64,000 nt of DNA from Sphingopyxis witflariensis (GTDB lineage Bacteria; Pseudomonadota; Alphaproteobacteria; Sphingomonadales; Sphingomonadaceae): NCBI RefSeq assembly GCF_002205635.1, contig NZ_NISJ01000006.1, positions 1 through 64,000 on the forward strand. The letters are read 5' to 3'. This document shows, piece by piece, positions 1 to 64,000 of this stretch; within the stretch, counting starts at the first letter, position 1; each line of letters opens with the position of its first letter. The translations under genes were made by a program, and so were the position numbers. A model generated the notes under the pieces. That model had not been told where the DNA came from. It worked only from the letters and a program-made list of their open reading frames with translations, and did not search any database.

Positions 1-64
1 GCACAACCTCCGCTTCACGCAGCTTGCCAATAATCTCTTCCGGGCGATGCTTCTTGCTCGGCAT
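1..64 (-). CDS. IS3-family transposase OrfA, N-terminal fragment cut by the window edge
   Basis: Only the first 21 codons are visible. They read MPSKKHRPEEIIGKLREAEV, a recognisable start of IS3-family OrfA helix-turn-helix proteins, which bind the element ends and join OrfB by frameshifting. The ATG at 64 has a GGAG Shine-Dalgarno motif about 8 nt upstream. The remainder lies outside the window. Confidence 0.75.
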   Translation of the reverse strand, partial: MPSKKHRPEEIIGKLREAEVV

Positions 65-127
65 TCATAATCTCCTTCGTAATCCAAAATATCATCAATT
101 TTGGACCACTCAGAAGGGGGCAGATCA
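1..127 (-). mobile_element. IS3-family insertion sequence, terminal part (IS407-like end)
   Basis: The end of an IS3-family element enters from the left edge of the window. Read on the minus strand, the terminal sequence begins TGATCTGCCCCCTTCTGAG at 127, a form I associate with IS407-group ends, and is followed by a short leader and the start of the transposase orfA. The element continues beyond position 1, so its other end and the orfB gene are not visible. From 128 onward the sequence becomes the interior of an MFS transporter gene, which places the boundary at about 127. Assignment to the IS407 group is from memory of end sequences. Confidence 0.75.
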
Positions 128-680
128 GGTTTTTTGCTTTACCGCACTGGGCTTGGCGTTGCTGATGCTACCGTTCGCCTTGCACGAGCGGCTCGGACTA
201 TCGGCCCGGGGCACGGCCTTGATGATGACGCCCTGGCCGCTCGCCGTGCTTCTGACGACGCCGATGACCTCGCGTCTCCTGAATCGCGTTCACCCGGCAC
301 GGCTCTGCGCCGTGGGGGCTTTCGTTCTGGCGTGTGGTCTCGCAACATTGGCGGCGGTCCCGTCCGGCTCGGGTGCGTCGGTGCATGTCGTTGGTGTCAT
401 TTTCTGCGGGATCGGATTCGGACTTTTCCAGACTCCGAACAACCGCACCATGTTTCTCGCTGCGCCCGCAGACCGCGCCGCTTCGGCTGGAGGGGTGCAG
501 GGAACCGCACGGCTTGCAGGACAGGTGACGGGCGCTCTGGCAGCTTCGATCTTGCTTTCAGAGGCGGCCGTCGAAATCGCTTTCTCATCCGCTTTTGGTG
601 TTGCCGCGATTGCTGCCTTTGCGTCTGCCGGGATTAGCTGGTGGAACAAACGGGCGAAGAGCCGCTATTCACCCGATTGA
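128..680 (+). pseudogene. MFS drug-efflux transporter, 3' remnant truncated by an IS element
   Basis: About 184 codons remain of a DHA2 (EmrB/QacA-like) major facilitator transporter. The remnant has hydrophobic segments typical of the last transmembrane helices and the motif GFGLFQTPNNRTM, which is characteristic of the C-terminal half of 14-helix efflux pumps. The first two thirds are missing because the IS3-family element ends at about 127. An open frame does run from an ATG at 24 through the IS end into the remnant, but its first 35 residues are IS-derived and the product would lack the N-terminal bundle. It is therefore called a pseudogene. The gene ends 55 nt before the stop of the convergent M20 amidohydrolase gene. 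Confidence 0.8.
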
Positions 681-735
681 GGCCGAAAGCCGACAGTCAG
701 CAAACGGCCAATGGAAGCGGCTCCACGGCGACCGG

Positions 736-2106
736 CTATTTTTTTTGCCCGTCGCTCATCGCCATCAGGACCGACAGGGCGAGCGTGGCGGCGCCGCGCT
801 TGATCGTCGGTTCGGGGACGGGTGCGAAGAAAGGGGAGTGGTTGACGGGCATCGCCTTGCCCTCGGCCTTGTATTGCGCGGCCATCGCGGGGTCCTGGCC
901 CCCGATCGCGAAGAAGACCGAAGGGACACCGGCGTTGATAAATTCCGAAAAATCCTCGCTCGCGGTGCCGCCGGCTTCGCTGGCGGGTACGAAGGCGACC
1001 GCCTTGCCAAAGGCTGCGGTCAGCACCGCGGCCGAGCGCGCCGACAGCGAGGAATCATTGTAGACCGCACTGGTTCCGCCGGGACGCTCGATCGTGGGCG
1101 CCGGCGCGCGGGCCATGTCTGCGACACTCCGCGCCGTGCGCTGAACGCCGTCGATGAGCAGTTTGCGTGTGGCATCGTCGTGCGACCGCAGCGTCAGCTT
1201 CAGGTCGGCATGGTCGGGGATGATGTTGTTGACTGTCCCCGCGACGAAGCTGCCGACGGTGATGACGCCGAACGCCTTGGGGTCTTTTTCGCGGCTGATC
1301 ACCGACTGGACATCCGTGACGAAGCGGCTGCCCATCATCACCGGATCGATGCTCTTGTCGGGCATCGATCCGTGCGCCCCGACGCCGTGGAAAGTGATGT
1401 GGATCGCGTCGGAGGCGGAGCTGACCACGCCGTCCTTCACGACCACCGTGCCGGCGGGCAACGGGGCGACATGCGCGGCGAAGCCGGCATCGGGTTTGGG
1501 CCAGCGGGTGAACAGGCCGTCGGCGATCATCGCTTCGGCGCCGCTCACCGATTCTTCAGACGGCTGGCCGATGAACATCAGCGTGCCGTGCCACTGGTCC
1601 TTCATCGCGACCAGCGCCGCCGCCGCGCCAACCCACCACGCCATATGGCTGTCGTGCCCGCAACTGTGCGTGACATAGGTGAGCTTGCCGTCGACGGTCT
1701 GCTGCGCGCGGCTGGCATAAGGCAGGCCGGTTTTTTCCTCCATCGGCAGCGCGTCCATCTCGGTTCGGACGAGGATGGTCGGGCCTTCGCCATTTTTGAA
1801 GATCGCGACCACCCCGGTCTTGCCGACCTTTTCGGTTACCGTGAAGCCTAGCTTGCGCATTTCGGCCGCGAGCCGCGCCGCGGTGCGATGTTCCTGATAG
1901 CCGACCTCGGGGTTGGCGTGGAGATCCTTGTAGAGCGCGTCGAGGTGCGGATATTGCTGATTGAGGGAGGTGTCGATCCGCGTGCGCGCGGCGACGACAT
2001 CGAAGCCCGGATGGGCCGCCGACTGGGTGGCTACATTCTGGGCCAAAGCCGGGGCGGCGCAGGCGAGCAGTGGAACGGCGGTCAGGGTCAGCAATATCTG
2101 GCGCAT
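736..2106 (-). CDS. Secreted M20-family amidohydrolase / metallopeptidase
   Basis: The 456-residue protein has a signal peptide (cleavage near ALAQ, residue 23). It then shows the M20D fold seen in hippurate hydrolases, IAA-amino-acid hydrolases and N-acyl amino-acid amidohydrolases: NPEVGYQEH near 66-73, EMDALPMEE at 116-124, and the metal-binding THSCGHDSH with Cys149 and His151. It also has QPSEE at 181-185, His212, and a C-terminal NHSPFF that supplies the last ligand. It probably removes acyl or aminoacyl groups from amides in the periplasm. It lies 34 nt downstream of the tetR-type gene on the same strand, so the two are probably co-transcribed. The substrate cannot be told from sequence. 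Confidence 0.9.
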   Translation of the reverse strand: MRQILLTLTAVPLLACAAPALAQNVATQSAAHPGFDVVAARTRIDTSLNQQYPHLDALYKDLHANPEVGYQEHRTAARLAAEMRKLGFTVTEKVGKTGVVAIFKNGEGPTILVRTEMDALPMEEKTGLPYASRAQQTVDGKLTYVTHSCGHDSHMAWWVGAAAALVAMKDQWHGTLMFIGQPSEESVSGAEAMIADGLFTRWPKPDAGFAAHVAPLPAGTVVVKDGVVSSASDAIHITFHGVGAHGSMPDKSIDPVMMGSRFVTDVQSVISREKDPKAFGVITVGSFVAGTVNNIIPDHADLKLTLRSHDDATRKLLIDGVQRTARSVADMARAPAPTIERPGGTSAVYNDSSLSARSAAVLTAAFGKAVAFVPASEAGGTASEDFSEFINAGVPSVFFAIGGQDPAMAAQYKAEGKAMPVNHSPFFAPVPEPTIKRGAATLALSVLMAMSDGQKK

Positions 2107-2140
2107 GGTGAATACTCCGTCGGGATTGAAAATGGGGCGG

Positions 2141-2710
2141 TCAGCGCAGCAGCGTCGTCACAAGGCGCTCGAGGAAATCGTCGGCGACGGGGCGGCCGGC
2201 AAGATAGCCTTGGTCGATCGCCGAGGTCAGGACGAAGAGAATCTCGAACGGCCCGAGCATCGGCTGGAAGCCCTGCGCGGCCAAAGCGCGTGAAAGCACG
2301 GTGACATTGGTCTTTCGCCGTGCGCGCTGTGCGTCGCGGATCGGCGTAATCAAAGCGGGCGCGATTCTGTGCGCCTCATAGATGGCGGGCAGGCAAGTGC
2401 TGACGACCGGGTCGTCGTAGCGGTTGCGGACGCGAACCGCGAAATCGAGCACATCGGCCTTCGCATCACCGGTGTCGGCAAGCAGCGCGTCGTCGAACCG
2501 GTCGTTGAAGGCATCGACCAGTGCGGCGATCGCCGAAGGCCAGCGGCGATAAAAGGTCGGGCGCGGGATTCCGGCGTGCGCGCAGATGCGATTGACCGAG
2601 AGTCCTGCAAAGCCCTGTTCACCCAATATGACGACCGCGCTGTGCTTGATCCGCTCGTCGAGATCGGACTGCCGCGGTCGTCCGACCGCCATATTCTTTT
2701 CATCGTCCAA
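2141..2710 (-). CDS. TetR/AcrR-family transcriptional regulator
   Basis: The 189-residue protein has an N-terminal TetR helix-turn-helix (roughly residues 18-62, recognition segment AGIPRPTFYRRW at 46-57). A divergent all-helical ligand-binding domain follows. Translation may start at the first Met or at Met7 (MAVGRPRQ). It is the first gene of an operon with the M20 amidohydrolase and is transcribed divergently from the TonB receptor and lipase genes. Two near-identical 26-bp palindromes in the intervening gap are good candidates for its operators, one near each transcription unit. Autoregulation and repression of the receptor operon are inferred from that layout; the inducer is unknown. Confidence 0.88.
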   Translation of the reverse strand: MDDEKNMAVGRPRQSDLDERIKHSAVVILGEQGFAGLSVNRICAHAGIPRPTFYRRWPSAIAALVDAFNDRFDDALLADTGDAKADVLDFAVRVRNRYDDPVVSTCLPAIYEAHRIAPALITPIRDAQRARRKTNVTVLSRALAAQGFQPMLGPFEILFVLTSAIDQGYLAGRPVADDFLERLVTTLLR

Positions 2711-2776
2711 TGCGGCGCACTCCCTCGCTCATGAGATTTCATGCCTCATGCAATCCCATTGATCGACGACAAAATA

Positions 2777-2802
2777 ATTTCGATGCAAGTTTGCATCGAA
2801 AT
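2777..2802. promoter_or_regulatory. 26-bp palindrome, probable TetR-type operator (copy 1)
   Basis: A perfect inverted repeat has 12-bp arms ATTTCGATGCAA around a GT centre. It lies 67 bp upstream of the start codon of the TetR-type regulator. Its core, TTTCGATGCA, recurs in the second palindrome, so the two probably bind the same protein. Confidence 0.65.
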
Positions 2803-2893
2803 GCTGTGATGCGTCAAGAGTTTCCGTTCGGGGTCGTCATCGCATCGTGCCGACGTGAGGATTGACACTGACGTCCATCCTGCGTCAAAGATC

Positions 2894-2919
2894 GTTTCGA
2901 TGCATAACTGCATCGAAAC
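2894..2919. promoter_or_regulatory. 26-bp palindrome, probable TetR-type operator (copy 2)
   Basis: A perfect inverted repeat has 11-bp arms GTTTCGATGCA around TAAC. Centre-to-centre distance from copy 1 is 117 bp, close to a whole number of helical turns (about 11). It sits 91 bp upstream of the TonB-receptor start codon, downstream of a TTGACA hexamer, where a bound repressor would block initiation. Confidence 0.65.
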
Positions 2920-3010
2920 TGTTCGCGGCGGCGATAGATGGTGACAAACATCCGGATCGGCGACCGCGATGGTCGTCGCGACAGGATAAACAGGGAAGGG
3001 GTTTTTCGGA

Positions 3011-5905
3011 ATGTCGGACAATATCAAACGGATGCTGGTGATGTCGGCGTCGCTGCTCTCGCTGGCGAGCGCGCCGGCTTTTGCGCAGGACGAGTCAGCG
3101 GGCGAGGGCGCCTCGGCAACGAGCGAGATCGTCGTCACCGGGTCGCGCATTGCGCGCCGTGATTTCAGCGCTTCGAGCCCCATCGTCACGCTGGGCAGTG
3201 ATGCGGTGTCCGCGACCGGCAGTGTCACGCTAGAGGGCGCGCTCAACCAGCTTCCGCAATTCACGCCCGATTCGACCGCTTTTTCGAACGATCTGAATGC
3301 GACCGGTCAGGCGACGCTCAATCTGCGTGGTCTCGGCGCGCAGCGCAATCTCGTCTTGCTCGATGGTCGCCGTCTGCAGCCTTCGAACGCGAGTCAGGTC
3401 ATCGACATCAACACGCTGCCGACGATCCTGATCGGCGGGACAGAGATCATCAGCGGCGGCGCTTCGGCCGTTTACGGGTCCGACGCCATCTCGGGCGTCG
3501 TCAACTTCAAGCTGCGACAGATCGACGGCGTCGAGATCAGCGGACAGAATACGCTCACCAGCCGCGGCGACGGCGGCATACGCGAAGTGTCGGTCGGTGC
3601 CGGAACGCGTTTCGCCGACGGGCGCGGGCAGGTGACGGTGGGTGCGTCCTATACCGACCGTGACGCGATCGGCATCAATGCCCGTTCCTTCTTCCGCGAG
3701 AATCGCGGTGTGTCGGGCACCATCCCGCTCGGCCTATTCACGCCGGGCGCCAACGCGCCGAACCAGGCCGCGGTCGATGCCGCCTTTGCGGCCTATGGTT
3801 TCGCTCCGGGGACCGTTCTCAACAGCACGTCGATCGGCGTCAATCCCGACGGCACGCTCTTTTCGACCGGACGCGGCGTTTTCAACTATCGTGACAATAT
3901 TCCCTTTGTGAACAACACGGGCACGGCTTTGCTGCAGGTGCCCGGCACCACCTATTCGCAGATTCCGATCGAACGCATCTCGACCTTTGGCCGTGCGACC
4001 TTCGAGGCGTCGGACAATTTGAAGCTGTTCGTTCAGGGGCTTTATACCGATTATACGTCGACGACGATCCAGGACGCGGCGCCCAATGCCGGCCTGTGGA
4101 CGATGCGCGTTCCGGTAGCGAATCCGTTCATCCCGAGCGCGCTGCGGCCGCTGCTCGGTGCGCGTGCCAACCCTGCAGGACCAGTGGTTGTGACCAAGCG
4201 TTACAGCGAGGTCGGCCCCCGCAGCGTCGATCATGAAGCGACGACCTGGCAGATATTGGGCGGCGCATCGGGCAAATTCGGCGACAGCGGCGTGACCTGG
4301 GAACTTTACGGGTCGACCGGCAAGAGCGTTGTCGACGACATCTCTTTCGGTTCGGTCTTCACCGACAAGGTTCAGCAGCTTGTGTCGGCGGCCGATGGCG
4401 GCGCTTCGATCTGTGCCGGGGGCTATAATCCCTTCAGCGCGACAAATTCGGCCGAATGTGTCGCTTATATCAGCGGGACGACGCGCAATCGCACCGAAAC
4501 GCGGCAGGATGTCGTCGAACTCAATATCCAGGGAGGACTCGCCCAGCTTCCCGCGGGCGAATTGCGCTTCGCCGCCGGGGCGGGCTACCGCCGCAACACC
4601 TTCAGCTTCGAACCCGATCCGCAGCAGATCACCGGCAATGTCGTCGCGATCGCGAAAACTTCGCCGACCGCCGGTTCAACGAGCGCGAAGGAAGTCTATG
4701 CCGAGCTGCTCGTCCCCGTGTTGCACGACATGTTTGCGATCCAGAATCTGACGCTCGATTTCGCCTACCGCTATTCCGATTACAAGCAGAGCGGGGGTGT
4801 CTCGACCTACAAGGTCGATGTCGACTGGACGGTGGTGGAAGGGCTGCGCCTGCGCGGCGGTTATCAGCGCGCGATCCGCGCCCCCAACGTTGGCGAACTC
4901 TACACGGCCACCACCGGACTCTATCCGACGATCGGGCTGATCGCCAACGGCGCCGGCGATCCGTGCGACATCCGCAGTGGCTTCCGCACCGGGGCTAATG
5001 GAGCGAAGGTTCGCGACATCTGCATTGCGCAGGGAATGCCGGCGGGGATCGCCGACGTCTATGTCAACAATGTCGCGCAGGTCGCGGCCTTCCTGTCCGG
5101 CAACCAGAATCTCAAGCCCGAAACGGCCGATACCTATACGATCGGTGCCGTGCTGGCGCCGCGCGCGTCTTCGCCCTGGCTTTCGGGTTTCCGCGCGTCG
5201 GTCGACTATTATAATATCGCGATCGACGATGCGATCGCGACGATCCCGGTCTCGGTGTCGCTCAACAAATGCTTCAACGCCGACGGCAGCAATGCGGGCT
5301 ATGACGCGGCGAATTTCTATTGCGCGCTGATCGGCCGCGATGCGGCGTCGGGCGGTATCACCAACGCGCTGCAGCCCTTCCTCAACCTGGGTGGCTATCG
5401 CACCGCGGGCGTTGACGTTCAGCTCGACTGGACGGTGCGCCTCGCCGATGTCGGCATCGGCGATGGATCGGGACGCTTCGGCATTTCGTCGGTGATCAAC
5501 TATCTCGACAAGTTCGAAATCCAGAACCTGCCGGGCGCACCGTTCCAGGATTTCGCGCGCACGATCGGTTCGGGGACGACGCTGCCGCGCTGGCGTTCGA
5601 CGACCTCGTTCACCTATGGCACCGATCGCTTCAACGCCCTGCTGCGCTGGCGTCATGTTGGCGCGATGATCGATGCATCGATGGTCACCAATGCCGCGAG
5701 CACGACCCCAGGCGTCAAAGCCCATGACTATTTCGACCTTTCGCTGCGCGTCGATCCGGTCGAGCGGTTCAGCGTGCGGTTCGGGGTGAACAATTTGTTC
5801 GACAAGACGCCGCCGGTGGTCAGTGGGGTTCTCGGCCAGACCGATGCCGGCACATACGATGTGCTCGGCCGCACCTTCTATCTGGCCGCCACGGCCCGCT
5901 TCTGA
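3011..5905 (+). CDS. TonB-dependent outer-membrane receptor
   Basis: The 964-residue protein has a signal peptide cleaved near AFAQ (residue 26) and a TonB-box-like stretch EIVVTGSRI at 39-47. The plug domain contains NLRGLGAQRNLVLLDGRR near 105-122. A long 22-strand barrel ends in the typical terminal aromatic residue (ATARF). It imports a ligand across the outer membrane using TonB energy. The conserved plug motifs resemble the large sphingomonad receptors usually linked to peptides, glycans or lipidic compounds rather than classical siderophore receptors. The lipase gene follows 21 nt downstream, suggesting coupled extracellular hydrolysis and uptake. Control by the adjacent TetR-type protein is likely from the palindromes upstream. 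Confidence 0.93.
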   Translation: MSDNIKRMLVMSASLLSLASAPAFAQDESAGEGASATSEIVVTGSRIARRDFSASSPIVTLGSDAVSATGSVTLEGALNQLPQFTPDSTAFSNDLNATGQATLNLRGLGAQRNLVLLDGRRLQPSNASQVIDINTLPTILIGGTEIISGGASAVYGSDAISGVVNFKLRQIDGVEISGQNTLTSRGDGGIREVSVGAGTRFADGRGQVTVGASYTDRDAIGINARSFFRENRGVSGTIPLGLFTPGANAPNQAAVDAAFAAYGFAPGTVLNSTSIGVNPDGTLFSTGRGVFNYRDNIPFVNNTGTALLQVPGTTYSQIPIERISTFGRATFEASDNLKLFVQGLYTDYTSTTIQDAAPNAGLWTMRVPVANPFIPSALRPLLGARANPAGPVVVTKRYSEVGPRSVDHEATTWQILGGASGKFGDSGVTWELYGSTGKSVVDDISFGSVFTDKVQQLVSAADGGASICAGGYNPFSATNSAECVAYISGTTRNRTETRQDVVELNIQGGLAQLPAGELRFAAGAGYRRNTFSFEPDPQQITGNVVAIAKTSPTAGSTSAKEVYAELLVPVLHDMFAIQNLTLDFAYRYSDYKQSGGVSTYKVDVDWTVVEGLRLRGGYQRAIRAPNVGELYTATTGLYPTIGLIANGAGDPCDIRSGFRTGANGAKVRDICIAQGMPAGIADVYVNNVAQVAAFLSGNQNLKPETADTYTIGAVLAPRASSPWLSGFRASVDYYNIAIDDAIATIPVSVSLNKCFNADGSNAGYDAANFYCALIGRDAASGGITNALQPFLNLGGYRTAGVDVQLDWTVRLADVGIGDGSGRFGISSVINYLDKFEIQNLPGAPFQDFARTIGSGTTLPRWRSTTSFTYGTDRFNALLRWRHVGAMIDASMVTNAASTTPGVKAHDYFDLSLRVDPVERFSVRFGVNNLFDKTPPVVSGVLGQTDAGTYDVLGRTFYLAATARF

Positions 5906-5926
5906 GAACAGGCGAGGGAGAGATTT

Positions 5927-7099
5927 ATGTCGATACTGATACGATCTGTCGTGGCGTGTGTGGCGCTCGGTCTTGCGGCGGCGCCGCTGTCGCTGGCGGC
6001 GCAGACGTCCGCGCCCGCAGCGCAAGGCGTGTCGGGCGCCGCAGGAGTGCTGATTGACAGCCAGCCGCTGGCGGCCGGGTTCGGCCTGGAGGGAGCGGCG
6101 CAGGCTTTCGCGATCCGTTACACGTCGACCGACGGCGTTGCGGGCAGCGGAACGGTCCCGGTGACGGGGGCGCTGTTCATCCCCAAGGGTACGCCGCCGA
6201 AGGGCGGCTGGCCGCTCATCGCGTGGGCGCACGGCACTGTGGGTATCGGCGATGATTGCGCACCGTCACGCAACGCGCGTTCGGCGCGCGATCGTACCTA
6301 TCTCGATCACTGGCTTGGCGAAGGCTATGCGATCGTCGCGACCGATTATCAGGGGCTCGGCGCGCCCGGCCCGCATCCCTATCTGAACAGCCGTGCCGCG
6401 GCTTACTCGACGCTCGACGCGATCCGCGCGGTGCAGGGCGGTCGGTTCGGTATCGCGGGCACCGTGCTGCTCGTCGGCCAGTCGCAGGGTGCGGGCGCGG
6501 CCTTCGCCACCGCCGGCTATGCGCCGGACTATGCCCCCGGCCTCGACATTCGCGGCACGGTGGCGACCGGTATCCCCAATCTCGCGGCGGTCCCGGCCGG
6601 GGCGGCGGGCGATGATGAAAAGGTCGATCGGCTCATCGCCTATCTGCTCTACATCGCCTCGGCGGCGCAGCAGATCGATCCGAAATATGACCCGGCCGCA
6701 GTGTTGACCGATCGCGCCATGCCGCTGTTCGAGCGCGCTGCCGACACCTGCGTCGTCGACATGTTCGGCGCGGTCGTCGAGGCTGGACTGACGCGGGCCA
6801 ACACGTTCAAGACCGACTTCTGGCGCCATTATGCGCCGATGCTGACCCACGCCGGCTACCCCACGCTCAACATTCGCACCCCGGTGTTCATCGGGTCGGG
6901 GGCGCAGGATGTCGACACGCCCGCGTCGATGCAGAAGGCGCTGGTGGACGCCGCCTGCGCCGCCGGATCGACGATCGAGGCGCATGTCTATCCGGGCCTC
7001 GATCATTCGGGGACGGTCAACCGCTCCTTCGCCGACTCCCGGCTTTTCGCGCGTCGCGTCATGGCAGGCGAAGCGATTGCCACGACTTGCGCGGCCTGA
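5927..7099 (+). CDS. Secreted alpha/beta hydrolase, secretory-lipase (LIP) type
   Basis: The 390-residue protein has a signal peptide (about residues 1-25). It has the alpha/beta-hydrolase signatures of the secretory lipase family: AHGTVG near 101-106 for the oxyanion region, the nucleophile elbow GQSQG with Ser186, an acidic residue in GAQDVDTP near 327, and His in LDHSG near 366. Expected activity is hydrolysis of esters (lipids or ester-linked aromatics) outside the cytoplasm. It is in an operon with the TonB receptor, which may import the products. The gene is followed by a GC-rich hairpin at 7123-7153. Confidence 0.82.
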   Translation: MSILIRSVVACVALGLAAAPLSLAAQTSAPAAQGVSGAAGVLIDSQPLAAGFGLEGAAQAFAIRYTSTDGVAGSGTVPVTGALFIPKGTPPKGGWPLIAWAHGTVGIGDDCAPSRNARSARDRTYLDHWLGEGYAIVATDYQGLGAPGPHPYLNSRAAAYSTLDAIRAVQGGRFGIAGTVLLVGQSQGAGAAFATAGYAPDYAPGLDIRGTVATGIPNLAAVPAGAAGDDEKVDRLIAYLLYIASAAQQIDPKYDPAAVLTDRAMPLFERAADTCVVDMFGAVVEAGLTRANTFKTDFWRHYAPMLTHAGYPTLNIRTPVFIGSGAQDVDTPASMQKALVDAACAAGSTIEAHVYPGLDHSGTVNRSFADSRLFARRVMAGEAIATTCAA

Positions 7100-7122
7100 C
7101 CTGTTGCTATGTGGAGGATTTC

Positions 7123-7153
7123 GGGCGGCTCAGCAGGGTCCTGCAAGCCGCCC
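7123..7153 (+). terminator. GC-rich hairpin downstream of the lipase gene
   Basis: GGGCGGCT pairs with AGCCGCCC, with an inner CAGG/CCTG stem, 23 nt after the lipase stop codon. No T-run follows, so it is a candidate terminator or mRNA 3' stabiliser only. The rest of the gap to 7349 shows no gene. Confidence 0.4.
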
Positions 7154-7349
7154 TTGCTCCCGGTGGAGCCGACAATAGTTCGCGCTCGAATATTGGGCGC
7201 CGCATCGCGCGGCCGATCCCGTCTGCACGGCCGACAGATGGGAAGGCTGCCCACCGATTGTGGTCGAATGTCTTCGACAACAAAATAAATTTATCAGTTA
7301 GTTGGGGCTAAACCTTGATGAAAATTCGCAGCCTTTGGCATGGCCGGAA

Positions 7350-8936
7350 TCATTCCCACTCAATGGTTCCGGGCGGTTTTGACGTATAGTCATACACCAC
7401 CCGGTTGATCCCTTGAACCTCGTTGATGATCCGCGTCGAACAGCGGCTTAGGAAGCTCGCATCGAACGGATAAATGTCGGCGGTCATTCCGTCGGTCGAG
7501 GTGACGGCGCGCAGCGCGCAGACATTGTCATAGGTGCGATGGTCGCCCATTACGCCGACGGTCTTGACGGGTAGCAGCACCGCGAAAGCCTGCCAGATCG
7601 CATCATAGAGCCCGGCGTTGCGGATCTCTTCGAGGTAAATGGCGTCGGCCTTGCGCAGCGTGTCGCACGCGGGCTTGGTCACCTCGCCGGGGATACGGAT
7701 TGCGAGGCCGGGGCCGGGGAAGGGGTGGCGACCGACGAAAATGTCGGGAAGACCCAATTCCTTGCCGAGCAGGCGGACCTCGTCCTTGAACAATTCGCGA
7801 AGCGGTTCGACGAGCGCCATCTTCATGCGCGCGGGCAGGCCGCCGACATTATGATGGCTCTTGATCGTCACGCTCGGTCCCCCAGTGAAGGACACGCTTT
7901 CGATGACGTCGGGATAGAGGGTGCCCTGCGCAAGGAAGTCGGCGCCGCCGAGCTTCTGCGCTTCCTCGTCGAACACATTGATGAATTCGCCGCCGATGAA
8001 CTTGCGCTTCTTTTCGGGGTCGATGACCCCGGCGAGGCCCGCCATGAAGCGTTCCTCGGCGTCGACGACGACCAGCGGGATATTATAATGGTCGCGGAAC
8101 AGGCGCTCGACCTGCTCGCGTTCGTTGAGGCGCAGCAGTCCATGGTCGACGAACACACAGGTCAGCTGCTCGCCGATCGCTTCGTGGATCAGCACCGCGG
8201 CGACCGCGCTGTCGACGCCTCCCGACAGGCCGCACAGCACGCGCTTGTCGCCGACCTGCGCGCGGATGTCGGCGATCTTGCTGGCGCGGAATTCGGCCAT
8301 CGTCCAGTCGCCCGAACAGCCGCAGACATGGCGGACGAAATTGGCGATCAGCTTCGCGCCGTCGGGGGTATGGACGACCTCGGGATGGAACTGGGTGCCA
8401 TAATAGCGACGCTCATCGTCGGCGATCAGCGCGAAGGGCGCGCCATCGCTGACGGCGACGATGCGGAAGCCGGGGGCAAATTCGGTGACCTTGTCGCCGT
8501 GGCTCATCCACACCTGATGGCGCTCGCCGACTTCCCACAGGCCGTCGAACAGGACGCAGGGCTCGGTGACGGTCAGAAAGGCGCGGCCGAATTCGCCGTC
8601 GCGCTCGCCGTCCTTGCCACCGGGTTCGACCTGGCCGCCCAGCTGTTGGCTCATCACCTGCTGACCGTAGCAGATGCCGAGGATCGGCAGGCCGCTGTCG
8701 AAGATCGACTGCGGTGCGCGCGGGCTGCCATCGGCGGGAACCGATGCGGGCGACCCCGACAGGATCACGCCCTTGGGCTGCATCCGCTCGAGCGCGGCCT
8801 CGGCCGCGTTGAACGGGACGATCTCGCTATAGACGCCGGCCTCGCGGACGCGGCGGGCGATAAGCTGGGTCACCTGACTGCCGAAATCGACGATCAGGAT
8901 GGATTCAGGGGCGAAGGACGTGTCTGGAGTCGGCAT
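7350..8936 (-). CDS. guaA: GMP synthase (glutamine-hydrolysing)
   Basis: The enzyme converts XMP, ATP and glutamine to GMP in purine biosynthesis. An N-terminal class I glutamine amidotransferase domain has the nucleophile Cys89 in GICYGQQ and the His184/Glu186 pair in HPEV. The ATP-pyrophosphatase domain carries the P-loop SGGVDS at 238-243. The C-terminal dimerisation domain ends in the family-typical PPGTIEWE. The length of 528 residues is normal. I chose the ATG at 8936 because the nine residues available upstream (from 8963) are not family-like. It is a single gene, divergent from the second TonB receptor. Confidence 0.97.
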
Positions 8937-9132
8937 GGCTGGCCGATAAGGGCATGCGCCCATGCTGTCCAGCGGTCGATGGCCACTGCCGGTCGAACTT
9001 CGCTCGCCCTGCCATATTGTTGCGACAAATCGCGACTAGATGAACCGCGGGCCAAATCAAATGTCAGGACGGGTTCAGCCGGCCGACCGTAAGAAACAGC
9101 GATAACAAGAATAGAAGAAGGCGCCTCTCCCA

Positions 9133-11661
9133 ATGAATAGGACTCTCTCGATCCGGGCCGTTCTGCTTGCCGCGACCGCCATGGCGGCGACGCCGGTGCT
9201 GGCGGCCAACGAAGCCGGCACCGTCGCGCTCGCCGTTTCGGCCGCAGCCGCCGACCAGCCGTCAGATAGTGCGCCGGCCGCGCCCAGCCAAGATGACGAT
9301 TATGACGAGATCGACGGCGAAGAAATCGTCGTCACCGCGCCGCGCCTGGCGGGACAGCTCGACACCAATATCTCGGCCGAGGTCGAACTCGATGAAGCGG
9401 CGATCGCCAGCTATGGCGCCTCGTCGATCGAGGAGTTGCTCGACGCGCTCGAACCGCAGACGCGTTCGGGCCGCGGTCGTGGCGGCGGCCGTCCGGTGAT
9501 GCTGGTCAATGGACGCCGCATTTCGGGCTTTGGCGCGATTCGCAACCTGCCGCCCGAGGCGATCGCGAAGGTTGAAGTTTTCCCCGAGGAAGTCGCGCTG
9601 CAATATGGCTATGCCGCGACCGAACGCGTCGTCAATTTCGTGCTCAAGCCCAATTTCCGGCAGATTTCGGTCGAAGGCGAAGCCGGGATGCCGACGCAGG
9701 GCGGCCGTTTCCAGAGCGAGTTGGAACCAGCCTTTGTGGCGATCGGCCAGAACGGTCGTATCAACGTCAACGCCGGTTGGGAACATAAGGGTCTGCTCCG
9801 CGAAAGCGGCCGCGACATCGACTATAGCTCCGATCCGGGCCGCGCCGACGAAGCCATCGCGCGCAGCCTGCTTTCGGCGACCGACGAATATGTCATCGAC
9901 GGCACGATCGTCCGCAACATCGACAAGGTGACCGAGGCGTCGCTGAGCGTGCGTTTCGACCAGACCGACAGTTTGAGTCTGCTCGGCCCCACCCTCGAAG
10001 ACCCCAGCAATCCGCGTCGCCGTGACAGTCGTGCGCAGAATTTGACGACGTCGGCGAGTGTCAACGGGATGCTCGGCGACTGGCGCTGGTCGACGACGGG
10101 CAATTATGCCGATGCCGACACGCGGACCTTCACCGATAGCGGGGACGGGATTACCCGCGACCGTTTCGACAGCAGCCAGCAGAGTTTTGGCGCCAATGCC
10201 AATATTTCGGGCAGCGTCATGGAAGGCTGGGCCGGGCCGATCCGCGCGTCAATCACCGGCGGTTATAGCGGGCTGCGCTTTGACAGCGAGGCGCAGGGGG
10301 CCGTGACCCAATTGTCGCGCGATACCCCCAGCGTCTTCGGGTCGCTCACCATCCCGCTGTTCGATCCCGAATATGAAGTTGGCAATTTCGGCCGCGTATC
10401 GCTGACCCTGAATGCGCAGGCCGAACGGCCGAGCGATTTTTCGGCGCTGAAAAGCTGGGGCACGACGCTCAACTGGGGCGTCACCGACAATCTGTCGTTG
10501 ATCGCCAGTTACAAGAATGACGAAGCGGCGCCCAGCATGACCCAGCTTGGCGCGGCGCCGCTGGAGACCGACGGCGTCACCTATTATGACCTCAAGACCG
10601 GTCAGACGGTCCAGATCACGACGGTCACCGGTGGCAACCCCTTTCTGCGCGCCGAACAGCGGCGCGATCTGAAGGTTGGGCTCAACTGGGACGTGCCGAT
10701 GCTCGAGGGGCTGCGCTTCTCGATCGATTATAACCGCAACCAAAGTTACGACACGGCGAACAGCTTCCCGCTGCTGACCGATGCGATCGAGGCGGCTTTC
10801 CCTGACCGCGTGACGCGGGCGCCTGACGGAACTTTGCTCGCACTCGACCAGCGGCCGGTCAATTTTGACCGCGCGACCAACTCTCAAATCCGCTGGGGCT
10901 TTAATTTCGGCAAAAGCTTTGGCCAGAAGGAAGCCGAGGCCGGCAGCGCACGCGGTCGCGGTCGTCCCGATGGCGAACGGCGCGGTGCGCGCGGCGGCGA
11001 AGGCGTGACTCCGCCGCCCGGCGGTGCTGGCGAAGGCGCGCCTCCCGCGGCGGAGGGCGAACGTCCCCCGGCCGCTGCGGGCGAGCGGCGGCGTGGCGGC
11101 CCTGGTGGTGGTCCCGGCGGCGGGTTTCGTGGCGGTCGTGGTGGTCCGGGTGGCCCCGGCGGCATGATGGGTGGTCCGCAACAGGGTGGGCGCTGGCAGG
11201 TGTCGCTTTATCACACGGTCAAGCTCACCGACAAAGTGCTGATCGGTCCCGGCGTGCCCGAACTCGACCTTTTGAACGGGTCGGCGACCGGCAATGGCGG
11301 CGGCAGCAACCGTCATCTCGCCGAACTCGACGGCGGGCTCTTCTATCAGGGGATGGGGGCGCGGCTGAGTGCCAAATATGACAGCGGCAGCCGCGTTGTC
11401 GGCGGCGCCAATGGTGACCTCGATTTCGGCGATCTCGCGACCTTCAACCTGCGCTTCTTCATGGACTTCAACCAGAAGCCGAAGCTGATCGAGGCTGCGC
11501 CCTTCCTGAAGGGATCGCGCTTGCGCCTGTCGATCGACAATCTCTTCGATGCGCAGCGCAAGATCACCGACGGCAGCGGCCGGGTGCCGCTCAATTACCA
11601 GCCCGGCTATACCGACCCCTTGGGCCGCTATGTCGAGTTGGAGTGGCGCAAGTCCTTCTAG
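9133..11661 (+). CDS. TonB-dependent receptor with Arg/Gly/Pro-rich insert
   Basis: The 842-residue outer-membrane protein has a signal peptide (cleavage near VLAA, residue 25) and an acidic Asp/Glu stretch at 54-63. A TonB-box-like EEIVVTAP at 63-70 is followed by a short plug (VMLVNGRRISGFG near 122-134) and a barrel. Residues about 600-688 form a low-complexity segment rich in Arg, Gly, Pro and Glu (repeated RGR, PGG and GGP) between barrel strands, after which barrel sequence resumes. It is compositionally unlike the rest and would probably be a long surface or periplasmic loop. The stop codon shares the tetranucleotide CTAG with the stop of the convergent glycosyltransferase gene. Ligand unknown. 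Confidence 0.85.
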   Translation: MNRTLSIRAVLLAATAMAATPVLAANEAGTVALAVSAAAADQPSDSAPAAPSQDDDYDEIDGEEIVVTAPRLAGQLDTNISAEVELDEAAIASYGASSIEELLDALEPQTRSGRGRGGGRPVMLVNGRRISGFGAIRNLPPEAIAKVEVFPEEVALQYGYAATERVVNFVLKPNFRQISVEGEAGMPTQGGRFQSELEPAFVAIGQNGRINVNAGWEHKGLLRESGRDIDYSSDPGRADEAIARSLLSATDEYVIDGTIVRNIDKVTEASLSVRFDQTDSLSLLGPTLEDPSNPRRRDSRAQNLTTSASVNGMLGDWRWSTTGNYADADTRTFTDSGDGITRDRFDSSQQSFGANANISGSVMEGWAGPIRASITGGYSGLRFDSEAQGAVTQLSRDTPSVFGSLTIPLFDPEYEVGNFGRVSLTLNAQAERPSDFSALKSWGTTLNWGVTDNLSLIASYKNDEAAPSMTQLGAAPLETDGVTYYDLKTGQTVQITTVTGGNPFLRAEQRRDLKVGLNWDVPMLEGLRFSIDYNRNQSYDTANSFPLLTDAIEAAFPDRVTRAPDGTLLALDQRPVNFDRATNSQIRWGFNFGKSFGQKEAEAGSARGRGRPDGERRGARGGEGVTPPPGGAGEGAPPAAEGERPPAAAGERRRGGPGGGPGGGFRGGRGGPGGPGGMMGGPQQGGRWQVSLYHTVKLTDKVLIGPGVPELDLLNGSATGNGGGSNRHLAELDGGLFYQGMGARLSAKYDSGSRVVGGANGDLDFGDLATFNLRFFMDFNQKPKLIEAAPFLKGSRLRLSIDNLFDAQRKITDGSGRVPLNYQPGYTDPLGRYVELEWRKSF

Positions 11662-12710
11662 GCCGCGAGGCGCCGAGCGGCGACGGCCGCTTCGGATGAC
11701 GGGTCGGCGGGGATGAAGGTCAACGCTTTCAGAAACTGCGCGGTGCAGGCGGGCCAGCTATAGCGGGTGCCGAGCGCGGCGGCATCGCTGCGCTTGCACG
11801 CCAGCGCCGCCGCAATCGCCGCATCGAGATCCTCGTCGAGCGCCCCTGCGCCGTCGCGGATGATGTCGGCGGGCCCCGGAACCGGAAAGGCCGCGACCGG
11901 GGTGCCACAGCTTAGCGCCTCGATGACGACCAGCCCGAACGTGTCGGTGCGGCTGGGGAAGACGAAGACATCGGCGCCGGCATATGCGGCGGCGAGCGTT
12001 TCGCCCGACAATTTGCCCAGGAAGACGGTTTCGGGGTGTCGCGCCTTCAACTCGGCTAGCGCAGGGCCGTCGCCGATGACCACCTTCGTTCCCGGGCTGT
12101 GGCTGCCCAAAAACGCACCGATATTCTTCTCGACCGCGACGCGGCCGACATAGAGCTGGATCGGGCGCGGCAGTTTCGCGAAGTGCGGATGCGGTGCGCG
12201 GTCGGCGCGGAACAGGTCATGATCCACTCCGCGCTCCCACATCATCGTCTGGCCCAGACCCTGTTCGGCAAGCTCGCGCGCGAGGCTGCGGGTCGCGACC
12301 ATGATGTGCTGCGCCGGGCGGTGGAACCAGCGGATAAAGCGCCAGACAAAGGCGGGCGACAGCGGCAGCCGCGCCGCGACATATTCGGGAAAGCGGGTGT
12401 GATAGGCGGTGGTGAAGGGGAAATCATTCTTCACGCACCAGCGCCGCGCCGCGAGCCCGAGCGGGCCCTCGGTCGAGATATGGATCGCCTGCGGGGCAAA
12501 GGCGCGAATATACCGCCCGACCTTGCGCCAGCCGGCGAAGGCGAGGCGGATTTCGGGATAGGAGGGGCAGGGGATCGAACGGAACAGGTCGGGCGAGACA
12601 ACTCCGACTTCATGCCCTGCGGCGCGCAATTCGGCGATTGTTGCCTGCAAGGTGCGGACGACGCCATTGACCTGCGGCTCCCAGGCGTCGCTGACGATAA
12701 GGATCCTCAT
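11658..12710 (-). CDS. Glycosyltransferase family 4 (GT-B)
   Basis: The 350-residue protein resembles GT4 enzymes annotated as alpha-mannosyltransferases or sulfolipid/glycolipid synthases. It has an N-terminal VSDAWEPQVNGVVRT (6-20) acceptor-domain motif, YVGRVAVEKN (187-196) and SRTDTFGLVVIEALSCGTPV (253-272), which contains the nucleotide-sugar-binding glutamates. The gene overlaps the upstream LpxH-like gene by 4 bp (ATGA), so the two are translationally coupled and probably act together in envelope lipid or glycolipid synthesis. Donor and acceptor cannot be named from sequence. Confidence 0.88.
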   Translation of the reverse strand: MRILIVSDAWEPQVNGVVRTLQATIAELRAAGHEVGVVSPDLFRSIPCPSYPEIRLAFAGWRKVGRYIRAFAPQAIHISTEGPLGLAARRWCVKNDFPFTTAYHTRFPEYVAARLPLSPAFVWRFIRWFHRPAQHIMVATRSLARELAEQGLGQTMMWERGVDHDLFRADRAPHPHFAKLPRPIQLYVGRVAVEKNIGAFLGSHSPGTKVVIGDGPALAELKARHPETVFLGKLSGETLAAAYAGADVFVFPSRTDTFGLVVIEALSCGTPVAAFPVPGPADIIRDGAGALDEDLDAAIAAALACKRSDAAALGTRYSWPACTAQFLKALTFIPADPSSEAAVAARRLAA

Positions 12711-13588
12711 GCTGCGCGCGCCGGGGCTGGCAGCTGGAGCGTGGCGGGCACGACGCGCGCCGCGACCTCTTCGGCCCAGTGCAATATCTCCATCGTCCCG
12801 TCATGATGTTCGACCAGCGCGGTGCAACCTTCGACCCAGTCGCCGTCGTTATAATATTCGGTGCCCTCGATCTCGCGCATCTCGGCGCTGTGGATATGGC
12901 CGCACACCACGCCATCGACCCCGCGAGAGCGTGCGGCGTGGGCCACCACTTCCTCATAGCGGCCGATGAACTGGACGGCGTTTTTGACCTTATGCTTGGC
13001 GACCATCGACAGCGACCAGTAAGGCAGGCCGAACGCGCTGCGGATGCGGTTCACCACCACATTGCATTTCATCAGCGCGGTGTAGGCGGCGTCGCCGACG
13101 AAGGCGAGCCAGCGGTGCGCCAGCATCACCGCGTCGAATTCGTCGCCATGAACGACCAGCAATTTGCGGCCGTCGGCGGTCTCGTGGATCGCCTCGCGGC
13201 GGATTTCGACCCCGCCGAAATCGAAGCCGTCGAACGGCTTGCACATCTCGTCATGGTTGCCGGGGACATAGACAACGCGCGTGCCGCGCTTGGCGCGCTT
13301 GAGCACGCGCCAGACGACGTCATTATGCTCGGGCGGCCAGAAATGGCGCTTCTTGAGGCGCCAGCCGTCGATGATGTCGCCGACGAGATAGAGCGTCTCG
13401 CAATCGACATGGTCGAAAAAGTCGATCAGCATCGCGGCGTTGCAACCGCGGGTGCCAAGGTGAATGTCGCTGACCCACACCGTGCGATAACTGCGCCGTT
13501 CGCCGATCAGTCGTTCGGGGACATGCGGGTCGGTGGTGAAGGGGTCGGGAAAGCGGGCGGGGATGGGCAGGGTCGAAATCGTTGCCAT
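12707..13588 (-). CDS. LpxH-like UDP-2,3-diacylglucosamine diphosphatase family metallophosphoesterase
   Basis: The 293-residue calcineurin-like phosphoesterase has all binuclear metal motifs: SDIHLG (Asp41, His43), GDIIDGW (Asp71), GNHDE (Asn111, His112), VVHGDEFD (His147) and CGHIHS (His231, His233). Proteins of this shape are annotated as LpxH-related hydrolases cleaving UDP-diacylglucosamine to lipid X in lipid A synthesis. This subgroup is longer than E. coli LpxH (about 240 residues) and usually sits beside a GT4 glycosyltransferase, as here. It may therefore act on a different nucleotide-lipid. It is the first gene of the two-gene unit. Confidence 0.82.
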   Translation of the reverse strand: MATISTLPIPARFPDPFTTDPHVPERLIGERRSYRTVWVSDIHLGTRGCNAAMLIDFFDHVDCETLYLVGDIIDGWRLKKRHFWPPEHNDVVWRVLKRAKRGTRVVYVPGNHDEMCKPFDGFDFGGVEIRREAIHETADGRKLLVVHGDEFDAVMLAHRWLAFVGDAAYTALMKCNVVVNRIRSAFGLPYWSLSMVAKHKVKNAVQFIGRYEEVVAHAARSRGVDGVVCGHIHSAEMREIEGTEYYNDGDWVEGCTALVEHHDGTMEILHWAEEVAARVVPATLQLPAPARAA

Positions 13589-13710
13589 GTCACACTCCGA
13601 AAGCAGCCTTAGCTGCCCTCGGCCTAGACAGGAGATTTGTTACAGCCTGAGATTCGAAGTGGCGTCAGTTTGAAGACGCTTTGGCGGCGGTTGTGTGACG
13701 ACGGCCTTCA

Positions 13711-13735
13711 TCCCCTCCCGCAGGCGGGAGGGGGA
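13711..13735. repeat. GGGAGG-type palindromic repeat (copy 1)
   Basis: A hairpin of CCTCCCGC and GCGGGAGG type lies directly after the stop codon of the aldehyde dehydrogenase gene. The same palindrome, with a slightly different loop, occurs twice near 46916-47006. It may double as a terminator. Confidence 0.6.
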
Positions 13736-15169
<1,434 letters not shown>

Positions 15170-15217
15170 TCTGCTTCTCCAACATTCTTCAACGCTGTCA
15201 CCCCGGCTCCCCACTTT

Positions 15218-15248
15218 GTCATCCCCGCGAAAGCGGGGACCCAGGGGC
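15218..15248 (+). repeat. 31-bp repeat flanking the GIY-YIG gene (copy A1)
   Basis: The repeat begins GTCATCCCCGCGAAAG and contains the hairpin CCCCGC-GAAA-GCGGGG. It is identical over 31 bp to the reverse complement of copy A2 at 15553-15583. It ends 7 nt from the stop codon of the GIY-YIG gene. Confidence 0.85.
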
Positions 15249-15255
15249 GACATAT

Positions 15256-15549
15256 TCAGCCGTTGAGATGCTCATAAAGATCGAGCCACTGCGGATTATC
15301 GCGTTCGATCAGTTCCAGTTTCCAATCCCGCCGCCACTTTTTCATCGCCTTCTCCCGCGCGATCGCTTCATTCACGTCGGCAAAGGCTTCGGCGTGCACC
15401 AAGCGATGAACGTCGTATTTCGCAGCAAACTTGGAGCCCTCTCCGTTCCGATGCTGCCAGATTCTCTGAGATAGGTTGCCCGTCACGCCAATGTAGATCG
15501 TTCCGTTGCGTCCGCTCGCGAGAATATAGACGTGATAGGTCTGTTCCAT
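15256..15549 (-). CDS. Small GIY-YIG nuclease-domain protein
   Basis: The 97-residue single-domain protein of the URI/UvrC-type GIY-YIG superfamily has HVYIL (6-10), YIG (19-21), the catalytic Arg29 in SQRIWQH and the metal-binding Glu66 in AREKAMKKW. The usual ending is NPQWLDLY. It should be able to nick or cut DNA. The gene fills almost exactly the space between two perfect 31-bp inverted repeats. The stop is 7 nt from one repeat and the start 3 nt from the other, whose AGGGG serves as its Shine-Dalgarno. This suggests gene and repeats form one unit, possibly mobile or repeat-maintaining. Function is unproven. Confidence 0.88.
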   Translation of the reverse strand: MEQTYHVYILASGRNGTIYIGVTGNLSQRIWQHRNGEGSKFAAKYDVHRLVHAEAFADVNEAIAREKAMKKWRRDWKLELIERDNPQWLDLYEHLNG

Positions 15550-15552
15550 GAT

Positions 15553-15583
15553 GCCCCTGGGTCCCCGCTTTCGCGGGGATGAC
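15553..15583 (-). repeat. 31-bp repeat flanking the GIY-YIG gene (copy A2, inverted)
   Basis: This is the reverse complement of copy A1, identical over 31 bp. Its inner end, read in the gene's direction, is CCCAGGGGC followed by ATC and the ATG. The repeat therefore provides the ribosome-binding site of the GIY-YIG gene. Confidence 0.85.
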
Positions 15584-15601
15584 AGAAATTAGCGCTCTCA
15601 T

Positions 15602-15628
15602 GTCATCCCCGCGAAAGCGGGGACCCAG
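15602..15628 (+). repeat. Third copy of the GTCATCCCCGCG repeat (A3)
   Basis: A 27-bp match to copy A1 in the same orientation ends 19 nt before the stop codon of the acetolactate-synthase-like gene. With A2 it makes an inverted doublet separated by 18 nt, like a bacterial interspersed mosaic element. Confidence 0.8.
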
Positions 15629-15646
15629 CGACGGCCAAGCTCGATC

Positions 15647-17293
15647 TTACAATTCCTTCGACAGCTTCTTGATGTCGATGTTCAAAATCTGGTCATTCTC
15701 CGAATAATCGACCGGGCAGTCGATCAGATGCACCCCCGGCGTATCGCGCGTGTGGGCGAGAAGTTCCTTCAGATGCGCGGCGCTTTCGACGCGGTGGCCG
15801 TGGGCGCCATAGGCTTCGGCATATTTGACGAAATCGGGGTTGCCATAGGTCAGCCCCCAATCCTTGAAACCCATATTCGCCTGTTTCCAGCGGATCATGC
15901 CATAGCTGTTGTCGTTGAGGATCAGCACGGTCATGTTGAGCCCCAGCCGAACCGCGGTCTCCATTTCCTGACTGTTCATCATGAAGCCGCCGTCGCCGCA
16001 GATCGCCATGACCTTGCGCTTCGGATAGAGCATCGCCGACATCATCGCACTCGGCAGCCCCGCGCCCATCGTCGCCAGCGCGTTGTCGAGCAGCACGGTA
16101 TTGGGGCGATAGGCGGTGTAACCGCGCGCGAACCATATTTTATAGACGCCGTTATCGAGGCAGATGATCCCGTCGTCGGGCATCGAGTCGCGAACCTGCT
16201 GCACCAGATGCGGCGGGAAGATCGGGAAGCGGGCGTCTTCGGCCAGCGGCGCGGTGTGCGCGACCTCGCCCTGACGATAGGCGAGCAGATGGTCGAACTT
16301 CCACCCGCCGTTGGGGACGATATCCTCCTTCATCTGCCAGATCGCATTGGCGATATCGCCGATCACTTCGATGCCGGGGAAATAGACGGGATCGACCTCG
16401 GCGGTCTTGGTCGAGACGTGGATGACCGTCGGGCCGCCCTGCTTCATGAAGAAGGGCGGCTTTTCGATCACGTCATGGCCGAGGTTGACGATGCAGTCCG
16501 ACGCCTCGACCGCGCGGTGGACGAAATCGCCCGACGACAGCGCGGCGCAACCGAGGAATTTCGGATGGCGCTCGTCGATCACGCCCTTGCCAAGCTGGGT
16601 GGTGAGGAAGGGAATACCGGTCTTTTCGATGAATTGCAGCAGCATGCGGCTGGTCATCGTGCGGTTCGCGCCCGCGCCGATGACGAGGACGGGCGAGGTC
16701 GCTTCCTCGAGCGCCTTCACCGCCTCGCGGATCGACTTCACATCGGCGGTCGGGCGGCGCGACAGGCTGCGCTTGATCGGCAGACTGTCGGTATGCTCGT
16801 CGGCGATATCCTCGGGCAGCTCGATATGCACCGCGCCGGGCTTTTCCTCTTCGGCAAGGCGAAAGGCCTCGCGCACGCGGCTCGGGATATTGTCCGACGA
16901 TGCCATCTGGTGGGTATATTTGGTGATCGGCCCCATCATCGCGACGACGTCGAGGATCTGGAAGCGGCCCTGTTTCGATTTCTTGATCGGTTTCTGGCCG
17001 GTGATCATCATCATCGGCATGCCGCCCAATTGCGCATAGGCGGCCGCGGTGACGAAATTGGTCGCGCCGGGGCCCAATGTGGCGAGGCAGACGCCGGTCT
17101 TGCCGGTATGGCGCCCGTAAGTGGCGGCCATGAAGCCCGCGCCCTGCTCATGCCGTGTCAGGATCAGCTTGATCTTTTTCGATCGCGAAAGACTGTCGAG
17201 AAAGTCGAGATTTTCTTCGCCCGGGACGCCGAAAATATATTCGACGCCTTCTTCTTCCAGACAATCGATAAACAGGTCGGATGCTTTTTTCAC
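15647..17293 (-). CDS. Acetolactate-synthase-like thiamine-diphosphate enzyme, large subunit
   Basis: The 548-residue ThDP enzyme has the three IlvB domains. The N-terminal pyrimidine-binding domain has FGVPGEEN and the cofactor-activating Glu49 in LTRHEQGAG. A central FAD-type domain carries GAGANRTM, and the C-terminal ThDP/Mg site has CGDGGFMMNSQE around 430 and LNDNSYGM. Expected chemistry is decarboxylation of pyruvate or a related 2-oxo acid. I chose the GTG at 17293 (KKASDLFID follows) because GGAGG lies about 10 nt upstream. An open frame extends 125 codons further but is not family-like. No small regulatory subunit gene lies adjacent, which fits a catabolic or non-ilv role. Confidence 0.87.
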   Translation of the reverse strand: MKKASDLFIDCLEEEGVEYIFGVPGEENLDFLDSLSRSKKIKLILTRHEQGAGFMAATYGRHTGKTGVCLATLGPGATNFVTAAAYAQLGGMPMMMITGQKPIKKSKQGRFQILDVVAMMGPITKYTHQMASSDNIPSRVREAFRLAEEEKPGAVHIELPEDIADEHTDSLPIKRSLSRRPTADVKSIREAVKALEEATSPVLVIGAGANRTMTSRMLLQFIEKTGIPFLTTQLGKGVIDERHPKFLGCAALSSGDFVHRAVEASDCIVNLGHDVIEKPPFFMKQGGPTVIHVSTKTAEVDPVYFPGIEVIGDIANAIWQMKEDIVPNGGWKFDHLLAYRQGEVAHTAPLAEDARFPIFPPHLVQQVRDSMPDDGIICLDNGVYKIWFARGYTAYRPNTVLLDNALATMGAGLPSAMMSAMLYPKRKVMAICGDGGFMMNSQEMETAVRLGLNMTVLILNDNSYGMIRWKQANMGFKDWGLTYGNPDFVKYAEAYGAHGHRVESAAHLKELLAHTRDTPGVHLIDCPVDYSENDQILNIDIKKLSKEL

Positions 17294-17468
17294 AAGTGTC
17301 GCCCCTCCGTCCCGCACCACATGATGCGGCCCCAAGTCGGTGCCGGCGACCCTCGACACAAATGACGGCACAGCGGTCCCGTCATACGGTCGCGAGTCCC
17401 TGCTGCCCCGGAAGAGGTTGTAACGAGGGGTAAAGGGGTTGTCACTCGCGCCGTGGAGCGTGTTGCGA

Positions 17469-17993
17469 TCAGGGCTTGGCGATCCACAGATCACGGACGA
17501 GGCGGCCCGAAACTTCCGATCCCGCCGGGATTTCTGCGCTGCGTCCCGTGGCGACAGAGGGCAGGATGCAGAATAGGGCTGCTGTCGCGAGGCCATCGTC
17601 GGCGCCGCGTTTGCCCCGTGCCTCGAGCATCCCGCTGACGCGCAGGGGACCGCCGGGCAGTTCGGCATAGAGCAATTGGACGTCGAGCTTGCCCGATTTT
17701 CCGAACGCGCCGCGTTTGTCGGCGCGCGTCAGCTGGGCGACCACGATCGTGCCGACCGGGATCGCCGTAACACTATCGGCAACCACCGGCGCCGCGACCT
17801 TCAGATAGAGAAGGTCGCCCTTTACATTCTTCCTGGTCGAAATGCTGTCGCGGGTAACGAGGTCGATCAATGTGCCTGCGGCTATCCGGACCGGAGCAGC
17901 CTGTCCGGCAGGAGGTGAGGTGGGCTCGGTGCCGCCTGCCGGGCAGCCGATGGCCACCGCGATCGCCACAGCGATGGCGCGACAGGATCTCAC
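17469..17993 (-). CDS. Hypothetical exported protein, paralogue of its upstream neighbour
   Basis: The 174-residue protein has a short hydrophobic N-terminus (AIAVAIAVAIGC, possibly a lipoprotein or Sec signal). A beta-rich domain follows with VTAIPVGTIVVAQL and FGKSGKLDVQLLYAEL. The same order of motifs (VLPVGAI then VGKSGSLEARLVYVE) is found in the gene at 17990-18583, so the two are tandem paralogues. They overlap by 4 bp (ATGA) and form an operon. No function recognised; probably periplasmic. Confidence 0.7.
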   Translation of the reverse strand: MRSCRAIAVAIAVAIGCPAGGTEPTSPPAGQAAPVRIAAGTLIDLVTRDSISTRKNVKGDLLYLKVAAPVVADSVTAIPVGTIVVAQLTRADKRGAFGKSGKLDVQLLYAELPGGPLRVSGMLEARGKRGADDGLATAALFCILPSVATGRSAEIPAGSEVSGRLVRDLWIAKP

Positions 17994-18583
17994 GGTGCGG
18001 TCGGCAGCGGGCGCGGGATTTCGGTATCCTGTTCGACAAAGCCGGTCATCAACTCACCGGCCTTGATCTTGGCATTATTGCCTTTTGCGAACAGGCCCAG
18101 CGGCCCCAGTGCAAGTATGCCCAGCGCCGTTTCGCCGCCGCCGCTGGCTCCCTTGGCGCTGTTGTTGCCGGTGACGGGTATGCGGAAACCATTATTCTCG
18201 ACATAGACAAGCCGCGCCTCCAGCGATCCCGATTTTCCGACATTGCCGCTCGATTTTGCCTGCATCACTTCGCCCCATGCGATCGCGCCCACGGGCAGGA
18301 CGGTGATGCCATCGACCAGAACCGGCTTATCGACGCGCAGCCTGAAGCGATGCCCGGCCATATGCGTTTTCGTCGTCACTTCGGATATCACCATGAAGTG
18401 AATGGGGGTGTCGCGCTTCAGGAGCAGCATCGGAACGCCTCGTTCGGTTGCATTCGCGACGACGACGGGCGGTGCGATCACGCTGGTTTCGGCGGGCGCC
18501 GCCGGCTCGGCCGTATCGGCGGCTGCAGGCTGCGCCGCTACGGACAGCAAAGCCGCAATTACAGCACCGTGAAATAACGCCAT
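17990..18583 (-). CDS. Hypothetical periplasmic protein with signal peptide
   Basis: The 197-residue protein has a clear signal peptide (MALFHGAVIAALL to about AAAD, residue 23). The mature domain contains VDGITVLPVGAIAWGE, VGKSGSLEARLVYVE and a glycine-rich segment (SAKGASGGGETALG). I start at the ATG at 18583 because AGGGGGAA lies 5-12 nt upstream; an upstream Met at 18619 lacks such a site. It is homologous to the downstream gene and divergent from the YbjQ-like gene. Function unknown. Confidence 0.72.
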   Translation of the reverse strand: MALFHGAVIAALLSVAAQPAAADTAEPAAPAETSVIAPPVVVANATERGVPMLLLKRDTPIHFMVISEVTTKTHMAGHRFRLRVDKPVLVDGITVLPVGAIAWGEVMQAKSSGNVGKSGSLEARLVYVENNGFRIPVTGNNSAKGASGGGETALGILALGPLGLFAKGNNAKIKAGELMTGFVEQDTEIPRPLPTAP

Positions 18584-18705
18584 CAGATTCCCCCTAAAGT
18601 CCCGTTGGGTGTAAGCCATGATTAAGTAAAATTGCCAAGACAGAATTTTGTTGACCTTGCCCGGCCGGGCGAAGAACTAGGGCCAGTCTAAAGGGGGAGC
18701 AGAAT

Positions 18706-19149
18706 ATGAAGCGAATCAAGATATTGGTAGCAGTCGGTATCGCAGCCATGGCGGTTGCGACGCCGACTTTGGCGAAGAAAAAGGACGTCGCCCACGTCAT
18801 GGTCAATGAGGAAATGGGCGTGCCCGTCTTCCCCCATGACATCACTGACAAGCCGTATAAAATTGTCGGCGTGGTCACCGCGGGCGTTCGCAAGGCGACG
18901 ATTTTCAGCAAGGAGCCGTCGCAGAAGAAAATCTATGACGAGATTTGGGAACGCGGCGAAAAGCTGGGCGCCGATGCCGTGATCGGCGCGAAATATGGTG
19001 ACAGCCATGTTACGGCGCTTAGCTGGGGCAACACCAAGGCTGGCGGCGTCGCGGTCAAATTCCTGACCGCCGAAGAGATTGCTGCTGGAGCCAAGGGCGA
19101 TACGCTCGAGGGCTTCGACCCCGCAGCCTGGACCGGCAAGACGAAATAG
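18706..19149 (+). CDS. Exported protein with a YbjQ-like fold (heavy-metal-binding-domain family), tentative
   Basis: The 147-residue protein has a signal peptide ending near TLAKK (residue 23). The mature part has VGVVTAGVRKATIF, an amphipathic stretch and EKLGADAVIGAKYG. That order resembles the YbjQ/UPF0145 domain, where LGADAVIGV is the hallmark. Those proteins are often cytoplasmic, so a secreted version is somewhat unusual. The start has GGGGGAG 6-12 nt upstream. A strong hairpin terminator follows at 19187. The function of the family is not firmly known. Confidence 0.7.
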   Translation: MKRIKILVAVGIAAMAVATPTLAKKKDVAHVMVNEEMGVPVFPHDITDKPYKIVGVVTAGVRKATIFSKEPSQKKIYDEIWERGEKLGADAVIGAKYGDSHVTALSWGNTKAGGVAVKFLTAEEIAAGAKGDTLEGFDPAAWTGKTK

Positions 19150-19186
19150 GAACGCGCGGCTCCGGCCGGACTATCGTGAAATACAG

Positions 19187-19218
19187 AAAAGGGGAGCGGC
19201 GCCGCCGTTCCCCTTTTT
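19187..19218. terminator. Bidirectional intrinsic terminator
   Basis: The 14-bp stem AAAAGGGGAGCGGC pairs with GCCGTTCCCCTTTT (one G-T pair) around a GCC loop, flanked by A-run and T-run. It sits between the converging YbjQ-like and cobT genes and can serve both. Confidence 0.85.
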
Positions 19219-19228
19219 GCCGTCCGGT

Positions 19229-21052
19229 TCAGTCGATGTCGAACAGGCTCGCCAGCTGCTCGACCATCGTGCCGCCCAATTGTTCGGCGTCCATGATCGT
19301 CACCGCGCGGCTGTAATAACGCGTCACATCATGGCCGATGCCGATCGCGCACAGCTCGACGGGTGAGCGATTCTCGATCCATTCGATCACCTGGCGCAGA
19401 TGCTGGTCGAGGTAGGCGCCATGATTGACCGACAATGTGCTGTCGTCGACCGGTGCGCCGTCCGAAATCACCATCAGGATGCGGCGTTCCTCGGGGCGGC
19501 CGATGATGCGGCTGTGCGCCCATGTCAGCGCCTCGCCGTCGATATTTTCCTTGAGCAGCCCTTCGCGCATCATCAGGCCGAGCGACTTGCGCGCGCGGCG
19601 ATAGGGCTCGTCGGCGGGCTTGTAGATGATGTGGCGCAAGTCGTTGAGGCGGCCGGGATGCGCCGGGCGTCCCGCCGCGAGCCAGTCTTCGCGGCTCTGC
19701 CCGCCCTTCCACGTCCGCGTCGTGAAGCCGAGGATTTCGGTCTTCACGCCGCAACGTTCGAGCGTGCGCGCGAGAATGTCGGCGCTGATCGCGGCGATGC
19801 TGATCGGCCGCCCGCGCATCGAGCCGCTATTGTCGATCAGCAGCGTGACGACGGTATCGCGAAAATCGGTATCGCGCTCGACCTTGTATGACAGCGACTG
19901 GCCGGGCGAGACGATCACGCGCGCGAGGCGTGCGGCGTCGAGCTGGCCTTCCTCCTGATCGAAATCCCATGCGCGGTTCTGCTGCGCCATCAGGCGGCGC
20001 TGAAGGCGGTTGGCGAGCTTGGTCACCGCGCCCTGCAGATGCGCCATCTGCTGGTCGAGATAGGCGCGCAGCCGCGTCAGTTCGTCGGCGTCGCACAGCT
20101 CGGTCGCGAGGATGATCTCGTCATGCTTTTCGGTGAAGCGCAGATAGTTGAAATCGGGAACATCGGTGGGCAGGCGGTTGGGACGCACGGGCAACATGCC
20201 CTCATCGCCTTCGCCGCCCATTTCGGGCTCGCCGTCGGCATCCATTTCCTGCGCGTCGGGGTCGCTGTCGCCGTCGTCTGCCTGATCGCCGGCCATTTCG
20301 GCGCGGGCGTCGACTTGGCTTTCACCGGCGCCGCCGTCCTCGCTATCCTGTTCTTCCTGGCTTTCCTCGGCCTCCGATTCATCCTCGTCGCCGCCGTCCT
20401 CGCTGCCCTGTTCCATCGGCTCGTCGCTCTGGATCAGGTCGAGGTGACGCAGCGCGAGCTTCGCGGTCTCGGCGAAGGCGGCCTGATCGTCGAGCAGCAT
20501 CGACAGCGCGGTGATGTCGCCGCCCGCATCTTTCGCGATCCATTCGCGCACCAGCGACAGGCCGGTTTCGGTGCCTTGCGGCGGCGTGTCGCCGGTCAGC
20601 GCTTCGCGCAGCATCAGCTCGAGCGCGCTTGAAATCGGCACATCGTCGCGGTTCTGCGCGCGGCTGATCGGGTCGCTGCGCATCCGCATCGTGAGGCTGG
20701 CCGACAGGTTGCTGCGCATCCCGTCCATGTGACGCGCGCCCAGCGCCTCGATCCGCGCGCGCTCCATCGCGTCGAACGCGGCGGCGGCGAGCGGTTCGGA
20801 CGGGCGCGCCGCAGCGTGCAATTTCTCGCTGTGATGCTTCATCCGCAGCGCATAGCCATCGGCAAAGCCGCGCGCTTCGGCGACCTGATCGGCGGGCAGG
20901 GTGCGCGACGGCGTCGGAACCTTGATCGCCTTGCCGATCTGCGCGGGCGCGTCGGCGGTGAAGCCGACCTCGACCTCGGCATCGCGCGTCACCGCACGCG
21001 CCACGCTCGACAGCGCGGCCTTGAAGTCGTCGAGAGGAGAAGAAGCGGACAT
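19229..21052 (-). CDS. cobT: Aerobic cobaltochelatase subunit CobT
   Basis: The 607-residue protein has the N-terminal CobT domain ([17 protein letters not shown] onward). A long Asp/Glu-rich linker lies at roughly 210-285, and a C-terminal von Willebrand A domain has the MIDAS motif DNSGSMRG near 407. With CobS it forms the AAA+ chaperone that drives cobalt insertion by CobN. The ATG at 21052 is chosen because family homology starts there; the upstream open frame is antisense to the IS30 transposase. cobS lies at 24835-25824 on the same strand, but an IS30 element and three genes are now in between. No cobN is present in the window. Confidence 0.93.
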
Positions 21053-21115
21053 GGAATCGGCTCTAACCAGCTTTTGCCGTTGAAGGAAGATAGGGAGGAA
21101 CGACTTTTCCTCTTC

Positions 21116-21140
21116 GTCACCCCGGACTTGATCCGGGTGT
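21116..21140 (+). repeat. CCCCGGACTTGATCCGGG repeat, left of the IS30 element
   Basis: The palindromic repeat GTCACCCCGGACTTGATCC, continuing GGG, is broken off at the IS30 left end. Full versions of the repeat at 49498 and 50169 continue GGTCCAT. Confidence 0.75.
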
Positions 21141-22112
21141 GGATTCACATTTGAAGTGCAACGTGCGGAAGGTTTCGGCTGGGGTTTTGAATCCGAGGCA
21201 TTTTCTGGGTGTGTTGTTGTAGTTTGCGATGATGGCGTCGATGGCTTTGGCTGACAAGTCGTCGAGGTTGGTTTTTCGGGGCAGGTTGCGGCGCAGCCTG
21301 CCGATGGCGTTTTCGACACCGCCTTTCTGCCATGGAGCGTGCGGATCGCAGAAGTAGGCGTTGAGGCCGAGCTGCTGTTCGATGCGGTGATGGCGGGTAA
21401 ATTCGGTGCCATTGTCGAAGGTGATCGAGCGTCGCAGCGCGGCTGGCAGGGGTCTCAGCATCCCGACGAGCGCGTCGGCGACGGGATCGGCCTTGAGGCT
21501 GGCCTGACGCAGGGCGATGGCGATCCGCGAGTGGCGTTCATGGGCGATCAGGATCGCCTGTCCCGAAGTGGAGAAGAGCATGGCATCGGCCTCCCAATGG
21601 CCTGCCTGCTTGCGGGTGGCGATGCTGTCGGGGCGGTCGTGGACCGAGAGACGGTCGGTATAGCGCGGCCAGCCGCCCTTGGTGCGCCAGCCGCGCTTGT
21701 ACTTGGCGCGCGGGAGGTAGAAGCGCCAGCGCCGGTCGTTGGTGCGTTTGAGCTGGGCATAGACGAAGCGGTAGATGGTCTCATGGCTGATGACCTGATG
21801 GCCTTGTTCATGGGCCAGACGCCCCGCCACCTGCTCAGGCGACCAGCCCTGCGCGAGCCGGTCGAGCACTTGTTCACGCAAGGCATCGTCACGCTCGAGC
21901 CGCGTCCCGGTCCAGCGCCGAGCATCGGCCTGCGCCTGCGCATAGGCAGGCTGGTAACCGACCTTGGCTCCACAGTTGCGCTTCAACTCGCGCGCGATGG
22001 TCGACGGCTGGCGATCCAGAGCTGTAGCGATCTGCCGGATCGATTGCTCGTCTTCATAAAGACGGGCAATCGAACAGCGCTCCTCAATCGATAACTGACG
22101 GTATCTCGACAT
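21117..22112 (-). CDS. IS30-family transposase
   Basis: The 331-residue DDE transposase has an N-terminal helix-turn-helix ([20 protein letters not shown], 24-43). The catalytic core includes GHWEADAML (Asp176), TFDNGTEF (Asp233) and [13 protein letters not shown] (Glu268). It looks intact and full length. The frame runs through the left inverted repeat: the last seven codons (TPGSSPG) and the TGA are supplied by the neighbouring palindromic repeat, not by the element. The protein's natural end is therefore target-dependent. Confidence 0.95.
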
Positions 22113-22153
22113 GGCAACACCTGTGTGAGGTGTTGCACTTCGTTTGTGAACTC
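21141..22153 (-). mobile_element. IS30-family insertion sequence
   Basis: The element has imperfect 22-bp terminal inverted repeats: GGATTCACATTTGAAGTGC at 21141 and, on the other strand from 22153, GAGTTCACAAACGAAGTGC. Together they match at about 17 of 22 positions. It holds one transposase gene. Both flanks are halves of the CCCCGGACTTGATCC palindromic repeat, consistent with IS30 preference for palindromic targets. Exact ends and target duplication (2-3 bp in this family) cannot be fixed by eye. Confidence 0.85.
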
Positions 22154-22176
22154 AGGGGGGGCTATTGCTGCGGCTG

Positions 22177-22208
22177 GTCATGGACCCCGGATCAAGTCCG
22201 GGCTGACG
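22177..22208 (-). repeat. CCCCGGATCAAGTCCGGG repeat, right of the IS30 element
   Basis: This is an inverted copy of the repeat at 21116, with core ACCCCGGATCAAGTCCGGG. Together the two lie on either side of the IS30 element as a split or paired palindrome. Confidence 0.75.
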
Positions 22209-22210
22209 AT

Positions 22211-22223
22211 GGGGGGGGGGGGG
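22211..22223. repeat. Poly-G tract of 13
   Basis: Thirteen consecutive G residues are followed by A and five more G, 80-116 nt upstream of the MFS start codon. Such tracts slip during replication and sequencing, so the length is uncertain. Confidence 0.7.
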
Positions 22224-22326
22224 AGGGGGTGCGAAGGGCGTGTAGGCCAGGCCATCGCTATGCTCGCTTGACCCGGCGCGAGGCCAAGGGCATCCGCAGC
22301 CCATGGCCTCCCCCACAATCTCCCCC

Positions 22327-23520
22327 ATGAAAAAGCCCTGGATCGTCATCCTCTGCGCGGCGCTCATCGTCACGCTGGCGATGGGGGTCCGCCAGTCGTT
22401 CGGCCTGTTCCTGCCGCAGATGAGCGTCGATATCGGGATCAGCCGGTCGGACTTCGGCCTCGCGATGGCGCTGCAAAACCTGCTGTTCGGGCTGGTCCAG
22501 CCCTTCGTCGGCGCGCTTGCCGACAAGCATGGCGCGGGGCGCGTCGTGCTCGGCGGCGCGCTGCTTTATGCGGTCGGGCTGATCGGTGCCGCGCTCGCGA
22601 CCGAAGCGATCGGGCTGCATATCAGCTTCGGCTTGCTGATCGGCATGGCGCAATCGGCGACGACCTTCGTCGTCGTGCTCGGCGCTGTCGGCCGGGTGGT
22701 GAGCCCCGAAAAGCGCAGCAGCGCCTTTGGCATGGTCACCGCGGGCGGGTCGCTCGGGCAATTTCTCGTCGTGCCGCTGGCGTCGCGGTTGCTCGGCGAC
22801 CTCGGCTATCATGAGACTTTGTGGATCATGGCGGCGATGGTCGCGCTCTGCGGCCTTCTTGCGATCGGCGTTGCAGGGCGGACCGACGGGCCGGGTCTGA
22901 GTGCCGAGGTCGATCAGACCGCGCGCGAGGCGCTGCGCGAGGCCGCGGTGCATCGCGGCTTCTGGCTGCTCAACGCGGGCTTTTTCGTCTGCGGCTTCCA
23001 CATCGCCTTCATCGCGACGCATCTGCCCGCCTATCTCGACGACAAGGGGCTCGGGATTGAAATCGGCGCGCAGGTTCTGGCGCTGGTCGGGCTGTTCAAC
23101 ATCCTCGGCTCCTATGCTTTCGGCCGCGCGGGCGATGTTCTGCGCCAGAAATATGTGCTGTCGGGGCTCTATGTCGCGCGCTCGGCGGTGATCGCGCTGT
23201 TCCTCTTCCTGCCGCTCAACCACGCGAGCGCGCTGGTGTTTGCGGGCGCAATGGGTTTCCTGTGGCTCGGCACCGTGCCGCTGACCAGCGGCATCGTCGG
23301 GCGCATCTTTGGCATCCGCTATCTCTCGATGCTCTATGGCATCGTGTTTCTGAGCCATCAGCTCGGCAGCTTTTTCGGCGCGTGGATGGCGGGGCTGATC
23401 TTCGACGCGACCGGCAGCTATAATATCGCATGGGGCTTTTCGATCGCGCTCGGACTGTTCGCCGGGCTCGTCCACCTGCCGATCGCCGACGGTCCGGTCA
23501 AACGGCTGCAAGCGGCATGA
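22327..23520 (+). CDS. MFS transporter (monocarboxylate / oxalate-formate antiporter-like)
   Basis: A 12-helix major facilitator protein of 397 residues has an N-terminal RQSFGLFLPQMSVDIGIS signature common in MFS carriers annotated as monocarboxylate or oxalate/formate transporters. It also has ALADKHGAGRVV between helices 2 and 3. Start is uncertain: ATG at 22327 (KKPWIVILC) or at 22303, eight codons upstream. It overlaps the following 44-codon gene by ATGA. Directly upstream lie a poly-G tract and the IS30 element, so its promoter may be disturbed or supplied by the IS. Substrate unknown. Confidence 0.88.
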   Translation: MKKPWIVILCAALIVTLAMGVRQSFGLFLPQMSVDIGISRSDFGLAMALQNLLFGLVQPFVGALADKHGAGRVVLGGALLYAVGLIGAALATEAIGLHISFGLLIGMAQSATTFVVVLGAVGRVVSPEKRSSAFGMVTAGGSLGQFLVVPLASRLLGDLGYHETLWIMAAMVALCGLLAIGVAGRTDGPGLSAEVDQTAREALREAAVHRGFWLLNAGFFVCGFHIAFIATHLPAYLDDKGLGIEIGAQVLALVGLFNILGSYAFGRAGDVLRQKYVLSGLYVARSAVIALFLFLPLNHASALVFAGAMGFLWLGTVPLTSGIVGRIFGIRYLSMLYGIVFLSHQLGSFFGAWMAGLIFDATGSYNIAWGFSIALGLFAGLVHLPIADGPVKRLQAA

Positions 23521-23651
23521 AGATTGCGCGGCAGGATTGGGTGGCGCTCGGGCTGTTCGCGGTCATTGCGACCGGCGGCCTGTGGCTGTGGAGCGGCGAG
23601 GGGCTTGTGATCTGGCTCACCGACGTTGCGGTCATGTGCGGCTTCGGCTAG
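23517..23651 (+). CDS. Small single-pass membrane protein coupled to the MFS gene
   Basis: A 44-residue product (MKIARQDWVALGLFAVIATG at the N-terminus) has one or two hydrophobic segments, at 9-24 and 28-41. Its ATG overlaps the MFS stop codon as ATGA, typical of translational coupling, and its stop shares CTAG with the convergent hydrolase gene. It may be a small partner of the transporter; no family recognised. Confidence 0.55.
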   Translation: MKIARQDWVALGLFAVIATGGLWLWSGEGLVIWLTDVAVMCGFG

Positions 23652-24838
23652 GGTTGCTCCGCCGTCGGCACGCGGTTGCAGATCGCATCGTCGCCATCCT
23701 TGGGAACCGCGGGATCGGGAAGCAGCCGAAAGACATAAGCGAGGTGCGTCGTGACACGCTCGGGCCGCGTTTTTTTGTCCGCGACGACGTCAACGAAATC
23801 GCGGCATGCGACCGCGCTGCGCAGGAAATTGCTGTGTCCCGTCGAGGTGCGCGATACGTCGGTGGTATCGATCACGGTCATGCCCGAGATGGCGACGGGA
23901 TAGCAGCGCGCGGGAAGCCCCTTGGCCTGAAGGTCCGCCGCCTCGAACGGATCGAAGCAATAGGGTGAGCCAAGGCGCGGATAGCCGTGGAGCGCGCGCG
24001 AGGCGGCGAGCGCCTTATCCTTCAGCGATACGTAAACGCTGATCCGCCGACCGCGCGCTACGCGCGCGGGGGCCAGGACGTCACCGGCAATGTCGCGCTC
24101 GAATGTCTCGCGGTCGATATCGGGCGAGGCGAGGATGATGTTCGAAATATTGCTGCTGTCGGCGGTCGCCGACGCCCGGTCGACATAGGCGATCGCGGGC
24201 ACGACCAGTCGCGCGCCCAGCGAATGAGACACGATGACGATTTCCTTGACCCATGTGCGTTCGGCCAGTGTCTTCAGGAAATCGCGGAAATTGCGGACGT
24301 CGTGATACATGTTGGTCTCGTCGACCGCATAGCCCAATATCTCACCCTGTGACGGCCAGCTATATTCGATCACCGGCCCGTCGAAGCCGGTCATGCGCTG
24401 GATCTGCGCCGCATCCTTCGACGTCGTCTCGAACGTCTCGCGATAGCCATGGATGTAAAGCAGCACGCGGCCCTGTTTGCGGTCGGTCTCGGCCTGCAGC
24501 GCGCGCCACCAGTCGGCCGAATCCTGAAACGCCATTGGCGTGCGCAATGCCTTGTCACGCCCGACCTTGACCTCGACCGGCGCGGCAAAGCGGCCATAGC
24601 GCATCCGGTCACCGCGATGGCGCAGCAGGCGGATATCGTCGGTGCGGCAGTCGGGCAGGCGGCTCGTCGCGAAGAACAAAGGCAGCGCCGCGCCATCGAC
24701 CGCCGCGCCCGGCTGCGCGGTGCAGCGCGGGTCGGCGACATAGTCGGCGTGGCGAATTTTGCCATATTCAACCGGCGTGATGCAGCCGGACAGCGCCAGT
24801 GCGGCACACGCCACCGCGAGGTGGCGCGCGGCGATCAC
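23648..24838 (-). CDS. Lipoprotein alpha/beta hydrolase (DUF900 type)
   Basis: The 396-residue protein has a lipoprotein signal (LALSGC, Cys19) and a DUF900 alpha/beta-hydrolase domain. Visible are FFATSR (55-60), YIHGYRETF (128-136), YSWPSQG (159-165) and the nucleophile elbow SHSLG with Ser206. A His near the C-terminus (TGHSNF) may complete the triad. Its start overlaps the cobS stop by 4 bp, so it is read with cobS, although a functional link is not obvious. It probably acts as an envelope-anchored esterase. Confidence 0.82.
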
Positions 24839-25824
24839 TTCGCGACCACGCTTTCGGGCAGATCCTCGCCGAATACGCGCTGATAATATTCGGCGACGAT
24901 CATCCGCTCGGCCTCATCGCATTTGTTGAGGAAGGTCAGGCGGAATGCGAAGCCGATGCTGTTGAAGATCGCCGTATTCTGCGCCCAGCTGATCACCGTG
25001 CGCGGCGACATCACGGTCGAGATATCGCCGTTGATGAAGCCCTGACGCGTCAGATCGGCGACCTTCACCATATTCGCGACTGTGGCGTCGTCGGTGCCGG
25101 GGACCTTGGCGAGGATGATCGCGCTTTCGGTCGCGGCGGGCAGATAGTTGAGCGTGACGACGATGTTCCAGCGGTCCATCTGGCCCTGGTTGATCTGTTG
25201 CGTGCCGTGATACAGCCCGCTCGTGTCGCCGAGACCCACGGTGTTCGCGGTCGCGAACAGGCGGAAATGCGGGTTCGGGCGGATGACGCGATTCTGGTCG
25301 AGCAGGGTCAGCTTGCCCTCGGCCTCCAGCACGCGCTGGATCACGAACATCACGTCGGGGCGGCCCGCGTCATATTCGTCGAAGACGAGCGCGGTCGGGG
25401 TCTGCAATGCCCAGGGGAGCAGGCCTTCGCGGAACTCGGTGACCTGCTGGCCGTCCTTGAGCACGATCGCATCGCGGCCGACCAGGTCGATACGGCTGAT
25501 ATGGGCATCGAGGTTGACGCGGATGCACGGCCATTTCAGGCGCGCTGCAATCTGTTCGATATGGGTCGACTTGCCCGTGCCATGATAGCCCTGCACCATC
25601 ACGCGGCGGTTGTGCTTGAAGCCCGCGAGGATCGCCAGCGTGGTGTCGCCGTCAAAGACATAGGCGGGATCGAGATCGGGGACGCGTTCGTCGGCTTCGC
25701 TGAATGCCGGCACCTTCATGTCGATATTGACGCCGAACACCTCGCGCGCATCGATTTCGGTATCGGGCGCCGAGAGGAGCGTCGAACCATGATGGTCGGG
25801 AAGGCTGTTCGGGATATCGGTCAT
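24835..25824 (-). CDS. cobS: Aerobic cobaltochelatase subunit CobS
   Basis: The 329-residue AAA+ ATPase has Walker A GYHGTGKS (79-86), Walker B ALVFDEYD (145-152) and a sensor-like [10 protein letters not shown]. CobS hexamers with CobT power cobalt insertion into hydrogenobyrinate diamide by CobN. It is the normal partner of cobT, which here lies 3.8 kb downstream beyond an inserted IS30 and the MFS/hydrolase genes. Confidence 0.95.
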
Positions 25825-25931
25825 GTCAAAGGCCCAACGAGAAATTCAGGGAGAGATTCGCCAGCACACCGGCGTATCGGCTAGCGCGGTATAGGCATGG
25901 GTTGCGGCTTGCAACGCCTTTTGCGGCGATT

Positions 25932-26369
25932 TTAGAGCAGATCGAGCGCCTTGAGGACCGCCGACTGGTCGTAATAGGGGCGTTCGCAGACGATCCTGTC
26001 GCTGCCCGGACCGAACTGAAAGCTCGCCGCCATGCGGATGCGGAACGCCTTGCCGGTCGGCTCGATCCGCCGCAGACCGATGTTGAGTGGCCCCAGATGC
26101 GTGCCGGTCAGCCAGAATTCGACCAGCACCGTATCGGTCGCGGCGTCGGCGGCGATCGCGATCACTTCATTGGCCTGATCGGGGAAGGGCGTGCGCGACG
26201 TGGTGAAATAGGACCGCACCGCCGCTTCGCCGTCGAAGATCGTGCCGGGACCGAGCAGTTCATATCTGGGGTGGGCGAAAGTTGCGAGAACGCCGTCCCA
26301 GTCCTGCGCGATCTCCAACGCCATATGGCGGCGAACCATTTCGATTCGGGCTGCATCAAGTTCGGTCAT
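25932..26369 (-). CDS. NTF2-like / SnoaL-type protein
   Basis: The 145-residue protein shows the cone-shaped NTF2-like pattern: an N-terminal helix (EMVRRHMALEIAQDWDGVLATF), FDGEAAVRSYF, then beta strands with VEFWLTGTHLGPL. Such domains act as small-molecule enzymes or binding proteins. It sits 107 bp upstream of cobS on the same strand and 27 bp after the J-domain gene. The role is unknown. Confidence 0.75.
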   Translation of the reverse strand: MTELDAARIEMVRRHMALEIAQDWDGVLATFAHPRYELLGPGTIFDGEAAVRSYFTTSRTPFPDQANEVIAIAADAATDTVLVEFWLTGTHLGPLNIGLRRIEPTGKAFRIRMAASFQFGPGSDRIVCERPYYDQSAVLKALDLL

Positions 26370-26396
26370 TGGCCCACTCCCTCAGGCGTGCATCCC

Positions 26397-27026
26397 CTAT
26401 GCGAACGCCTTGGTTTTGCGCAGCAGCTGATAGGCCGCAACCACCTCGTTCAACCGCGACTCATGGCTGCGATCGCCGCCATTGCGGTCGGGATGATAGC
26501 GCCGAACAAGCTCGCTGTATCGTTTTCGCAGCATCGCGCGGTCGGCGTCGACCGAAAGCTCCATCAACTGCATCGCGCGATGTTCCTCGCGGGTGAAACG
26601 GGGATCGGCGGCTTCGCGCCGCGCCTCGTCCATCCGCTGGCGAAAACGCGCACCCAGCGCGTCGATCGGGTCCTTGAAGTCGGCCCAGCGCGGCGGCAGG
26701 TCGGCGCTGCCCGCGGTGCGGAAGGTCCGGCTTTCTGTTTCCCAGCCCGCGGTCGGCGATTGCGCCGCGATGATCTGGTCGGCGCTCATGCCGCTGAAAT
26801 AATCATAGCCCGCGTTGAACTCGCGCACATGGTCGAGGCACAGCCAGCGATAGGCGGGCGGCCCGTCGGGCGAGCGCGTCGCCGACATGGGCGCGCGAAA
26901 TTCGCCCTGCTCGCGGCATCCGGGCGCGGCGCACCGATCTTCGCGCACGACGCGGCCATGAAAACGATTGGGACGAGCGGAGGAGGGCAAAAAGACGCTT
27001 TCGGGACGATGGGGAGCCCTTATCAT
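26397..27026 (-). CDS. J-domain co-chaperone of the CobS/BolA neighbourhood
   Basis: The 209-residue protein has a C-terminal J domain with the HPD triad at 178-180 (RYHPDRNGGD). An upstream segment has RFHGRVVRED, Cys32 and Cys37, and the pair WLCLDHV (Cys63, His66) that could bind zinc. Sphingomonads and rhizobia keep a similar protein beside cobS and a BolA gene. It should stimulate DnaK ATPase on a specific client. The start is unclear: the ATG at 27026 leaves only 28 bp to the divergent BolA-like gene, and a TTG at 26990 is an alternative. Confidence 0.85.
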   Translation of the reverse strand: MIRAPHRPESVFLPSSARPNRFHGRVVREDRCAAPGCREQGEFRAPMSATRSPDGPPAYRWLCLDHVREFNAGYDYFSGMSADQIIAAQSPTAGWETESRTFRTAGSADLPPRWADFKDPIDALGARFRQRMDEARREAADPRFTREEHRAMQLMELSVDADRAMLRKRYSELVRRYHPDRNGGDRSHESRLNEVVAAYQLLRKTKAFA

Positions 27027-27054
27027 TTGGCGATCGAACGCTTATGGTCAAGTC

Positions 27055-27333
27055 ATGACGATCAAAGGCCCTGTGCAAATCGAGATGGAAAGCCTGCTCA
27101 GCGCAGCCTTTCCCGACGCAAATTTCATCCTGAACAACGATAGCGCCAGCCATCATGGCCATATGGGCGACGACGGCAGCGGCGAGTCGCATTTCAGCCT
27201 GACCATTGAATGGGCGGGCTTTGCCGGCATGAACCGCGTCGCGCGTCAGCGCACCGTGAACAAGGCGCTCGGTGACCTGCCGGGGCAGCGCGTTCATGCG
27301 CTCGCCATCAAGGCCACCGCACCGGGCGAATGA
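27055..27333 (+). CDS. BolA/IbaG-family protein
   Basis: The 92-residue protein has the BolA fold: an N-terminal helix, the loop SASHHGH and then a second helix with HRV-like [12 protein letters not shown] and a final strand VHALAIKA. BolA proteins pair with monothiol glutaredoxins to hold Fe-S clusters and regulate iron homeostasis. The ATG at 27055 begins the family homology. It overlaps the Nudix gene by ATGA and is divergent from the J-domain gene. Confidence 0.88.
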
Positions 27334-27794
27334 GCGACCGGCCGAAACGTCCCGCTGCGCGTTTGCTGGTCACCGACCCGGCGGGACGCTTACTGATGTT
27401 CCGCTTTACTGCGGAAGGTCGCGCGCCTTTTTGGGTGACGCCGGGCGGCGCCGTCGATCCGGGTGAGAGTTTTGAGGCGGCGGCACGCCGCGAGCTTTAT
27501 GAAGAGACGGGCATCGAAGCCGATCCCGGGCCGGTGGTCGCGGTGCGGCACGTCCGCTTCGTCACGCTGCAAAATGTCGATGTCGACGCCGAAGAACGAT
27601 ATTTTTCGATCCGCGTCGATAGCGACGCGATCAGTTCCGATGGCCACACCGAATTGGAACAGAAAGTCATGCTGACGCACCGCTGGTGGTCCCCCGGCGA
27701 ATTGGAAGCGCAGGATGAAGCCTGGTTTCCGCGGGATGTAACGACGCTGTGGCAGGACATATTGGCGGGCGCGGGAGAAGACGATGATCGATAA
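27330..27794 (+). CDS. Nudix hydrolase
   Basis: The 154-residue protein has a complete Nudix box: Gly40, Glu46 five residues later, then REL and YEETG at 54-61 ([18 protein letters not shown]). It should hydrolyse a nucleoside diphosphate linked to another moiety; the substrate is unknown. It starts inside the BolA-like stop (ATGA) and overlaps the cupin gene by 11 bp, so the three genes form a coupled unit. Confidence 0.92.
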
Positions 27795-28152
27795 GGTGAA
27801 CCTTGCCGAAGCCTTTGCGAGCTTCGACGACCATTGGAACCCGCGCGTCGCGGGCGATATCAATGATTTTCAGGTCAAGCTGGTGAAGCTCGCCGGCAAG
27901 TTCGACTGGCATCATCACGAGCATGAAGACGAATTGTTCCTCGTCGTCGCGGGGCGGATGAAAATGGCTTTCCGCGACCGCGATGTGATCGTCGAGCCGG
28001 GGGAGTTCATCATCGTGCCCCACGGCACCGAACATTGCCCCGAGGCGCTGGAAGGCGAATGTCAGGTGCTGCTGCTCGAACCCAATTCGACGCTCAACAC
28101 GGGAAACGTCCGAACCGAAAAGACGCGCAGCGCGCTGGAACGGCTCGATTAG
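27784..28152 (+). CDS. Cupin-domain protein
   Basis: The 122-residue single cupin has metal-binding motif 1 as [16 protein letters not shown] (42-57) and motif 2 as [13 protein letters not shown] (72-84). It may be a small dioxygenase, isomerase or sensor. It is translationally coupled to the Nudix gene through an 11-bp overlap. The sequence alone does not define a substrate. Confidence 0.88.
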
Positions 28153-28247
28153 TCGCCCATTCGGCGAGTTCGGGGCGTTGGCCTCTTGCCAGCCGCCGCG
28201 ATCCCCGCCAACTTGGTTTCGAAAAGAAACCAATGGGAGCGGTGTCG

Positions 28248-29177
28248 ATGACGGGCGAATTCGAACAGGTGCGGTTGAAGCTGTCGACGGGCGTTGAACT
28301 CGACGTCGTCGATATGGGGCCGCGCGATGCGCCGGTGCTGATCTTCCTCCACGGTTTCCCCGAATCGCACCGCACCTGGCGCCACCAACTGCCGCATTTC
28401 TCGAAGAATTTTCGCTGCATCGCTCCCGATCAGCGCGGTTATCGCGGCTCGTCGAAGCCGCAGGATGCCGACAGCTACACCCCCGACAAGCTGATCGCCG
28501 ATATTTTCGCGATGGCCGATGCGCTTGGCGTCGGTCAGTTCACCATCGTTGGTCACGACTGGGGCGGAGCGATCGCGTGGGGCGTCGCGCTCGGCGGTCA
28601 GCCCGGCGGGCTGCACCCGGCTTGGGCGGGGCGCGTCACCCGCGCGGTCATCGCCAATGCGCCGCACCCCGCAGTCTTTCAGCGCCTGCTCGTCACCAAC
28701 GCCGACCAGCGCGCCGCGAGCCAATATATCCGCACCTTCCGCGATCCGGCGAGCGACGCGATCATCGAGGGGCATGGCATCGCCGGTTTGCTCGCCCACG
28801 CCTTTGCCGGACGGGTGCCGAGCGGCGGCATGGCGGAGCCCGACGAAATCGCCCGTTTCCTCAAGGATTGGGAGGATCGCGACACCTGCCGCGCGATGAT
28901 CAACTGGTATCGCGCTTCGCCGGTGATGGTCCCGGCGATGGACGAGCCTTATGATGCGCCGCCGGCGGTGCCCTTTCCGACGCTTAATATTCCGACCTTG
29001 GTCGTCTGGGCGCTCGACGATGTCGCATTGCCCCCGTGCAACCTCGACGGGATCGACGAGCTGGTGCCCGATGTGACGATCGTCGAGGTGCCGGGTTGCG
29101 GTCATTTCGTGCCGTGGGAGGCGCCCGATGCGGTCAATGCCGCGATGGACGCCTTCCTTGGGCAGGCGGCGGACTGA
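28248..29177 (+). CDS. Epoxide-hydrolase-like alpha/beta hydrolase
   Basis: The 309-residue protein has HGFPES (35-40), DQRGYRGSSKP (61-71) and the nucleophile Asp104 in GHDWGG, the pattern of soluble epoxide hydrolases and related dehalogenases. The C-terminal His is in GCGHFVPWEAP. It opens epoxides to diols or hydrolyses a related bond. I use the ATG at 28248 because GGGAG lies 8 nt upstream; the ATG at 28233 is an alternative. It converges on the SDR gene. Confidence 0.9.
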   Translation: MTGEFEQVRLKLSTGVELDVVDMGPRDAPVLIFLHGFPESHRTWRHQLPHFSKNFRCIAPDQRGYRGSSKPQDADSYTPDKLIADIFAMADALGVGQFTIVGHDWGGAIAWGVALGGQPGGLHPAWAGRVTRAVIANAPHPAVFQRLLVTNADQRAASQYIRTFRDPASDAIIEGHGIAGLLAHAFAGRVPSGGMAEPDEIARFLKDWEDRDTCRAMINWYRASPVMVPAMDEPYDAPPAVPFPTLNIPTLVVWALDDVALPPCNLDGIDELVPDVTIVEVPGCGHFVPWEAPDAVNAAMDAFLGQAAD

Positions 29178-29181
29178 TCGC

Positions 29182-29955
29182 CTATTTGGTCGTGTAGCCG
29201 CCGTTCACGAGGATCGTCTGGCCGGTCATCCACCAGCCGTCGCTGACCAGAAAACGGATCCACGGTACAATATCCTCGATGTCGGTCAGACCTGTCGAGG
29301 AAAAGGGCGACAGCGCGGCGGCGGTCTTGTGATAGGCGACGGCATCCGCCCCTTCGGCCGGATAAAAGAAGGGTGTGTCCATCGGACCCGGCCCGATCGC
29401 AGTCACCGAAATGCCGCGATCGCCAAACTCCTTCGATGCAGCGCGGGTATAATGTTCGACCGGGGCCTTCGTCCCGGCGTAGCTCGAGTAAAAGGGCGTG
29501 TATGCGCCGAGCAGCGACGTGACGAGCGTGCAGATTTTGCCATTGTCGCTGACATGTTTTCCAGCCTCTTTCAGGAAGAAAAAGGCGGTCTTTGAATTGA
29601 CCGCGCTCATTGCGTCAAACTCGGCTTCGCTGATCTCGAGCATCGGCTTTTTCAACACTTTGCCAACCGTATTGATCGCGATGTCGATGCCGCCCATCGC
29701 CGCCTTTGCGTCGGCGAACAAACGCTCCATCGCCGCTGCGCTCGTCAGGTCGGCCTGGAACGCATGCGCCTCGGTGCCCGCCGCCCGGATCGCATGGACG
29801 GTGTCGTCGGCTTCGGCGCGTGAGGCGTCGCTATTATAGTGAATGGTCACGGCGCGCGCGCCCTCTACTGCGAAATCGCGTGCGATCAGGCCGCCCAGAT
29901 TCTTTGCGCCGCCGGCGATCAGGATTTTTTTGCCTTCGATATTGTGAATACTCAT
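29182..29955 (-). CDS. Short-chain dehydrogenase/reductase
   Basis: The 257-residue classical SDR has the cofactor loop GGAKNLGG (15-22), a catalytic Ser near 147 and Tyr159 with Lys163 (SYAGTK). NAD(P)-dependent oxidation or reduction of a hydroxyl/carbonyl group is expected. It is transcribed divergently from an AraC-type regulator 96 bp away, which may control it. Confidence 0.9.
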   Translation of the reverse strand: MSIHNIEGKKILIAGGAKNLGGLIARDFAVEGARAVTIHYNSDASRAEADDTVHAIRAAGTEAHAFQADLTSAAAMERLFADAKAAMGGIDIAINTVGKVLKKPMLEISEAEFDAMSAVNSKTAFFFLKEAGKHVSDNGKICTLVTSLLGAYTPFYSSYAGTKAPVEHYTRAASKEFGDRGISVTAIGPGPMDTPFFYPAEGADAVAYHKTAAALSPFSSTGLTDIEDIVPWIRFLVSDGWWMTGQTILVNGGYTTK

Positions 29956-30051
29956 TCTGCTGGTCCCTGAATGATGGAGAGAGGAGGCCGGTTTAGGAAA
30001 GGCCGCGATTCGAGGCTTTCAGATTCTCCCAGAGTTTCGCATAGTGCGGCG

Positions 30052-30834
30052 ATGCAGACGGGCGGACTCAAGGCAGCCTATGTCGAGGAGCGGATCGACG
30101 GACCGGCCAGCTGGACGATCGAGCGCGACGACCATGCGCTGATCCTGCACGAGGCGGGAAGCTATCAACGGCTGGAAACATGGCTCGACGGGCGGCGAAC
30201 CTCGCTCGGATCACCGCTGTCGGGCGAAATATGGTTTGCACCTGCCGGGCAGCAGTATCGCGGCGCGGCGCAGGGCGGTGCGGTCGGCTATATCGCAGTC
30301 GATATTCCTTCGGACCGTCTGACCGTCGGCCCCGGTGCGGGCGCTTTGGCGGGGTATCGCGACCGGGGCATGGCTGCGCTGGTGCGTGCACTGCTTGCCG
30401 GAGACATCGATGCCGCCGGTGCGCTGGTCGCGGCGCTGGCCGATCTGATGGAAAGGCGCGGCCCGTCCCGGCCGGTTCCGCCCGCGATGACGCGGCGTAT
30501 CGACGCGCTGCGCGCCGCCATCGAGGATCGCCTCGATACACATTTGACGGTTGAGGACATGGCGGTGGAGGCGGGGATGTCGGTGAACAGTCTGATCGTC
30601 CATTTCGCCCGTGCCACGGGACGGACACCCGCCCAATATGTGCTGCATCAGCGTTTGCGGCGGGCGTGTCGCTATCTCGACAGCCTTCCCGTTTCGGTGA
30701 CCGAAATTGCTCTTGCGACGGGCTTTTCGAGCCATGCCCATCTTTGTTCGGCCTTTCGCGCCAAGCTGGGCATGTCGCCGGGCGAATGGCGACGCCGCGG
30801 CGATTCCGTTCTCATGACGACCAGGGGGGCTTAA
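30052..30834 (+). CDS. AraC-family transcriptional regulator
   Basis: The 260-residue protein has an N-terminal ligand/dimerisation region. A C-terminal double helix-turn-helix follows: LTVEDMAVEAGMSVNSLIVH for the first, and VTEIALATGFSSHAHLCSAF with GMSPGEWRRR for the second. Start is uncertain; I use the ATG at 30052 (QTGGLKAAYVEE), but an in-frame ATG at 29971 exists. It lies divergent to the SDR gene and 3 bp upstream of a small membrane-protein gene. Regulation of the SDR gene is a guess from position. Confidence 0.85.
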   Translation: MQTGGLKAAYVEERIDGPASWTIERDDHALILHEAGSYQRLETWLDGRRTSLGSPLSGEIWFAPAGQQYRGAAQGGAVGYIAVDIPSDRLTVGPGAGALAGYRDRGMAALVRALLAGDIDAAGALVAALADLMERRGPSRPVPPAMTRRIDALRAAIEDRLDTHLTVEDMAVEAGMSVNSLIVHFARATGRTPAQYVLHQRLRRACRYLDSLPVSVTEIALATGFSSHAHLCSAFRAKLGMSPGEWRRRGDSVLMTTRGA

Positions 30835-30837
30835 TAT

Positions 30838-31089
30838 ATGTCGCACACCGCCATCATGCTGCTGGCAGGGGTTGCCCTGCTGATCGCGATACGCCTGACC
30901 ATACGCGACGGGGCGCGGGCGACGCGGCTGTTTCTGCTGCTCTGGCTGGCCGTTTCGATCGCCAACCTTCTCGTCGGTGTGTTCTACGCCGGGTACGGCT
31001 GGGCGGAGGAAGCCGTCATATGGCTGCTCATATTCGGTGCGCCCGCCGGGATCGCGCTCGCAACCGCGCGGATCAATCCTCGGGCGTGA
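30838..31089 (+). CDS. Small integral membrane protein
   Basis: The 83-residue product is mostly hydrophobic, with about three predicted helices (residues 5-20, 31-50 and 57-75) and the charged loop TIRDGARATR between the first two. It follows the AraC gene by 3 bp, so it is probably co-transcribed. Its 3' end overlaps the 3' end of the convergent gene by 17 bp. No family recognised. Confidence 0.6.
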   Translation: MSHTAIMLLAGVALLIAIRLTIRDGARATRLFLLLWLAVSIANLLVGVFYAGYGWAEEAVIWLLIFGAPAGIALATARINPRA

Positions 31090-31465
31090 GCAGGCAGCCG
31101 CTGGCGCCGGCATAGCGGGCGCTGCGCGAGGCGAGCAGCGGCACGCTGCCGGTCACCGTCCTGGTCGCAGGGTCTTCGGCGAGCGACACCAGTTCCATGC
31201 CGGGTTCGAAATCGCTCTGACAGCTGTCGAGGCTGCGCCCCTGCACATAGCGGCACGAACAGCCGACGCGCGCGGCATAGGCGGAGCCGAGCTCGGCCTG
31301 CGCCTTGAACGACGGGAATTTCCAGATCAGGAAGCCGGTCATCAGTAGCGCGAGGATGACGACCCACGGCAGGCAGCCGCCCCGCGCGCGGGATCGAGTG
31401 GCCGGTGTTGGCGTCGGCTCCGCGCTTGGCGTTTCGGGTGGGTTGATGTTACTCACCGGACCCAT
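31073..31465 (-). CDS. Hypothetical single-pass membrane protein with Cys-rich exported domain
   Basis: The 130-residue protein has a Pro/Thr-rich cytoplasmic head, a transmembrane helix (CLPWVVILALLMTGFLIW, about 32-49) and an outer domain with CSCRYVQGRSLDSC. The ATG at 31465 overlaps the ATG of the divergent beta-lactamase-like gene by two bases; a GTG at 31456 (reading SNINPPE next) is an alternative. The Cys pattern resembles short periplasmic domains found next to serine beta-lactamase-like hydrolases in sphingomonads, but that comparison is from memory only. Confidence 0.6.
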   Translation of the reverse strand: MGPVSNINPPETPSAEPTPTPATRSRARGGCLPWVVILALLMTGFLIWKFPSFKAQAELGSAYAARVGCSCRYVQGRSLDSCQSDFEPGMELVSLAEDPATRTVTGSVPLLASRSARYAGASGCLLTPED

Positions 31466-32621
31466 GATCACGAAAAAACTCATGCTGGCAAGTGCGGCGG
31501 TCGTGATGCTCGGGGGCTGGTCGCTGAGCCAGGCGGCGGGGCAGGGCGGCATTGCGCCGGCATCGCCCGCACCCAAAATGGGGGCTTCGCTCGATCATGA
31601 CGTGCGGGGCGACATGCTGCCGCCGCTGCCCGCGCTCGATCCCGCAATCAAGGCGAAGGCCGATGCGCTGTTCGCCGACGAGGATGACGTCGGACAGACG
31701 CGCGCTCTCTATGTGCTGCGCGATGGTGAACCAATTTACGAGCGCTATGCGCCGGGTTTCGGGCCTGAGACAAAGCTGATCAGCTGGTCGATGGCGAAGA
31801 GCATCACCGCGGTGCTGACGGGCTTTCTCGTCGCCGGGGGGCAATTGTCGCTCGATGGTCCGGCCCCGGTCGCGGCGTGGCAGCGCAGCGGCGATCCGCG
31901 CGGCGCGATCACGCTCGCGCATCTGCTCCACATGTCCTCGGGCATTGAGCATGTAGAAAATGGCGATCCGGTGTGGCAGGGCGATACCGTCGCGATGCTG
32001 TTCGGCGGTGGGGCGCAGGATATGGCAGGCTTTGCCGAGGCGAAGCCCGCGGCGGCGCAGCCCGATGAACTGTTTAATTACAGCTCGGCGACCAGCGTCA
32101 TTCTGTCCGACATTATCACCGACGCGCTGACCCCGTCGCGAAATCCCGCCGCGCGGCGCGATGCGATGCGCGACTTCATTCAGGGGCGGCTGGTCGAGCC
32201 GCTCGGCATGACTAGCCTGACCCCGGAATTTGACGCGAAGGGCACGATGATCGGCGGGTCGATCATGCACGCGACCGCACGCGACTATGCGAAGTTCGGC
32301 GAATTTCTGCGCAACCATGGCGTCGTCGACGGCCAGCGGCTGCTCCCCGAAAGCTGGATGAAATTCATGCTGACGCCATCGGCCAATGATGCGGGCTATG
32401 GCGGTCATATCTGGCTCAACCGGCGCCGCCCGGCGGGCGCGCCGGCGGCGCTATGGCCCGATCGCGGTCCGAACGACCTGTTCGCGTGCATCGGGCATCA
32501 GGGGCAATATATCATCGTCTCGCCGTCGCAGCGGGTGACGATCGTGCGGCTCGGCGTGACAAATGACGACCAGTTCCCGGCATTGCGCCGCCATCTGGCC
32601 GATTTGACCGAGGCCTTATAG
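31464..32621 (+). CDS. Beta-lactamase-superfamily serine hydrolase (class C type fold)
   Basis: The 385-residue exported protein has a signal-like N-terminus (MITKKLMLASAAVVML). The nucleophile motif is SMAK (Ser109, Lys112), the second motif Tyr206 is in NYSS, and a third region GHQGQYI stands where KTG or HxG is found. Such enzymes are often esterases or D-aminopeptidases rather than true antibiotic-degrading lactamases. Its end overlaps the convergent PhzF gene by 6 bp. Confidence 0.87.
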   Translation: MITKKLMLASAAVVMLGGWSLSQAAGQGGIAPASPAPKMGASLDHDVRGDMLPPLPALDPAIKAKADALFADEDDVGQTRALYVLRDGEPIYERYAPGFGPETKLISWSMAKSITAVLTGFLVAGGQLSLDGPAPVAAWQRSGDPRGAITLAHLLHMSSGIEHVENGDPVWQGDTVAMLFGGGAQDMAGFAEAKPAAAQPDELFNYSSATSVILSDIITDALTPSRNPAARRDAMRDFIQGRLVEPLGMTSLTPEFDAKGTMIGGSIMHATARDYAKFGEFLRNHGVVDGQRLLPESWMKFMLTPSANDAGYGGHIWLNRRRPAGAPAALWPDRGPNDLFACIGHQGQYIIVSPSQRVTIVRLGVTNDDQFPALRRHLADLTEAL

Positions 32622-33437
32622 CAGGAAGTCCCCGACCAGCGTCGTGACGCAGGTCCCGGTGAGTTCGACCCGGTCGCCAACAAGCCGACAACCGACATGG
32701 CCGCCGCGCACGCTCGCCTGATAGGCGGCGAAGTGATCGCGGCCCAACTGACCGGACCAGTAAGGCGTCAGTACACAATGCGCCGATCCGGTCACCGGGT
32801 CCTCGTCGATCCCGGCGCCGGGTGCGAAAGCGCGACTGACGACATCGGCGTCTGAAATATCGCCGTCGCCGCGCGCGGTCGCGATGATCAGTATGTCACC
32901 GTGCTTTTTCAGCGCGCGCATATCGGGCGCCAGCGCCCGCACGGCATCGGCATCGCGATACACGATCAGCGCATAGCCGCCGTCGTGCCACAGCGTCTCG
33001 ATCGCATCGCCGCCGAGCGCCGCGACGATCTGGGGCAAGGCTTTGGGCGCCGGCGGATAGGCGGGCAGTTCCATGCGATAGCCGGCATCCTCACCGTTGC
33101 GCGCGACGCGCAAGATCCCGGCCTTGCGGGTTCGAAAGCGCATGTCGCCCCGCCACGGCGCCGCCGTCAGCAGGACATGTCCGCTCGCCAGCGTTGCATG
33201 GCCGCACAATGCGACCTCGGTCGTCGGGGTGAACCAGCGCAGCTCATAATCGGCGTCGTCGCTCTCGTCGGGGATCAGAAAGGCGGTTTCGGCGAGATTA
33301 TTCTCGGCCGCGATCGCCTGCAGCACCCCGTCGCCCAGCCATTCCTCCAGCGGCATCACCGCGGCGGGATTGCCGGTGAAGGCGCGATCGGCGAAGGCGT
33401 CGACCCGGCTGATCGGCAGGCGGCGTTGCGCGCTCAT
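32616..33437 (-). CDS. PhzF-family isomerase/epimerase-like protein
   Basis: The 273-residue protein has the two-domain diaminopimelate-epimerase-like fold: TGNPAAV (21-27), catalytic Glu45 in AENNLAETAF, LCGHATLA (77-84) and the C-terminal DPVTGSAHC. PhzF-like proteins catalyse proton shifts on small substrates; the true substrate here is unknown. Its start overlaps the pdxH stop (ATGA), so both are read from one mRNA. Confidence 0.92.
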   Translation of the reverse strand: MSAQRRLPISRVDAFADRAFTGNPAAVMPLEEWLGDGVLQAIAAENNLAETAFLIPDESDDADYELRWFTPTTEVALCGHATLASGHVLLTAAPWRGDMRFRTRKAGILRVARNGEDAGYRMELPAYPPAPKALPQIVAALGGDAIETLWHDGGYALIVYRDADAVRALAPDMRALKKHGDILIIATARGDGDISDADVVSRAFAPGAGIDEDPVTGSAHCVLTPYWSGQLGRDHFAAYQASVRGGHVGCRLVGDRVELTGTCVTTLVGDFLL

Positions 33438-34024
33438 GGGTAAAGCAATCCGCTGGTCCAGCTATCGCCGTCGCGGGTGAAGCGCGTTCGTTCGTGCAGC
33501 CGGTGCGCGCGGTCCTGCCAAAATTCGATCGCGGCAGGCGTCACACGCCAACCCGACCAGCGCGGCGGCCGCGGCACATCCTGTCCCGCAAAACGCGTCT
33601 CGACCTCGGCGAAACGCGCTTCGAATGTCTCGCGTGCGTCCAATGGGCGCGACTGGTCGCTCGCCCAGGCGCCAAGCTGGCTGTCGCGGCTGCGCGTCGC
33701 AAAATAGGCGTCGGCGGTGGCGTCGTCGACCGGCGTTACCGACCCTTCGATGCGGATCTGGCGGCGCAGCGACTTCCAGTGGAACAGCAGCGCGACATGC
33801 GGGTTCGCCGCCAGCTCGCCGCCCTTGCGGCTGTCGAGATTGGTGTAGAAAATGAAGCCGTCGGGGCCGTGGCCCTTGAGCAGCACCATGCGCAGCGACG
33901 GGTGGCCGTCCGCCGTCGTCGTTGCGAGCGCCATCGCATTGGCGTCATTGGGTTCGCTGGCGCGCGCTTCGGTGAACCAGCTGTCGAACAGGGCAAAGGG
34001 ATCGGTGATCATGGGCGCGGTCAT
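33434..34024 (-). CDS. pdxH: Pyridoxamine 5'-phosphate oxidase
   Basis: The FMN-dependent flavoenzyme makes pyridoxal 5'-phosphate from PNP or PMP. Visible are DPFALFDSWFTEA, LRMVLLKGHGPDGFIFYTN (FMN-binding strand pair), FHWKSLRRQIRIEG and the C-terminal RVTPAAIEFWQ and HERTRF motifs. The frame is open to 34105, but the upstream 27 residues are low-complexity; I start at the ATG at 34024 (196 residues), with 34012 and 34105 possible. It is co-transcribed with the PhzF gene and divergent from the J-domain chaperone gene. Confidence 0.93.
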   Translation of the reverse strand: MTAPMITDPFALFDSWFTEARASEPNDANAMALATTTADGHPSLRMVLLKGHGPDGFIFYTNLDSRKGGELAANPHVALLFHWKSLRRQIRIEGSVTPVDDATADAYFATRSRDSQLGAWASDQSRPLDARETFEARFAEVETRFAGQDVPRPPRWSGWRVTPAAIEFWQDRAHRLHERTRFTRDGDSWTSGLLYP

Positions 34025-34148
34025 ATCGTGCGCTGCGGGTGCGGTCGAGCCACCATCGTCATCTGAACTTGACCCGTCGCGGGGCGATTCCCACATCGCG
34101 TGCAATCGGGCCTTCCCGGCTTAACAATATTCGGGCTACAGGAACAAT

Positions 34149-35090
34149 ATGGCAGATCCCTATTCCATTCTTGGCGTCGCGAAAGGCGCAAGCGAAGCGG
34201 AAATCAAAACCGCATACCGCAAACTCGCCAAGCAATTGCACCCCGATAAAAACAAGGACAACCCCAAGGCGTCGGAGAAATTCTCCGAGGTCACCCGGGC
34301 CTATGACATTTTGTCGGACAAGACGAAGCGCGCGCAGTTCGACCGCGGCGAGATCGACGGCGACGGGAATCCGGCGATGCCATATGGTTATGGCGGCAGC
34401 GGCGGTTTTCGCGGCGACCAGCGCAGCGGCCCCGGCGGCTTTAGCGGTTTCGGAAACGAAAGCTCCGACTTCGGCGATATTTTTGAAGGCCTGTTCGGTC
34501 GCGGCGGCGGTGCAGCTGCCGGTGGCGGCGGACCGTTCGGCGGTTTCGGTGGGCGCAGTGCGCCGCCGGCCAAGGGCGCCAATGTCGCCTATCGCCTCGC
34601 GGTCTCCTTCATCGACGCCGCAACGCAGGCGCCGCAACGCATCACGCTGGCCGATGGCGGTACGATCGACCTGAAAATCCCCGCCGGGGTCGAAACCGGC
34701 ACCCAGATGCGCCTCGCGGGCAAGGGGCAGCCCGGACCGGGCGGCCATGGCGACGGCATCGTCACCATTTCGGTCAAGGATCATCCCTTTTTCATCCGCG
34801 AAGGCGCGAATATCCGCCTCGACCTGCCCGTGACGCTGAACGAAGCGGTGCAGGGCGCGAAGGTGAAGGTTCCGACCGTCGACGGTCCCGTCATGCTGTC
34901 GATCCCTGCGGGCTCGACTTCGGGCAAGGTCATGCGCCTGAAGGGCAAGGGCTTCAGTCAGAAGGGCGGCGGACGCGGCGATCAACTCGTGCGCTTGATG
35001 GTCGATCTGCCCGCCGATGACGCGGGCCTCGCGAAGCTGGTCGGCGAATGGACCGATACGCGGGCCGTGCGCGCGGATCTGGGCGTGTGA
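34149..35090 (+). CDS. CbpA-type DnaJ-like co-chaperone
   Basis: The 313-residue protein has a J domain at 1-70 with HPD at 31-33, then a Gly/Phe-rich region (about 77-140). Two C-terminal substrate-binding domains follow ([37 protein letters not shown]). It lacks the CxxCxGxG zinc repeats, so it is of the CbpA/DjlA type B form rather than DnaJ proper. It stimulates DnaK. It is the first gene of a long same-strand run. Confidence 0.92.
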
Positions 35091-35093
35091 TGC

Positions 35094-36179
35094 GTGGCTG
35101 AACGGAGCGATGCCAGAGCGAAGGTTGCCGAGAAAACGGCGGCTGACGCGCTGGCGCGCGAAGTTACCGAGGAGGTCGGCCAGGAATTTCTGGCCGAGGG
35201 CCATTCACCCCATTCGCCCGAGGCGCGCGCCGAACGCGCCAAGCGCATCCATTTGCGCGCGCGGGCGCAGGGGGTCATCGAACGCAGCCGCGAGCGGCTC
35301 GGCCCCCGAACGCGGATTTTCCACATCGTCCGCCGCGTTGTCGTCGGCACCTATACCGACGGCTTCATCCACGCTGGCAATCTCGCCTATCTGGCACTGA
35401 TCGCGCTCTTCCCCTTCTTCATCCTGCTCGCCGCTGCCCTCAGCTTGCTGGGCGGCAGCGTCGGCGGCGAAGCGGCGATCGAGGCGGTATTCTCGACGAT
35501 GCCGCCGACCGTCGCCAAGGCGCTGGCGGGACCGATTCGCGAAGTGATGAGTGCGCGCACCGGGATTTTCCTGTGGCTCGGCGCTTTTGTCGCGCTGTGG
35601 ACCGTCGGCAGCCTGATCGAAACGGTGCGCGACATTTTGCGCCGCGCCTATGGCACGCACTTCAGCCGCGGTTTCTTTCACTATCGCCTGCTGTCGCTCG
35701 GGATCATCACCGGCGCGGTCGTGCTGATGCTCCTGTCGTTCAGCATGCAGGTGCTGATCGTCGGCGTCGAACAATTTATCAGCCGCGTGTTGCCCGATCA
35801 ATTACAGGCGGCGGGGACCGTCGCGATTTCGCGCGTTGTCTCGGGTCTGGGCCTGTTTCTCGCCATTTACCTCCTCTTCTACTCGCTGACCCCGTCCAAA
35901 TATCGCAAGCTCAAACATTGCCCCAAATGGCCGGGCGCGGCGTTCACCACCCTGTGGTGGATCGGGGTCACATTGGCGCTGCCGCCTTTGCTCGCCAGCC
36001 TGCTCAGCTATGACGCAACCTATGGCAGCCTTGCGGGTGTGATGGTCGCGCTGTTCTTTTTCTACCTCGTTGGCCTTGGTATGGTCATCGGCGCCGAACT
36101 CAATGCCGCGCTCGTCGAGGTTGAGGATTTGGGCCATGACGCTATTGGGCGCGTCGACGACGTGATTACCGGAGAATAA
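35094..36179 (+). CDS. YihY/BrkB-family inner-membrane protein
   Basis: The 361-residue protein has an N-terminal charged cytoplasmic segment (about 90 residues, rich in Arg/Glu) and then six hydrophobic helices. YihY landmarks are the first helix after GNLAYLALIALFPFFILLAA and the conserved YGSLAGVMVALFFFYL. Its role (once called ribonuclease BN, now thought to be a transporter or envelope factor) is not settled. It begins with GTG 3 bp after the J-protein stop and is followed 2 bp later by fabI. Confidence 0.88.
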   Translation: MAERSDARAKVAEKTAADALAREVTEEVGQEFLAEGHSPHSPEARAERAKRIHLRARAQGVIERSRERLGPRTRIFHIVRRVVVGTYTDGFIHAGNLAYLALIALFPFFILLAAALSLLGGSVGGEAAIEAVFSTMPPTVAKALAGPIREVMSARTGIFLWLGAFVALWTVGSLIETVRDILRRAYGTHFSRGFFHYRLLSLGIITGAVVLMLLSFSMQVLIVGVEQFISRVLPDQLQAAGTVAISRVVSGLGLFLAIYLLFYSLTPSKYRKLKHCPKWPGAAFTTLWWIGVTLALPPLLASLLSYDATYGSLAGVMVALFFFYLVGLGMVIGAELNAALVEVEDLGHDAIGRVDDVITGE

Positions 36180-36181
36180 GA

Positions 36182-37009
36182 ATGACAGGTTTGATGCAGG
36201 GCAAGCGCGGGCTGATTATGGGCCTGGCCAATGACAAATCGCTCGCCTGGGGGATTGCCAAGGCCTTGCACGGCGCGGGCGCTGAACTCGCGATCAGCTA
36301 TCAGGGCGAGGTGATGGAAAAGCGGGTGAAGCCGCTCGCCGACCAGCTCGGTTGCGATTTCCTGATCGATTGCGACGTGTCCGACATGGCCAATCTCGAC
36401 GCTGCCTTTGCGACGCTCGCCGCACGCTGGCCGACGATCGACTTCATCGTCCATGCGATCGGCTATACGAACAAGGAAGCGCTGCGCGGCAAATATGCCG
36501 ACGTCACGCTCGACGACTTTCTGATGACGATGAACATCAGCGTCTACAGCTTCACCGCCGTCGCCGCGCGCGCCGCCGCGATGATGACCCCGGTTGATCC
36601 CGAAACGGGCAAGGGCGGCGGGTCGATGCTGACGCTATCCTATTATGGCGCCGAAAAGGTGATCCCGCATTACAATGTCATGGGCGTCGCAAAATCGGCG
36701 CTGGAGACCAGCGTCAAATATCTCGCCAATGATTTTGGCCCCGAGGGCATCCGCGTGAACGCCATCTCGGCGGGACCGATCAAGACGCTCGCGGCGTCGG
36801 GCATTGGCGATTTCCGTCTGATCCTGAAATGGAACGAGCATAATGCGCCGCTGCGCCGCAACGTCACCATCGACGATGTCGGCGGCTCGGCGCTTTATCT
36901 GCTCAGCGACCTCGCCTCGGGCGTGACCGGCGAGACGCACCATGTCGACGCCGGATATCACACCGTCGGCATGAAACAGGAAGACGCGCCGGACATCGCG
37001 CTTGTCTGA
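36182..37009 (+). CDS. fabI: Enoyl-[acyl-carrier-protein] reductase (NADH)
   Basis: The 275-residue FabI-type divergent SDR carries out the last reduction in fatty-acid elongation. Seen are GKRGLIMGLANDKSLAWGIA (7-26) for NADH binding, HAIGY (91-95), and the catalytic Tyr164-x6-Lys171 pair (YNVMGVAK) with Tyr154 before it. The C-terminal part has GITxD-like TGETHHVDAGYH. It starts 2 bp after the yihY stop. Its last codons overlap the following GNAT gene. Confidence 0.96.
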   Translation: MTGLMQGKRGLIMGLANDKSLAWGIAKALHGAGAELAISYQGEVMEKRVKPLADQLGCDFLIDCDVSDMANLDAAFATLAARWPTIDFIVHAIGYTNKEALRGKYADVTLDDFLMTMNISVYSFTAVAARAAAMMTPVDPETGKGGGSMLTLSYYGAEKVIPHYNVMGVAKSALETSVKYLANDFGPEGIRVNAISAGPIKTLAASGIGDFRLILKWNEHNAPLRRNVTIDDVGGSALYLLSDLASGVTGETHHVDAGYHTVGMKQEDAPDIALV

Positions 37010-37532
37010 TGCGCCGGTCATCCGACCCGCGCGCGCGGAGGATGGTGATGCGATCGATACCGTCATTCGCGCCGCCTTCGCCGGGACCGGGTTCGGTCAT
37101 CAGGGCGAGGCGGAACTGGTGCGGATGATCGAAGCCGATGGCGATACTTTGGTGTCGCTGGTCGCCGAAGTGGGCGGCGAAGTCGTCGGGCATGTGCTGT
37201 TCAGCAGGATGGATGTCGAGGCCGACGGGGCGCCGCTTTCCGCCGCCGGTTTGGCGCCGGTGGCGGTAAAGCCCGGCCTGCAAGGGCAGGGTATCGGCGA
37301 TGCGTTGATCCGTGCCGGGCTCGACCGGCTGCGCGAACAGGGTGCCGCGATCAGCTTCGTCTTGGGGCATGAGGCCTATTATCCGCGCTTCGGCTATTCG
37401 CCTGAACTGGGCGCGCGCTTCGCTTCGCCCTTTGCCGGGCCGCATTTCATGGCCATGATGCTGGACAAGGAAGCGGCTTGGCCGCTAGGCGGACGCGCGG
37501 ATTATGCACCCGCATTCGGCCGGATGGGATAG
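37002..37532 (+). CDS. GNAT-family N-acetyltransferase
   Basis: The 176-residue protein resembles the YhbS group: [20 protein letters not shown] at the N-terminus, [20 protein letters not shown] for the acetyl-CoA pyrophosphate loop, and [14 protein letters not shown] near the end. It transfers an acetyl group to an unknown amine. I start at the TTG at 37002, which overlaps the fabI stop by 8 bp and gives the full family N-terminus. aroC begins 4 bp after its stop. Confidence 0.88.
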
Positions 37533-37536
37533 GGCA

Positions 37537-38613
37537 ATGAGTTTCAACAGCTTCGGGCGCGTTCTTCGCTTCACCACTTGGGGGGAAAGCCATGGTCCCG
37601 CGCTCGGCGCCGTCGTCGACGGCTGTCCGCCGCGCCTGTCGCTTTCCGAAGCCGATATCCAGCCGTTCCTCGACAAGCGCCGTCCCGGCCAGTCGCGCCA
37701 CACGACGCAGCGGCAGGAACCCGATCAGGTCCGCATCCTGTCGGGGGTGTTCGAGGGCAAGACGACGGGTACGCCGATCAGCCTGATGATCGAGAATGTC
37801 GACCAGCGATCGAAGGATTATGGCGAGATTGCGCAGGCCTATCGCCCCGGCCACGCCGATTATGCCTATGACGCCAAATATGGCATCCGCGACTATCGCG
37901 GCGGCGGCCGCTCGAGCGCGCGCGAGACCGCGGCGCGCGTTGCCGCAGGCGGCGTCGCGCGGCTGGTGATCCCCGAGGTGCAGATCCACGCGTGGGTCGC
38001 CGAAATCGGCGGCGATGCGATCGATCCCGCGAATTTCGACCTCGAAGAAATCGACCGCAATCCCTTCTTCTGCCCCGACCCCGCTGCCGCGCAGCGCTGG
38101 GAGGGGCTGATGGACGCCGCGCGCAAATCGGGCAGTTCGCTCGGCGCGGTGATCGAATGTGCCGCCAGCGGCGTCCCCGCCGGTTGGGGCGCGCCCATTT
38201 ATGCCAAGCTCGACGCCGACCTCGCCGCCGCGATGATGGGGATCAACGCGGTGAAGGCTGTGGAAATCGGCGCCGGCTTCAATGCCGCGCGCCTGCGCGG
38301 CGAGGAAAATGCCGACCCGATGCGTCCCGCGACCGACGGCAGCAACCGCCCCGATTTCCTCTCGAACAACGCCGGCGGCATCGCCGGCGGCATCTCGACC
38401 GGCCAACCCGTCGTCGTTCGCGTCGCGTTCAAGCCGACCAGCTCGATCCTGACCCCGGTGCCGACGATCAACAAGGCGGGCGAGGCGACCGACATCGTGA
38501 CCAAGGGCCGCCACGATCCGTGCGTCGGCATCCGCGGTGCCCCGGTGGTCGAAGCGATGATGGCGCTCGTCCTCGCCGATCATAAATTGCTCCACCGCGC
38601 CCAGTGCGGATAA
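37537..38613 (+). CDS. aroC: Chorismate synthase
   Basis: The 358-residue FMN-dependent enzyme converts EPSP to chorismate, the last shared step of aromatic amino-acid synthesis. Signatures seen are [17 protein letters not shown] (16-32), [19 protein letters not shown] and [16 protein letters not shown], covering all three chorismate synthase patterns. The ATG at 37537 matches the family start; the 11 codons upstream overlap the GNAT gene and are not used. Confidence 0.97.
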
Positions 38614-38620
38614 GCATCAC

Positions 38621-40405
38621 ATGATCGAGGCGCTGCGAACATTTATCGAGGCGCATCAGGCAGTCATAACGCTGCTGATCCTTGCGGCAATGTTCGTCGG
38701 TTTTCTGATGGAGCGGCTGCCCGCGACGGTGATCGCGATCCTCGGTGCCTGCGCCTGCCTCGCGCTCGGTATCCTCGACGACAAGGCAATCTATTCGGTC
38801 TTTTCCAACTCGGCGCCGATCGTCATCGGCGCGATGTTCGTGCTGTCGGGTGCGCTGATCCGCACCGGCGTGATCCAGCGCGTCGCCGACCTGATCATGG
38901 CGCGCGCCGAAAAGCATCCGCGCCTCGCGATCGTCGAAGTGCTCATCGGTGCTCTCGTTGCCTCTGCCTTCCTCAACAATACCCCGGTCGTCGTCGTCCT
39001 GCTGCCGATCATGATGAAGCTCGCCGACGTGACGGGCGTCAGCGCGAAGAAGCTGCTGATGCCGCTCTCAATCGCAGCGGTGCTCGGCGGCACGCTGACG
39101 CTCATCGGCACGTCGACCAACCTTGTCGTCGACGGCATCGTGCGCGAGGCGGGAATGCCGCGCTTCGGGATTTTCGAAATCACCCCGATCGGCCTCGTCA
39201 CCGCGACGTCGGGTATGATCGGTCTCGCGCTGATGTGGTGGCTGCTGCCGTCGGACAAGCCGATCAAGGGGCCCGCGGGAACGCACGACGCGCACCAATA
39301 TCTGACCGAGCTGGTGCTGGGCGAGGAAGATGATCTGGTCGGCATGACGGTCGAGGCTTTTCGCGACCTGCCGCGCTCGGGACGGATCGTCGGCATCCGC
39401 CGGGGTTCGGCGGTGGTGCATGGCGCCGATCTCGAGCACTGGATTCTCGCTCCGGGCGATCGCCTGATCCTCCGCGTCGACGGCGCGACCCTGATGACCT
39501 GGCGCGAACAGGGCCGCTTCCTCCTTGGAATCGGCAGCGGCGAACCCGCGACAAGCGACACGGTCGTCGAAACGATGGTCGCCTCCAACCACCCCGCGAT
39601 CGGCCAGCGCCTCATCGACATTCCTTTCCTCCAGAAAATCCGTGCGCGCGTCATCGGCCTCGACCGTCCGGCGCACGAGCCCGGCCCCGATCTCGCCAGC
39701 GTCCGTATTCGCCCCGCCGACCGCCTGCTTGTCGCGGGCGGCCCGCGCGAGGTCGAGGCGCTGCGCGACAACCCGCATATGATCGGCGCCGATCTCGCCA
39801 AGGTGCGTGCCTTTCGCCGCGGCAAGGCGTGGATCGCAATATTGTGCATGTTGTCGGTGGTCACGCTCGCCGCGTTCGATGTGATGTCGATCGGCGTCGC
39901 CGCGCTCATCGCGATCGGCGTCATCCTTGTCACCCGCTGCATCGACAGCGAGGAAGCATGGGGAACGATCGACGGCGACGTGCTGATCCTGATCTTCGCG
40001 ATGCTCGCGGTCGGGCTTGCGCTCGAAAACAGCGGCGCGGTCGCGATGATGGTCGGCTGGGTCAAACCTTCGCTCGCCGACGCGCCCGCCTGGGTGCTCG
40101 TCTTCGGCATTTATTTCTTTGCGTTGATCCTGTCCGAACTGCTCAGCAACAATGCCGTTGCGGCGCTGATGACGCCGGTCACGCTGGCGATCGCCGCCGA
40201 ACTTGGCGTCGATCCGCGCCCGCTGGTGATCGCGCTGATGATCGGTGCATCCGCCTGTTTCGCGACCCCGATCGGCTATCAGACCAACACTATCGTCTAT
40301 GCCGCGGGCGATTATCGCTTCGTCGATTTCGTCAAGATCGGTGTGCCGCTCAATATCATCACCGGCGTATCGACCTGCCTCGCCATCGTCTTTTTCATGA
40401 CCTGA
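38621..40405 (+). CDS. SLC13-type anion permease with RCK/TrkA-C regulatory domains
   Basis: The 594-residue membrane protein has two sets of hydrophobic helices (residues about 20-200 and 405-590). Two TrkA_C-like cytoplasmic domains lie between them, the first at about 225-300 (LVGMTVEAFRDLPRSGRIVG) and the second ending near 385. The transporter signature NTPVVVVLLPIMMK and the LIGTSTNLVVDG loop are typical of the SLC13/ArsB superfamily (sulfate, dicarboxylate or arsenite ions). It follows aroC by 7 bp but looks functionally unrelated. Confidence 0.9.
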   Translation: MIEALRTFIEAHQAVITLLILAAMFVGFLMERLPATVIAILGACACLALGILDDKAIYSVFSNSAPIVIGAMFVLSGALIRTGVIQRVADLIMARAEKHPRLAIVEVLIGALVASAFLNNTPVVVVLLPIMMKLADVTGVSAKKLLMPLSIAAVLGGTLTLIGTSTNLVVDGIVREAGMPRFGIFEITPIGLVTATSGMIGLALMWWLLPSDKPIKGPAGTHDAHQYLTELVLGEEDDLVGMTVEAFRDLPRSGRIVGIRRGSAVVHGADLEHWILAPGDRLILRVDGATLMTWREQGRFLLGIGSGEPATSDTVVETMVASNHPAIGQRLIDIPFLQKIRARVIGLDRPAHEPGPDLASVRIRPADRLLVAGGPREVEALRDNPHMIGADLAKVRAFRRGKAWIAILCMLSVVTLAAFDVMSIGVAALIAIGVILVTRCIDSEEAWGTIDGDVLILIFAMLAVGLALENSGAVAMMVGWVKPSLADAPAWVLVFGIYFFALILSELLSNNAVAALMTPVTLAIAAELGVDPRPLVIALMIGASACFATPIGYQTNTIVYAAGDYRFVDFVKIGVPLNIITGVSTCLAIVFFMT

Positions 40406-40481
40406 CGCGATTGCAATCGCGCGATTGCTCCTGATCCGAGGGGCTGTTACCCCCTCCGCCATATCATCCGGGAAACCCGGA
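40406..40481. repeat. Three consecutive hairpin palindromes after the permease gene
   Basis: Directly after the stop codon come CGCGATTG/CAATCGCG (40406-40421, perfect), GAGGGG/CCCCTC (40438-40456) and TCCGGG/CCCGGA (40467-40481). The next gene begins at 40500. They may act as a terminator/attenuator set between the permease and the symporter. No T-run is present. Confidence 0.5.
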
Positions 40482-40499
40482 ACCAGGGAGCATCTTTTC

Positions 40500-41846
40500 A
40501 TGGCGAAACGCCTGACCTTATTCATTCTGATCGGAATGGTGATCGGTATCATCACCGGTGCCATCGCCCATGCGCAGATCGGTGCCGACAAGGCCGCGGC
40601 GACGCAGATTGCCGGCTATTTCAGAATCCTGCCCGACGTATTCCTTCATCTGATCAAGATGATCATCGCGCCGCTCGTGCTTGCGACGATCGTCGCGGGC
40701 ATCGCCAATATGGGCGACAGCGCGGCACTTGGCCGGATCGGCGCAAAGTCGCTTTTCTGGTTCATCGGGGCCAGCTTCATGTCGATCACGCTCGGGCTGT
40801 TGCTGGTGAATTTCCTCCAGCCGGGTGTCGGTCTCGATTTGACGCCGACCGCCGAGGTGGGTGAGCTGAAGACCGGCGCGCTCAATCTGCGCGATTTCAT
40901 TCTCCACATCTTCCCCGAATCGATCTTCGGGGCGATGGCGGCGAACGACATTCTCCAGATTCTCGTCTTCTCGGTCTTCGCGGGCGTCGGCCTGTCGGCG
41001 CTCGGTGAGCGTGCGGCGCCGCTGGTGCACGCCGTCGACCTGCTCGGCGAACTGATGCTTCAGATCACCAACTATGTGATGCTGTTCGCACCCTTCGCGG
41101 TGTTCGGTGCGCTCGCGGGGGTGATCACGGTCAACGGGCTCGGTATCCTGCTCGACTTCCTGCGCCTGATCCTCGAATTCTATCTCGGCCTCGCCTTGCT
41201 GTGGATCATCCTCTTCTCGCTCGGTGCGATCTTCCTCGGAAAGCGCATCCTGACGCTGGCGCGCTACATCGTCGAACCGCTGCTGCTCGCCTTTTCTACC
41301 GCCTCGTCCGAGGCCGCGCTGCCCAAGCTGTTCGAACAGCTTGATCGCTTCGGCGTCCCGCGCCGCATTTCGGGCTTCGTCCTGCCCTTGGGCTACAGCT
41401 TCAACCTCGATGGCTCGATGATGTATATGAGCTTTGCGACGCTGTTCATCGCGCAGGCCTATGGCATCGACCTGTCGATCGGCACGCAAATCTTGATCCT
41501 GCTGACGCTGATGGTGACATCCAAGGGGATTGCGGGCGTCCCGCGCGCCAGCCTTGTCGTCATCACCGCAACGCTGACCCAATTCGGGCTTCCGGTCGAG
41601 GGCGTGGCACTGATCCTCGGCATCGACCAGTTCCTCGACATGGGCCGGTCGGCGACGAACGTGGTCGGCAATGCGGTCGCGACCTCGGTCATCGCCAAAT
41701 GGGAAGGCATGCTGGAGGCGCCCGAGCCGGCCGATGCCGATTGGCCCCACGCCCCGGCCCACACGCCGCATCATGGAACCCAAGGGCTCGATCTTCGTGA
41801 TGATATGGCGGGGGATGAAACCAAGCCAGCGGTCGACAAAGCATAA
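40500..41846 (+). CDS. Dicarboxylate/amino-acid:cation symporter (DAACS family), first copy
   Basis: The 448-residue glutamate-transporter-fold protein has the serine-rich hairpin STASSEAALPKLFEQ and the unwound-helix motif NLDGSMMYMSFATLF. The C-terminal region carries VPRASLVVITATL and DQFLDMGRSATNVVGN. It imports C4-dicarboxylates, glutamate/aspartate or similar with Na+ or H+. The soluble tail is His-rich (WPHAPAHTPHHG), which is not usual for the family. It is followed 47 bp later by a second, only moderately similar DAACS gene. Confidence 0.92.
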   Translation: MAKRLTLFILIGMVIGIITGAIAHAQIGADKAAATQIAGYFRILPDVFLHLIKMIIAPLVLATIVAGIANMGDSAALGRIGAKSLFWFIGASFMSITLGLLLVNFLQPGVGLDLTPTAEVGELKTGALNLRDFILHIFPESIFGAMAANDILQILVFSVFAGVGLSALGERAAPLVHAVDLLGELMLQITNYVMLFAPFAVFGALAGVITVNGLGILLDFLRLILEFYLGLALLWIILFSLGAIFLGKRILTLARYIVEPLLLAFSTASSEAALPKLFEQLDRFGVPRRISGFVLPLGYSFNLDGSMMYMSFATLFIAQAYGIDLSIGTQILILLTLMVTSKGIAGVPRASLVVITATLTQFGLPVEGVALILGIDQFLDMGRSATNVVGNAVATSVIAKWEGMLEAPEPADADWPHAPAHTPHHGTQGLDLRDDMAGDETKPAVDKA

Positions 41847-41893
41847 GGCGCAGCTTTCCGGCCGCCCAAGGGGGCGAGCAAGGGAGCTGTGCC

Positions 41894-43225
41894 ATGGCCG
41901 AAGCGAGCATGATAACGCCGATTGCGGGCGGTGAGGATGCGCGTGCCAAGCGCCTGCAATGGCGGATGCTCATCGGCTTTCTCGGTGGACTGATCGCCGG
42001 TCTGGCTGTGCATTATGGCGCCGCCGACGCGCTGTGGGTGGAAAACGTCACCACCTATGTCACCGGCCCGGTCGGCCAGATTTTCCTGCGCCTGCTATTC
42101 ATGCTCGTCATCCCGCTGCTCGTTTCGGCGTTGATCGTCGGGGTTGCCGAAATGGGCGAGATGCGGGCGCTCAAGACGGTGGGGCTGCGCACGCTCGTCT
42201 ATACCGTCGTCGTGTCGTCGATCGCGGTCGCGGTCAGCCTGTTGGTCGTCAATCTGCTCCAGCCGGGCGCCGGGGTCGATCCTGCGCTCGCGCGCACGCT
42301 GATCGCGCAGGGGGCCGAGGGCGCAAAGGCGATCACCGAACGGGCAGGTGAGGCGAAGACCGGCATGGACGCGCTCGTCGCGATCGTCCCCAATAATGTC
42401 TTCAGCGCGATGAGCGAGAATGACGTGCTCGCGGTCATGTTCTTCGCGCTCTTCTTCGGCATCGGGCTGATGCTCGTCCAGACGCCGCAAACCGTCGCGC
42501 TGAAATCGGTGGTCGAGGGTGTGTTTGAGGTCGCAATGAAGCTGATCGGCCTCGTCATCCAGCTCGCGCCGATCGCGATCTTCTGTTTCATGTTCAACCT
42601 CGCGGCGCAATTCGGATGGGATTTGATCATCCGCCTGTCGGCCTATGTTGCGGTCGTGCTGCTCGCGCTGGGCTTGCAGATGTTCGTGGTCTTTCCGATC
42701 ATCCTCAAGACGCTGGCGAAAAAGTCACCGGTCGCCTTCTTCCGCGAGACGCAGGAGGCCTTTGTCATGGCCTTTGCCACGGCATCGTCGAACGCGACGC
42801 TGCCGACCTCGCTGCGCGTCGCGCATGACCAACTGCGGCTGCCCGATCGCGTCGCGCGCTTTGTGCTCACCATCGGCGCCACCGCGAACCAGAATGGCAC
42901 CGCGATGTTCGAGGGGGTGACGGTGATCTTCCTCGCGCAATTCTTCGGCATCGAACTGACGCTGACGCAGCAGATTTTCGTGATGCTTGTGTGTATCCTT
43001 GGCGGCATCGGCACCGCCGGCGTACCCGCAGGCTCGCTGCCGGTGATCGCGCTGATTCTCGGATCGGTCGGCGTGCCACCCGAAGGCATCGGGCTGGTGC
43101 TGGGTGTCGACCGTTTCCTCGATATGTGCCGCACGGTGCTGAACGTTATCGGAGATCTGGTCGCCGCGACGGTGGTGTCGGCCGGCGTCACAGATGAGCC
43201 GGCGACAGAGGCCGCTTCGGGCTGA
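41894..43225 (+). CDS. Dicarboxylate/amino-acid:cation symporter (DAACS family), second copy
   Basis: The 443-residue paralogue has the hairpin TASSNATLPTSLR and the motif NQNGTAMFEGVTVIFLAQ, where the first copy has NLDGSMMYMSF. Loops between helices 3 and 4 contain an insertion (ARTLIAQGAEGAKAITERAG). The difference in the substrate loop suggests a different specificity from the first copy. AAGGGAG lies 10-16 nt upstream of its ATG. Confidence 0.92.
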   Translation: MAEASMITPIAGGEDARAKRLQWRMLIGFLGGLIAGLAVHYGAADALWVENVTTYVTGPVGQIFLRLLFMLVIPLLVSALIVGVAEMGEMRALKTVGLRTLVYTVVVSSIAVAVSLLVVNLLQPGAGVDPALARTLIAQGAEGAKAITERAGEAKTGMDALVAIVPNNVFSAMSENDVLAVMFFALFFGIGLMLVQTPQTVALKSVVEGVFEVAMKLIGLVIQLAPIAIFCFMFNLAAQFGWDLIIRLSAYVAVVLLALGLQMFVVFPIILKTLAKKSPVAFFRETQEAFVMAFATASSNATLPTSLRVAHDQLRLPDRVARFVLTIGATANQNGTAMFEGVTVIFLAQFFGIELTLTQQIFVMLVCILGGIGTAGVPAGSLPVIALILGSVGVPPEGIGLVLGVDRFLDMCRTVLNVIGDLVAATVVSAGVTDEPATEAASG

Positions 43226-43255
43226 AGCGCTCTGGCGAGCGATTCAGCCCGAAGC
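43214..43255. terminator. Long hairpin spanning the symporter stop codon
   Basis: Eighteen-bp arms, GCTTCGGGCTGAAGCGCT against its near-complement (one mismatch), enclose a CTGGCG loop and include the symporter TGA at 43223. The convergent lipoprotein gene ends 10 nt further on. It probably ends both transcripts despite lacking a T-run. Confidence 0.6.
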
Positions 43256-43264
43256 CGTCACCTT

Positions 43265-44164
43265 TCAATCATTGCGAGCCCGACCGGGACGCCTGCTTTC
43301 GGTCGAACGCGGCATCGGCCGGTCCGGGCGCGCCTCGGGGGCCGGGCGCGGGGTCGCGGTGGCACCATCGCCGCGTCCGGGACGCACAATCGACGGACGA
43401 GTGGGGCGGTCGGGGCGCACACCGGGCTGGCTGGTGACGGGCGGGCGAGCGCCACCCGGAGTTCCGGCAACGGGCGGGCGACCGCCACCCGGGCGGTGGG
43501 GCCGATCGGGCCGCGCACCGGGCTGGCCGGCGACGGGCGGCTGCCAGCCATTGTCGGGATTTCCGGTGACCGGTGGGCGTCCGCCGGGGCGATGCGGCCG
43601 ATCGGGGCGTGTACCGGGCTGACCGGTGACGGGCGGACGCCAGCCGCCGCCGGGATTTCCGGCGCCGGGGCGATTGGGCCGGTCCGGGCGAACGCTCGGC
43701 TGACCGGGGACCGGGGGGCGGCCGACGCCGCCGTGTCCGGGCCGACCCGGACGGTCATAATCGGGACGCCCATTGCCGGGGCGGTTGCCGCTATGGCCAT
43801 GATGTTTCCACCAGGCGCGGCGGCCACCCCAATAGTTCAGATACTGGTCGCGCAGCGGATAGCGGTTGCGATAGCGGTCGAACATCCACGTCCCGTAACC
43901 GGGGTAATAATAATCATCGTACCAGCCGCCGCCAAAGCCGATCTGGACGAAACCGCTGCCATAATCGGACCCGTCGTAGCAGTCGTAGCCATAGCCATCG
44001 TCATAGGCATAAGGGTCATAATCATAATAGGAATCGGCGCAGCGTCCGCCCGCCGACGCATAGCTCGCGCCATTGACGCCGCCATAGTAACAGCCGCCAA
44101 GCGCCGTCGTCGCCAGCACACCAAGCGCGATGGAAAGGGGACGTTTGAAACTCTTGGGCATCAT
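43265..44164 (-). CDS. Putative lipoprotein with Pro/Gly/Arg tandem repeats
   Basis: The 299-residue product has a lipobox LGGC (Cys25). A Tyr/Asp/Gly-rich segment follows (YYDYDPYAYDDGYGYD near 43-58), then WMFDRYRNRYPLRDQYLNYW. About 170 residues of imperfect repeats end it, units of roughly 20-28 residues with RPPVTGQPG and RPDRPHRPG as recurring elements. The head resembles sphingomonad surface/periplasmic proteins with the RcnB-like RDxY motif, but no firm family can be given. The repeats should be extended and polyproline-like, perhaps reaching across the periplasm or wall. Confidence 0.7.
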   Translation of the reverse strand: MMPKSFKRPLSIALGVLATTALGGCYYGGVNGASYASAGGRCADSYYDYDPYAYDDGYGYDCYDGSDYGSGFVQIGFGGGWYDDYYYPGYGTWMFDRYRNRYPLRDQYLNYWGGRRAWWKHHGHSGNRPGNGRPDYDRPGRPGHGGVGRPPVPGQPSVRPDRPNRPGAGNPGGGWRPPVTGQPGTRPDRPHRPGGRPPVTGNPDNGWQPPVAGQPGARPDRPHRPGGGRPPVAGTPGGARPPVTSQPGVRPDRPTRPSIVRPGRGDGATATPRPAPEARPDRPMPRSTESRRPGRARND

Positions 44165-44334
44165 GCCCTCCTAAAACGGGTCCGGGAGCAGACCGCCTAT
44201 CATGCGGTGAAATTGCCCGAGTCGAGTTGAATTTGCGGTGAATGGTGCGGCGATGTGGAATAAGGCTTACTTGCATCGCTGTCAGTAGTTCGATACGCTC
44301 ACGGCCAACGCAAAGAACAAGAGGATTGGCCGCG

Positions 44335-45726
44335 ATGAACGCTCCTGCAAAGATTGCCTTTTCCGAAGCGCGCTTCGGCCCCGACACCCGGCATTGGCTG
44401 CCGCTCAATCCCAATTCGGCGCTCGATCATATTCCGGGCGAGGATGGCTATCCGGTGATCGGCAACACACTGGAACAATTGGGTGATTATCCGGCCTTCT
44501 CGCGCCGCATGGTCGCCAAATATGGCCATGTCTTTCGCAATCACAGCATGGGCGGTCGCAGCGTCGGAATGTACGGGCCCGACGCGAACGAACTGGTGAT
44601 GTTCGACCGCGACAAGATTTTCTCGTCCGAACAGGGCTGGGGGCCGGTGCTCAATCTGCTCTTCCCGCGCGGGCTGATGCTGATGGATTTCGAAAAGCAT
44701 CGCGCCGACCGCAAGGTCCTGTCGGTCGCGTTCAAGCCCGAACCGATGCGCCATTATGCCGATTCGCTGAACGCGGGGATCAAGGACCGCATCGGCCAGT
44801 GGAGCGGCAAGACCTTCAAATTCTATCCGGCGATCAAGAAACTGACGCTCGACCTCGCCGCGACCAGCTTCCTCGGCATCCCCTTCGGGCCCGAGGCGGA
44901 CAAGGTGAACAAGGCCTTCGTCGACATGGTGCAGGCATCGATCGGTATCGTCCGCGTGCCCTTGCCCTTCACCGCAATGGGCCGCGGCGCGAAGGGGCGC
45001 GCCTATCTGGTCGAATATTTCGCCCGCATGGTTCCGGAGCGGCGCGAGGGCGAAGGCGAGGATATTTTCAGCCAGATATGCCGCGCTCGCGACGATAATG
45101 GCGAGCATCTGAGCGTCGGCGCCATCGTCGACCATATGAACTTCCTGATGATGGCGGCGCACGACACGATCACCAGCTCGGTCACCACGCTCGTCTGGCA
45201 ACTCGCGAAACATCCCGAATGGCAGGACAAGCTGCGCGAGGAGATGCTGGCTGTTTCGCCGGCGGGCGAGGGCGTCGGGCACAACAGCCTCGGCGAGCTC
45301 GAGCTGACCGAATGGGCGTTCAAGGAGGCGCTGCGGCTGGTCCCGCCCGTGCCGAGCTTCCCGCGCCGCGCGCTCAAGGATTTCGAATTTGGCGGCTATC
45401 GCATTCCCGCCGGCACGATCGTCGGGGTCAGCCCCGGCTTTACCCATATGATGGAAGAGCATTGGCCCGAGCCCGAAATCTTCGACCCGATGCGCTTTTC
45501 TCCCGAGGTCGCGCGCGCGCGGCACAAATATGCCTGGGTGCCCTTCGGCGGCGGCGCCCACATGTGTCTGGGGCTGCATTTCGCCTATATGCAGGCGAAA
45601 ATCTTCTTCCACCATGTGATTACGACGCACCGCATCGTTGTCGCGGAGGGCTATGATCCCCAGTGGCTGATCCTGCCGATCCCGCGGCCCAAGGACGGGC
45701 TGACGGTGAGTTTCGTTCCGCTGTAG
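44335..45726 (+). CDS. Cytochrome P450
   Basis: The 463-residue monooxygenase has the I-helix AAHDTITSS (acid-Thr pair), the ExxR motif in KEALRLVPPVPSFPRRA and the heme loop FGGGAHMCLGLHFA with the thiolate Cys411. The length and PFGGGAHMCLG resemble CYP families of alphaproteobacteria, including CYP51/CYP120-like members, but the exact family is not assigned. No ferredoxin or reductase gene lies nearby, so the redox partner is elsewhere. The ATG at 44335 has a GAGG motif 12 nt upstream. Confidence 0.93.
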   Translation: MNAPAKIAFSEARFGPDTRHWLPLNPNSALDHIPGEDGYPVIGNTLEQLGDYPAFSRRMVAKYGHVFRNHSMGGRSVGMYGPDANELVMFDRDKIFSSEQGWGPVLNLLFPRGLMLMDFEKHRADRKVLSVAFKPEPMRHYADSLNAGIKDRIGQWSGKTFKFYPAIKKLTLDLAATSFLGIPFGPEADKVNKAFVDMVQASIGIVRVPLPFTAMGRGAKGRAYLVEYFARMVPERREGEGEDIFSQICRARDDNGEHLSVGAIVDHMNFLMMAAHDTITSSVTTLVWQLAKHPEWQDKLREEMLAVSPAGEGVGHNSLGELELTEWAFKEALRLVPPVPSFPRRALKDFEFGGYRIPAGTIVGVSPGFTHMMEEHWPEPEIFDPMRFSPEVARARHKYAWVPFGGGAHMCLGLHFAYMQAKIFFHHVITTHRIVVAEGYDPQWLILPIPRPKDGLTVSFVPL

Positions 45727-45818
45727 GGCGATAAAACAGCGCCTGCCCCTGTCGCCCGCGCTCAATCCTGATTGAACGGCACGGGGGGCTTTCAACCGGC
45801 GCGAAATTGCGGCAGGCG

Positions 45819-46544
45819 ATGGCGGATATGAAAAGTCTCCGTCCCTATTTACTGTGGTTCGCCGCCGCGCTGCTGCTGAGCTTTGCCGCCGTCTATGCGA
45901 TGCTATGGGTGCGCGACCATCCCCAGCATTGGCCCGGCGCACGTTTCGAGCTTGCGCAACCGCAGGGTTGGGCGACGCACCGCAAGCTCGCCGCGCTGGC
46001 CGGCGATGATGCCGCCTGCTTCGCGGCGTTCGATCGCGCCGACGCCGGCTATCTACGCCGCCCGGTGGTGGGCGAGGGGACGTGCCGCGCCAGCCAGCGG
46101 ATGCTGCTGACCGGCAATAAATTCGTTCCCACCATGGCGCCCGCGGGCGCGGCGCCCGGATGCGCGGTCACCGCCGCGATGGCCCTGTGGACCCGCGACG
46201 CGGTACAGCCGCTTGCCGAGCGTCATCTCGGGCAAAAGGTCGTGCTGGTGGAAAATCTCGGCAGCTATAATTGCCGCAAGATTGCGGGGGAGCAAGCGCA
46301 GAGCCAACATTCGACCGCCAATGCCATCGACATTTCGGCCTTTGTTCTGGCCGACGGCTCGCGCATCTCGGTGCGCAATGACTGGAATGATATTGGCGCG
46401 CGCGGGGCGTTTCTGCACGCCGTCCGCGACGGGGCGTGCGGCCTGTTCAGTACGACGCTGTCACCCGATTATAACGCCGCCCACGCCGATCATTTTCACC
46501 TCGACATGGCGGTGCGGACCGCGGGCTGGACGGTCTGTCACTGA
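45819..46544 (+). CDS. Extensin-like family protein (peptidoglycan-associated fold)
   Basis: The 241-residue protein has an N-terminal membrane anchor (PYLLWFAAALLLSFAAVYAM). An extensin-like C-terminal domain follows, with QHSTANAIDISAFVLADG, NDWNDIG and AHADHFHLDMA. This His/Asp pattern resembles the D,D-carboxypeptidase (VanY/MepA-like) metal site. It is probably a periplasmic cell-wall enzyme. Start may be the ATG at 45819 or 45828. Its stop abuts the sufA stop from the other strand with no gap. Confidence 0.85.
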   Translation: MADMKSLRPYLLWFAAALLLSFAAVYAMLWVRDHPQHWPGARFELAQPQGWATHRKLAALAGDDAACFAAFDRADAGYLRRPVVGEGTCRASQRMLLTGNKFVPTMAPAGAAPGCAVTAAMALWTRDAVQPLAERHLGQKVVLVENLGSYNCRKIAGEQAQSQHSTANAIDISAFVLADGSRISVRNDWNDIGARGAFLHAVRDGACGLFSTTLSPDYNAAHADHFHLDMAVRTAGWTVCH

Positions 46545-46901
46545 TTAGACGGTAAAGCTCTCGCCGCAACCGCACGCGCCCTTGGCGTTGGGATTCTCGA
46601 AGACGAAACCGGCGGCGAAATCATCCTCGACCCAGTCCATCACGCTGCCGATCAGATACAGCACCGACGCGCCGTCGATGTAGAACACCCCGCCGGGGGT
46701 CTCGATCTTCTCGTCGAACTTCTGCTCTTCGGTGACATAGTCGACCGAATAGGCAAGCCCCGAACAGCCGCGGCGCGGGGTGGACAGGCGCACGCCGATC
46801 GCACCCTCGGGCGCGGCCGCCATCAGCGCAGTGACGCGCGCCTCGGCATTGGGCGTCAGCGTGACTGCGGCGGGGCGGGTGCGGGTTTTCGTCTCGGTCA
46901 T
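46545..46901 (-). CDS. sufA: A-type iron-sulfur carrier protein (SufA/IscA/ErpA family)
   Basis: The 118-residue protein has the three cluster-binding cysteines of the family: Cys46 (RRGCSGLAYS) and Cys110/Cys112 (GACGCGESF). It accepts Fe-S clusters from the SufBCD scaffold and passes them to apoproteins. It is the last gene of the suf operon, separated from the sufT-type gene by a 113-bp gap carrying a 31-nt inverted repeat. Confidence 0.93.
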   Translation of the reverse strand: MTETKTRTRPAAVTLTPNAEARVTALMAAAPEGAIGVRLSTPRRGCSGLAYSVDYVTEEQKFDEKIETPGGVFYIDGASVLYLIGSVMDWVEDDFAAGFVFENPNAKGACGCGESFTV

Positions 46902-46915
46902 TCCAAATCTCCCTC

Positions 46916-47006
46916 CTCCCGCTTGCGGGAGGGGTCGGGGGTGGGCCTGTCTAATATAGGGATGGTTCGGCCCGCGCCCACCCCTGGCCCCTCCCGCAAG
47001 CGGGAG
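46916..47006. repeat. 31-nt inverted repeat of the GGGAGG family between sufA and the sufT-type gene
   Basis: Arms lie at 46916-46946 and 46976-47006, matching at about 29 of 31 positions. Each contains its own CTCCCGC/GCGGGAG hairpin. The loop of 29 nt shows nothing else. The same palindrome is found at 13711. As RNA it would form a very long stem that could protect or separate the sufA message. Confidence 0.75.
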
Positions 47007-47014
47007 GGGGACTC

Positions 47015-47509
47015 TTAAAGCATCCCCAGCTCAAGCCGCGCTTCGTCGCTCATATTCTCGGGCGACCACGGCGGATCCCAGACCAGATTCACCTCGGCAT
47101 CGCCAACCCCCGGAACCGCGCCGACGCGCAGCTCGACTTCGGCGGGCATCGATTCCGCGACCGGGCAGTGCGGCGTCGTCAGCGTCATCGTCACAAGCGC
47201 ATGGCCGTCGTTGATCTCGACATTATAGATCAGGCCAAGGTCATAGATATTCACCGGAATTTCCGGGTCGAAAATATCCTTCAGCGCGTTGATGACGGCC
47301 TCGTACAGGTCGCCGCCGACGCTGTGCGGATCGGCCGCAGCGGGCTTGGCGGCCAGAAAGCCTTCCAGATAGTCGCGCTTGCGCTCCAATTTTGCGCCCA
47401 ACGTTTCTGGCGCAGTTTCCACGTCCGCGACGCGCGCCTTTGGCGGGGCCTCGACGCTGTTCACTTCCTCGACCCGAATCCCGGTCTCACTCATGCGGTC
47501 CTCGCTCAT
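47015..47509 (-). CDS. sufT: SUF-associated MIP18/DUF59-family protein
   Basis: The 164-residue protein has the DUF59 domain over roughly residues 65-160: FDPEIPVNIYDLGLIYNVEI, LTTPHCPVAESMP with the conserved Cys, and VWDPPWSPENMSDEARLELG. A disordered head of about 60 residues precedes it. Such proteins (SufT / YitW type) help mature Fe-S proteins. Overlaps sufS by ATGA. Confidence 0.92.
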   Translation of the reverse strand: MSEDRMSETGIRVEEVNSVEAPPKARVADVETAPETLGAKLERKRDYLEGFLAAKPAAADPHSVGGDLYEAVINALKDIFDPEIPVNIYDLGLIYNVEINDGHALVTMTLTTPHCPVAESMPAEVELRVGAVPGVGDAEVNLVWDPPWSPENMSDEARLELGML

Positions 47510-48750
47510 CCGAAAATCCTCTCGACGCGCGACAGCCCCTCGATCAGGGCCGCGACATCGTCGTCATTGCTGTAAACGCCAAAACTCGCGCGCGCGGTCG
47601 CGGGGACACCCAGATGCTCCATCAGCGGCTGTGCGCAATGGTGCCCGGCGCGGATCGCGACCCCGCTTTCATCCAAGATAGTGCCGATGTCGTGCGGATG
47701 CACCCCCGCCATCGAAAAGCTTACGATTCCCGCGCTGTTTTCGGGACCGAAGAGCGTGATGCTGTTCTTGCGCGCCAATGCCTCGCGTAGTGTACCGACC
47801 AGCCCAACCTCATGCGCATGGATCGCGTCGACGCCGATCGCCTCGACATATTCGACCGCAGCCGCCAGCCCGATTGCCTCGATAATCGCGGGGGTCCCCG
47901 CCTCGAAACGCGTCGGGGCGGGGGCATAAGTCGTCTTCGCAAAGGTCACGCGGTCGATCATCGACCCACCGCCCTGCCACGGCGGCAGCGTATCGAGCTT
48001 GTCGCTCCACAGCACGCCGATGCCCGTCGGACCATAAAGCTTGTGGCCCGAAAAAACATAATAGTCGCAGCCCAAGGCCGCGACATCGACCGGCAGGCGC
48101 GGCACCGCCTGGCAACCGTCGATCAGCAGTTCAGCGCCGACGCGGTGCGCAAGTTCCGCCGCGCGCGCGACGTCGAGCGGGCTGCCGAGCACGTTCGACA
48201 CATGTGCGAAGGCAACCATATTATGTTCGGGGGTCAGCAGCTTTTCGGCGGCGTCGAGATCGATGCATCCGTCGGCGGTCAGCGGGCACACATCAACCTG
48301 CCAGCCCGCAAGCTGCCAGGGCACGATATTGCTGTGATGCTCGAGCATCGACAACAGCACGCGGCCCTTCTTCGGGTGCGAGTAAGCGACAAGATTGATT
48401 GCCTCGGTCGCGCCGCGCACGAACGCGATCTCATTCTCGCGCGCGCCGATAAAGCCCGCAATCCGCCGCCGCGCGGCTTCATAGGCCAGCGTCATATCGG
48501 CCGAACGCGCATAGACGCCGCGATGCACCGTCGCATAATCGCGGCCCATCGCGTTGACGGTCGCGTCGATGACGGCTTGCGGCTTTTGCGCGGTGGCGGC
48601 GGTATCGAGATAGTGCCAGTCGCCCGCAAGGCCCGGAAACTGTCCCCTGATCCCGTTCGTGTCGAGCGAAGTCGAGACACCCCGAAGGCGCGCACTATCG
48701 ATGGGCATCTCGACTTCGCTTGATGCGAACGGGGAGGAGAGGTTGGTCAC
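47506..48750 (-). CDS. sufS: Cysteine desulfurase SufS, with repeat-derived N-terminus
   Basis: The 414-residue PLP enzyme removes sulfur from cysteine for Fe-S assembly. The PLP lysine is Lys237 (SGHKLYGPTG), the persulfide Cys372 lies in RAGHHCAQPLM, and LEHHSNIVPWQ is at 136-146. Family homology begins at about residue 34 (IRGQFPGLAGDWHYLDTAAT). Residues 1-33 ([18 protein letters not shown] and onward) are a translation of the dispersed repeat at 48652-48734. Translation must therefore cross the repeat unless it starts inside it. The ATG at 48750 overlaps the sufD stop. Confidence 0.93.
   Translation of the reverse strand: MTNLSSPFASSEVEMPIDSARLRGVSTSLDTNGIRGQFPGLAGDWHYLDTAATAQKPQAVIDATVNAMGRDYATVHRGVYARSADMTLAYEAARRRIAGFIGARENEIAFVRGATEAINLVAYSHPKKGRVLLSMLEHHSNIVPWQLAGWQVDVCPLTADGCIDLDAAEKLLTPEHNMVAFAHVSNVLGSPLDVARAAELAHRVGAELLIDGCQAVPRLPVDVAALGCDYYVFSGHKLYGPTGIGVLWSDKLDTLPPWQGGGSMIDRVTFAKTTYAPAPTRFEAGTPAIIEAIGLAAAVEYVEAIGVDAIHAHEVGLVGTLREALARKNSITLFGPENSAGIVSFSMAGVHPHDIGTILDESGVAIRAGHHCAQPLMEHLGVPATARASFGVYSNDDDVAALIEGLSRVERIFG
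48652..48734. repeat. GTCGAGCGAAGTCGAGA repeat inside sufS (copy C1)
   Basis: An inverted pair, CCCGTTCGTGTCGAGCGAAG from 48652 and its partner ending GCGAACGGGG at 48734, encodes the first third of the SufS N-terminal extension. Related copies lie at 52371-52452 and 63981-64000. Confidence 0.8.
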
Positions 48751-49478
48751 ACCAACTCCCCCAGCTTCGCCAGCGCCAATTCCTGCAACCGCGCCTCATC
48801 CTCGGCACCGTCAAACACGCCCGCAACAAACGCCTGCAACATCAGCTTCTTCGCCTCGCCCGGCGGAAGCCCACGCGACTGCAGATAATAAAGCGCCATG
48901 GCGTCGAGTTCACCGATCGCGCAGCCATGCGCGCATTTCACATCGTCGGCGAAGATTTCCAGCTCGGGCTTGGCATTGGCGGTCGCGCTGCGGTTCAACA
49001 GCATCGCCTTCACATCCTGCGCGCTGTCGGTCTGCTGCGCATCGCGTGCGACCGCGACCTTGCCGAGATAGGTGCCGGTCGCGGTGCCGCCGAGCACCGA
49101 CCGCACAACCTGCCGCGACGTCGCGCCGGGTTCGGCGTGGGTGACCGTCGTGACGATCTCGAGATTCTGCTCGCCGCCGCCGATCTGCGCCGCGCCGAGG
49201 GTGAAGTCGGCGCCTTCGTGCAGCGTCACGGCGAGTTCGATGCGGCCATAGGCGCCGCCGATGTTCAGCACATGCAGCGAAGCCACCGCGCCCTTGCCGA
49301 GCACCAGCTCGATCTGACGAATGCCGCCGACGTCCTGCACGATCGCGCGGGCGAATGAGCCGCCAGCGGGCACGATGATGCTCTCGGGCGCAGGCAACGG
49401 CCACGCCGCAGCAACCGCTTCAATGTCGGAGTAACGCCAAGCTTCGTCGCGGCGCGAGGGGAGGGGGGCGGTGGTCAC
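48747..49478 (-). CDS. sufD: Fe-S cluster assembly scaffold protein SufD
   Basis: The 243-residue protein is shorter than the E. coli version (about 420), typical of alphaproteobacterial SufD. It has the SufBD beta-helix core (VVRSVLGGTATGTYLGKVAV, DDVKCAHGCAIGELD) and the conserved His/Cys-containing CAHG motif. It forms the SufBC2D scaffold. Overlaps sufS by 4 bp at its 3' end, and is separated from sufC upstream by 106 bp carrying a repeat pair. Confidence 0.92.
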   Translation of the reverse strand: MTTAPLPSRRDEAWRYSDIEAVAAAWPLPAPESIIVPAGGSFARAIVQDVGGIRQIELVLGKGAVASLHVLNIGGAYGRIELAVTLHEGADFTLGAAQIGGGEQNLEIVTTVTHAEPGATSRQVVRSVLGGTATGTYLGKVAVARDAQQTDSAQDVKAMLLNRSATANAKPELEIFADDVKCAHGCAIGELDAMALYYLQSRGLPPGEAKKLMLQAFVAGVFDGAEDEARLQELALAKLGELV

Positions 49479-49497
49479 GCCGCAATCTCCCCCACTT

Positions 49498-49561
49498 CGT
49501 CACCCCGGACTTGATCCGGGGTCCATGCGGTCATCGATGCCGGATCAAGTCCGGCATGACG
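49498..49561. repeat. CCCCGGACTTGATCC repeat pair between sufC and sufD
   Basis: A plus-strand copy (GTCACCCCGGACTTGATCC, from 49499) faces an inverted relative (GCCGGATCAAGTCCGGCATG, ending near 49560). Each part is palindromic. They fill most of the sufC-sufD gap, which would interrupt translational coupling. Confidence 0.85.
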
Positions 49562-49584
49562 ATGGAAGTGATGGCGGTGAATGC

Positions 49585-50439
49585 TCACGCCGCAATCTCC
49601 GCATAACCATGCGCTTCCAGCTCACGCGCCAGCTCGGGCCCACCCGACTTCACGATCCGGCCCGCCGCCAGAACGTGGACGAAGTCGGGCTGCACATAAT
49701 CGAGCAGGCGCTGGTAATGCGTAATCAGCAGCACCGCCTTGTCGGGCTGCCGCATGATCGAATTAATCCCGTCGCCGACGGTGCGCAGCGCGTCGATGTC
49801 GAGGCCGCTGTCGGTCTCGTCGAGGATCGCGAGCTTCGGGTCGAGGATGCCCATCTGGACCATCTCGTTGCGCTTTTTCTCTCCGCCCGAAAAGCCGACG
49901 TTCACGGGGCGCTTGAGCATGTCCATGTCCATCTTGAGCAGCGCCGCCTTCTCGCGCGCCACCTTCAGGAACTCGCCGCCCGACAGCGGTTCCTGCCCAC
50001 GCGCCTTGCGTTGGGCATTGAGCGCCTCGCGCAGGAACTGGACGTTCGACACGCCGGGGATTTCGACCGGATATTGGAAGCCCAGGAATAGGCCGGCGGC
50101 GGCGCGTTCGTGCGGGTCGAGGGCGAGCAGGTCGACCTCCCCACCTTCGTCATTACGCATTCCACCTTCGTCACCCCGGACTTGATCCGGGGTCCATTCC
50201 GGCGCCGCAGCAGTGGATACCGGATCAAGTCCGGCATGACGAGGGGAGGGGGTGAACATCACCGAACCCTCGGTGACCTCATAACCCGGCCGCCCGCCGA
50301 GCACATAGGACAAAGTCGACTTGCCCGCGCCATTGGGCCCCATGATCGCATGGATTTCGCCCGCATTGATGCTGAGCGACAGCCCCTTCAGGATCGGCTT
50401 GTCGGCGACGGTGGCGTGGAGGTTTTCAATTTTGAGCAT
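49585..50439 (-). CDS. sufC: Fe-S assembly ATPase SufC with in-frame repeat insertion
   Basis: The 284-residue ABC ATPase has Walker A MGPNGAGKS (33-41), the signature NVGFSGGEKKRNE and Walker B KLAILDETDSGLD. The family is usually about 248 residues; the excess of roughly 36-39 residues (about 63-101) lies between VTEGSVMF and VDLLALDPHERAA. It is a translation of a palindromic repeat pair (TPSPRHAGLDPVSTAAAPEW within). All catalytic motifs are intact, so the protein is probably active with an extra surface loop after the early beta strands. Overlaps the hypothetical gene upstream by 14 bp. Confidence 0.93.
   Translation of the reverse strand: MLKIENLHATVADKPILKGLSLSINAGEIHAIMGPNGAGKSTLSYVLGGRPGYEVTEGSVMFTPSPRHAGLDPVSTAAAPEWTPDQVRGDEGGMRNDEGGEVDLLALDPHERAAAGLFLGFQYPVEIPGVSNVQFLREALNAQRKARGQEPLSGGEFLKVAREKAALLKMDMDMLKRPVNVGFSGGEKKRNEMVQMGILDPKLAILDETDSGLDIDALRTVGDGINSIMRQPDKAVLLITHYQRLLDYVQPDFVHVLAAGRIVKSGGPELARELEAHGYAEIAA
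50169..50244. repeat. CCCCGGACTTGATCC repeat pair inside sufC
   Basis: The same inverted pair as at 49498-49561: GTCACCCCGGACTTGATCC from 50170 and CCGGATCAAGTCCGGCATG ending near 50238. Here it is within the sufC reading frame, without a stop. A small duplication, CCACCTTCGTCA, adjoins it. Confidence 0.88.
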
Positions 50440-50874
50440 TTGATTCTACTATCCCGTTCACAATGGGTTTGGGAAACTCATAGGTTTCCGTCCGAAAGCT
50501 CAGAGCCGTCCATTGCGCTCGCACGACGTCATCGATGAAAAACTCAGCGAGCTTGTTGCGCTGCCATTCACCGTAAGCCTTGGAATTTCCCCAAGCCGCA
50601 GACATCAGCGCGACATACTTTTGCAAATCGCAACTCTGTCGGGCTTGCAGGTCGGCTTGGTTTAACTCTTGATAGCTGGCATCCGAATATAGGTCGAAAG
50701 CTGCGGATTCTGCTGACTTGGCGCGCAGCTTCTGTTGCAACGCTATGATTTTGCGATCTGTTTCTGCGCGGCAATCAAGATAAGGTTCAACAATCGAAAC
50801 CAGCTTGTTCAACGGCAATTGTGAGTCCGTGGCCGCAGTTGAGCCGGTAAGAGCGACGGCGATAAGTCCCAGCA

Positions 50875-50875
<1 letters not shown>
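50426..50875 (-). CDS. Unrecognised exported protein encoded between sufB and sufC
   Basis: The 149-residue product has a short hydrophobic N-terminus (MLGLIAVALTGSTAA) that could be a signal peptide. A helical region with Cys54-like CRAETDR and a second Cys in QSCDLQ follows, then EWQRNKLAEFFIDDVVRAQW. Its ATG overlaps the sufB stop as TAATG and its 3' end overlaps sufC by 14 bp, so it is fully embedded in the operon. The base composition is visibly less GC-rich than the flanking suf genes, suggesting later acquisition. No family recognised. Confidence 0.7.
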
Positions 50876-52358
<1,483 letters not shown>

Positions 52359-52362
<4 letters not shown>

Positions 52363-52868
52363 TGCAAAATTCCGTTCGCCTCGAGCGAAGTCGAGAGGCC
52401 CTTCGTGCGTGCATTGTCGAGGGGTGTCTCGACTTCGCTCGACACGAACGGGTTTGATTTGGCGGGGGCGACCGTAAGGCTCGCCAAACTAATTTCTTGC
52501 AACGCACCGCGCACCGCGCCGTTCACGACGTCCCAATGCGGCTGCACCTTGCAGCTGCCCTCGAGCGAACAATCATGCCGTCCTTCGGCAACGCAGGCGG
52601 TCAGCGCGATCGGTCCTTCGACCGCCTCGATAATATCGGCAACGCTGATCGCCGCCGCGGGCCGCGCGAGCCGCACCCCGCCGCCGCTGCCGCGCGACGC
52701 GACGAGCAGTCCGGCACGGGCGAGGCCGCTCACCAGCTTTTGCGCGGTCGGCCCGGGGATGCCCGTCTGTTCGGCCAGCATCGCGGCGTGAATCGGTACC
52801 GACCCGCACTGGCGGGCGGCGGCACTCATCAGCACCACGGCATAATCGGCAAGGTTGGACAGGCGCAT
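52359..52868 (-). CDS. Rrf2/IscR-family Fe-S-sensing regulator, with repeat-derived tail
   Basis: The 169-residue protein has the Rrf2 winged helix ([20 protein letters not shown], then [18 protein letters not shown]). Three cluster-ligand cysteines are Cys92, Cys100 and Cys106 ([19 protein letters not shown]), equivalent to those of IscR. It should sense Fe-S status and repress the suf operon that it leads. Residues about 139-169 ([20 protein letters not shown] and onward) are a translation of repeat C2 and are not part of the family. Its promoter and a palindromic operator lie immediately upstream. Confidence 0.92.
52371..52452. repeat. GTCGAGCGAAGTCGAGA repeat at the Rrf2/sufB junction (copy C2)
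   Basis: An inverted pair, CCGTTCGCCTCGAGCGAAG from 52372 and TCTCGACTTCGCTCGACACG to about 52447. It is read in frame as the last residues of the Rrf2 regulator, from just before the sufB start codon. Confidence 0.8.
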
Positions 52869-52903
52869 ATTTTTTTCCGTCGCAGTTGCGAACGATTCTT
52901 AAC

Positions 52904-52920
52904 TGGAGTAAATCACTCCA
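52904..52920. promoter_or_regulatory. Probable Rrf2/IscR operator of the suf operon
   Basis: The palindrome TGGAGT-AAATC-ACTCCA (perfect 6-bp arms, 5-bp centre) lies 36 bp upstream of the Rrf2 gene. It covers the expected transcription start of the promoter at 52923-52951, a position suited to autorepression. Confidence 0.65.
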
Positions 52921-52922
52921 CT

Positions 52923-52951
52923 TATATAGGCGAAGCTTTTGCGCGGTGCAA
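52923..52951 (-). promoter_or_regulatory. Sigma-70-type promoter of the suf operon
   Basis: On the minus strand TTGCAC (52946-52951) and TATATA (52923-52928) are separated by exactly 17 bp. Transcription should start near 52916 and run through the operon toward sufA. The rest of the 287-bp gap to 53155 shows no gene. Confidence 0.7.
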
Positions 52952-53155
52952 CCAAGGGGGGCTAAACGGCGCTCAAGAAAAAAAAGGCACCCATCCGGCC
53001 AAAGCCAAATGAGTGCCAAGATGAAGGTCTCGGTCCTCGTCAGGAGGATGAGCTCTTCTGGGTCGCAGGGGTCAAATATGCCCGGCCCGCGATTCGCGAT
53101 TGGATGGAAACGCCAAAAGGTGATGGCGCGCGATAATCATTGGCTAATTTCGCGC

Positions 53156-54043
53156 TTAAGTCTCGGACACCATCGGACTGACCTTGCCGGCCAGCTGTTT
53201 GCGGCCCTGCGTCGTCGCCTCGGTATAGGGCGACGGCCGCGAGAGTTGCCCCGGAGTCGCGCCAGCGAATTGCTTGATCTCGCGGATCAGGTGCGACTGG
53301 TCGTAAAAGGCATCGCCTAGTTGGGTGGTGTCGAGCGCTTCGCCGCGCGCCAGCGCCGACGCCGCACGCACGGCCCGATATTTGCGCGCCAGCATCCGCG
53401 GCGACAGCCCATAATAGCGTTTGGTCATCCGCTCGACCGAGCGGATCGACATGCCGGTCGCCTCGACCAGCTCGGGAACCTGCGGCGAGGCCGATGCCGT
53501 CAACCATTCGTCTACGGTGCGGATGAACCACAAGGGCGCGGGCTCGTTTCGCGTCAGCACCTCGCGCGCGAAATTATTGCCGATAACCAGCCGCTCCTCG
53601 GCATTGGCGGCACTCTCCAGCGCCGCAGCAACCTCGTCCATCCACGGCCCGAAGCGATCCGCTGCGTCCATCGCCCGATTGGTCAGCTTTTCGGCATCGG
53701 CGTCCATCAGCGCCGCCCAGCCGGCGGGGAGCATGCCAAAACCGAACATGCGGGTCGGGCAATGGCTGATCGCGCGGACCGGGCCGCTGGTGGGCCCGAC
53801 GATATTGGCTTTGCAAACCGGCGCGCGGTGGCCGTCGGCGAAGACATATTCGCCGTCGGCGGCGGTCACGAAGCGGAATTGCGGACGGTCGGCGCGTTCA
53901 AATTCGTCGAATCGCGGCATGTTGACGCGCGCGAAATAAAAGCTCGAGACCAGCTCCGCCAGATCGGGATCGGGCGGAAAATATTGCAGATCGAACGGCG
54001 CATCACCGTCCGCGCCCGCTGGCAAGACTGTTGTTTCCGACAT
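53156..54043 (-). CDS. AraC-family helix-turn-helix regulator
   Basis: The 295-residue protein has an N-terminal sensing domain (FDLQYFPPDPDLAELVSSFY onward). A C-terminal AraC-type domain has VPELVEATGMSIRSVERMTK as the first helix pair and LGDAFYDQSHLIREIKQFAG as the second, the latter being a typical AraC signature. No neighbouring operon is an obvious target; the DUF885 gene is next on the same strand, 101 bp upstream. Confidence 0.85.
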   Translation of the reverse strand: MSETTVLPAGADGDAPFDLQYFPPDPDLAELVSSFYFARVNMPRFDEFERADRPQFRFVTAADGEYVFADGHRAPVCKANIVGPTSGPVRAISHCPTRMFGFGMLPAGWAALMDADAEKLTNRAMDAADRFGPWMDEVAAALESAANAEERLVIGNNFAREVLTRNEPAPLWFIRTVDEWLTASASPQVPELVEATGMSIRSVERMTKRYYGLSPRMLARKYRAVRAASALARGEALDTTQLGDAFYDQSHLIREIKQFAGATPGQLSRPSPYTEATTQGRKQLAGKVSPMVSET

Positions 54044-54144
54044 GACGAGACCGACCCCGGCAGCTTTTGGCGCTGCCTTATATTAACCCGCGCAAATCCT
54101 TTTGCCTTTTGAGGCAGCGCGTCAAGCGTCAAATTTTGTGACGA

Positions 54145-55956
54145 TTATCCCCCCTGAGCAGCAATCCAGGCGTCCACCTGCTGTTCCAATATGTTAAGCG
54201 GCACCGGTCCCGATTTGAGCACGACGTCGTGGAAGGCGCGAATGTCGTAGCGTCCGCCAAGCTTTGCCTGCGCGCGCGACCGCAACTCCATGATTTTCAG
54301 CTTGCCGATCAGATAGGCGGTCGCCTGTCCCGGATAGACGATATAGCGCTCGATCCCCTTTTCGATGTCGCCATCGGGGTTGGGCGTATTCGCCTTCAGA
54401 TAGGCGATCGCCTGCTCGCGGCTCCAGCGCTTGTCGTGAATGCCCGTGTCGACGACCAGCCGCGCGGCGCGCCACAGCTCCATCCCCAGCCGCCCGAAAT
54501 CGCTATAGGGATCGGTATAAAAGCCCATGTCCCTGGCGAGTTCTTCCGAATAAAGGCCCCAGCCTTCGGTATAGGCGGTGAAGCCGCCAAAGCGGCGGAA
54601 CGGCGGCAGGCCGCTCAGTTCGGTCTGCACCGCGCGTTGAAGATGATGCCCCGGCACGCCTTCATGATAGGCGAGCGCCTCCAGCTCGGTCTTCGGCATA
54701 TCCTTGAGGTCATAGAGATTCACATAATAGGTGCCCGGCCGCGACCCGTCGGGGGAGGGGGAGGAGTAAAAGGCCTTGCCTGCCGATTTCTCGCGGAACG
54801 CCTCGACCGCCTTCACCACCAGCGGCGCTTTCGGCAGCGTGTTGAAAAAGGCCGGGAGCCGCGCCTCCATCGCTTTGGTCTTGGCATCGACCTCGGCCAG
54901 ATAGGCTTCGCGCGATGTGTAATAATATTGCGGACTGGTGCGCAGATGGTCGAAAAATTGCGGCAGCGTGCCCTTGAAACCGACCTTCGCCATGATCGCC
55001 TTCATCTCGCCATGGATGCGCGCGACTTCGGACAGGCCGAGGTCGTGAATCTGCGCCGCGGTCATGTCGGTCGTAGTGTAGTTCGCCAGCAGCGCCTCAT
55101 AATAGGCATTGCCGTCGGGCAGGCGCCAGATGCCGTCCTGTGTCGGCGCGCTCGCTTGCTGGCGCTTCATTTCGTCCAGCAGCCGGTCATAGGCGGGGCC
55201 CGCGCTTCCGGCCCATGCCGCGCTCGCGCTGCCGCCAAGACGCGCCTTTTCTGTGGCGGCGATATCGAGTTTATCGACCTTGGCGGTGAAATCCTCGATC
55301 ACCGCATTGCCGGGTTTGCGGATATTTTCGATATCCGAAATCACATAGGCATAGACCCATTTGGGCGGCTGAATACCCGCCGCCGCGCGCTCCGCCGACT
55401 GCGCCGTCAGCGTATCGAGAAGCGGGCCAATGCCGCGGATGCGCTCGATATAGGCCTCGACCTCCGCGACATTCGATACGCGATGGATATTGATCAGAAA
55501 GGCGGGGAGCTGGCTCTGCGCGCCGTTCATCTGGTCGAAGAGATAGCCATGGCTGCGGAAAGGAAACAGGCGCTCTGCGCGCTCGGCCTGCGCGCCGAAC
55601 AGTTCGAACGACAGCGCGTCGTCGGCGGATAGAGCGGCGGGGTCGAAGCTGCTGCGCATCGCCGCGGCGGTCGCCTGTTGCAGCTTGTGGCTCGCAACTT
55701 CGGCCTCGTCGCTGACATCGTCCCAGCGACCGTAATCGCCGTCGCGAATCCCGCGATAGGCCTTGCCCTGCGGCGACAGCGACAATTGCGCCTTGTCGTA
55801 ATATTCGAAATATTGCGCGAGATTGGCGCCTGCCGGCGGCTCGGCGGGCGCTACGATGGTGGCGGGCGTGGCGACGTCGGGGGCCACCGAACAGCCTGCG
55901 GCGACGAGCATCAGCATGCTGGCGGACATGGCAGTGACAAGGCGGCGATGCGACAC
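54145..55956 (-). CDS. DUF885-family zinc peptidase-like lipoprotein
   Basis: The 603-residue protein has a lipoprotein signal (LMLVAAGC, Cys22). A mostly helical DUF885 domain contains the metal-binding HEGVPGHH motif at 431-438 and, further on, GGFTAYTEGWGLYSEEL carrying a third ligand Glu. Family members are considered metallo-carboxypeptidases or dipeptidases. I start at the GTG at 55956 because GGGAG lies 7 nt upstream and the signal follows. The frame stays open far upstream only because it is antisense to pyrD. Divergent from pyrD. Confidence 0.88.
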   Translation of the reverse strand: MSHRRLVTAMSASMLMLVAAGCSVAPDVATPATIVAPAEPPAGANLAQYFEYYDKAQLSLSPQGKAYRGIRDGDYGRWDDVSDEAEVASHKLQQATAAAMRSSFDPAALSADDALSFELFGAQAERAERLFPFRSHGYLFDQMNGAQSQLPAFLINIHRVSNVAEVEAYIERIRGIGPLLDTLTAQSAERAAAGIQPPKWVYAYVISDIENIRKPGNAVIEDFTAKVDKLDIAATEKARLGGSASAAWAGSAGPAYDRLLDEMKRQQASAPTQDGIWRLPDGNAYYEALLANYTTTDMTAAQIHDLGLSEVARIHGEMKAIMAKVGFKGTLPQFFDHLRTSPQYYYTSREAYLAEVDAKTKAMEARLPAFFNTLPKAPLVVKAVEAFREKSAGKAFYSSPSPDGSRPGTYYVNLYDLKDMPKTELEALAYHEGVPGHHLQRAVQTELSGLPPFRRFGGFTAYTEGWGLYSEELARDMGFYTDPYSDFGRLGMELWRAARLVVDTGIHDKRWSREQAIAYLKANTPNPDGDIEKGIERYIVYPGQATAYLIGKLKIMELRSRAQAKLGGRYDIRAFHDVVLKSGPVPLNILEQQVDAWIAAQGG

Positions 55957-56025
55957 GATTTTCTCCCGGTTTTTCCGATATGCAGGGGGCTTGCCATCGC
56001 GCCGTCGCACGCGCAAGGGCGGGGC

Positions 56026-57093
56026 ATGTCCTTCTTTGCTTCCGCTACCGATGCCGCCTATGCGCTCGTCCGCCCGCTCGTCCACGCCACCGATGGCGAG
56101 GCGGCGCATAATCTGACGATCAGCGCCTTGCAGCCGTTGCCGCGCGCCCACCGCGCGCTGACCAGCCCGGTGCTGGCGACCGAGCTGGCCGGGATCGCCT
56201 TTCCCAACCCGGTCGGGCTTGCCCCCGGTTTCGACAAGGATGCCCGCGTCGCGCATGTGATGCCGCATTTCGGTTTCGGCTTTGTCGAGGTCGGCACGCT
56301 CACCCCGCTGCCGCAGGAAGGCAATCCGCGCCCACGGCTGTTCCGGCTGGTCGAGGATGGTGCGGTGATCAACCGCATGGGCTTTAACAATGGCGGACAG
56401 GCTGCGGCGGCCGACCGGATCGCGCGGCTGCGCGGCTGCGGGCTCGCGGTGCCGCTTGGCATCAATATCGGCGCGAACAAGGACAGCGCCGACCGCATCG
56501 CCGACTATGCCAAGGGTACGGCGGCGATGGCGCCGCTCGCCGATTATCTGACCGTCAATATCAGCTCGCCCAACACCCCGGGGCTCCGCGCCTTGCAGGA
56601 CAAGGGCGCGCTGGAGGCGCTGCTCGACGGTGTGGCGGCGGCGCAGCCCGCAGGCGCGGCCAAGCCCGTGTTCCTGAAGGTCGCACCCGATCTCGAGCCC
56701 GCCGATATCGACGATATTGTCGCGGTGGCGATCGACAAGGGACTGGCTGCGGTTATCGTATCGAACACCACGATCACGCGCCCCGCGCTGGCCTCGCGCC
56801 ATGCCGATGAGGCCGGCGGGCTGTCGGGCGCCCCGCTCGCCGACCTCGCGTTGCAGCGGGTGAGGGACTTTCACGTCGCCAGTGGTGGCCAGGTGCCGCT
56901 GGTGGCCGCAGGCGGGATCGCCTCGGCCGAACAGGCGTGGGACCGTATTCTTGCTGGCGCCAGTCTGGTGCAAATCTATTCGGCGATGGTCTTTGCGGGG
57001 CCGGGGCTTGCTGCGCGGATCGCGCGCGGGCTGGAAAAGCTTGCGGTGCGCGATGGCTTCGCGCGGGTGGCCGACGCCGTGGGGACGCGATAA
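56026..57093 (+). CDS. pyrD: Quinone-dependent dihydroorotate dehydrogenase (class 2)
   Basis: The 355-residue membrane-associated FMN enzyme oxidises dihydroorotate to orotate in pyrimidine synthesis, passing electrons to quinone. It has an amphipathic N-terminal helix region (ALVRPLVHATDGEAAHN), FPNPVGLAPGFDKDARV, INRMGFNNGG, the active-site VNISSPNTPGLR and the FMN-phosphate loops VAAGGI and GASLVQIYSA. The start at 56026 follows GGGCGGGG; the frame is open much further upstream but antisense to the DUF885 gene. Confidence 0.96.
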   Translation: MSFFASATDAAYALVRPLVHATDGEAAHNLTISALQPLPRAHRALTSPVLATELAGIAFPNPVGLAPGFDKDARVAHVMPHFGFGFVEVGTLTPLPQEGNPRPRLFRLVEDGAVINRMGFNNGGQAAAADRIARLRGCGLAVPLGINIGANKDSADRIADYAKGTAAMAPLADYLTVNISSPNTPGLRALQDKGALEALLDGVAAAQPAGAAKPVFLKVAPDLEPADIDDIVAVAIDKGLAAVIVSNTTITRPALASRHADEAGGLSGAPLADLALQRVRDFHVASGGQVPLVAAGGIASAEQAWDRILAGASLVQIYSAMVFAGPGLAARIARGLEKLAVRDGFARVADAVGTR

Positions 57094-57154
57094 GCCATTT
57101 TTGCTCTGGGGAACAAGGCTTGCGTTGACCTGAGGCGCGCGCCAAAGTCACCGC

Positions 57155-58846
57155 ATGTTGAAAAGATTCCTCCCTCTCGCAACCCTCCTTACCCTGACCC
57201 TCCCGTCGCTTGCCGCGGCGCAGGGCGTGACCTCGTCTGCCGATCCGCGCGCGACCGAGGCGGGGCGTCAGATTTTGCACGCGGGTGGCACGGCCGCCGA
57301 CGCTGCGATCGCGATGGTTGCCATGCTGACGCTCGTCGAACCGCAATCGAGCGGGGTCGGAGGCGGCGGTTTCCTAGTTTATCACAACGCAGGCGACGAT
57401 AGCATCGGGACGATCGACGGGCGCGAAATGGCGCCCGCTGCGGCGAAGCCCGGCCGCTTTCTCGCTCCCGATGGCAAGCCGCGTCCCTATTCGGACGTGA
57501 TACCGGGCGGGCTGTCGGTCGGCGTGCCGGGCAATGTGCGGTTGATGGAAATGGCGCACAAGCGCTGGGGCAAGCTCGAATGGAAGGCGCTGTTTCAACC
57601 CGCGATCAAGCTGGCGGAAGAGGGGTATCAAGTGACCCCGGCGCTCTACAATTGGCTCGATCGCTTCCAGACCCAGTGGAAAGATTTCCCGGAAGCGCGC
57701 GCAATTTATTATGTCGACGGCAAGCCCGCACCGGTCGGCACGCGGATCAAGAATCCGGCCTATGCCGCTCTGCTGCGCGACATTGCGGCGCGTGGACCCG
57801 ACGCTTTTTATGCCGGCGCCAATGCGCGCGCGATCAGCGATGCCGTGGCCAATGCGCAGCGTAACCCCGCGATACTGACCGCCAGGGACCTTGCCTCGTA
57901 CAAGGCGAAGGATCGTCCGGCGGTCTGTGCAACCTATCGCGTTTACAAGGTGTGCGGCATGGGGCCGCCCTCGTCGGGCGCGACGACCGTTTTCGGTATT
58001 CTCGGCATGATCGAGGGCTGGGATATGAAGACGATGGGCAAGGCCAATCCGATGAGCTGGCACCTGCTGTCGGAGGCGATGCAGCTTGCTTATGCCGACC
58101 GCGAAAAATATCTCGGCGACGGCGATTTCGTCGATGTGCCCGTTACGGGGCTGCTCGACAAAAACTATCTGGCCGAGCGGCGGCAGCTGATCTCGCCCTA
58201 TGGCCGTGCGACAAGCTATCCCGCGGGCGATCCGCCGGGAGCGAAGCCGCGCACGGTATCGGGCCCGGTCGCCGAGCAGGGCACGACCCATTTCGTCGTC
58301 GTCGACCGCGCGGGCAGCGTCGCGTCGATGACCTCGACGGTCGAAAGCATCTTTGGCAGCAACCTGATCGCCAACGGCTATTTCCTCAACAACGAGATGA
58401 CCGATTTCGACCTGAGCCCCGAAAAGGGCGGCGCGCCCGCTGCGAACCGCGTCGAAGCGGGCAAACGGCCGCTGTCGTCGATGTCGCCGACGGTCGTCTA
58501 TGGCCCCGACGGCAAGGTCGTGCTCGCGGTGGGTTCGGCGGGCGGCAAGCGGATCATCATGCATGTGACCAAGACGCTGGTCGGCGTGCTCGATTGGGGG
58601 CTGAGTGCCGAGGAGGCGATCGCGCTCCCCAACCTGTTCTACGGCCAGGCGGGCGTGCTGATCGAGGGCAACGACATGGGCAAGGCGATCGCCGAACAGA
58701 TGAAGCCCTTTGGCTATGAGTTTAACCCCACCGATCTCGGGTCGAAGCTCAATGCCGCGCAACGCGTTGGCGATGTGTGGCACGGCGCCGCCGATCCGCG
58801 TGGTCCCGGCACTTCGTCGGTGGATGACGCGCCGCCGCAGGGCTAG
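57155..58846 (+). CDS. ggt: Gamma-glutamyltransferase
   Basis: The 563-residue periplasmic Ntn-hydrolase precursor has a signal peptide (to about residue 22, AAAQ). The large subunit contains GVGGGGFLVYHN. The autoprocessing site is GTTHFVVVD with Thr378 as new N-terminus of the small subunit, and the glutamyl-binding SMSPTVVYGPDGK follows. It cleaves or transfers the gamma-glutamyl group of glutathione. The residue after TTH(F) is Val where many family members have Ser, probably neutral. It may supply glutathione-derived amino acids; gloB nearby is glutathione-dependent too, but in a separate unit. Confidence 0.95.
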   Translation: MLKRFLPLATLLTLTLPSLAAAQGVTSSADPRATEAGRQILHAGGTAADAAIAMVAMLTLVEPQSSGVGGGGFLVYHNAGDDSIGTIDGREMAPAAAKPGRFLAPDGKPRPYSDVIPGGLSVGVPGNVRLMEMAHKRWGKLEWKALFQPAIKLAEEGYQVTPALYNWLDRFQTQWKDFPEARAIYYVDGKPAPVGTRIKNPAYAALLRDIAARGPDAFYAGANARAISDAVANAQRNPAILTARDLASYKAKDRPAVCATYRVYKVCGMGPPSSGATTVFGILGMIEGWDMKTMGKANPMSWHLLSEAMQLAYADREKYLGDGDFVDVPVTGLLDKNYLAERRQLISPYGRATSYPAGDPPGAKPRTVSGPVAEQGTTHFVVVDRAGSVASMTSTVESIFGSNLIANGYFLNNEMTDFDLSPEKGGAPAANRVEAGKRPLSSMSPTVVYGPDGKVVLAVGSAGGKRIIMHVTKTLVGVLDWGLSAEEAIALPNLFYGQAGVLIEGNDMGKAIAEQMKPFGYEFNPTDLGSKLNAAQRVGDVWHGAADPRGPGTSSVDDAPPQG

Positions 58847-58898
58847 AATACGACCAGGAAAAACATAACAGACCAACCTCTCCGGGGAGAGAAGAAAA

Positions 58899-60728
58899 AT
58901 GAAATTGAAAAACCCGCATCTCGACCATTTCCCCAGCCTGGTCGCGATGTTCTTCGACCGCGCCGAACGGGGCGGCGACGATCCGTTTCTGTGGCGCAAG
59001 GCCGATCGCGCGTGGCAGCCGCTGAGCTGGCGACAGGTCGCGCATCAGGTCGCGGCGCTCGCGCATCATTTGCGCGCACTTGGGCTGAAGAATGGCGACC
59101 GGGTGGTGCTGGTCAGCGAAAACCGTCCCGAATGGTGCATCGCCGACCTTGGCATCATGGCCGCGGGCTGCATCACCGTCCCGACCTATACGACCAACAC
59201 CGAACGCGACCACCAGCATATCCTCGACAATAGCGGCGCCCGCGCGGTGGTCGTTTCGACCGCGAAGCTGGCCCGGACGCTGATGCCCGCGGTGATGCGC
59301 TCGAACGCGCATATCGTCATCAGCATGGAAAATCTGCGTATCGGTCAGCAGGGCGACGTGGCGATCCACGACTGGGATTCGCTCGTTACGGGCGGTGAGG
59401 CGCATCTGGATGAAGCTCACACACGCGCTGCCGCAATGACCCGCGACGACACCGCCTGCCTTATCTATACCAGCGGCACCGGGGGCGCGCCACGCGGGGT
59501 GATGCAGCATCATGGCGCGATCCTGCACAATGCGGCAGGCGCTGCGGAAGTTCTCGTCAACGACTTCGGTATCGGCGACGAAGAGGTTTTCCTGTCCTTC
59601 CTCCCGCTCAGTCACGCCTATGAACATTCGGGCGGCCAGTTCCTGCCGATCATGGTCGGCGCGCAGATTTATTACAGCGAAGGCCTCGAAAAGCTCGTCG
59701 CGAATATCGAGGAGACGCGCCCGACGATCATGGTCGTCGTGCCGCGCCTGTTCGAGGTGATCCGTGCGCGGATGATCAAATCGGTCGAAAAACAGGGCAA
59801 GCTCGCCAACTGGATGCTGGGTCAGGCGCTGCGCGTCGGCGAAAAGGATTATGAGCGCCGCATGGGGGTGCTCGACCGGCCGGTCGACATCATCCTCGAC
59901 AAATTGTTCCGGCCCAAGATCCAGAAACGCTTCGGCGGCCGGATGAAGGCGCTGGTGTCGGGCGGCGCACCGCTCAATCCCGAAATCGGCGTCTTCTTCC
60001 ACTCGATCGGCCTGACCTTGCTTCAGGGCTATGGCCAGACCGAGGCGGGGCCGGTGATCAGCTGCAACCGCCCTGCCGCCGGGATCAAGATGGACACTGT
60101 TGGCCCGCCGCTGATGAACACCGAAGTGCGCATCGCCGACGATGGCGAAATATTGGTGCGCGGCGAGCTGGTGATGAAGGGCTATTGGCGTAACGAGGCG
60201 GAGACCGAGCGTGTGCTCGTTCCCGATCCGGCCGAGCCCGACAAGGGCCCCTGGCTTCACACCGGCGACATCGGCCATATCGACCCGCAGGGCCGCATCG
60301 TCATAACCGACCGCAAGAAGGATCTGATCGTCAACGACAAGGGCGACAATGTCTCACCCCAGCGCGTCGAGGGGATGCTGACGCTCCAGCCCGAAATCCT
60401 TCAGGCGATGGTCTATGGCGACAAGCGCCCACATCTGGTCGGCATGTTGGTTCCCGACCCCGAATGGATGGCCGAATGGGCCGAGGCCGAGGGGCTGCCC
60501 AAGGATTTGGAACGGCTGCGCGAACATGAGAAATTCCGCGCCGCGCTGCGCACCGCAGTCGACCGCGTCAACGATCAGCTGTCGGTGGTCGAGAAGGTCC
60601 GCAAATTCGACCTCGCCGATGCGCCCTTCACGATCGAGAATGAGCAGATGACGCCCTCGATGAAGATCCGGCGGCATGTCCTGAGGGAAGTTTATGCGGA
60701 CAAGATTGCCGCGCTGTACAAGGCATAG
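58899..60728 (+). CDS. AMP-forming long-chain acyl-CoA synthetase-like enzyme
   Basis: The 609-residue ANL-superfamily protein has the P-loop motif IYTSGTGGAPRGVM (Gly-Gly where TTG is usual, as in FACS15-type members). It also has GYGQTEAGPVIS, LHTGDIG and DRKKDLIVNDKGDNVSPQRVEG carrying the hinge and C-terminal lysine region. It activates a long-chain fatty acid to acyl-CoA via acyl-AMP. The ATG follows a purine-rich GGGGAGAG site. A hairpin follows the stop. Confidence 0.92.
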   Translation: MKLKNPHLDHFPSLVAMFFDRAERGGDDPFLWRKADRAWQPLSWRQVAHQVAALAHHLRALGLKNGDRVVLVSENRPEWCIADLGIMAAGCITVPTYTTNTERDHQHILDNSGARAVVVSTAKLARTLMPAVMRSNAHIVISMENLRIGQQGDVAIHDWDSLVTGGEAHLDEAHTRAAAMTRDDTACLIYTSGTGGAPRGVMQHHGAILHNAAGAAEVLVNDFGIGDEEVFLSFLPLSHAYEHSGGQFLPIMVGAQIYYSEGLEKLVANIEETRPTIMVVVPRLFEVIRARMIKSVEKQGKLANWMLGQALRVGEKDYERRMGVLDRPVDIILDKLFRPKIQKRFGGRMKALVSGGAPLNPEIGVFFHSIGLTLLQGYGQTEAGPVISCNRPAAGIKMDTVGPPLMNTEVRIADDGEILVRGELVMKGYWRNEAETERVLVPDPAEPDKGPWLHTGDIGHIDPQGRIVITDRKKDLIVNDKGDNVSPQRVEGMLTLQPEILQAMVYGDKRPHLVGMLVPDPEWMAEWAEAEGLPKDLERLREHEKFRAALRTAVDRVNDQLSVVEKVRKFDLADAPFTIENEQMTPSMKIRRHVLREVYADKIAALYKA

Positions 60729-60730
60729 CC

Positions 60731-60757
60731 CGTCGCCCCTGCCTTTGCGGGGGCGAC
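60731..60757 (+). terminator. Hairpin after the acyl-CoA synthetase gene
   Basis: GTCGCCCC pairs with GGGGCGAC around a TGCCTTTGC loop, 3 nt after the stop codon. It resembles the CCCCGC-GAAA-GCGGGG repeats in shape but differs in sequence. No T-run. Confidence 0.5.
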
Positions 60758-60771
60758 GCTAACTATAGATA

Positions 60772-60822
60772 ACAGGCGGGGCTGCGACCCGAGGAGCTCG
60801 GCGCAAACCGGACCCCGCCTGT
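60772..60822. repeat. Nested stem-loop: ACAGGCGGGG arms with inner CCGAG/CTCGG
   Basis: Perfect 10-bp outer arms at 60772-60781 and 60813-60822 enclose a 31-nt loop that itself contains CCGAG-GAG-CTCGG. It lies between the convergent acyl-CoA synthetase and lipoprotein genes and may be a terminator for the latter. Confidence 0.45.
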
Positions 60823-60838
60823 GGCTGAACCCTTGGAT

Positions 60839-61282
60839 TCAGCCTGCATCCCCTTCCGGTTTGCGATAGGGGACGAATTCGCCAAGTACGCATGTCGGAC
60901 CGCGGATGCCGCTCGACCGATCGACCAGATGAAAGAAATCGCCGGCGCAGGTCGACGATCCGAACTGGCGCACGACCATGATGTCGCTGTCGCGCGCCAG
61001 GCCCGGACAGCTGCCCTTCAGGTCGTTGCGATAGACCAGCTTGCCGCTGGCCCGATAAAGCAGGATATCGTCCGATATGCGGATCGTGTCGGTGGTGCGG
61101 AAATTGGGCAGGCATTTTTCCGGCGGGCCCGGAACCTTGCCCGCGAGTTGCTTGTTGAGCCGCTCGGCCTGCTTCGGGGTGAGCGCTTCGGCGCCGGGAG
61201 CGGCGCTGCCGGCCGGGGCACAGCTTGCGATCAGTGGCGCCGCCATCAGCGCTGCGGCATAAATCAGCTTCGGCTTGGCCAT
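60839..61282 (-). CDS. Small hypothetical lipoprotein
   Basis: The 147-residue protein has a lipoprotein signal (LIASC, Cys21). The mature part has EALTPKQAERLNKQLAGKVP, then IRISDDILLYRASGKLVYRN and four cysteines (for example KCLPNFR, GSCPGLA, SSTCAGDFF, GPTCVLGEF) that could form two disulfides. Similar small lipoproteins are common in sphingomonads, with no assigned function. Monocistronic. Confidence 0.75.
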   Translation of the reverse strand: MAKPKLIYAAALMAAPLIASCAPAGSAAPGAEALTPKQAERLNKQLAGKVPGPPEKCLPNFRTTDTIRISDDILLYRASGKLVYRNDLKGSCPGLARDSDIMVVRQFGSSTCAGDFFHLVDRSSGIRGPTCVLGEFVPYRKPEGDAG

Positions 61283-61328
61283 CTTGTGTCTCCTCGACGG
61301 TTTCTTCAGGAATGGAGGTTTCTAAAAG

Positions 61329-62057
61329 CTATGCCGCATCCTTCAGCGCGCGGATGCGCCCGAGTTCTGCGGCGTTTGGCGCGCGCAGGAAGGGGTTGGT
61401 CGCGCGTTCAAGGCCGATGCTCGTCGGCACTGTCGCTTCACCCGCCGCACGCGCCGATTCGACCGCGGCCAGTCGCGCGGCAAGCGCCTCATTGCCGGGG
61501 TCGACGGTCACCGCGAAGCGCGCGTTCGACAGCGTATATTCGTGCGCGCAGTAAACGCGCGTCGCATCATCGAGCGTGCCCAGCTTTTGCATATTGGCGA
61601 ACATCTGCTCGGCGGTGCCTTCGAACAGGCGGCCGCAGCCCATCGCGAACATCGTGTCGCCGACGAAAATCGCGGCGTCGCTGGCGAAATGATAGGCGAT
61701 ATGACCGGCGGTGTGTGCGGGGACGTCCCAGACCTCGGCTTCGACGCTGCCCAGGCGAACGCGATCGCCGCCCTTCACCTGGACGTCGAGCGTCGGGATG
61801 CGTTCAAATTCGGCGGCGGGGCCGGTGATCGTGCAGCCGGTTGCGGCCTTGATCGCGGCATTGCCGCCAGTGTGGTCGGGGTGCCAGTGGGTGTTCCAGA
61901 TATCGGTGATCGTCCAACCGCGCTCTGTCGCTGCGGCGAGGACCGGTTCGGCAACCGCGGGATCGACGGCCATCGTCTTGCCGCTCTGGGGTTCGTGGAC
62001 CAGCCAGACATAATTGTCGCTGAGGACGGGGATACGGACGATGTCGAGTGCAGTCAC
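61329..62057 (-). CDS. gloB: Hydroxyacylglutathione hydrolase (glyoxalase II)
   Basis: The 242-residue metallo-beta-lactamase-fold enzyme hydrolyses S-D-lactoylglutathione to D-lactate. It has THWHPDHTGG with the metal ligands His57, His59, Asp61 and His62, a later FVGDTMFAMGCGRLFEG, and the C-terminal YCAHEYTLSNARFA that binds glutathione. I start at the GTG at 62057 (TALDIVRIPVLSDN) with AAGGAAA upstream; a longer frame begins at 62090. It lies 241 bp from the glyoxalase I-like gene on the same strand, so the pathway genes are near each other but not obviously one operon. Confidence 0.95.
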   Translation of the reverse strand: MTALDIVRIPVLSDNYVWLVHEPQSGKTMAVDPAVAEPVLAAATERGWTITDIWNTHWHPDHTGGNAAIKAATGCTITGPAAEFERIPTLDVQVKGGDRVRLGSVEAEVWDVPAHTAGHIAYHFASDAAIFVGDTMFAMGCGRLFEGTAEQMFANMQKLGTLDDATRVYCAHEYTLSNARFAVTVDPGNEALAARLAAVESARAAGEATVPTSIGLERATNPFLRAPNAAELGRIRALKDAA

Positions 62058-62130
62058 GAACGTTTCCTTTCTCGCCAGCCTCTCAACCATTTAGACGGAG
62101 CCGGTGGCGATCCGCCTTGATCGTACATCC

Positions 62131-62241
62131 TCAATGCACGATTGCATCCTGTCCTTCCGCAATAAATTCGACATGGCCGAAAGTATCGGCGAGCAGGGCG
62201 AGTTTGCCATAGCGAAAGCTATCTGTCTCCCCCTCTTGCAT
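62131..62241 (-). CDS. Possible 36-residue protein between gloB and the VOC gene
   Basis: A short frame begins MQEGETDSFRYGKLALLADT and ends in IAEGQDAIVH. The composition looks coding (balanced charged and hydrophobic residues, unlike random frames in GC-rich DNA). It has only a weak upstream purine site. It could be a small protein or the 3' remnant of a lost gene. Nothing comparable is recognised. Confidence 0.3.
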   Translation of the reverse strand: MQEGETDSFRYGKLALLADTFGHVEFIAEGQDAIVH

Positions 62242-62298
62242 CGCCCATTGCGGTGATGCCGGGCACGTCGAAATCGATCGGCGCGCCCGGCATCATTG

Positions 62299-62736
62299 TT
62301 ACCAGCTTCCCGTGTTGGGCATCGATGCCCAGGGTTCCTGCGGCGGCAAATGGCCTTCCTGCAGCAGTTCGACCGAAATGCCGTCGGGCGAGCGGACGAA
62401 CGCCATATGGCCGTCGCGCGGCGGGCGGTTGATCGTCACCCCGGCGTCCATCAGCCGCTGGCACGTCGCGTAAATATCGTCAACGCGATAGGCAAGGTGG
62501 CCGAAGTTCCGGCCGCCGTCATAGGCTTCGGGTGCGCTGCCATCCTCGGCGGGCCAATTATAGGTCAGCTCGACCTCGGCGATGCCGTCCTGCCCCGGAC
62601 AGGCGAGGAAGATCAGCGTGAAACGTCCCTGTTCGCTGTCAAAGCGGCGGGTTTCCTCCAGACCGATATGGTTGAAGAAGGCGATCGTTGCATCGGGGTC
62701 GGTGACCCGGATCATCGTGTGAAGATATTTTGTCAT
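62299..62736 (-). CDS. VOC-family lactoylglutathione lyase (glyoxalase I) -like protein
   Basis: The 145-residue vicinal-oxygen-chelate protein has the metal ligand His in YLHTMIRVTD (His6) and FLACPGQDGIAEVELTYNW (Glu near 55). It also has GRNFGHLAYRVDD (His) and SPDGISVELLQEG (Glu), the glyoxalase I ligand set. It should isomerise methylglyoxal-glutathione hemithioacetal to lactoylglutathione, the substrate of the gloB product nearby. The length suits a single-domain GloA. Confidence 0.88.
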   Translation of the reverse strand: MTKYLHTMIRVTDPDATIAFFNHIGLEETRRFDSEQGRFTLIFLACPGQDGIAEVELTYNWPAEDGSAPEAYDGGRNFGHLAYRVDDIYATCQRLMDAGVTINRPPRDGHMAFVRSPDGISVELLQEGHLPPQEPWASMPNTGSW

Positions 62737-62744
62737 GGCCCTGT

Positions 62745-63182
62745 TTAGGCGCGCAGCGACATTTCTTCAAAGGCTTCGAACAAGGATATGAATTCATCCG
62801 GAACAGGCGTGGGTGCGCCCTGCGCTTCGGCGACATGGACGCTGACTTCCATCCCCGCCGCACGCAGGTCGTCTTTCCCCGCGCCATGCAGTTCGAACAA
62901 AAAGGTCATCGAGCTGCGGCCGACGCGCGAACAGCGCACGCAAATGTCGATTTCCTCGTCGAGCAGGATCGGCACCTTATAATCGACCTCGGCGCGCGCG
63001 ACGTGAAATTCGGGGCTCTCGCGCTCGGGCCAGCGATCATAGACCCCGGCGGCGCGCCAATATTCGGTGATGCCAATGTCGAAATATTCGAGATAGCGGC
63101 TGTTGAATACAACGGCCTGCGCGTCGATTTCGGCATAGCGGACGCGCTTGCGGACGGAGAAGCGAAACTCACTGCGGGCCAT
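62745..63182 (-). CDS. Hotdog-fold acyl-CoA thioesterase (YbgC-like)
   Basis: The 145-residue 4-hydroxybenzoyl-CoA thioesterase-like protein has RYAEIDAQAVVFNSRYLEYF with the active-site Asp20, and the central-helix part ITEYWRAAG. It hydrolyses acyl-CoA. It is 9 bp downstream of the alpha/beta-hydrolase gene and 8 bp before the VOC gene, in one transcription unit. Confidence 0.92.
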   Translation of the reverse strand: MARSEFRFSVRKRVRYAEIDAQAVVFNSRYLEYFDIGITEYWRAAGVYDRWPERESPEFHVARAEVDYKVPILLDEEIDICVRCSRVGRSSMTFLFELHGAGKDDLRAAGMEVSVHVAEAQGAPTPVPDEFISLFEAFEEMSLRA

Positions 63183-63191
63183 GGGAATCCT

Positions 63192-63962
63192 TTAGTTTCG
63201 GGTGTCTGTTGCGAGCCGCGCGACGGTGTCGATCAGCAGCGCGATGTCGCTATCGCGCGACAGGCGGTGGTCGCCGCCCTTGATGAGCGTGGTTTGTACA
63301 TCTTCGCTGGCGAGCGCCGCCGACAGGCGCAGGCTGATGTCGGGCGGGACGTCGCCATCTTCCTGCCCGTGGAGCAGACGGACCGGGCAGGCGAGCGGAA
63401 TGACGGCGCCCAGCAGCCGGTTCGCTTCGCCCGACTGAAAAAAGCCGCGCGTCGTCACATAGGGCTGGTCGCTGTACGGTGTTTCCTCGCGCAACTCGCC
63501 CTCGGCGAGGATGATCGCCTTTTCGGTGTCGCTGAAACCCCAGTCGGTGAAATCGGGCGCGGCCGCAATGCCGACCAGCCCCGCAACGCGGCTCGGCCCG
63601 TCGCGTCGGACAAGCGCGAGCGCGGCGAGCAGCATCAGCCAGCCGCCCATCGACGACCCGACAATCAGCACGGGACCTTCGACGCGTGCGTCGATCAGGT
63701 CGATGATATCGCCGCGCCAGTCGAGCAGGGTCTGTTCGGCGAACAAACCGTCCGACTGGCCGCAACCGGCATAATCGAGCAACAGGCAGGCGCGTCCTTC
63801 GGCCGCGGCCCAGGCATGAAGCGCGGTCGCCTTGCCGCCCTCCATGTCGGACATGTAACCGGGCAGGAAGATGATCGTCGGTCCCGTTCCCACGACGTGG
63901 CGATAGGCAAGGCGGGGGCGGCCGGACCGCTCCAGATATTCGGGTGCGGGCGTTTCGGTCAC
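63192..63962 (-). CDS. Alpha/beta hydrolase (peptidase S9/dienelactone-hydrolase-like)
   Basis: The 256-residue protein has IFLPGYMSDMEG (31-42) and DYAGCGQSDG. The nucleophile elbow is VGSSMGGWL with Ser104, Asp is in GQEDGDVPP, and His lies in KGGDHRLS near the end. It is a cytoplasmic serine hydrolase of unknown substrate. It appears to be the first gene of the alpha/beta hydrolase - thioesterase - VOC unit; the sequence upstream of 63962 soon enters a dispersed repeat. Confidence 0.85.
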   Translation of the reverse strand: MTETPAPEYLERSGRPRLAYRHVVGTGPTIIFLPGYMSDMEGGKATALHAWAAAEGRACLLLDYAGCGQSDGLFAEQTLLDWRGDIIDLIDARVEGPVLIVGSSMGGWLMLLAALALVRRDGPSRVAGLVGIAAAPDFTDWGFSDTEKAIILAEGELREETPYSDQPYVTTRGFFQSGEANRLLGAVIPLACPVRLLHGQEDGDVPPDISLRLSAALASEDVQTTLIKGGDHRLSRDSDIALLIDTVARLATDTRN

Positions 63963-63980
63963 GCCGCTCCGTCCTCTGTT

Positions 63981-64000
63981 TCCGTTCGTGTCGAGCGAAG
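63981..64000 (+). repeat. GTCGAGCGAAG-type repeat, cut by the window edge (copy C3)
   Basis: The last 20 bases, TCCGTTCGTGTCGAGCGAAG, match the first half of the repeat found in sufS (48652) and at the Rrf2/sufB junction (52371). Its continuation is outside the window. Confidence 0.7.

Follow-up and report, generated by a model that had tools for sequence, protein, structure and literature searches.

What does a lone nuclease gene do between two inverted copies of the same palindrome? This question is raised by a short segment of the window, i.e. the whole stretch of 64,000 nucleotides of Sphingopyxis witflariensis DNA analysed here, in which a small GIY-YIG gene fills the space between two such repeats:

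15217..15248, plus strand: repeat A1, a CGTC-type REP with the GTC tag outward, a GAAA-loop hairpin and the CCA tail toward the gene
15256..15549, minus strand: GIY-YIG nuclease gene, 97 aa, a single domain matching PF01541
15553..15584, minus strand: repeat A2, an inverted copy identical to A1
15601..15628, plus strand: repeat A3, a third copy of 28 bp, outside the unit

The nuclease gene and the repeats of its own genome

Direct reading and recomputation agree that A1 and A2 are identical and inverted over 32 bp (TGTCATCCCCGCGAAAGCGGGGACCCAGGGGC); a previous sequence-only reading had reported the identity and inversion correctly, with a length of 31 bp that we revise. Its distances of 7 nt from A1 to the stop codon and 3 nt from A2 to the start codon were reproduced, and the third copy that it placed just outside is A3. 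A2 ends in CCCAGGGGC immediately ahead of CATC-ATG, so that it appears to provide the AGGGG stretch, Shine-Dalgarno-like in sequence, which the same reading had taken for the ribosome-binding site. The tag of the window repeats is TGTC, and the 16-bp core of the repeat occurs without mismatch at three places only within the window, A1, A2 and A3. In the whole genome (4.3 Mb in 38 contigs) a 26-bp form of the repeat has 32 copies at up to 2 mismatches, against 0 for a reversed control; together with the uniqueness of the core in the window this excludes chance for A1, A2 and A3.

Counted by eye in the copy list, 24 of the 32 copies make up 12 close pairs, every one in the order plus then minus, which leaves the GTC tags outside. 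Ten of these dimers, inspected in sequence, are 69-105 bp long, and the gene unit has the geometry of a dimer in which the gene replaces the spacer. Several dimers of this genome (L183-L199) are heterodimers of a CCCC-stem and a TCCC-stem copy; the nuclease unit is built of two CCCC copies.

The window protein matches PF01541 with E 3.9e-15 (56.3 bits, cut-off 22.6). Over an alignment of 76 rows Y8, E66 and N85 are invariant and Y19 and R29 nearly so, and from what is known of the family we take these five to be the catalytic residues. The AlphaFold2 model has a mean pLDDT of 92.4; its nearest solved folds are those of UPF0213 proteins and of Slx1 (the other Foldseek rows, at E > 0.1, were disregarded), and the closest solved sequences are also UPF0213. 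Slx1 differs in requiring Slx4 (PMC8287910).

The same genome contains nine PF01541 matches, one within a 692-aa frame, presumably uvrC, and eight in small genes, of which three are broken. As read from their flanks, all eight small genes and pseudogenes adjoin palindromes, which are two-sided in six, with one degenerate copy at L006. About six palindrome types are found among the eight (CCCCGCGAAAGCGGGG, CTGAACTTGTTTCAG, CCCCGGACTTGATCCGGGG, TTCCCGCGAAAGCGGGAA, CCCCGGCGAAAGCCGGGG and a TTGCGAGCGAAGCGAAGCAA type), CCCCGGACTTGATCCGGGG being present at L003 and L004 and, as a variant, at L007. The genes L003 and L004 (C37:167847-172549) are near-identical and 1.4 kb apart, and each has its repeat cut on one side by intervening DNA that looks like an insertion sequence. 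The broken unit L007 (C11:553527) has the presumed uvrC as a near neighbour, with its GIY-YIG domain at C11:552262, about 1 kb away. PF01797 (Y1/RAYT) has no match in this genome, nor in 16 of 18 other genomes of the genus, and repeats driven by a RAYT were ruled out for the own genome on this ground.

Association of GIY-YIG nucleases with palindromic repeats

The repeats themselves belong to a described superfamily. Di Nocera, De Gregorio and Rocco (2013; PMC3733652) defined GTAG and CGTC REPs, the latter by an unpaired CGTC or TGTC tag, a stem of 8-9 bp (mostly 8), a loop of 4-5 and a CCA tail; the CGTC repeats are dispersed, mainly as dimers with the tags outside, known from five phyla, mostly from Alphaproteobacteria, and include dRS3 of Neisseria and RPE-4 and RPE-6 of Rickettsia. 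The article leaves their mover open, states that they lack a dedicated transposase and considers that CGTC REPtrons may have disappeared; REPs are said to be mostly intergenic, and the count of those inside genes excluded hypothetical proteins of <120 aa. The term GIY-YIG does not occur in the text of that article, and a term search of PMC12306157 (RepRanger, 2025) gave 0 occurrences of nuclease, RAYT and transposase. A link between GIY-YIG enzymes and REPs was not found in titles and abstract beginnings among the literature matches listed, a scope outside which preprints and most subscription papers lie, and the novelty of the pairing is not certain. In some records the annotation of small GIY-YIG genes reads excinuclease ABC subunit C, for which reason they may have been overlooked.

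The repeats found at the nuclease genes fit the published description: among 129 left elements 120 have a stem of 8, 120 a loop of 4 or 5 and 94 a CCA tail, the tag and tail counts being biased toward the CGTC type by a hairpin finder that demanded GTC and rewarded CC. With CGTC REPs they share GTC tag, stem, loop and tail, and in the own genome also the dispersal, mainly as tags-out dimers; the difference is that no transposase is described there, whereas here a GIY-YIG gene lies between the repeats. The idea of an undescribed repeat-associated unit, as initially put forward, needs correction as regards the repeat, which is not new but belongs to the known orphan CGTC REPs (PMC3733652). The arrangement resembles the REPtrons and REPINs formed by GTAG REPs and RAYTs (Y1 HUH), with one small DNA-processing gene between inverted REPs, many gene-less dimers and, where a species has more than one repeat family, an enzyme specific to each (PMC3733652). 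It departs from them in having a GIY-YIG and not an HUH enzyme (PF01541, not PF01797), a TGTC and not a GTAG tag, and an own genome without a Y1 match.

We have measured the association in three samples. The first comprised the best 80 of at least 583 relatives in GTDB contigs, picked by similarity, whose phylum labels are unsure because many are MAGs; the ORFs of the same loci served as controls, and L096 was left out because its contig ends too close to the gene. Comparison of the two 150-bp flanks gave an inverted repeat of score >=15 at 61 of 79 genes and at 3 of 877 ORFs. The second sample added Sphingomonadales, with 30 loci and 60 places hand-picked among the matches listed, mostly intact and well inside contigs; its 196 profile matches correspond to 188 distinct and 176 full-length genes, and 129 of the 173 with both flanks available have a score >=15. 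A strict finder (GTC tag, stem with at most 1 mismatch) detected GTC hairpins on two sides of 101 of the 176 genes, on one side of 39 and on neither of 36 (100, 39 and 35 of 174 when two duplicate entries, from the own genome and G107, are merged), against two-sided hairpins at 2 of 1038 control ORFs. Of the 176 genes, 129 have an outward tag on one side and 112 on the other; tags toward the gene were found at 46 and 42, and on both sides at once in 18 of 176; gene-facing tags may partly come from dimers within the flanks. The repeat lies at a median distance of 24 nt on the start side of the gene and 12 nt on the stop side. GIY-YIG genes of this clade are thus flanked far more often than other ORFs, and this contrast (101/176 vs 2/1038), along with the lack of a Y1 match in the own genome, supports the early proposal of a REP-type system with a GIY-YIG enzyme in the place of a RAYT.

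The third sample consisted of 13 loci examined out of 33 tblastn matches in plasmid records. A CGTC-like-looking inverted repeat of score >=16 was present at nine, from Azospirillum, Novosphingobium aromaticivorans, Sinorhizobium meliloti, Shinella, Aeromonas, N. gonorrhoeae, Sphingobium, Neorhizobium and Rhizobium CIAT894, the weakest being that of S. meliloti (score 16, tag CCTC read in reverse); in N. gonorrhoeae the matched repeat ends 73-104 nt away from the gene. The remaining four, in Photobacterium (8), R. tumorigenes (7), Planktothrix (12) and Spirosoma (14), lack such a repeat. The nuclease-palindrome pairing is neither local nor limited to Sphingomonadales.

The palindrome type tracks the nuclease lineage more than the host genome. 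Protein distance is correlated with repeat distance over 135 distinct genes (r 0.39), a value unreached in 2000 tries when repeats were shuffled among same-genome paralogs only (p 0.0005). For 31 of 45 genes, from 17 genomes, the repeat is closer to that of the nearest nuclease outside the genus than to those of the own paralogs; the paralogs' repeats are closer in the other 14 (p 0.0015). On the protein tree, which has few columns and many open forks, loop class changes 13 times vs 40.3 in shuffles, none of 200 shuffles being as low. One fixed repeat for all nucleases was ruled out, since the type differs by lineage. Simple co-inheritance of repeat and nuclease would also give matching; a neutral 27-bp sequence should not, however, stay recognisable at 60-80% protein identity. 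The hairpin is maintained: a search that did not demand pairing collected 312 distinct GTC-N7-CG.A.G-N7-CC sites from the fetched DNA, in which nuclease loci are over-represented, and 258 of them pair at 6 or 7 of 7 positions, against 0/50, 0/21, 0/57, 6/39 and 1/13 for five control tags. The variable stem positions vary on both sides, position 6 being paired in 280 of 312 vs 106 expected. When the two copies within each of 90 units are compared, a stem pair that differs is compensated in 33 cases and uncompensated in 18, in a set chosen by a finder that favours pairing.

Nuclease presence is also related to repeat number. The pattern GTCRYYCCNGCGNANGCNGGRRYC, which covers one stem and loop class only, was counted in 147 genomes of the order, with a reversed control of 0 in all 147. 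Its median is 10 copies in the 74 genomes whose nuclease match is strong (best E below about 1e-25), and 0 both in the 19 with weak matches only and in the 54 with none; at least ten copies occur in 38, 2 and 2 of these genomes and zero copies in 14, 13 and 38, respectively. Two genomes, G027 (52 copies) and G033 (12 copies), carry the CGTC pattern with no nuclease match at E 1e-5. A second pattern, GTCATCCCAGCGNAAGCTGGGATC, is found in 19 of 147 genomes, all of which belong to the 93 that match a nuclease at all; the match of one, G112, is a fragment beside such a hairpin.

The GIY-YIG genes of the 19 weak-match genomes comprise 18 distant ones and a clade-1 fragment (L323). Paired GTC hairpins occur at none of these 19 genes, one-sided ones at two, including L323. 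As a plain negative control they were dropped, because three of the 19 have other inverted repeats of score >=15, from which a second clade was recognised. Seven distant loci that were read contain a different palindrome, CCGTTCGTCCTGAGC-TTGTCGAAGGACG with variants, located near or within the C-terminal coding end in four; in L324, L329, L332 and L336 the flanking palindrome is translated as the protein C-terminus (VSTSLDTNG or PSTSSG stretches). A clade-2 profile from six genes matched 91 of the 147 order genomes at E 1e-10, a figure that includes many cross-matches to clade 1. We analysed 28 of 30 returned loci (L339-L366, one per genome; the weaker L367 and L368 were excluded): inverted repeats of score >=14 are present in 24 of 28 vs 1 of 28 local controls, and the clade-2 motif at 21 left and 27 right ends vs 16 of 221 control windows. 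Five of the six genes that had suggested the pattern are positive, as are 19 of the other 22 loci. In a tree, clade 1, clade 2 and eight repeat-less genes form three groups with support 99, 87 and 97; at these eight genes of the order, outside both clades and probably UPF0213-like, we detected neither GTC- nor clade-2-type repeats, in which they differ from the nucleases under study. The window itself holds two inverted-pair dimers of this second palindrome superfamily (CCGTTCGTGTCGAGCGAAGTCGAGACAC type), at 48653-48733 and 52372-52451, which look like orphans, as the best clade-2 nuclease match of the own genome has E 1.1e-14 and none is strong.

Mobility and sites without the unit

In genome G107 one repeat flanks four full-length and three internally deleted units at seven unrelated places. 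The full-length units measure 345-347 bp between repeat starts, the copy at 499072 having an internal stop, and the shorter ones 115, 228 and 244 bp. Compared with L145, the full-length units have 427-541 bp in common at 84-94% identity within loci of 4.4-8.3 kb, where no other common stretch of at least 60 bp was found, and the homology ends about 25-140 bp beyond the repeats. One of these units lies between genes that resemble a laccase and a HAD protein; the HAD neighbour is present in 8 of 29 relatives' stretches and the nuclease at this site is absent in all 29 relatives fetched, which, at <=79% DNA identity, are too distant for an exact empty site to be found.

In Azospirillum lipoferum 4B a unit splits sufB from sufC: the nuclease, with a dimer on each side, accounts for a gap of 617 bp. 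The corresponding gap is 91 bp in A. ramasamyi, 87 bp in A. oryzae, 129 bp in B510 and 55 bp in A. thermophilum, and is shortest, about 32 bp, in TSH58 and A. brasilense; no CGTC repeat was seen at this site in these six Azospirillum records, fetched out of 11 others that matched.

For the window locus, the ALDH site, we fetched 30 same-genus loci out of 57 genomes with a match; both neighbours are present in 28 and the second is missing in 2. The unit is found in five of the 28, own included, a derivative or remnant in three (internal deletion in L228, remnant in L237, single repeat in L238), and in 20 it is absent. The locus is thus not strictly vertical in its synteny, and the view that the unit separates two once-adjacent enzyme genes agrees with the 20 loci having both neighbours and no unit. 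These 20 have other repeats or none in a gap of 39-160 bp, several with related-looking inverted pairs such as CCCCGGCGAAGGCCGGGG; a further inverted pair, CCCTCCCGC-GCGGGAGGGG, stands in the spacer of many unit-less relatives (L217, L218, L220 and others). As the five units have a similar leader, one old insertion with later losses would fit as well as several gains.

By eye, neither a target-site duplication nor an exact junction was seen in the dimer flanks or the suf alignment; the spacers of empty sites have diverged. A GCGGACG-like stretch occurs about 20-30 bp outside several units and dimers (L145, L152, L242, L244 and L245 of G107, L197 of the own genome) and is perhaps part of a larger repeat or a preferred target. 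Intact copies at unrelated loci of one genome, and relatives whose corresponding sites lack the unit, support its being a mobile element.

A candidate mover for CGTC repeats

The association of nuclease and repeats and the mobility of the unit are well supported. We have good confidence that the nuclease is a dedicated partner of its repeats, and only slightly less in the wider reading that the unit is a RAYT-independent REP mobile element whose sole gene encodes a structure-selective GIY-YIG nuclease in that role. Since the pairing recurs in many bacteria, the nuclease probably spreads this widespread class of repeats, which lacks a known mover. The element would end in inverted CGTC-type REPs, with GTC tag outward, hairpin and CCA tail inward. 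The nuclease, whose nearest solved folds are those of UPF0213 proteins and Slx1, may recognise a hairpin or cruciform that its own repeat extrudes and might nick next to the GTC or CCA foot; we regard this exact cutting model as somewhat less likely than not. To our knowledge GIY-YIG enzymes are hydrolytic and join no DNA strands, and we know of no strand-transfer activity among them; the host would then have to make the new copy, by replication and repair and not by strand transfer. Gene-less two-repeat dimers would be non-autonomous derivatives of the unit, as REPINs are of RAYTs. Several results speak against this reading: the genes with a GTC hairpin on one side or neither, the gene-facing tags, the repeat-rich genomes G027 and G033, the 14 strong-match genomes with zero copies of the pattern counted, the 14 genes closer in repeat to their own paralogs, and the failure to find an exact insertion boundary or target duplication; co-inheritance as another source of the matching also counts against it.

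The alternative that fares best, although we regard it as unlikely, is a free-standing homing nuclease: the gene would be an invader of the spacers of pre-existing REP dimers, cutting empty dimers and entering them when recombination between the REP arms copies it, and something else would move the REPs. I-TevI and its relatives are GIY-YIG homing endonucleases, and such enzymes are likewise mobile genes with a nuclease of the same fold. Here, however, no intron or intein is seen, 97 aa leave no extra DNA-binding domain, the ends are palindromic and inverted, and the spread is to unrelated sites. Sites without the gene do occur, but most of them lack these repeats too, as in the six Azospirillum records and the 20 ALDH loci with other repeats or none, and how many dispersed repeats a genome has can be predicted from the presence of the nuclease, an effect that a mere passenger should not have.

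Less probable still is a host maintenance enzyme that resolves REP cruciforms and so protects the host, the flanking repeats regulating or terminating its transcript. The closeness of the repeats to the gene agrees with this, and Slx1, the protein of known function to which the fold comes closest, acts on branched DNA according to the titles of papers on it; yet presence is patchy (a strong match in 74 of 147 order genomes), three of eight own-genome copies are broken, copies are dispersed within a genome and one is inserted inside the suf operon, all of which point to a mobile element and not to a conserved repair gene. That small genes of any kind sit among REPs by intergenic crowding is most improbable: REPs are mostly intergenic (PMC3733652) and dimers abound in these genomes, but paired GTC hairpins occur at only 1 of 189 small control ORFs, the tags face mainly outward and the repeat type tracks the nuclease lineage, and the ORF controls (3/877 and 2/1038) rule this out together with chance.

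The preferred reading, a mobile REP element with its own nuclease, names a candidate enzyme for CGTC repeats, including dRS3 and the Rickettsia RPEs; it predicts nuclease-repeat pairs and provides small proteins and short DNA substrates for direct assay. In its broadest form, for which we see even chances, lone GIY-YIG nucleases would drive a whole class of palindromic repeats, at least two clades each owning a repeat superfamily (CGTC REPs and CCGTTCGTCCTGAGC-TTGTCGAAGGACG) that spreads by hairpin nicking and host repair, with no transposase, recombinase or reverse transcriptase of its own. If the preferred reading is right, it adds a type of mobile element whose single gene is a hydrolytic nuclease, and explains what many genes do that so far bear no more than the name GIY-YIG nuclease or excinuclease ABC subunit C.
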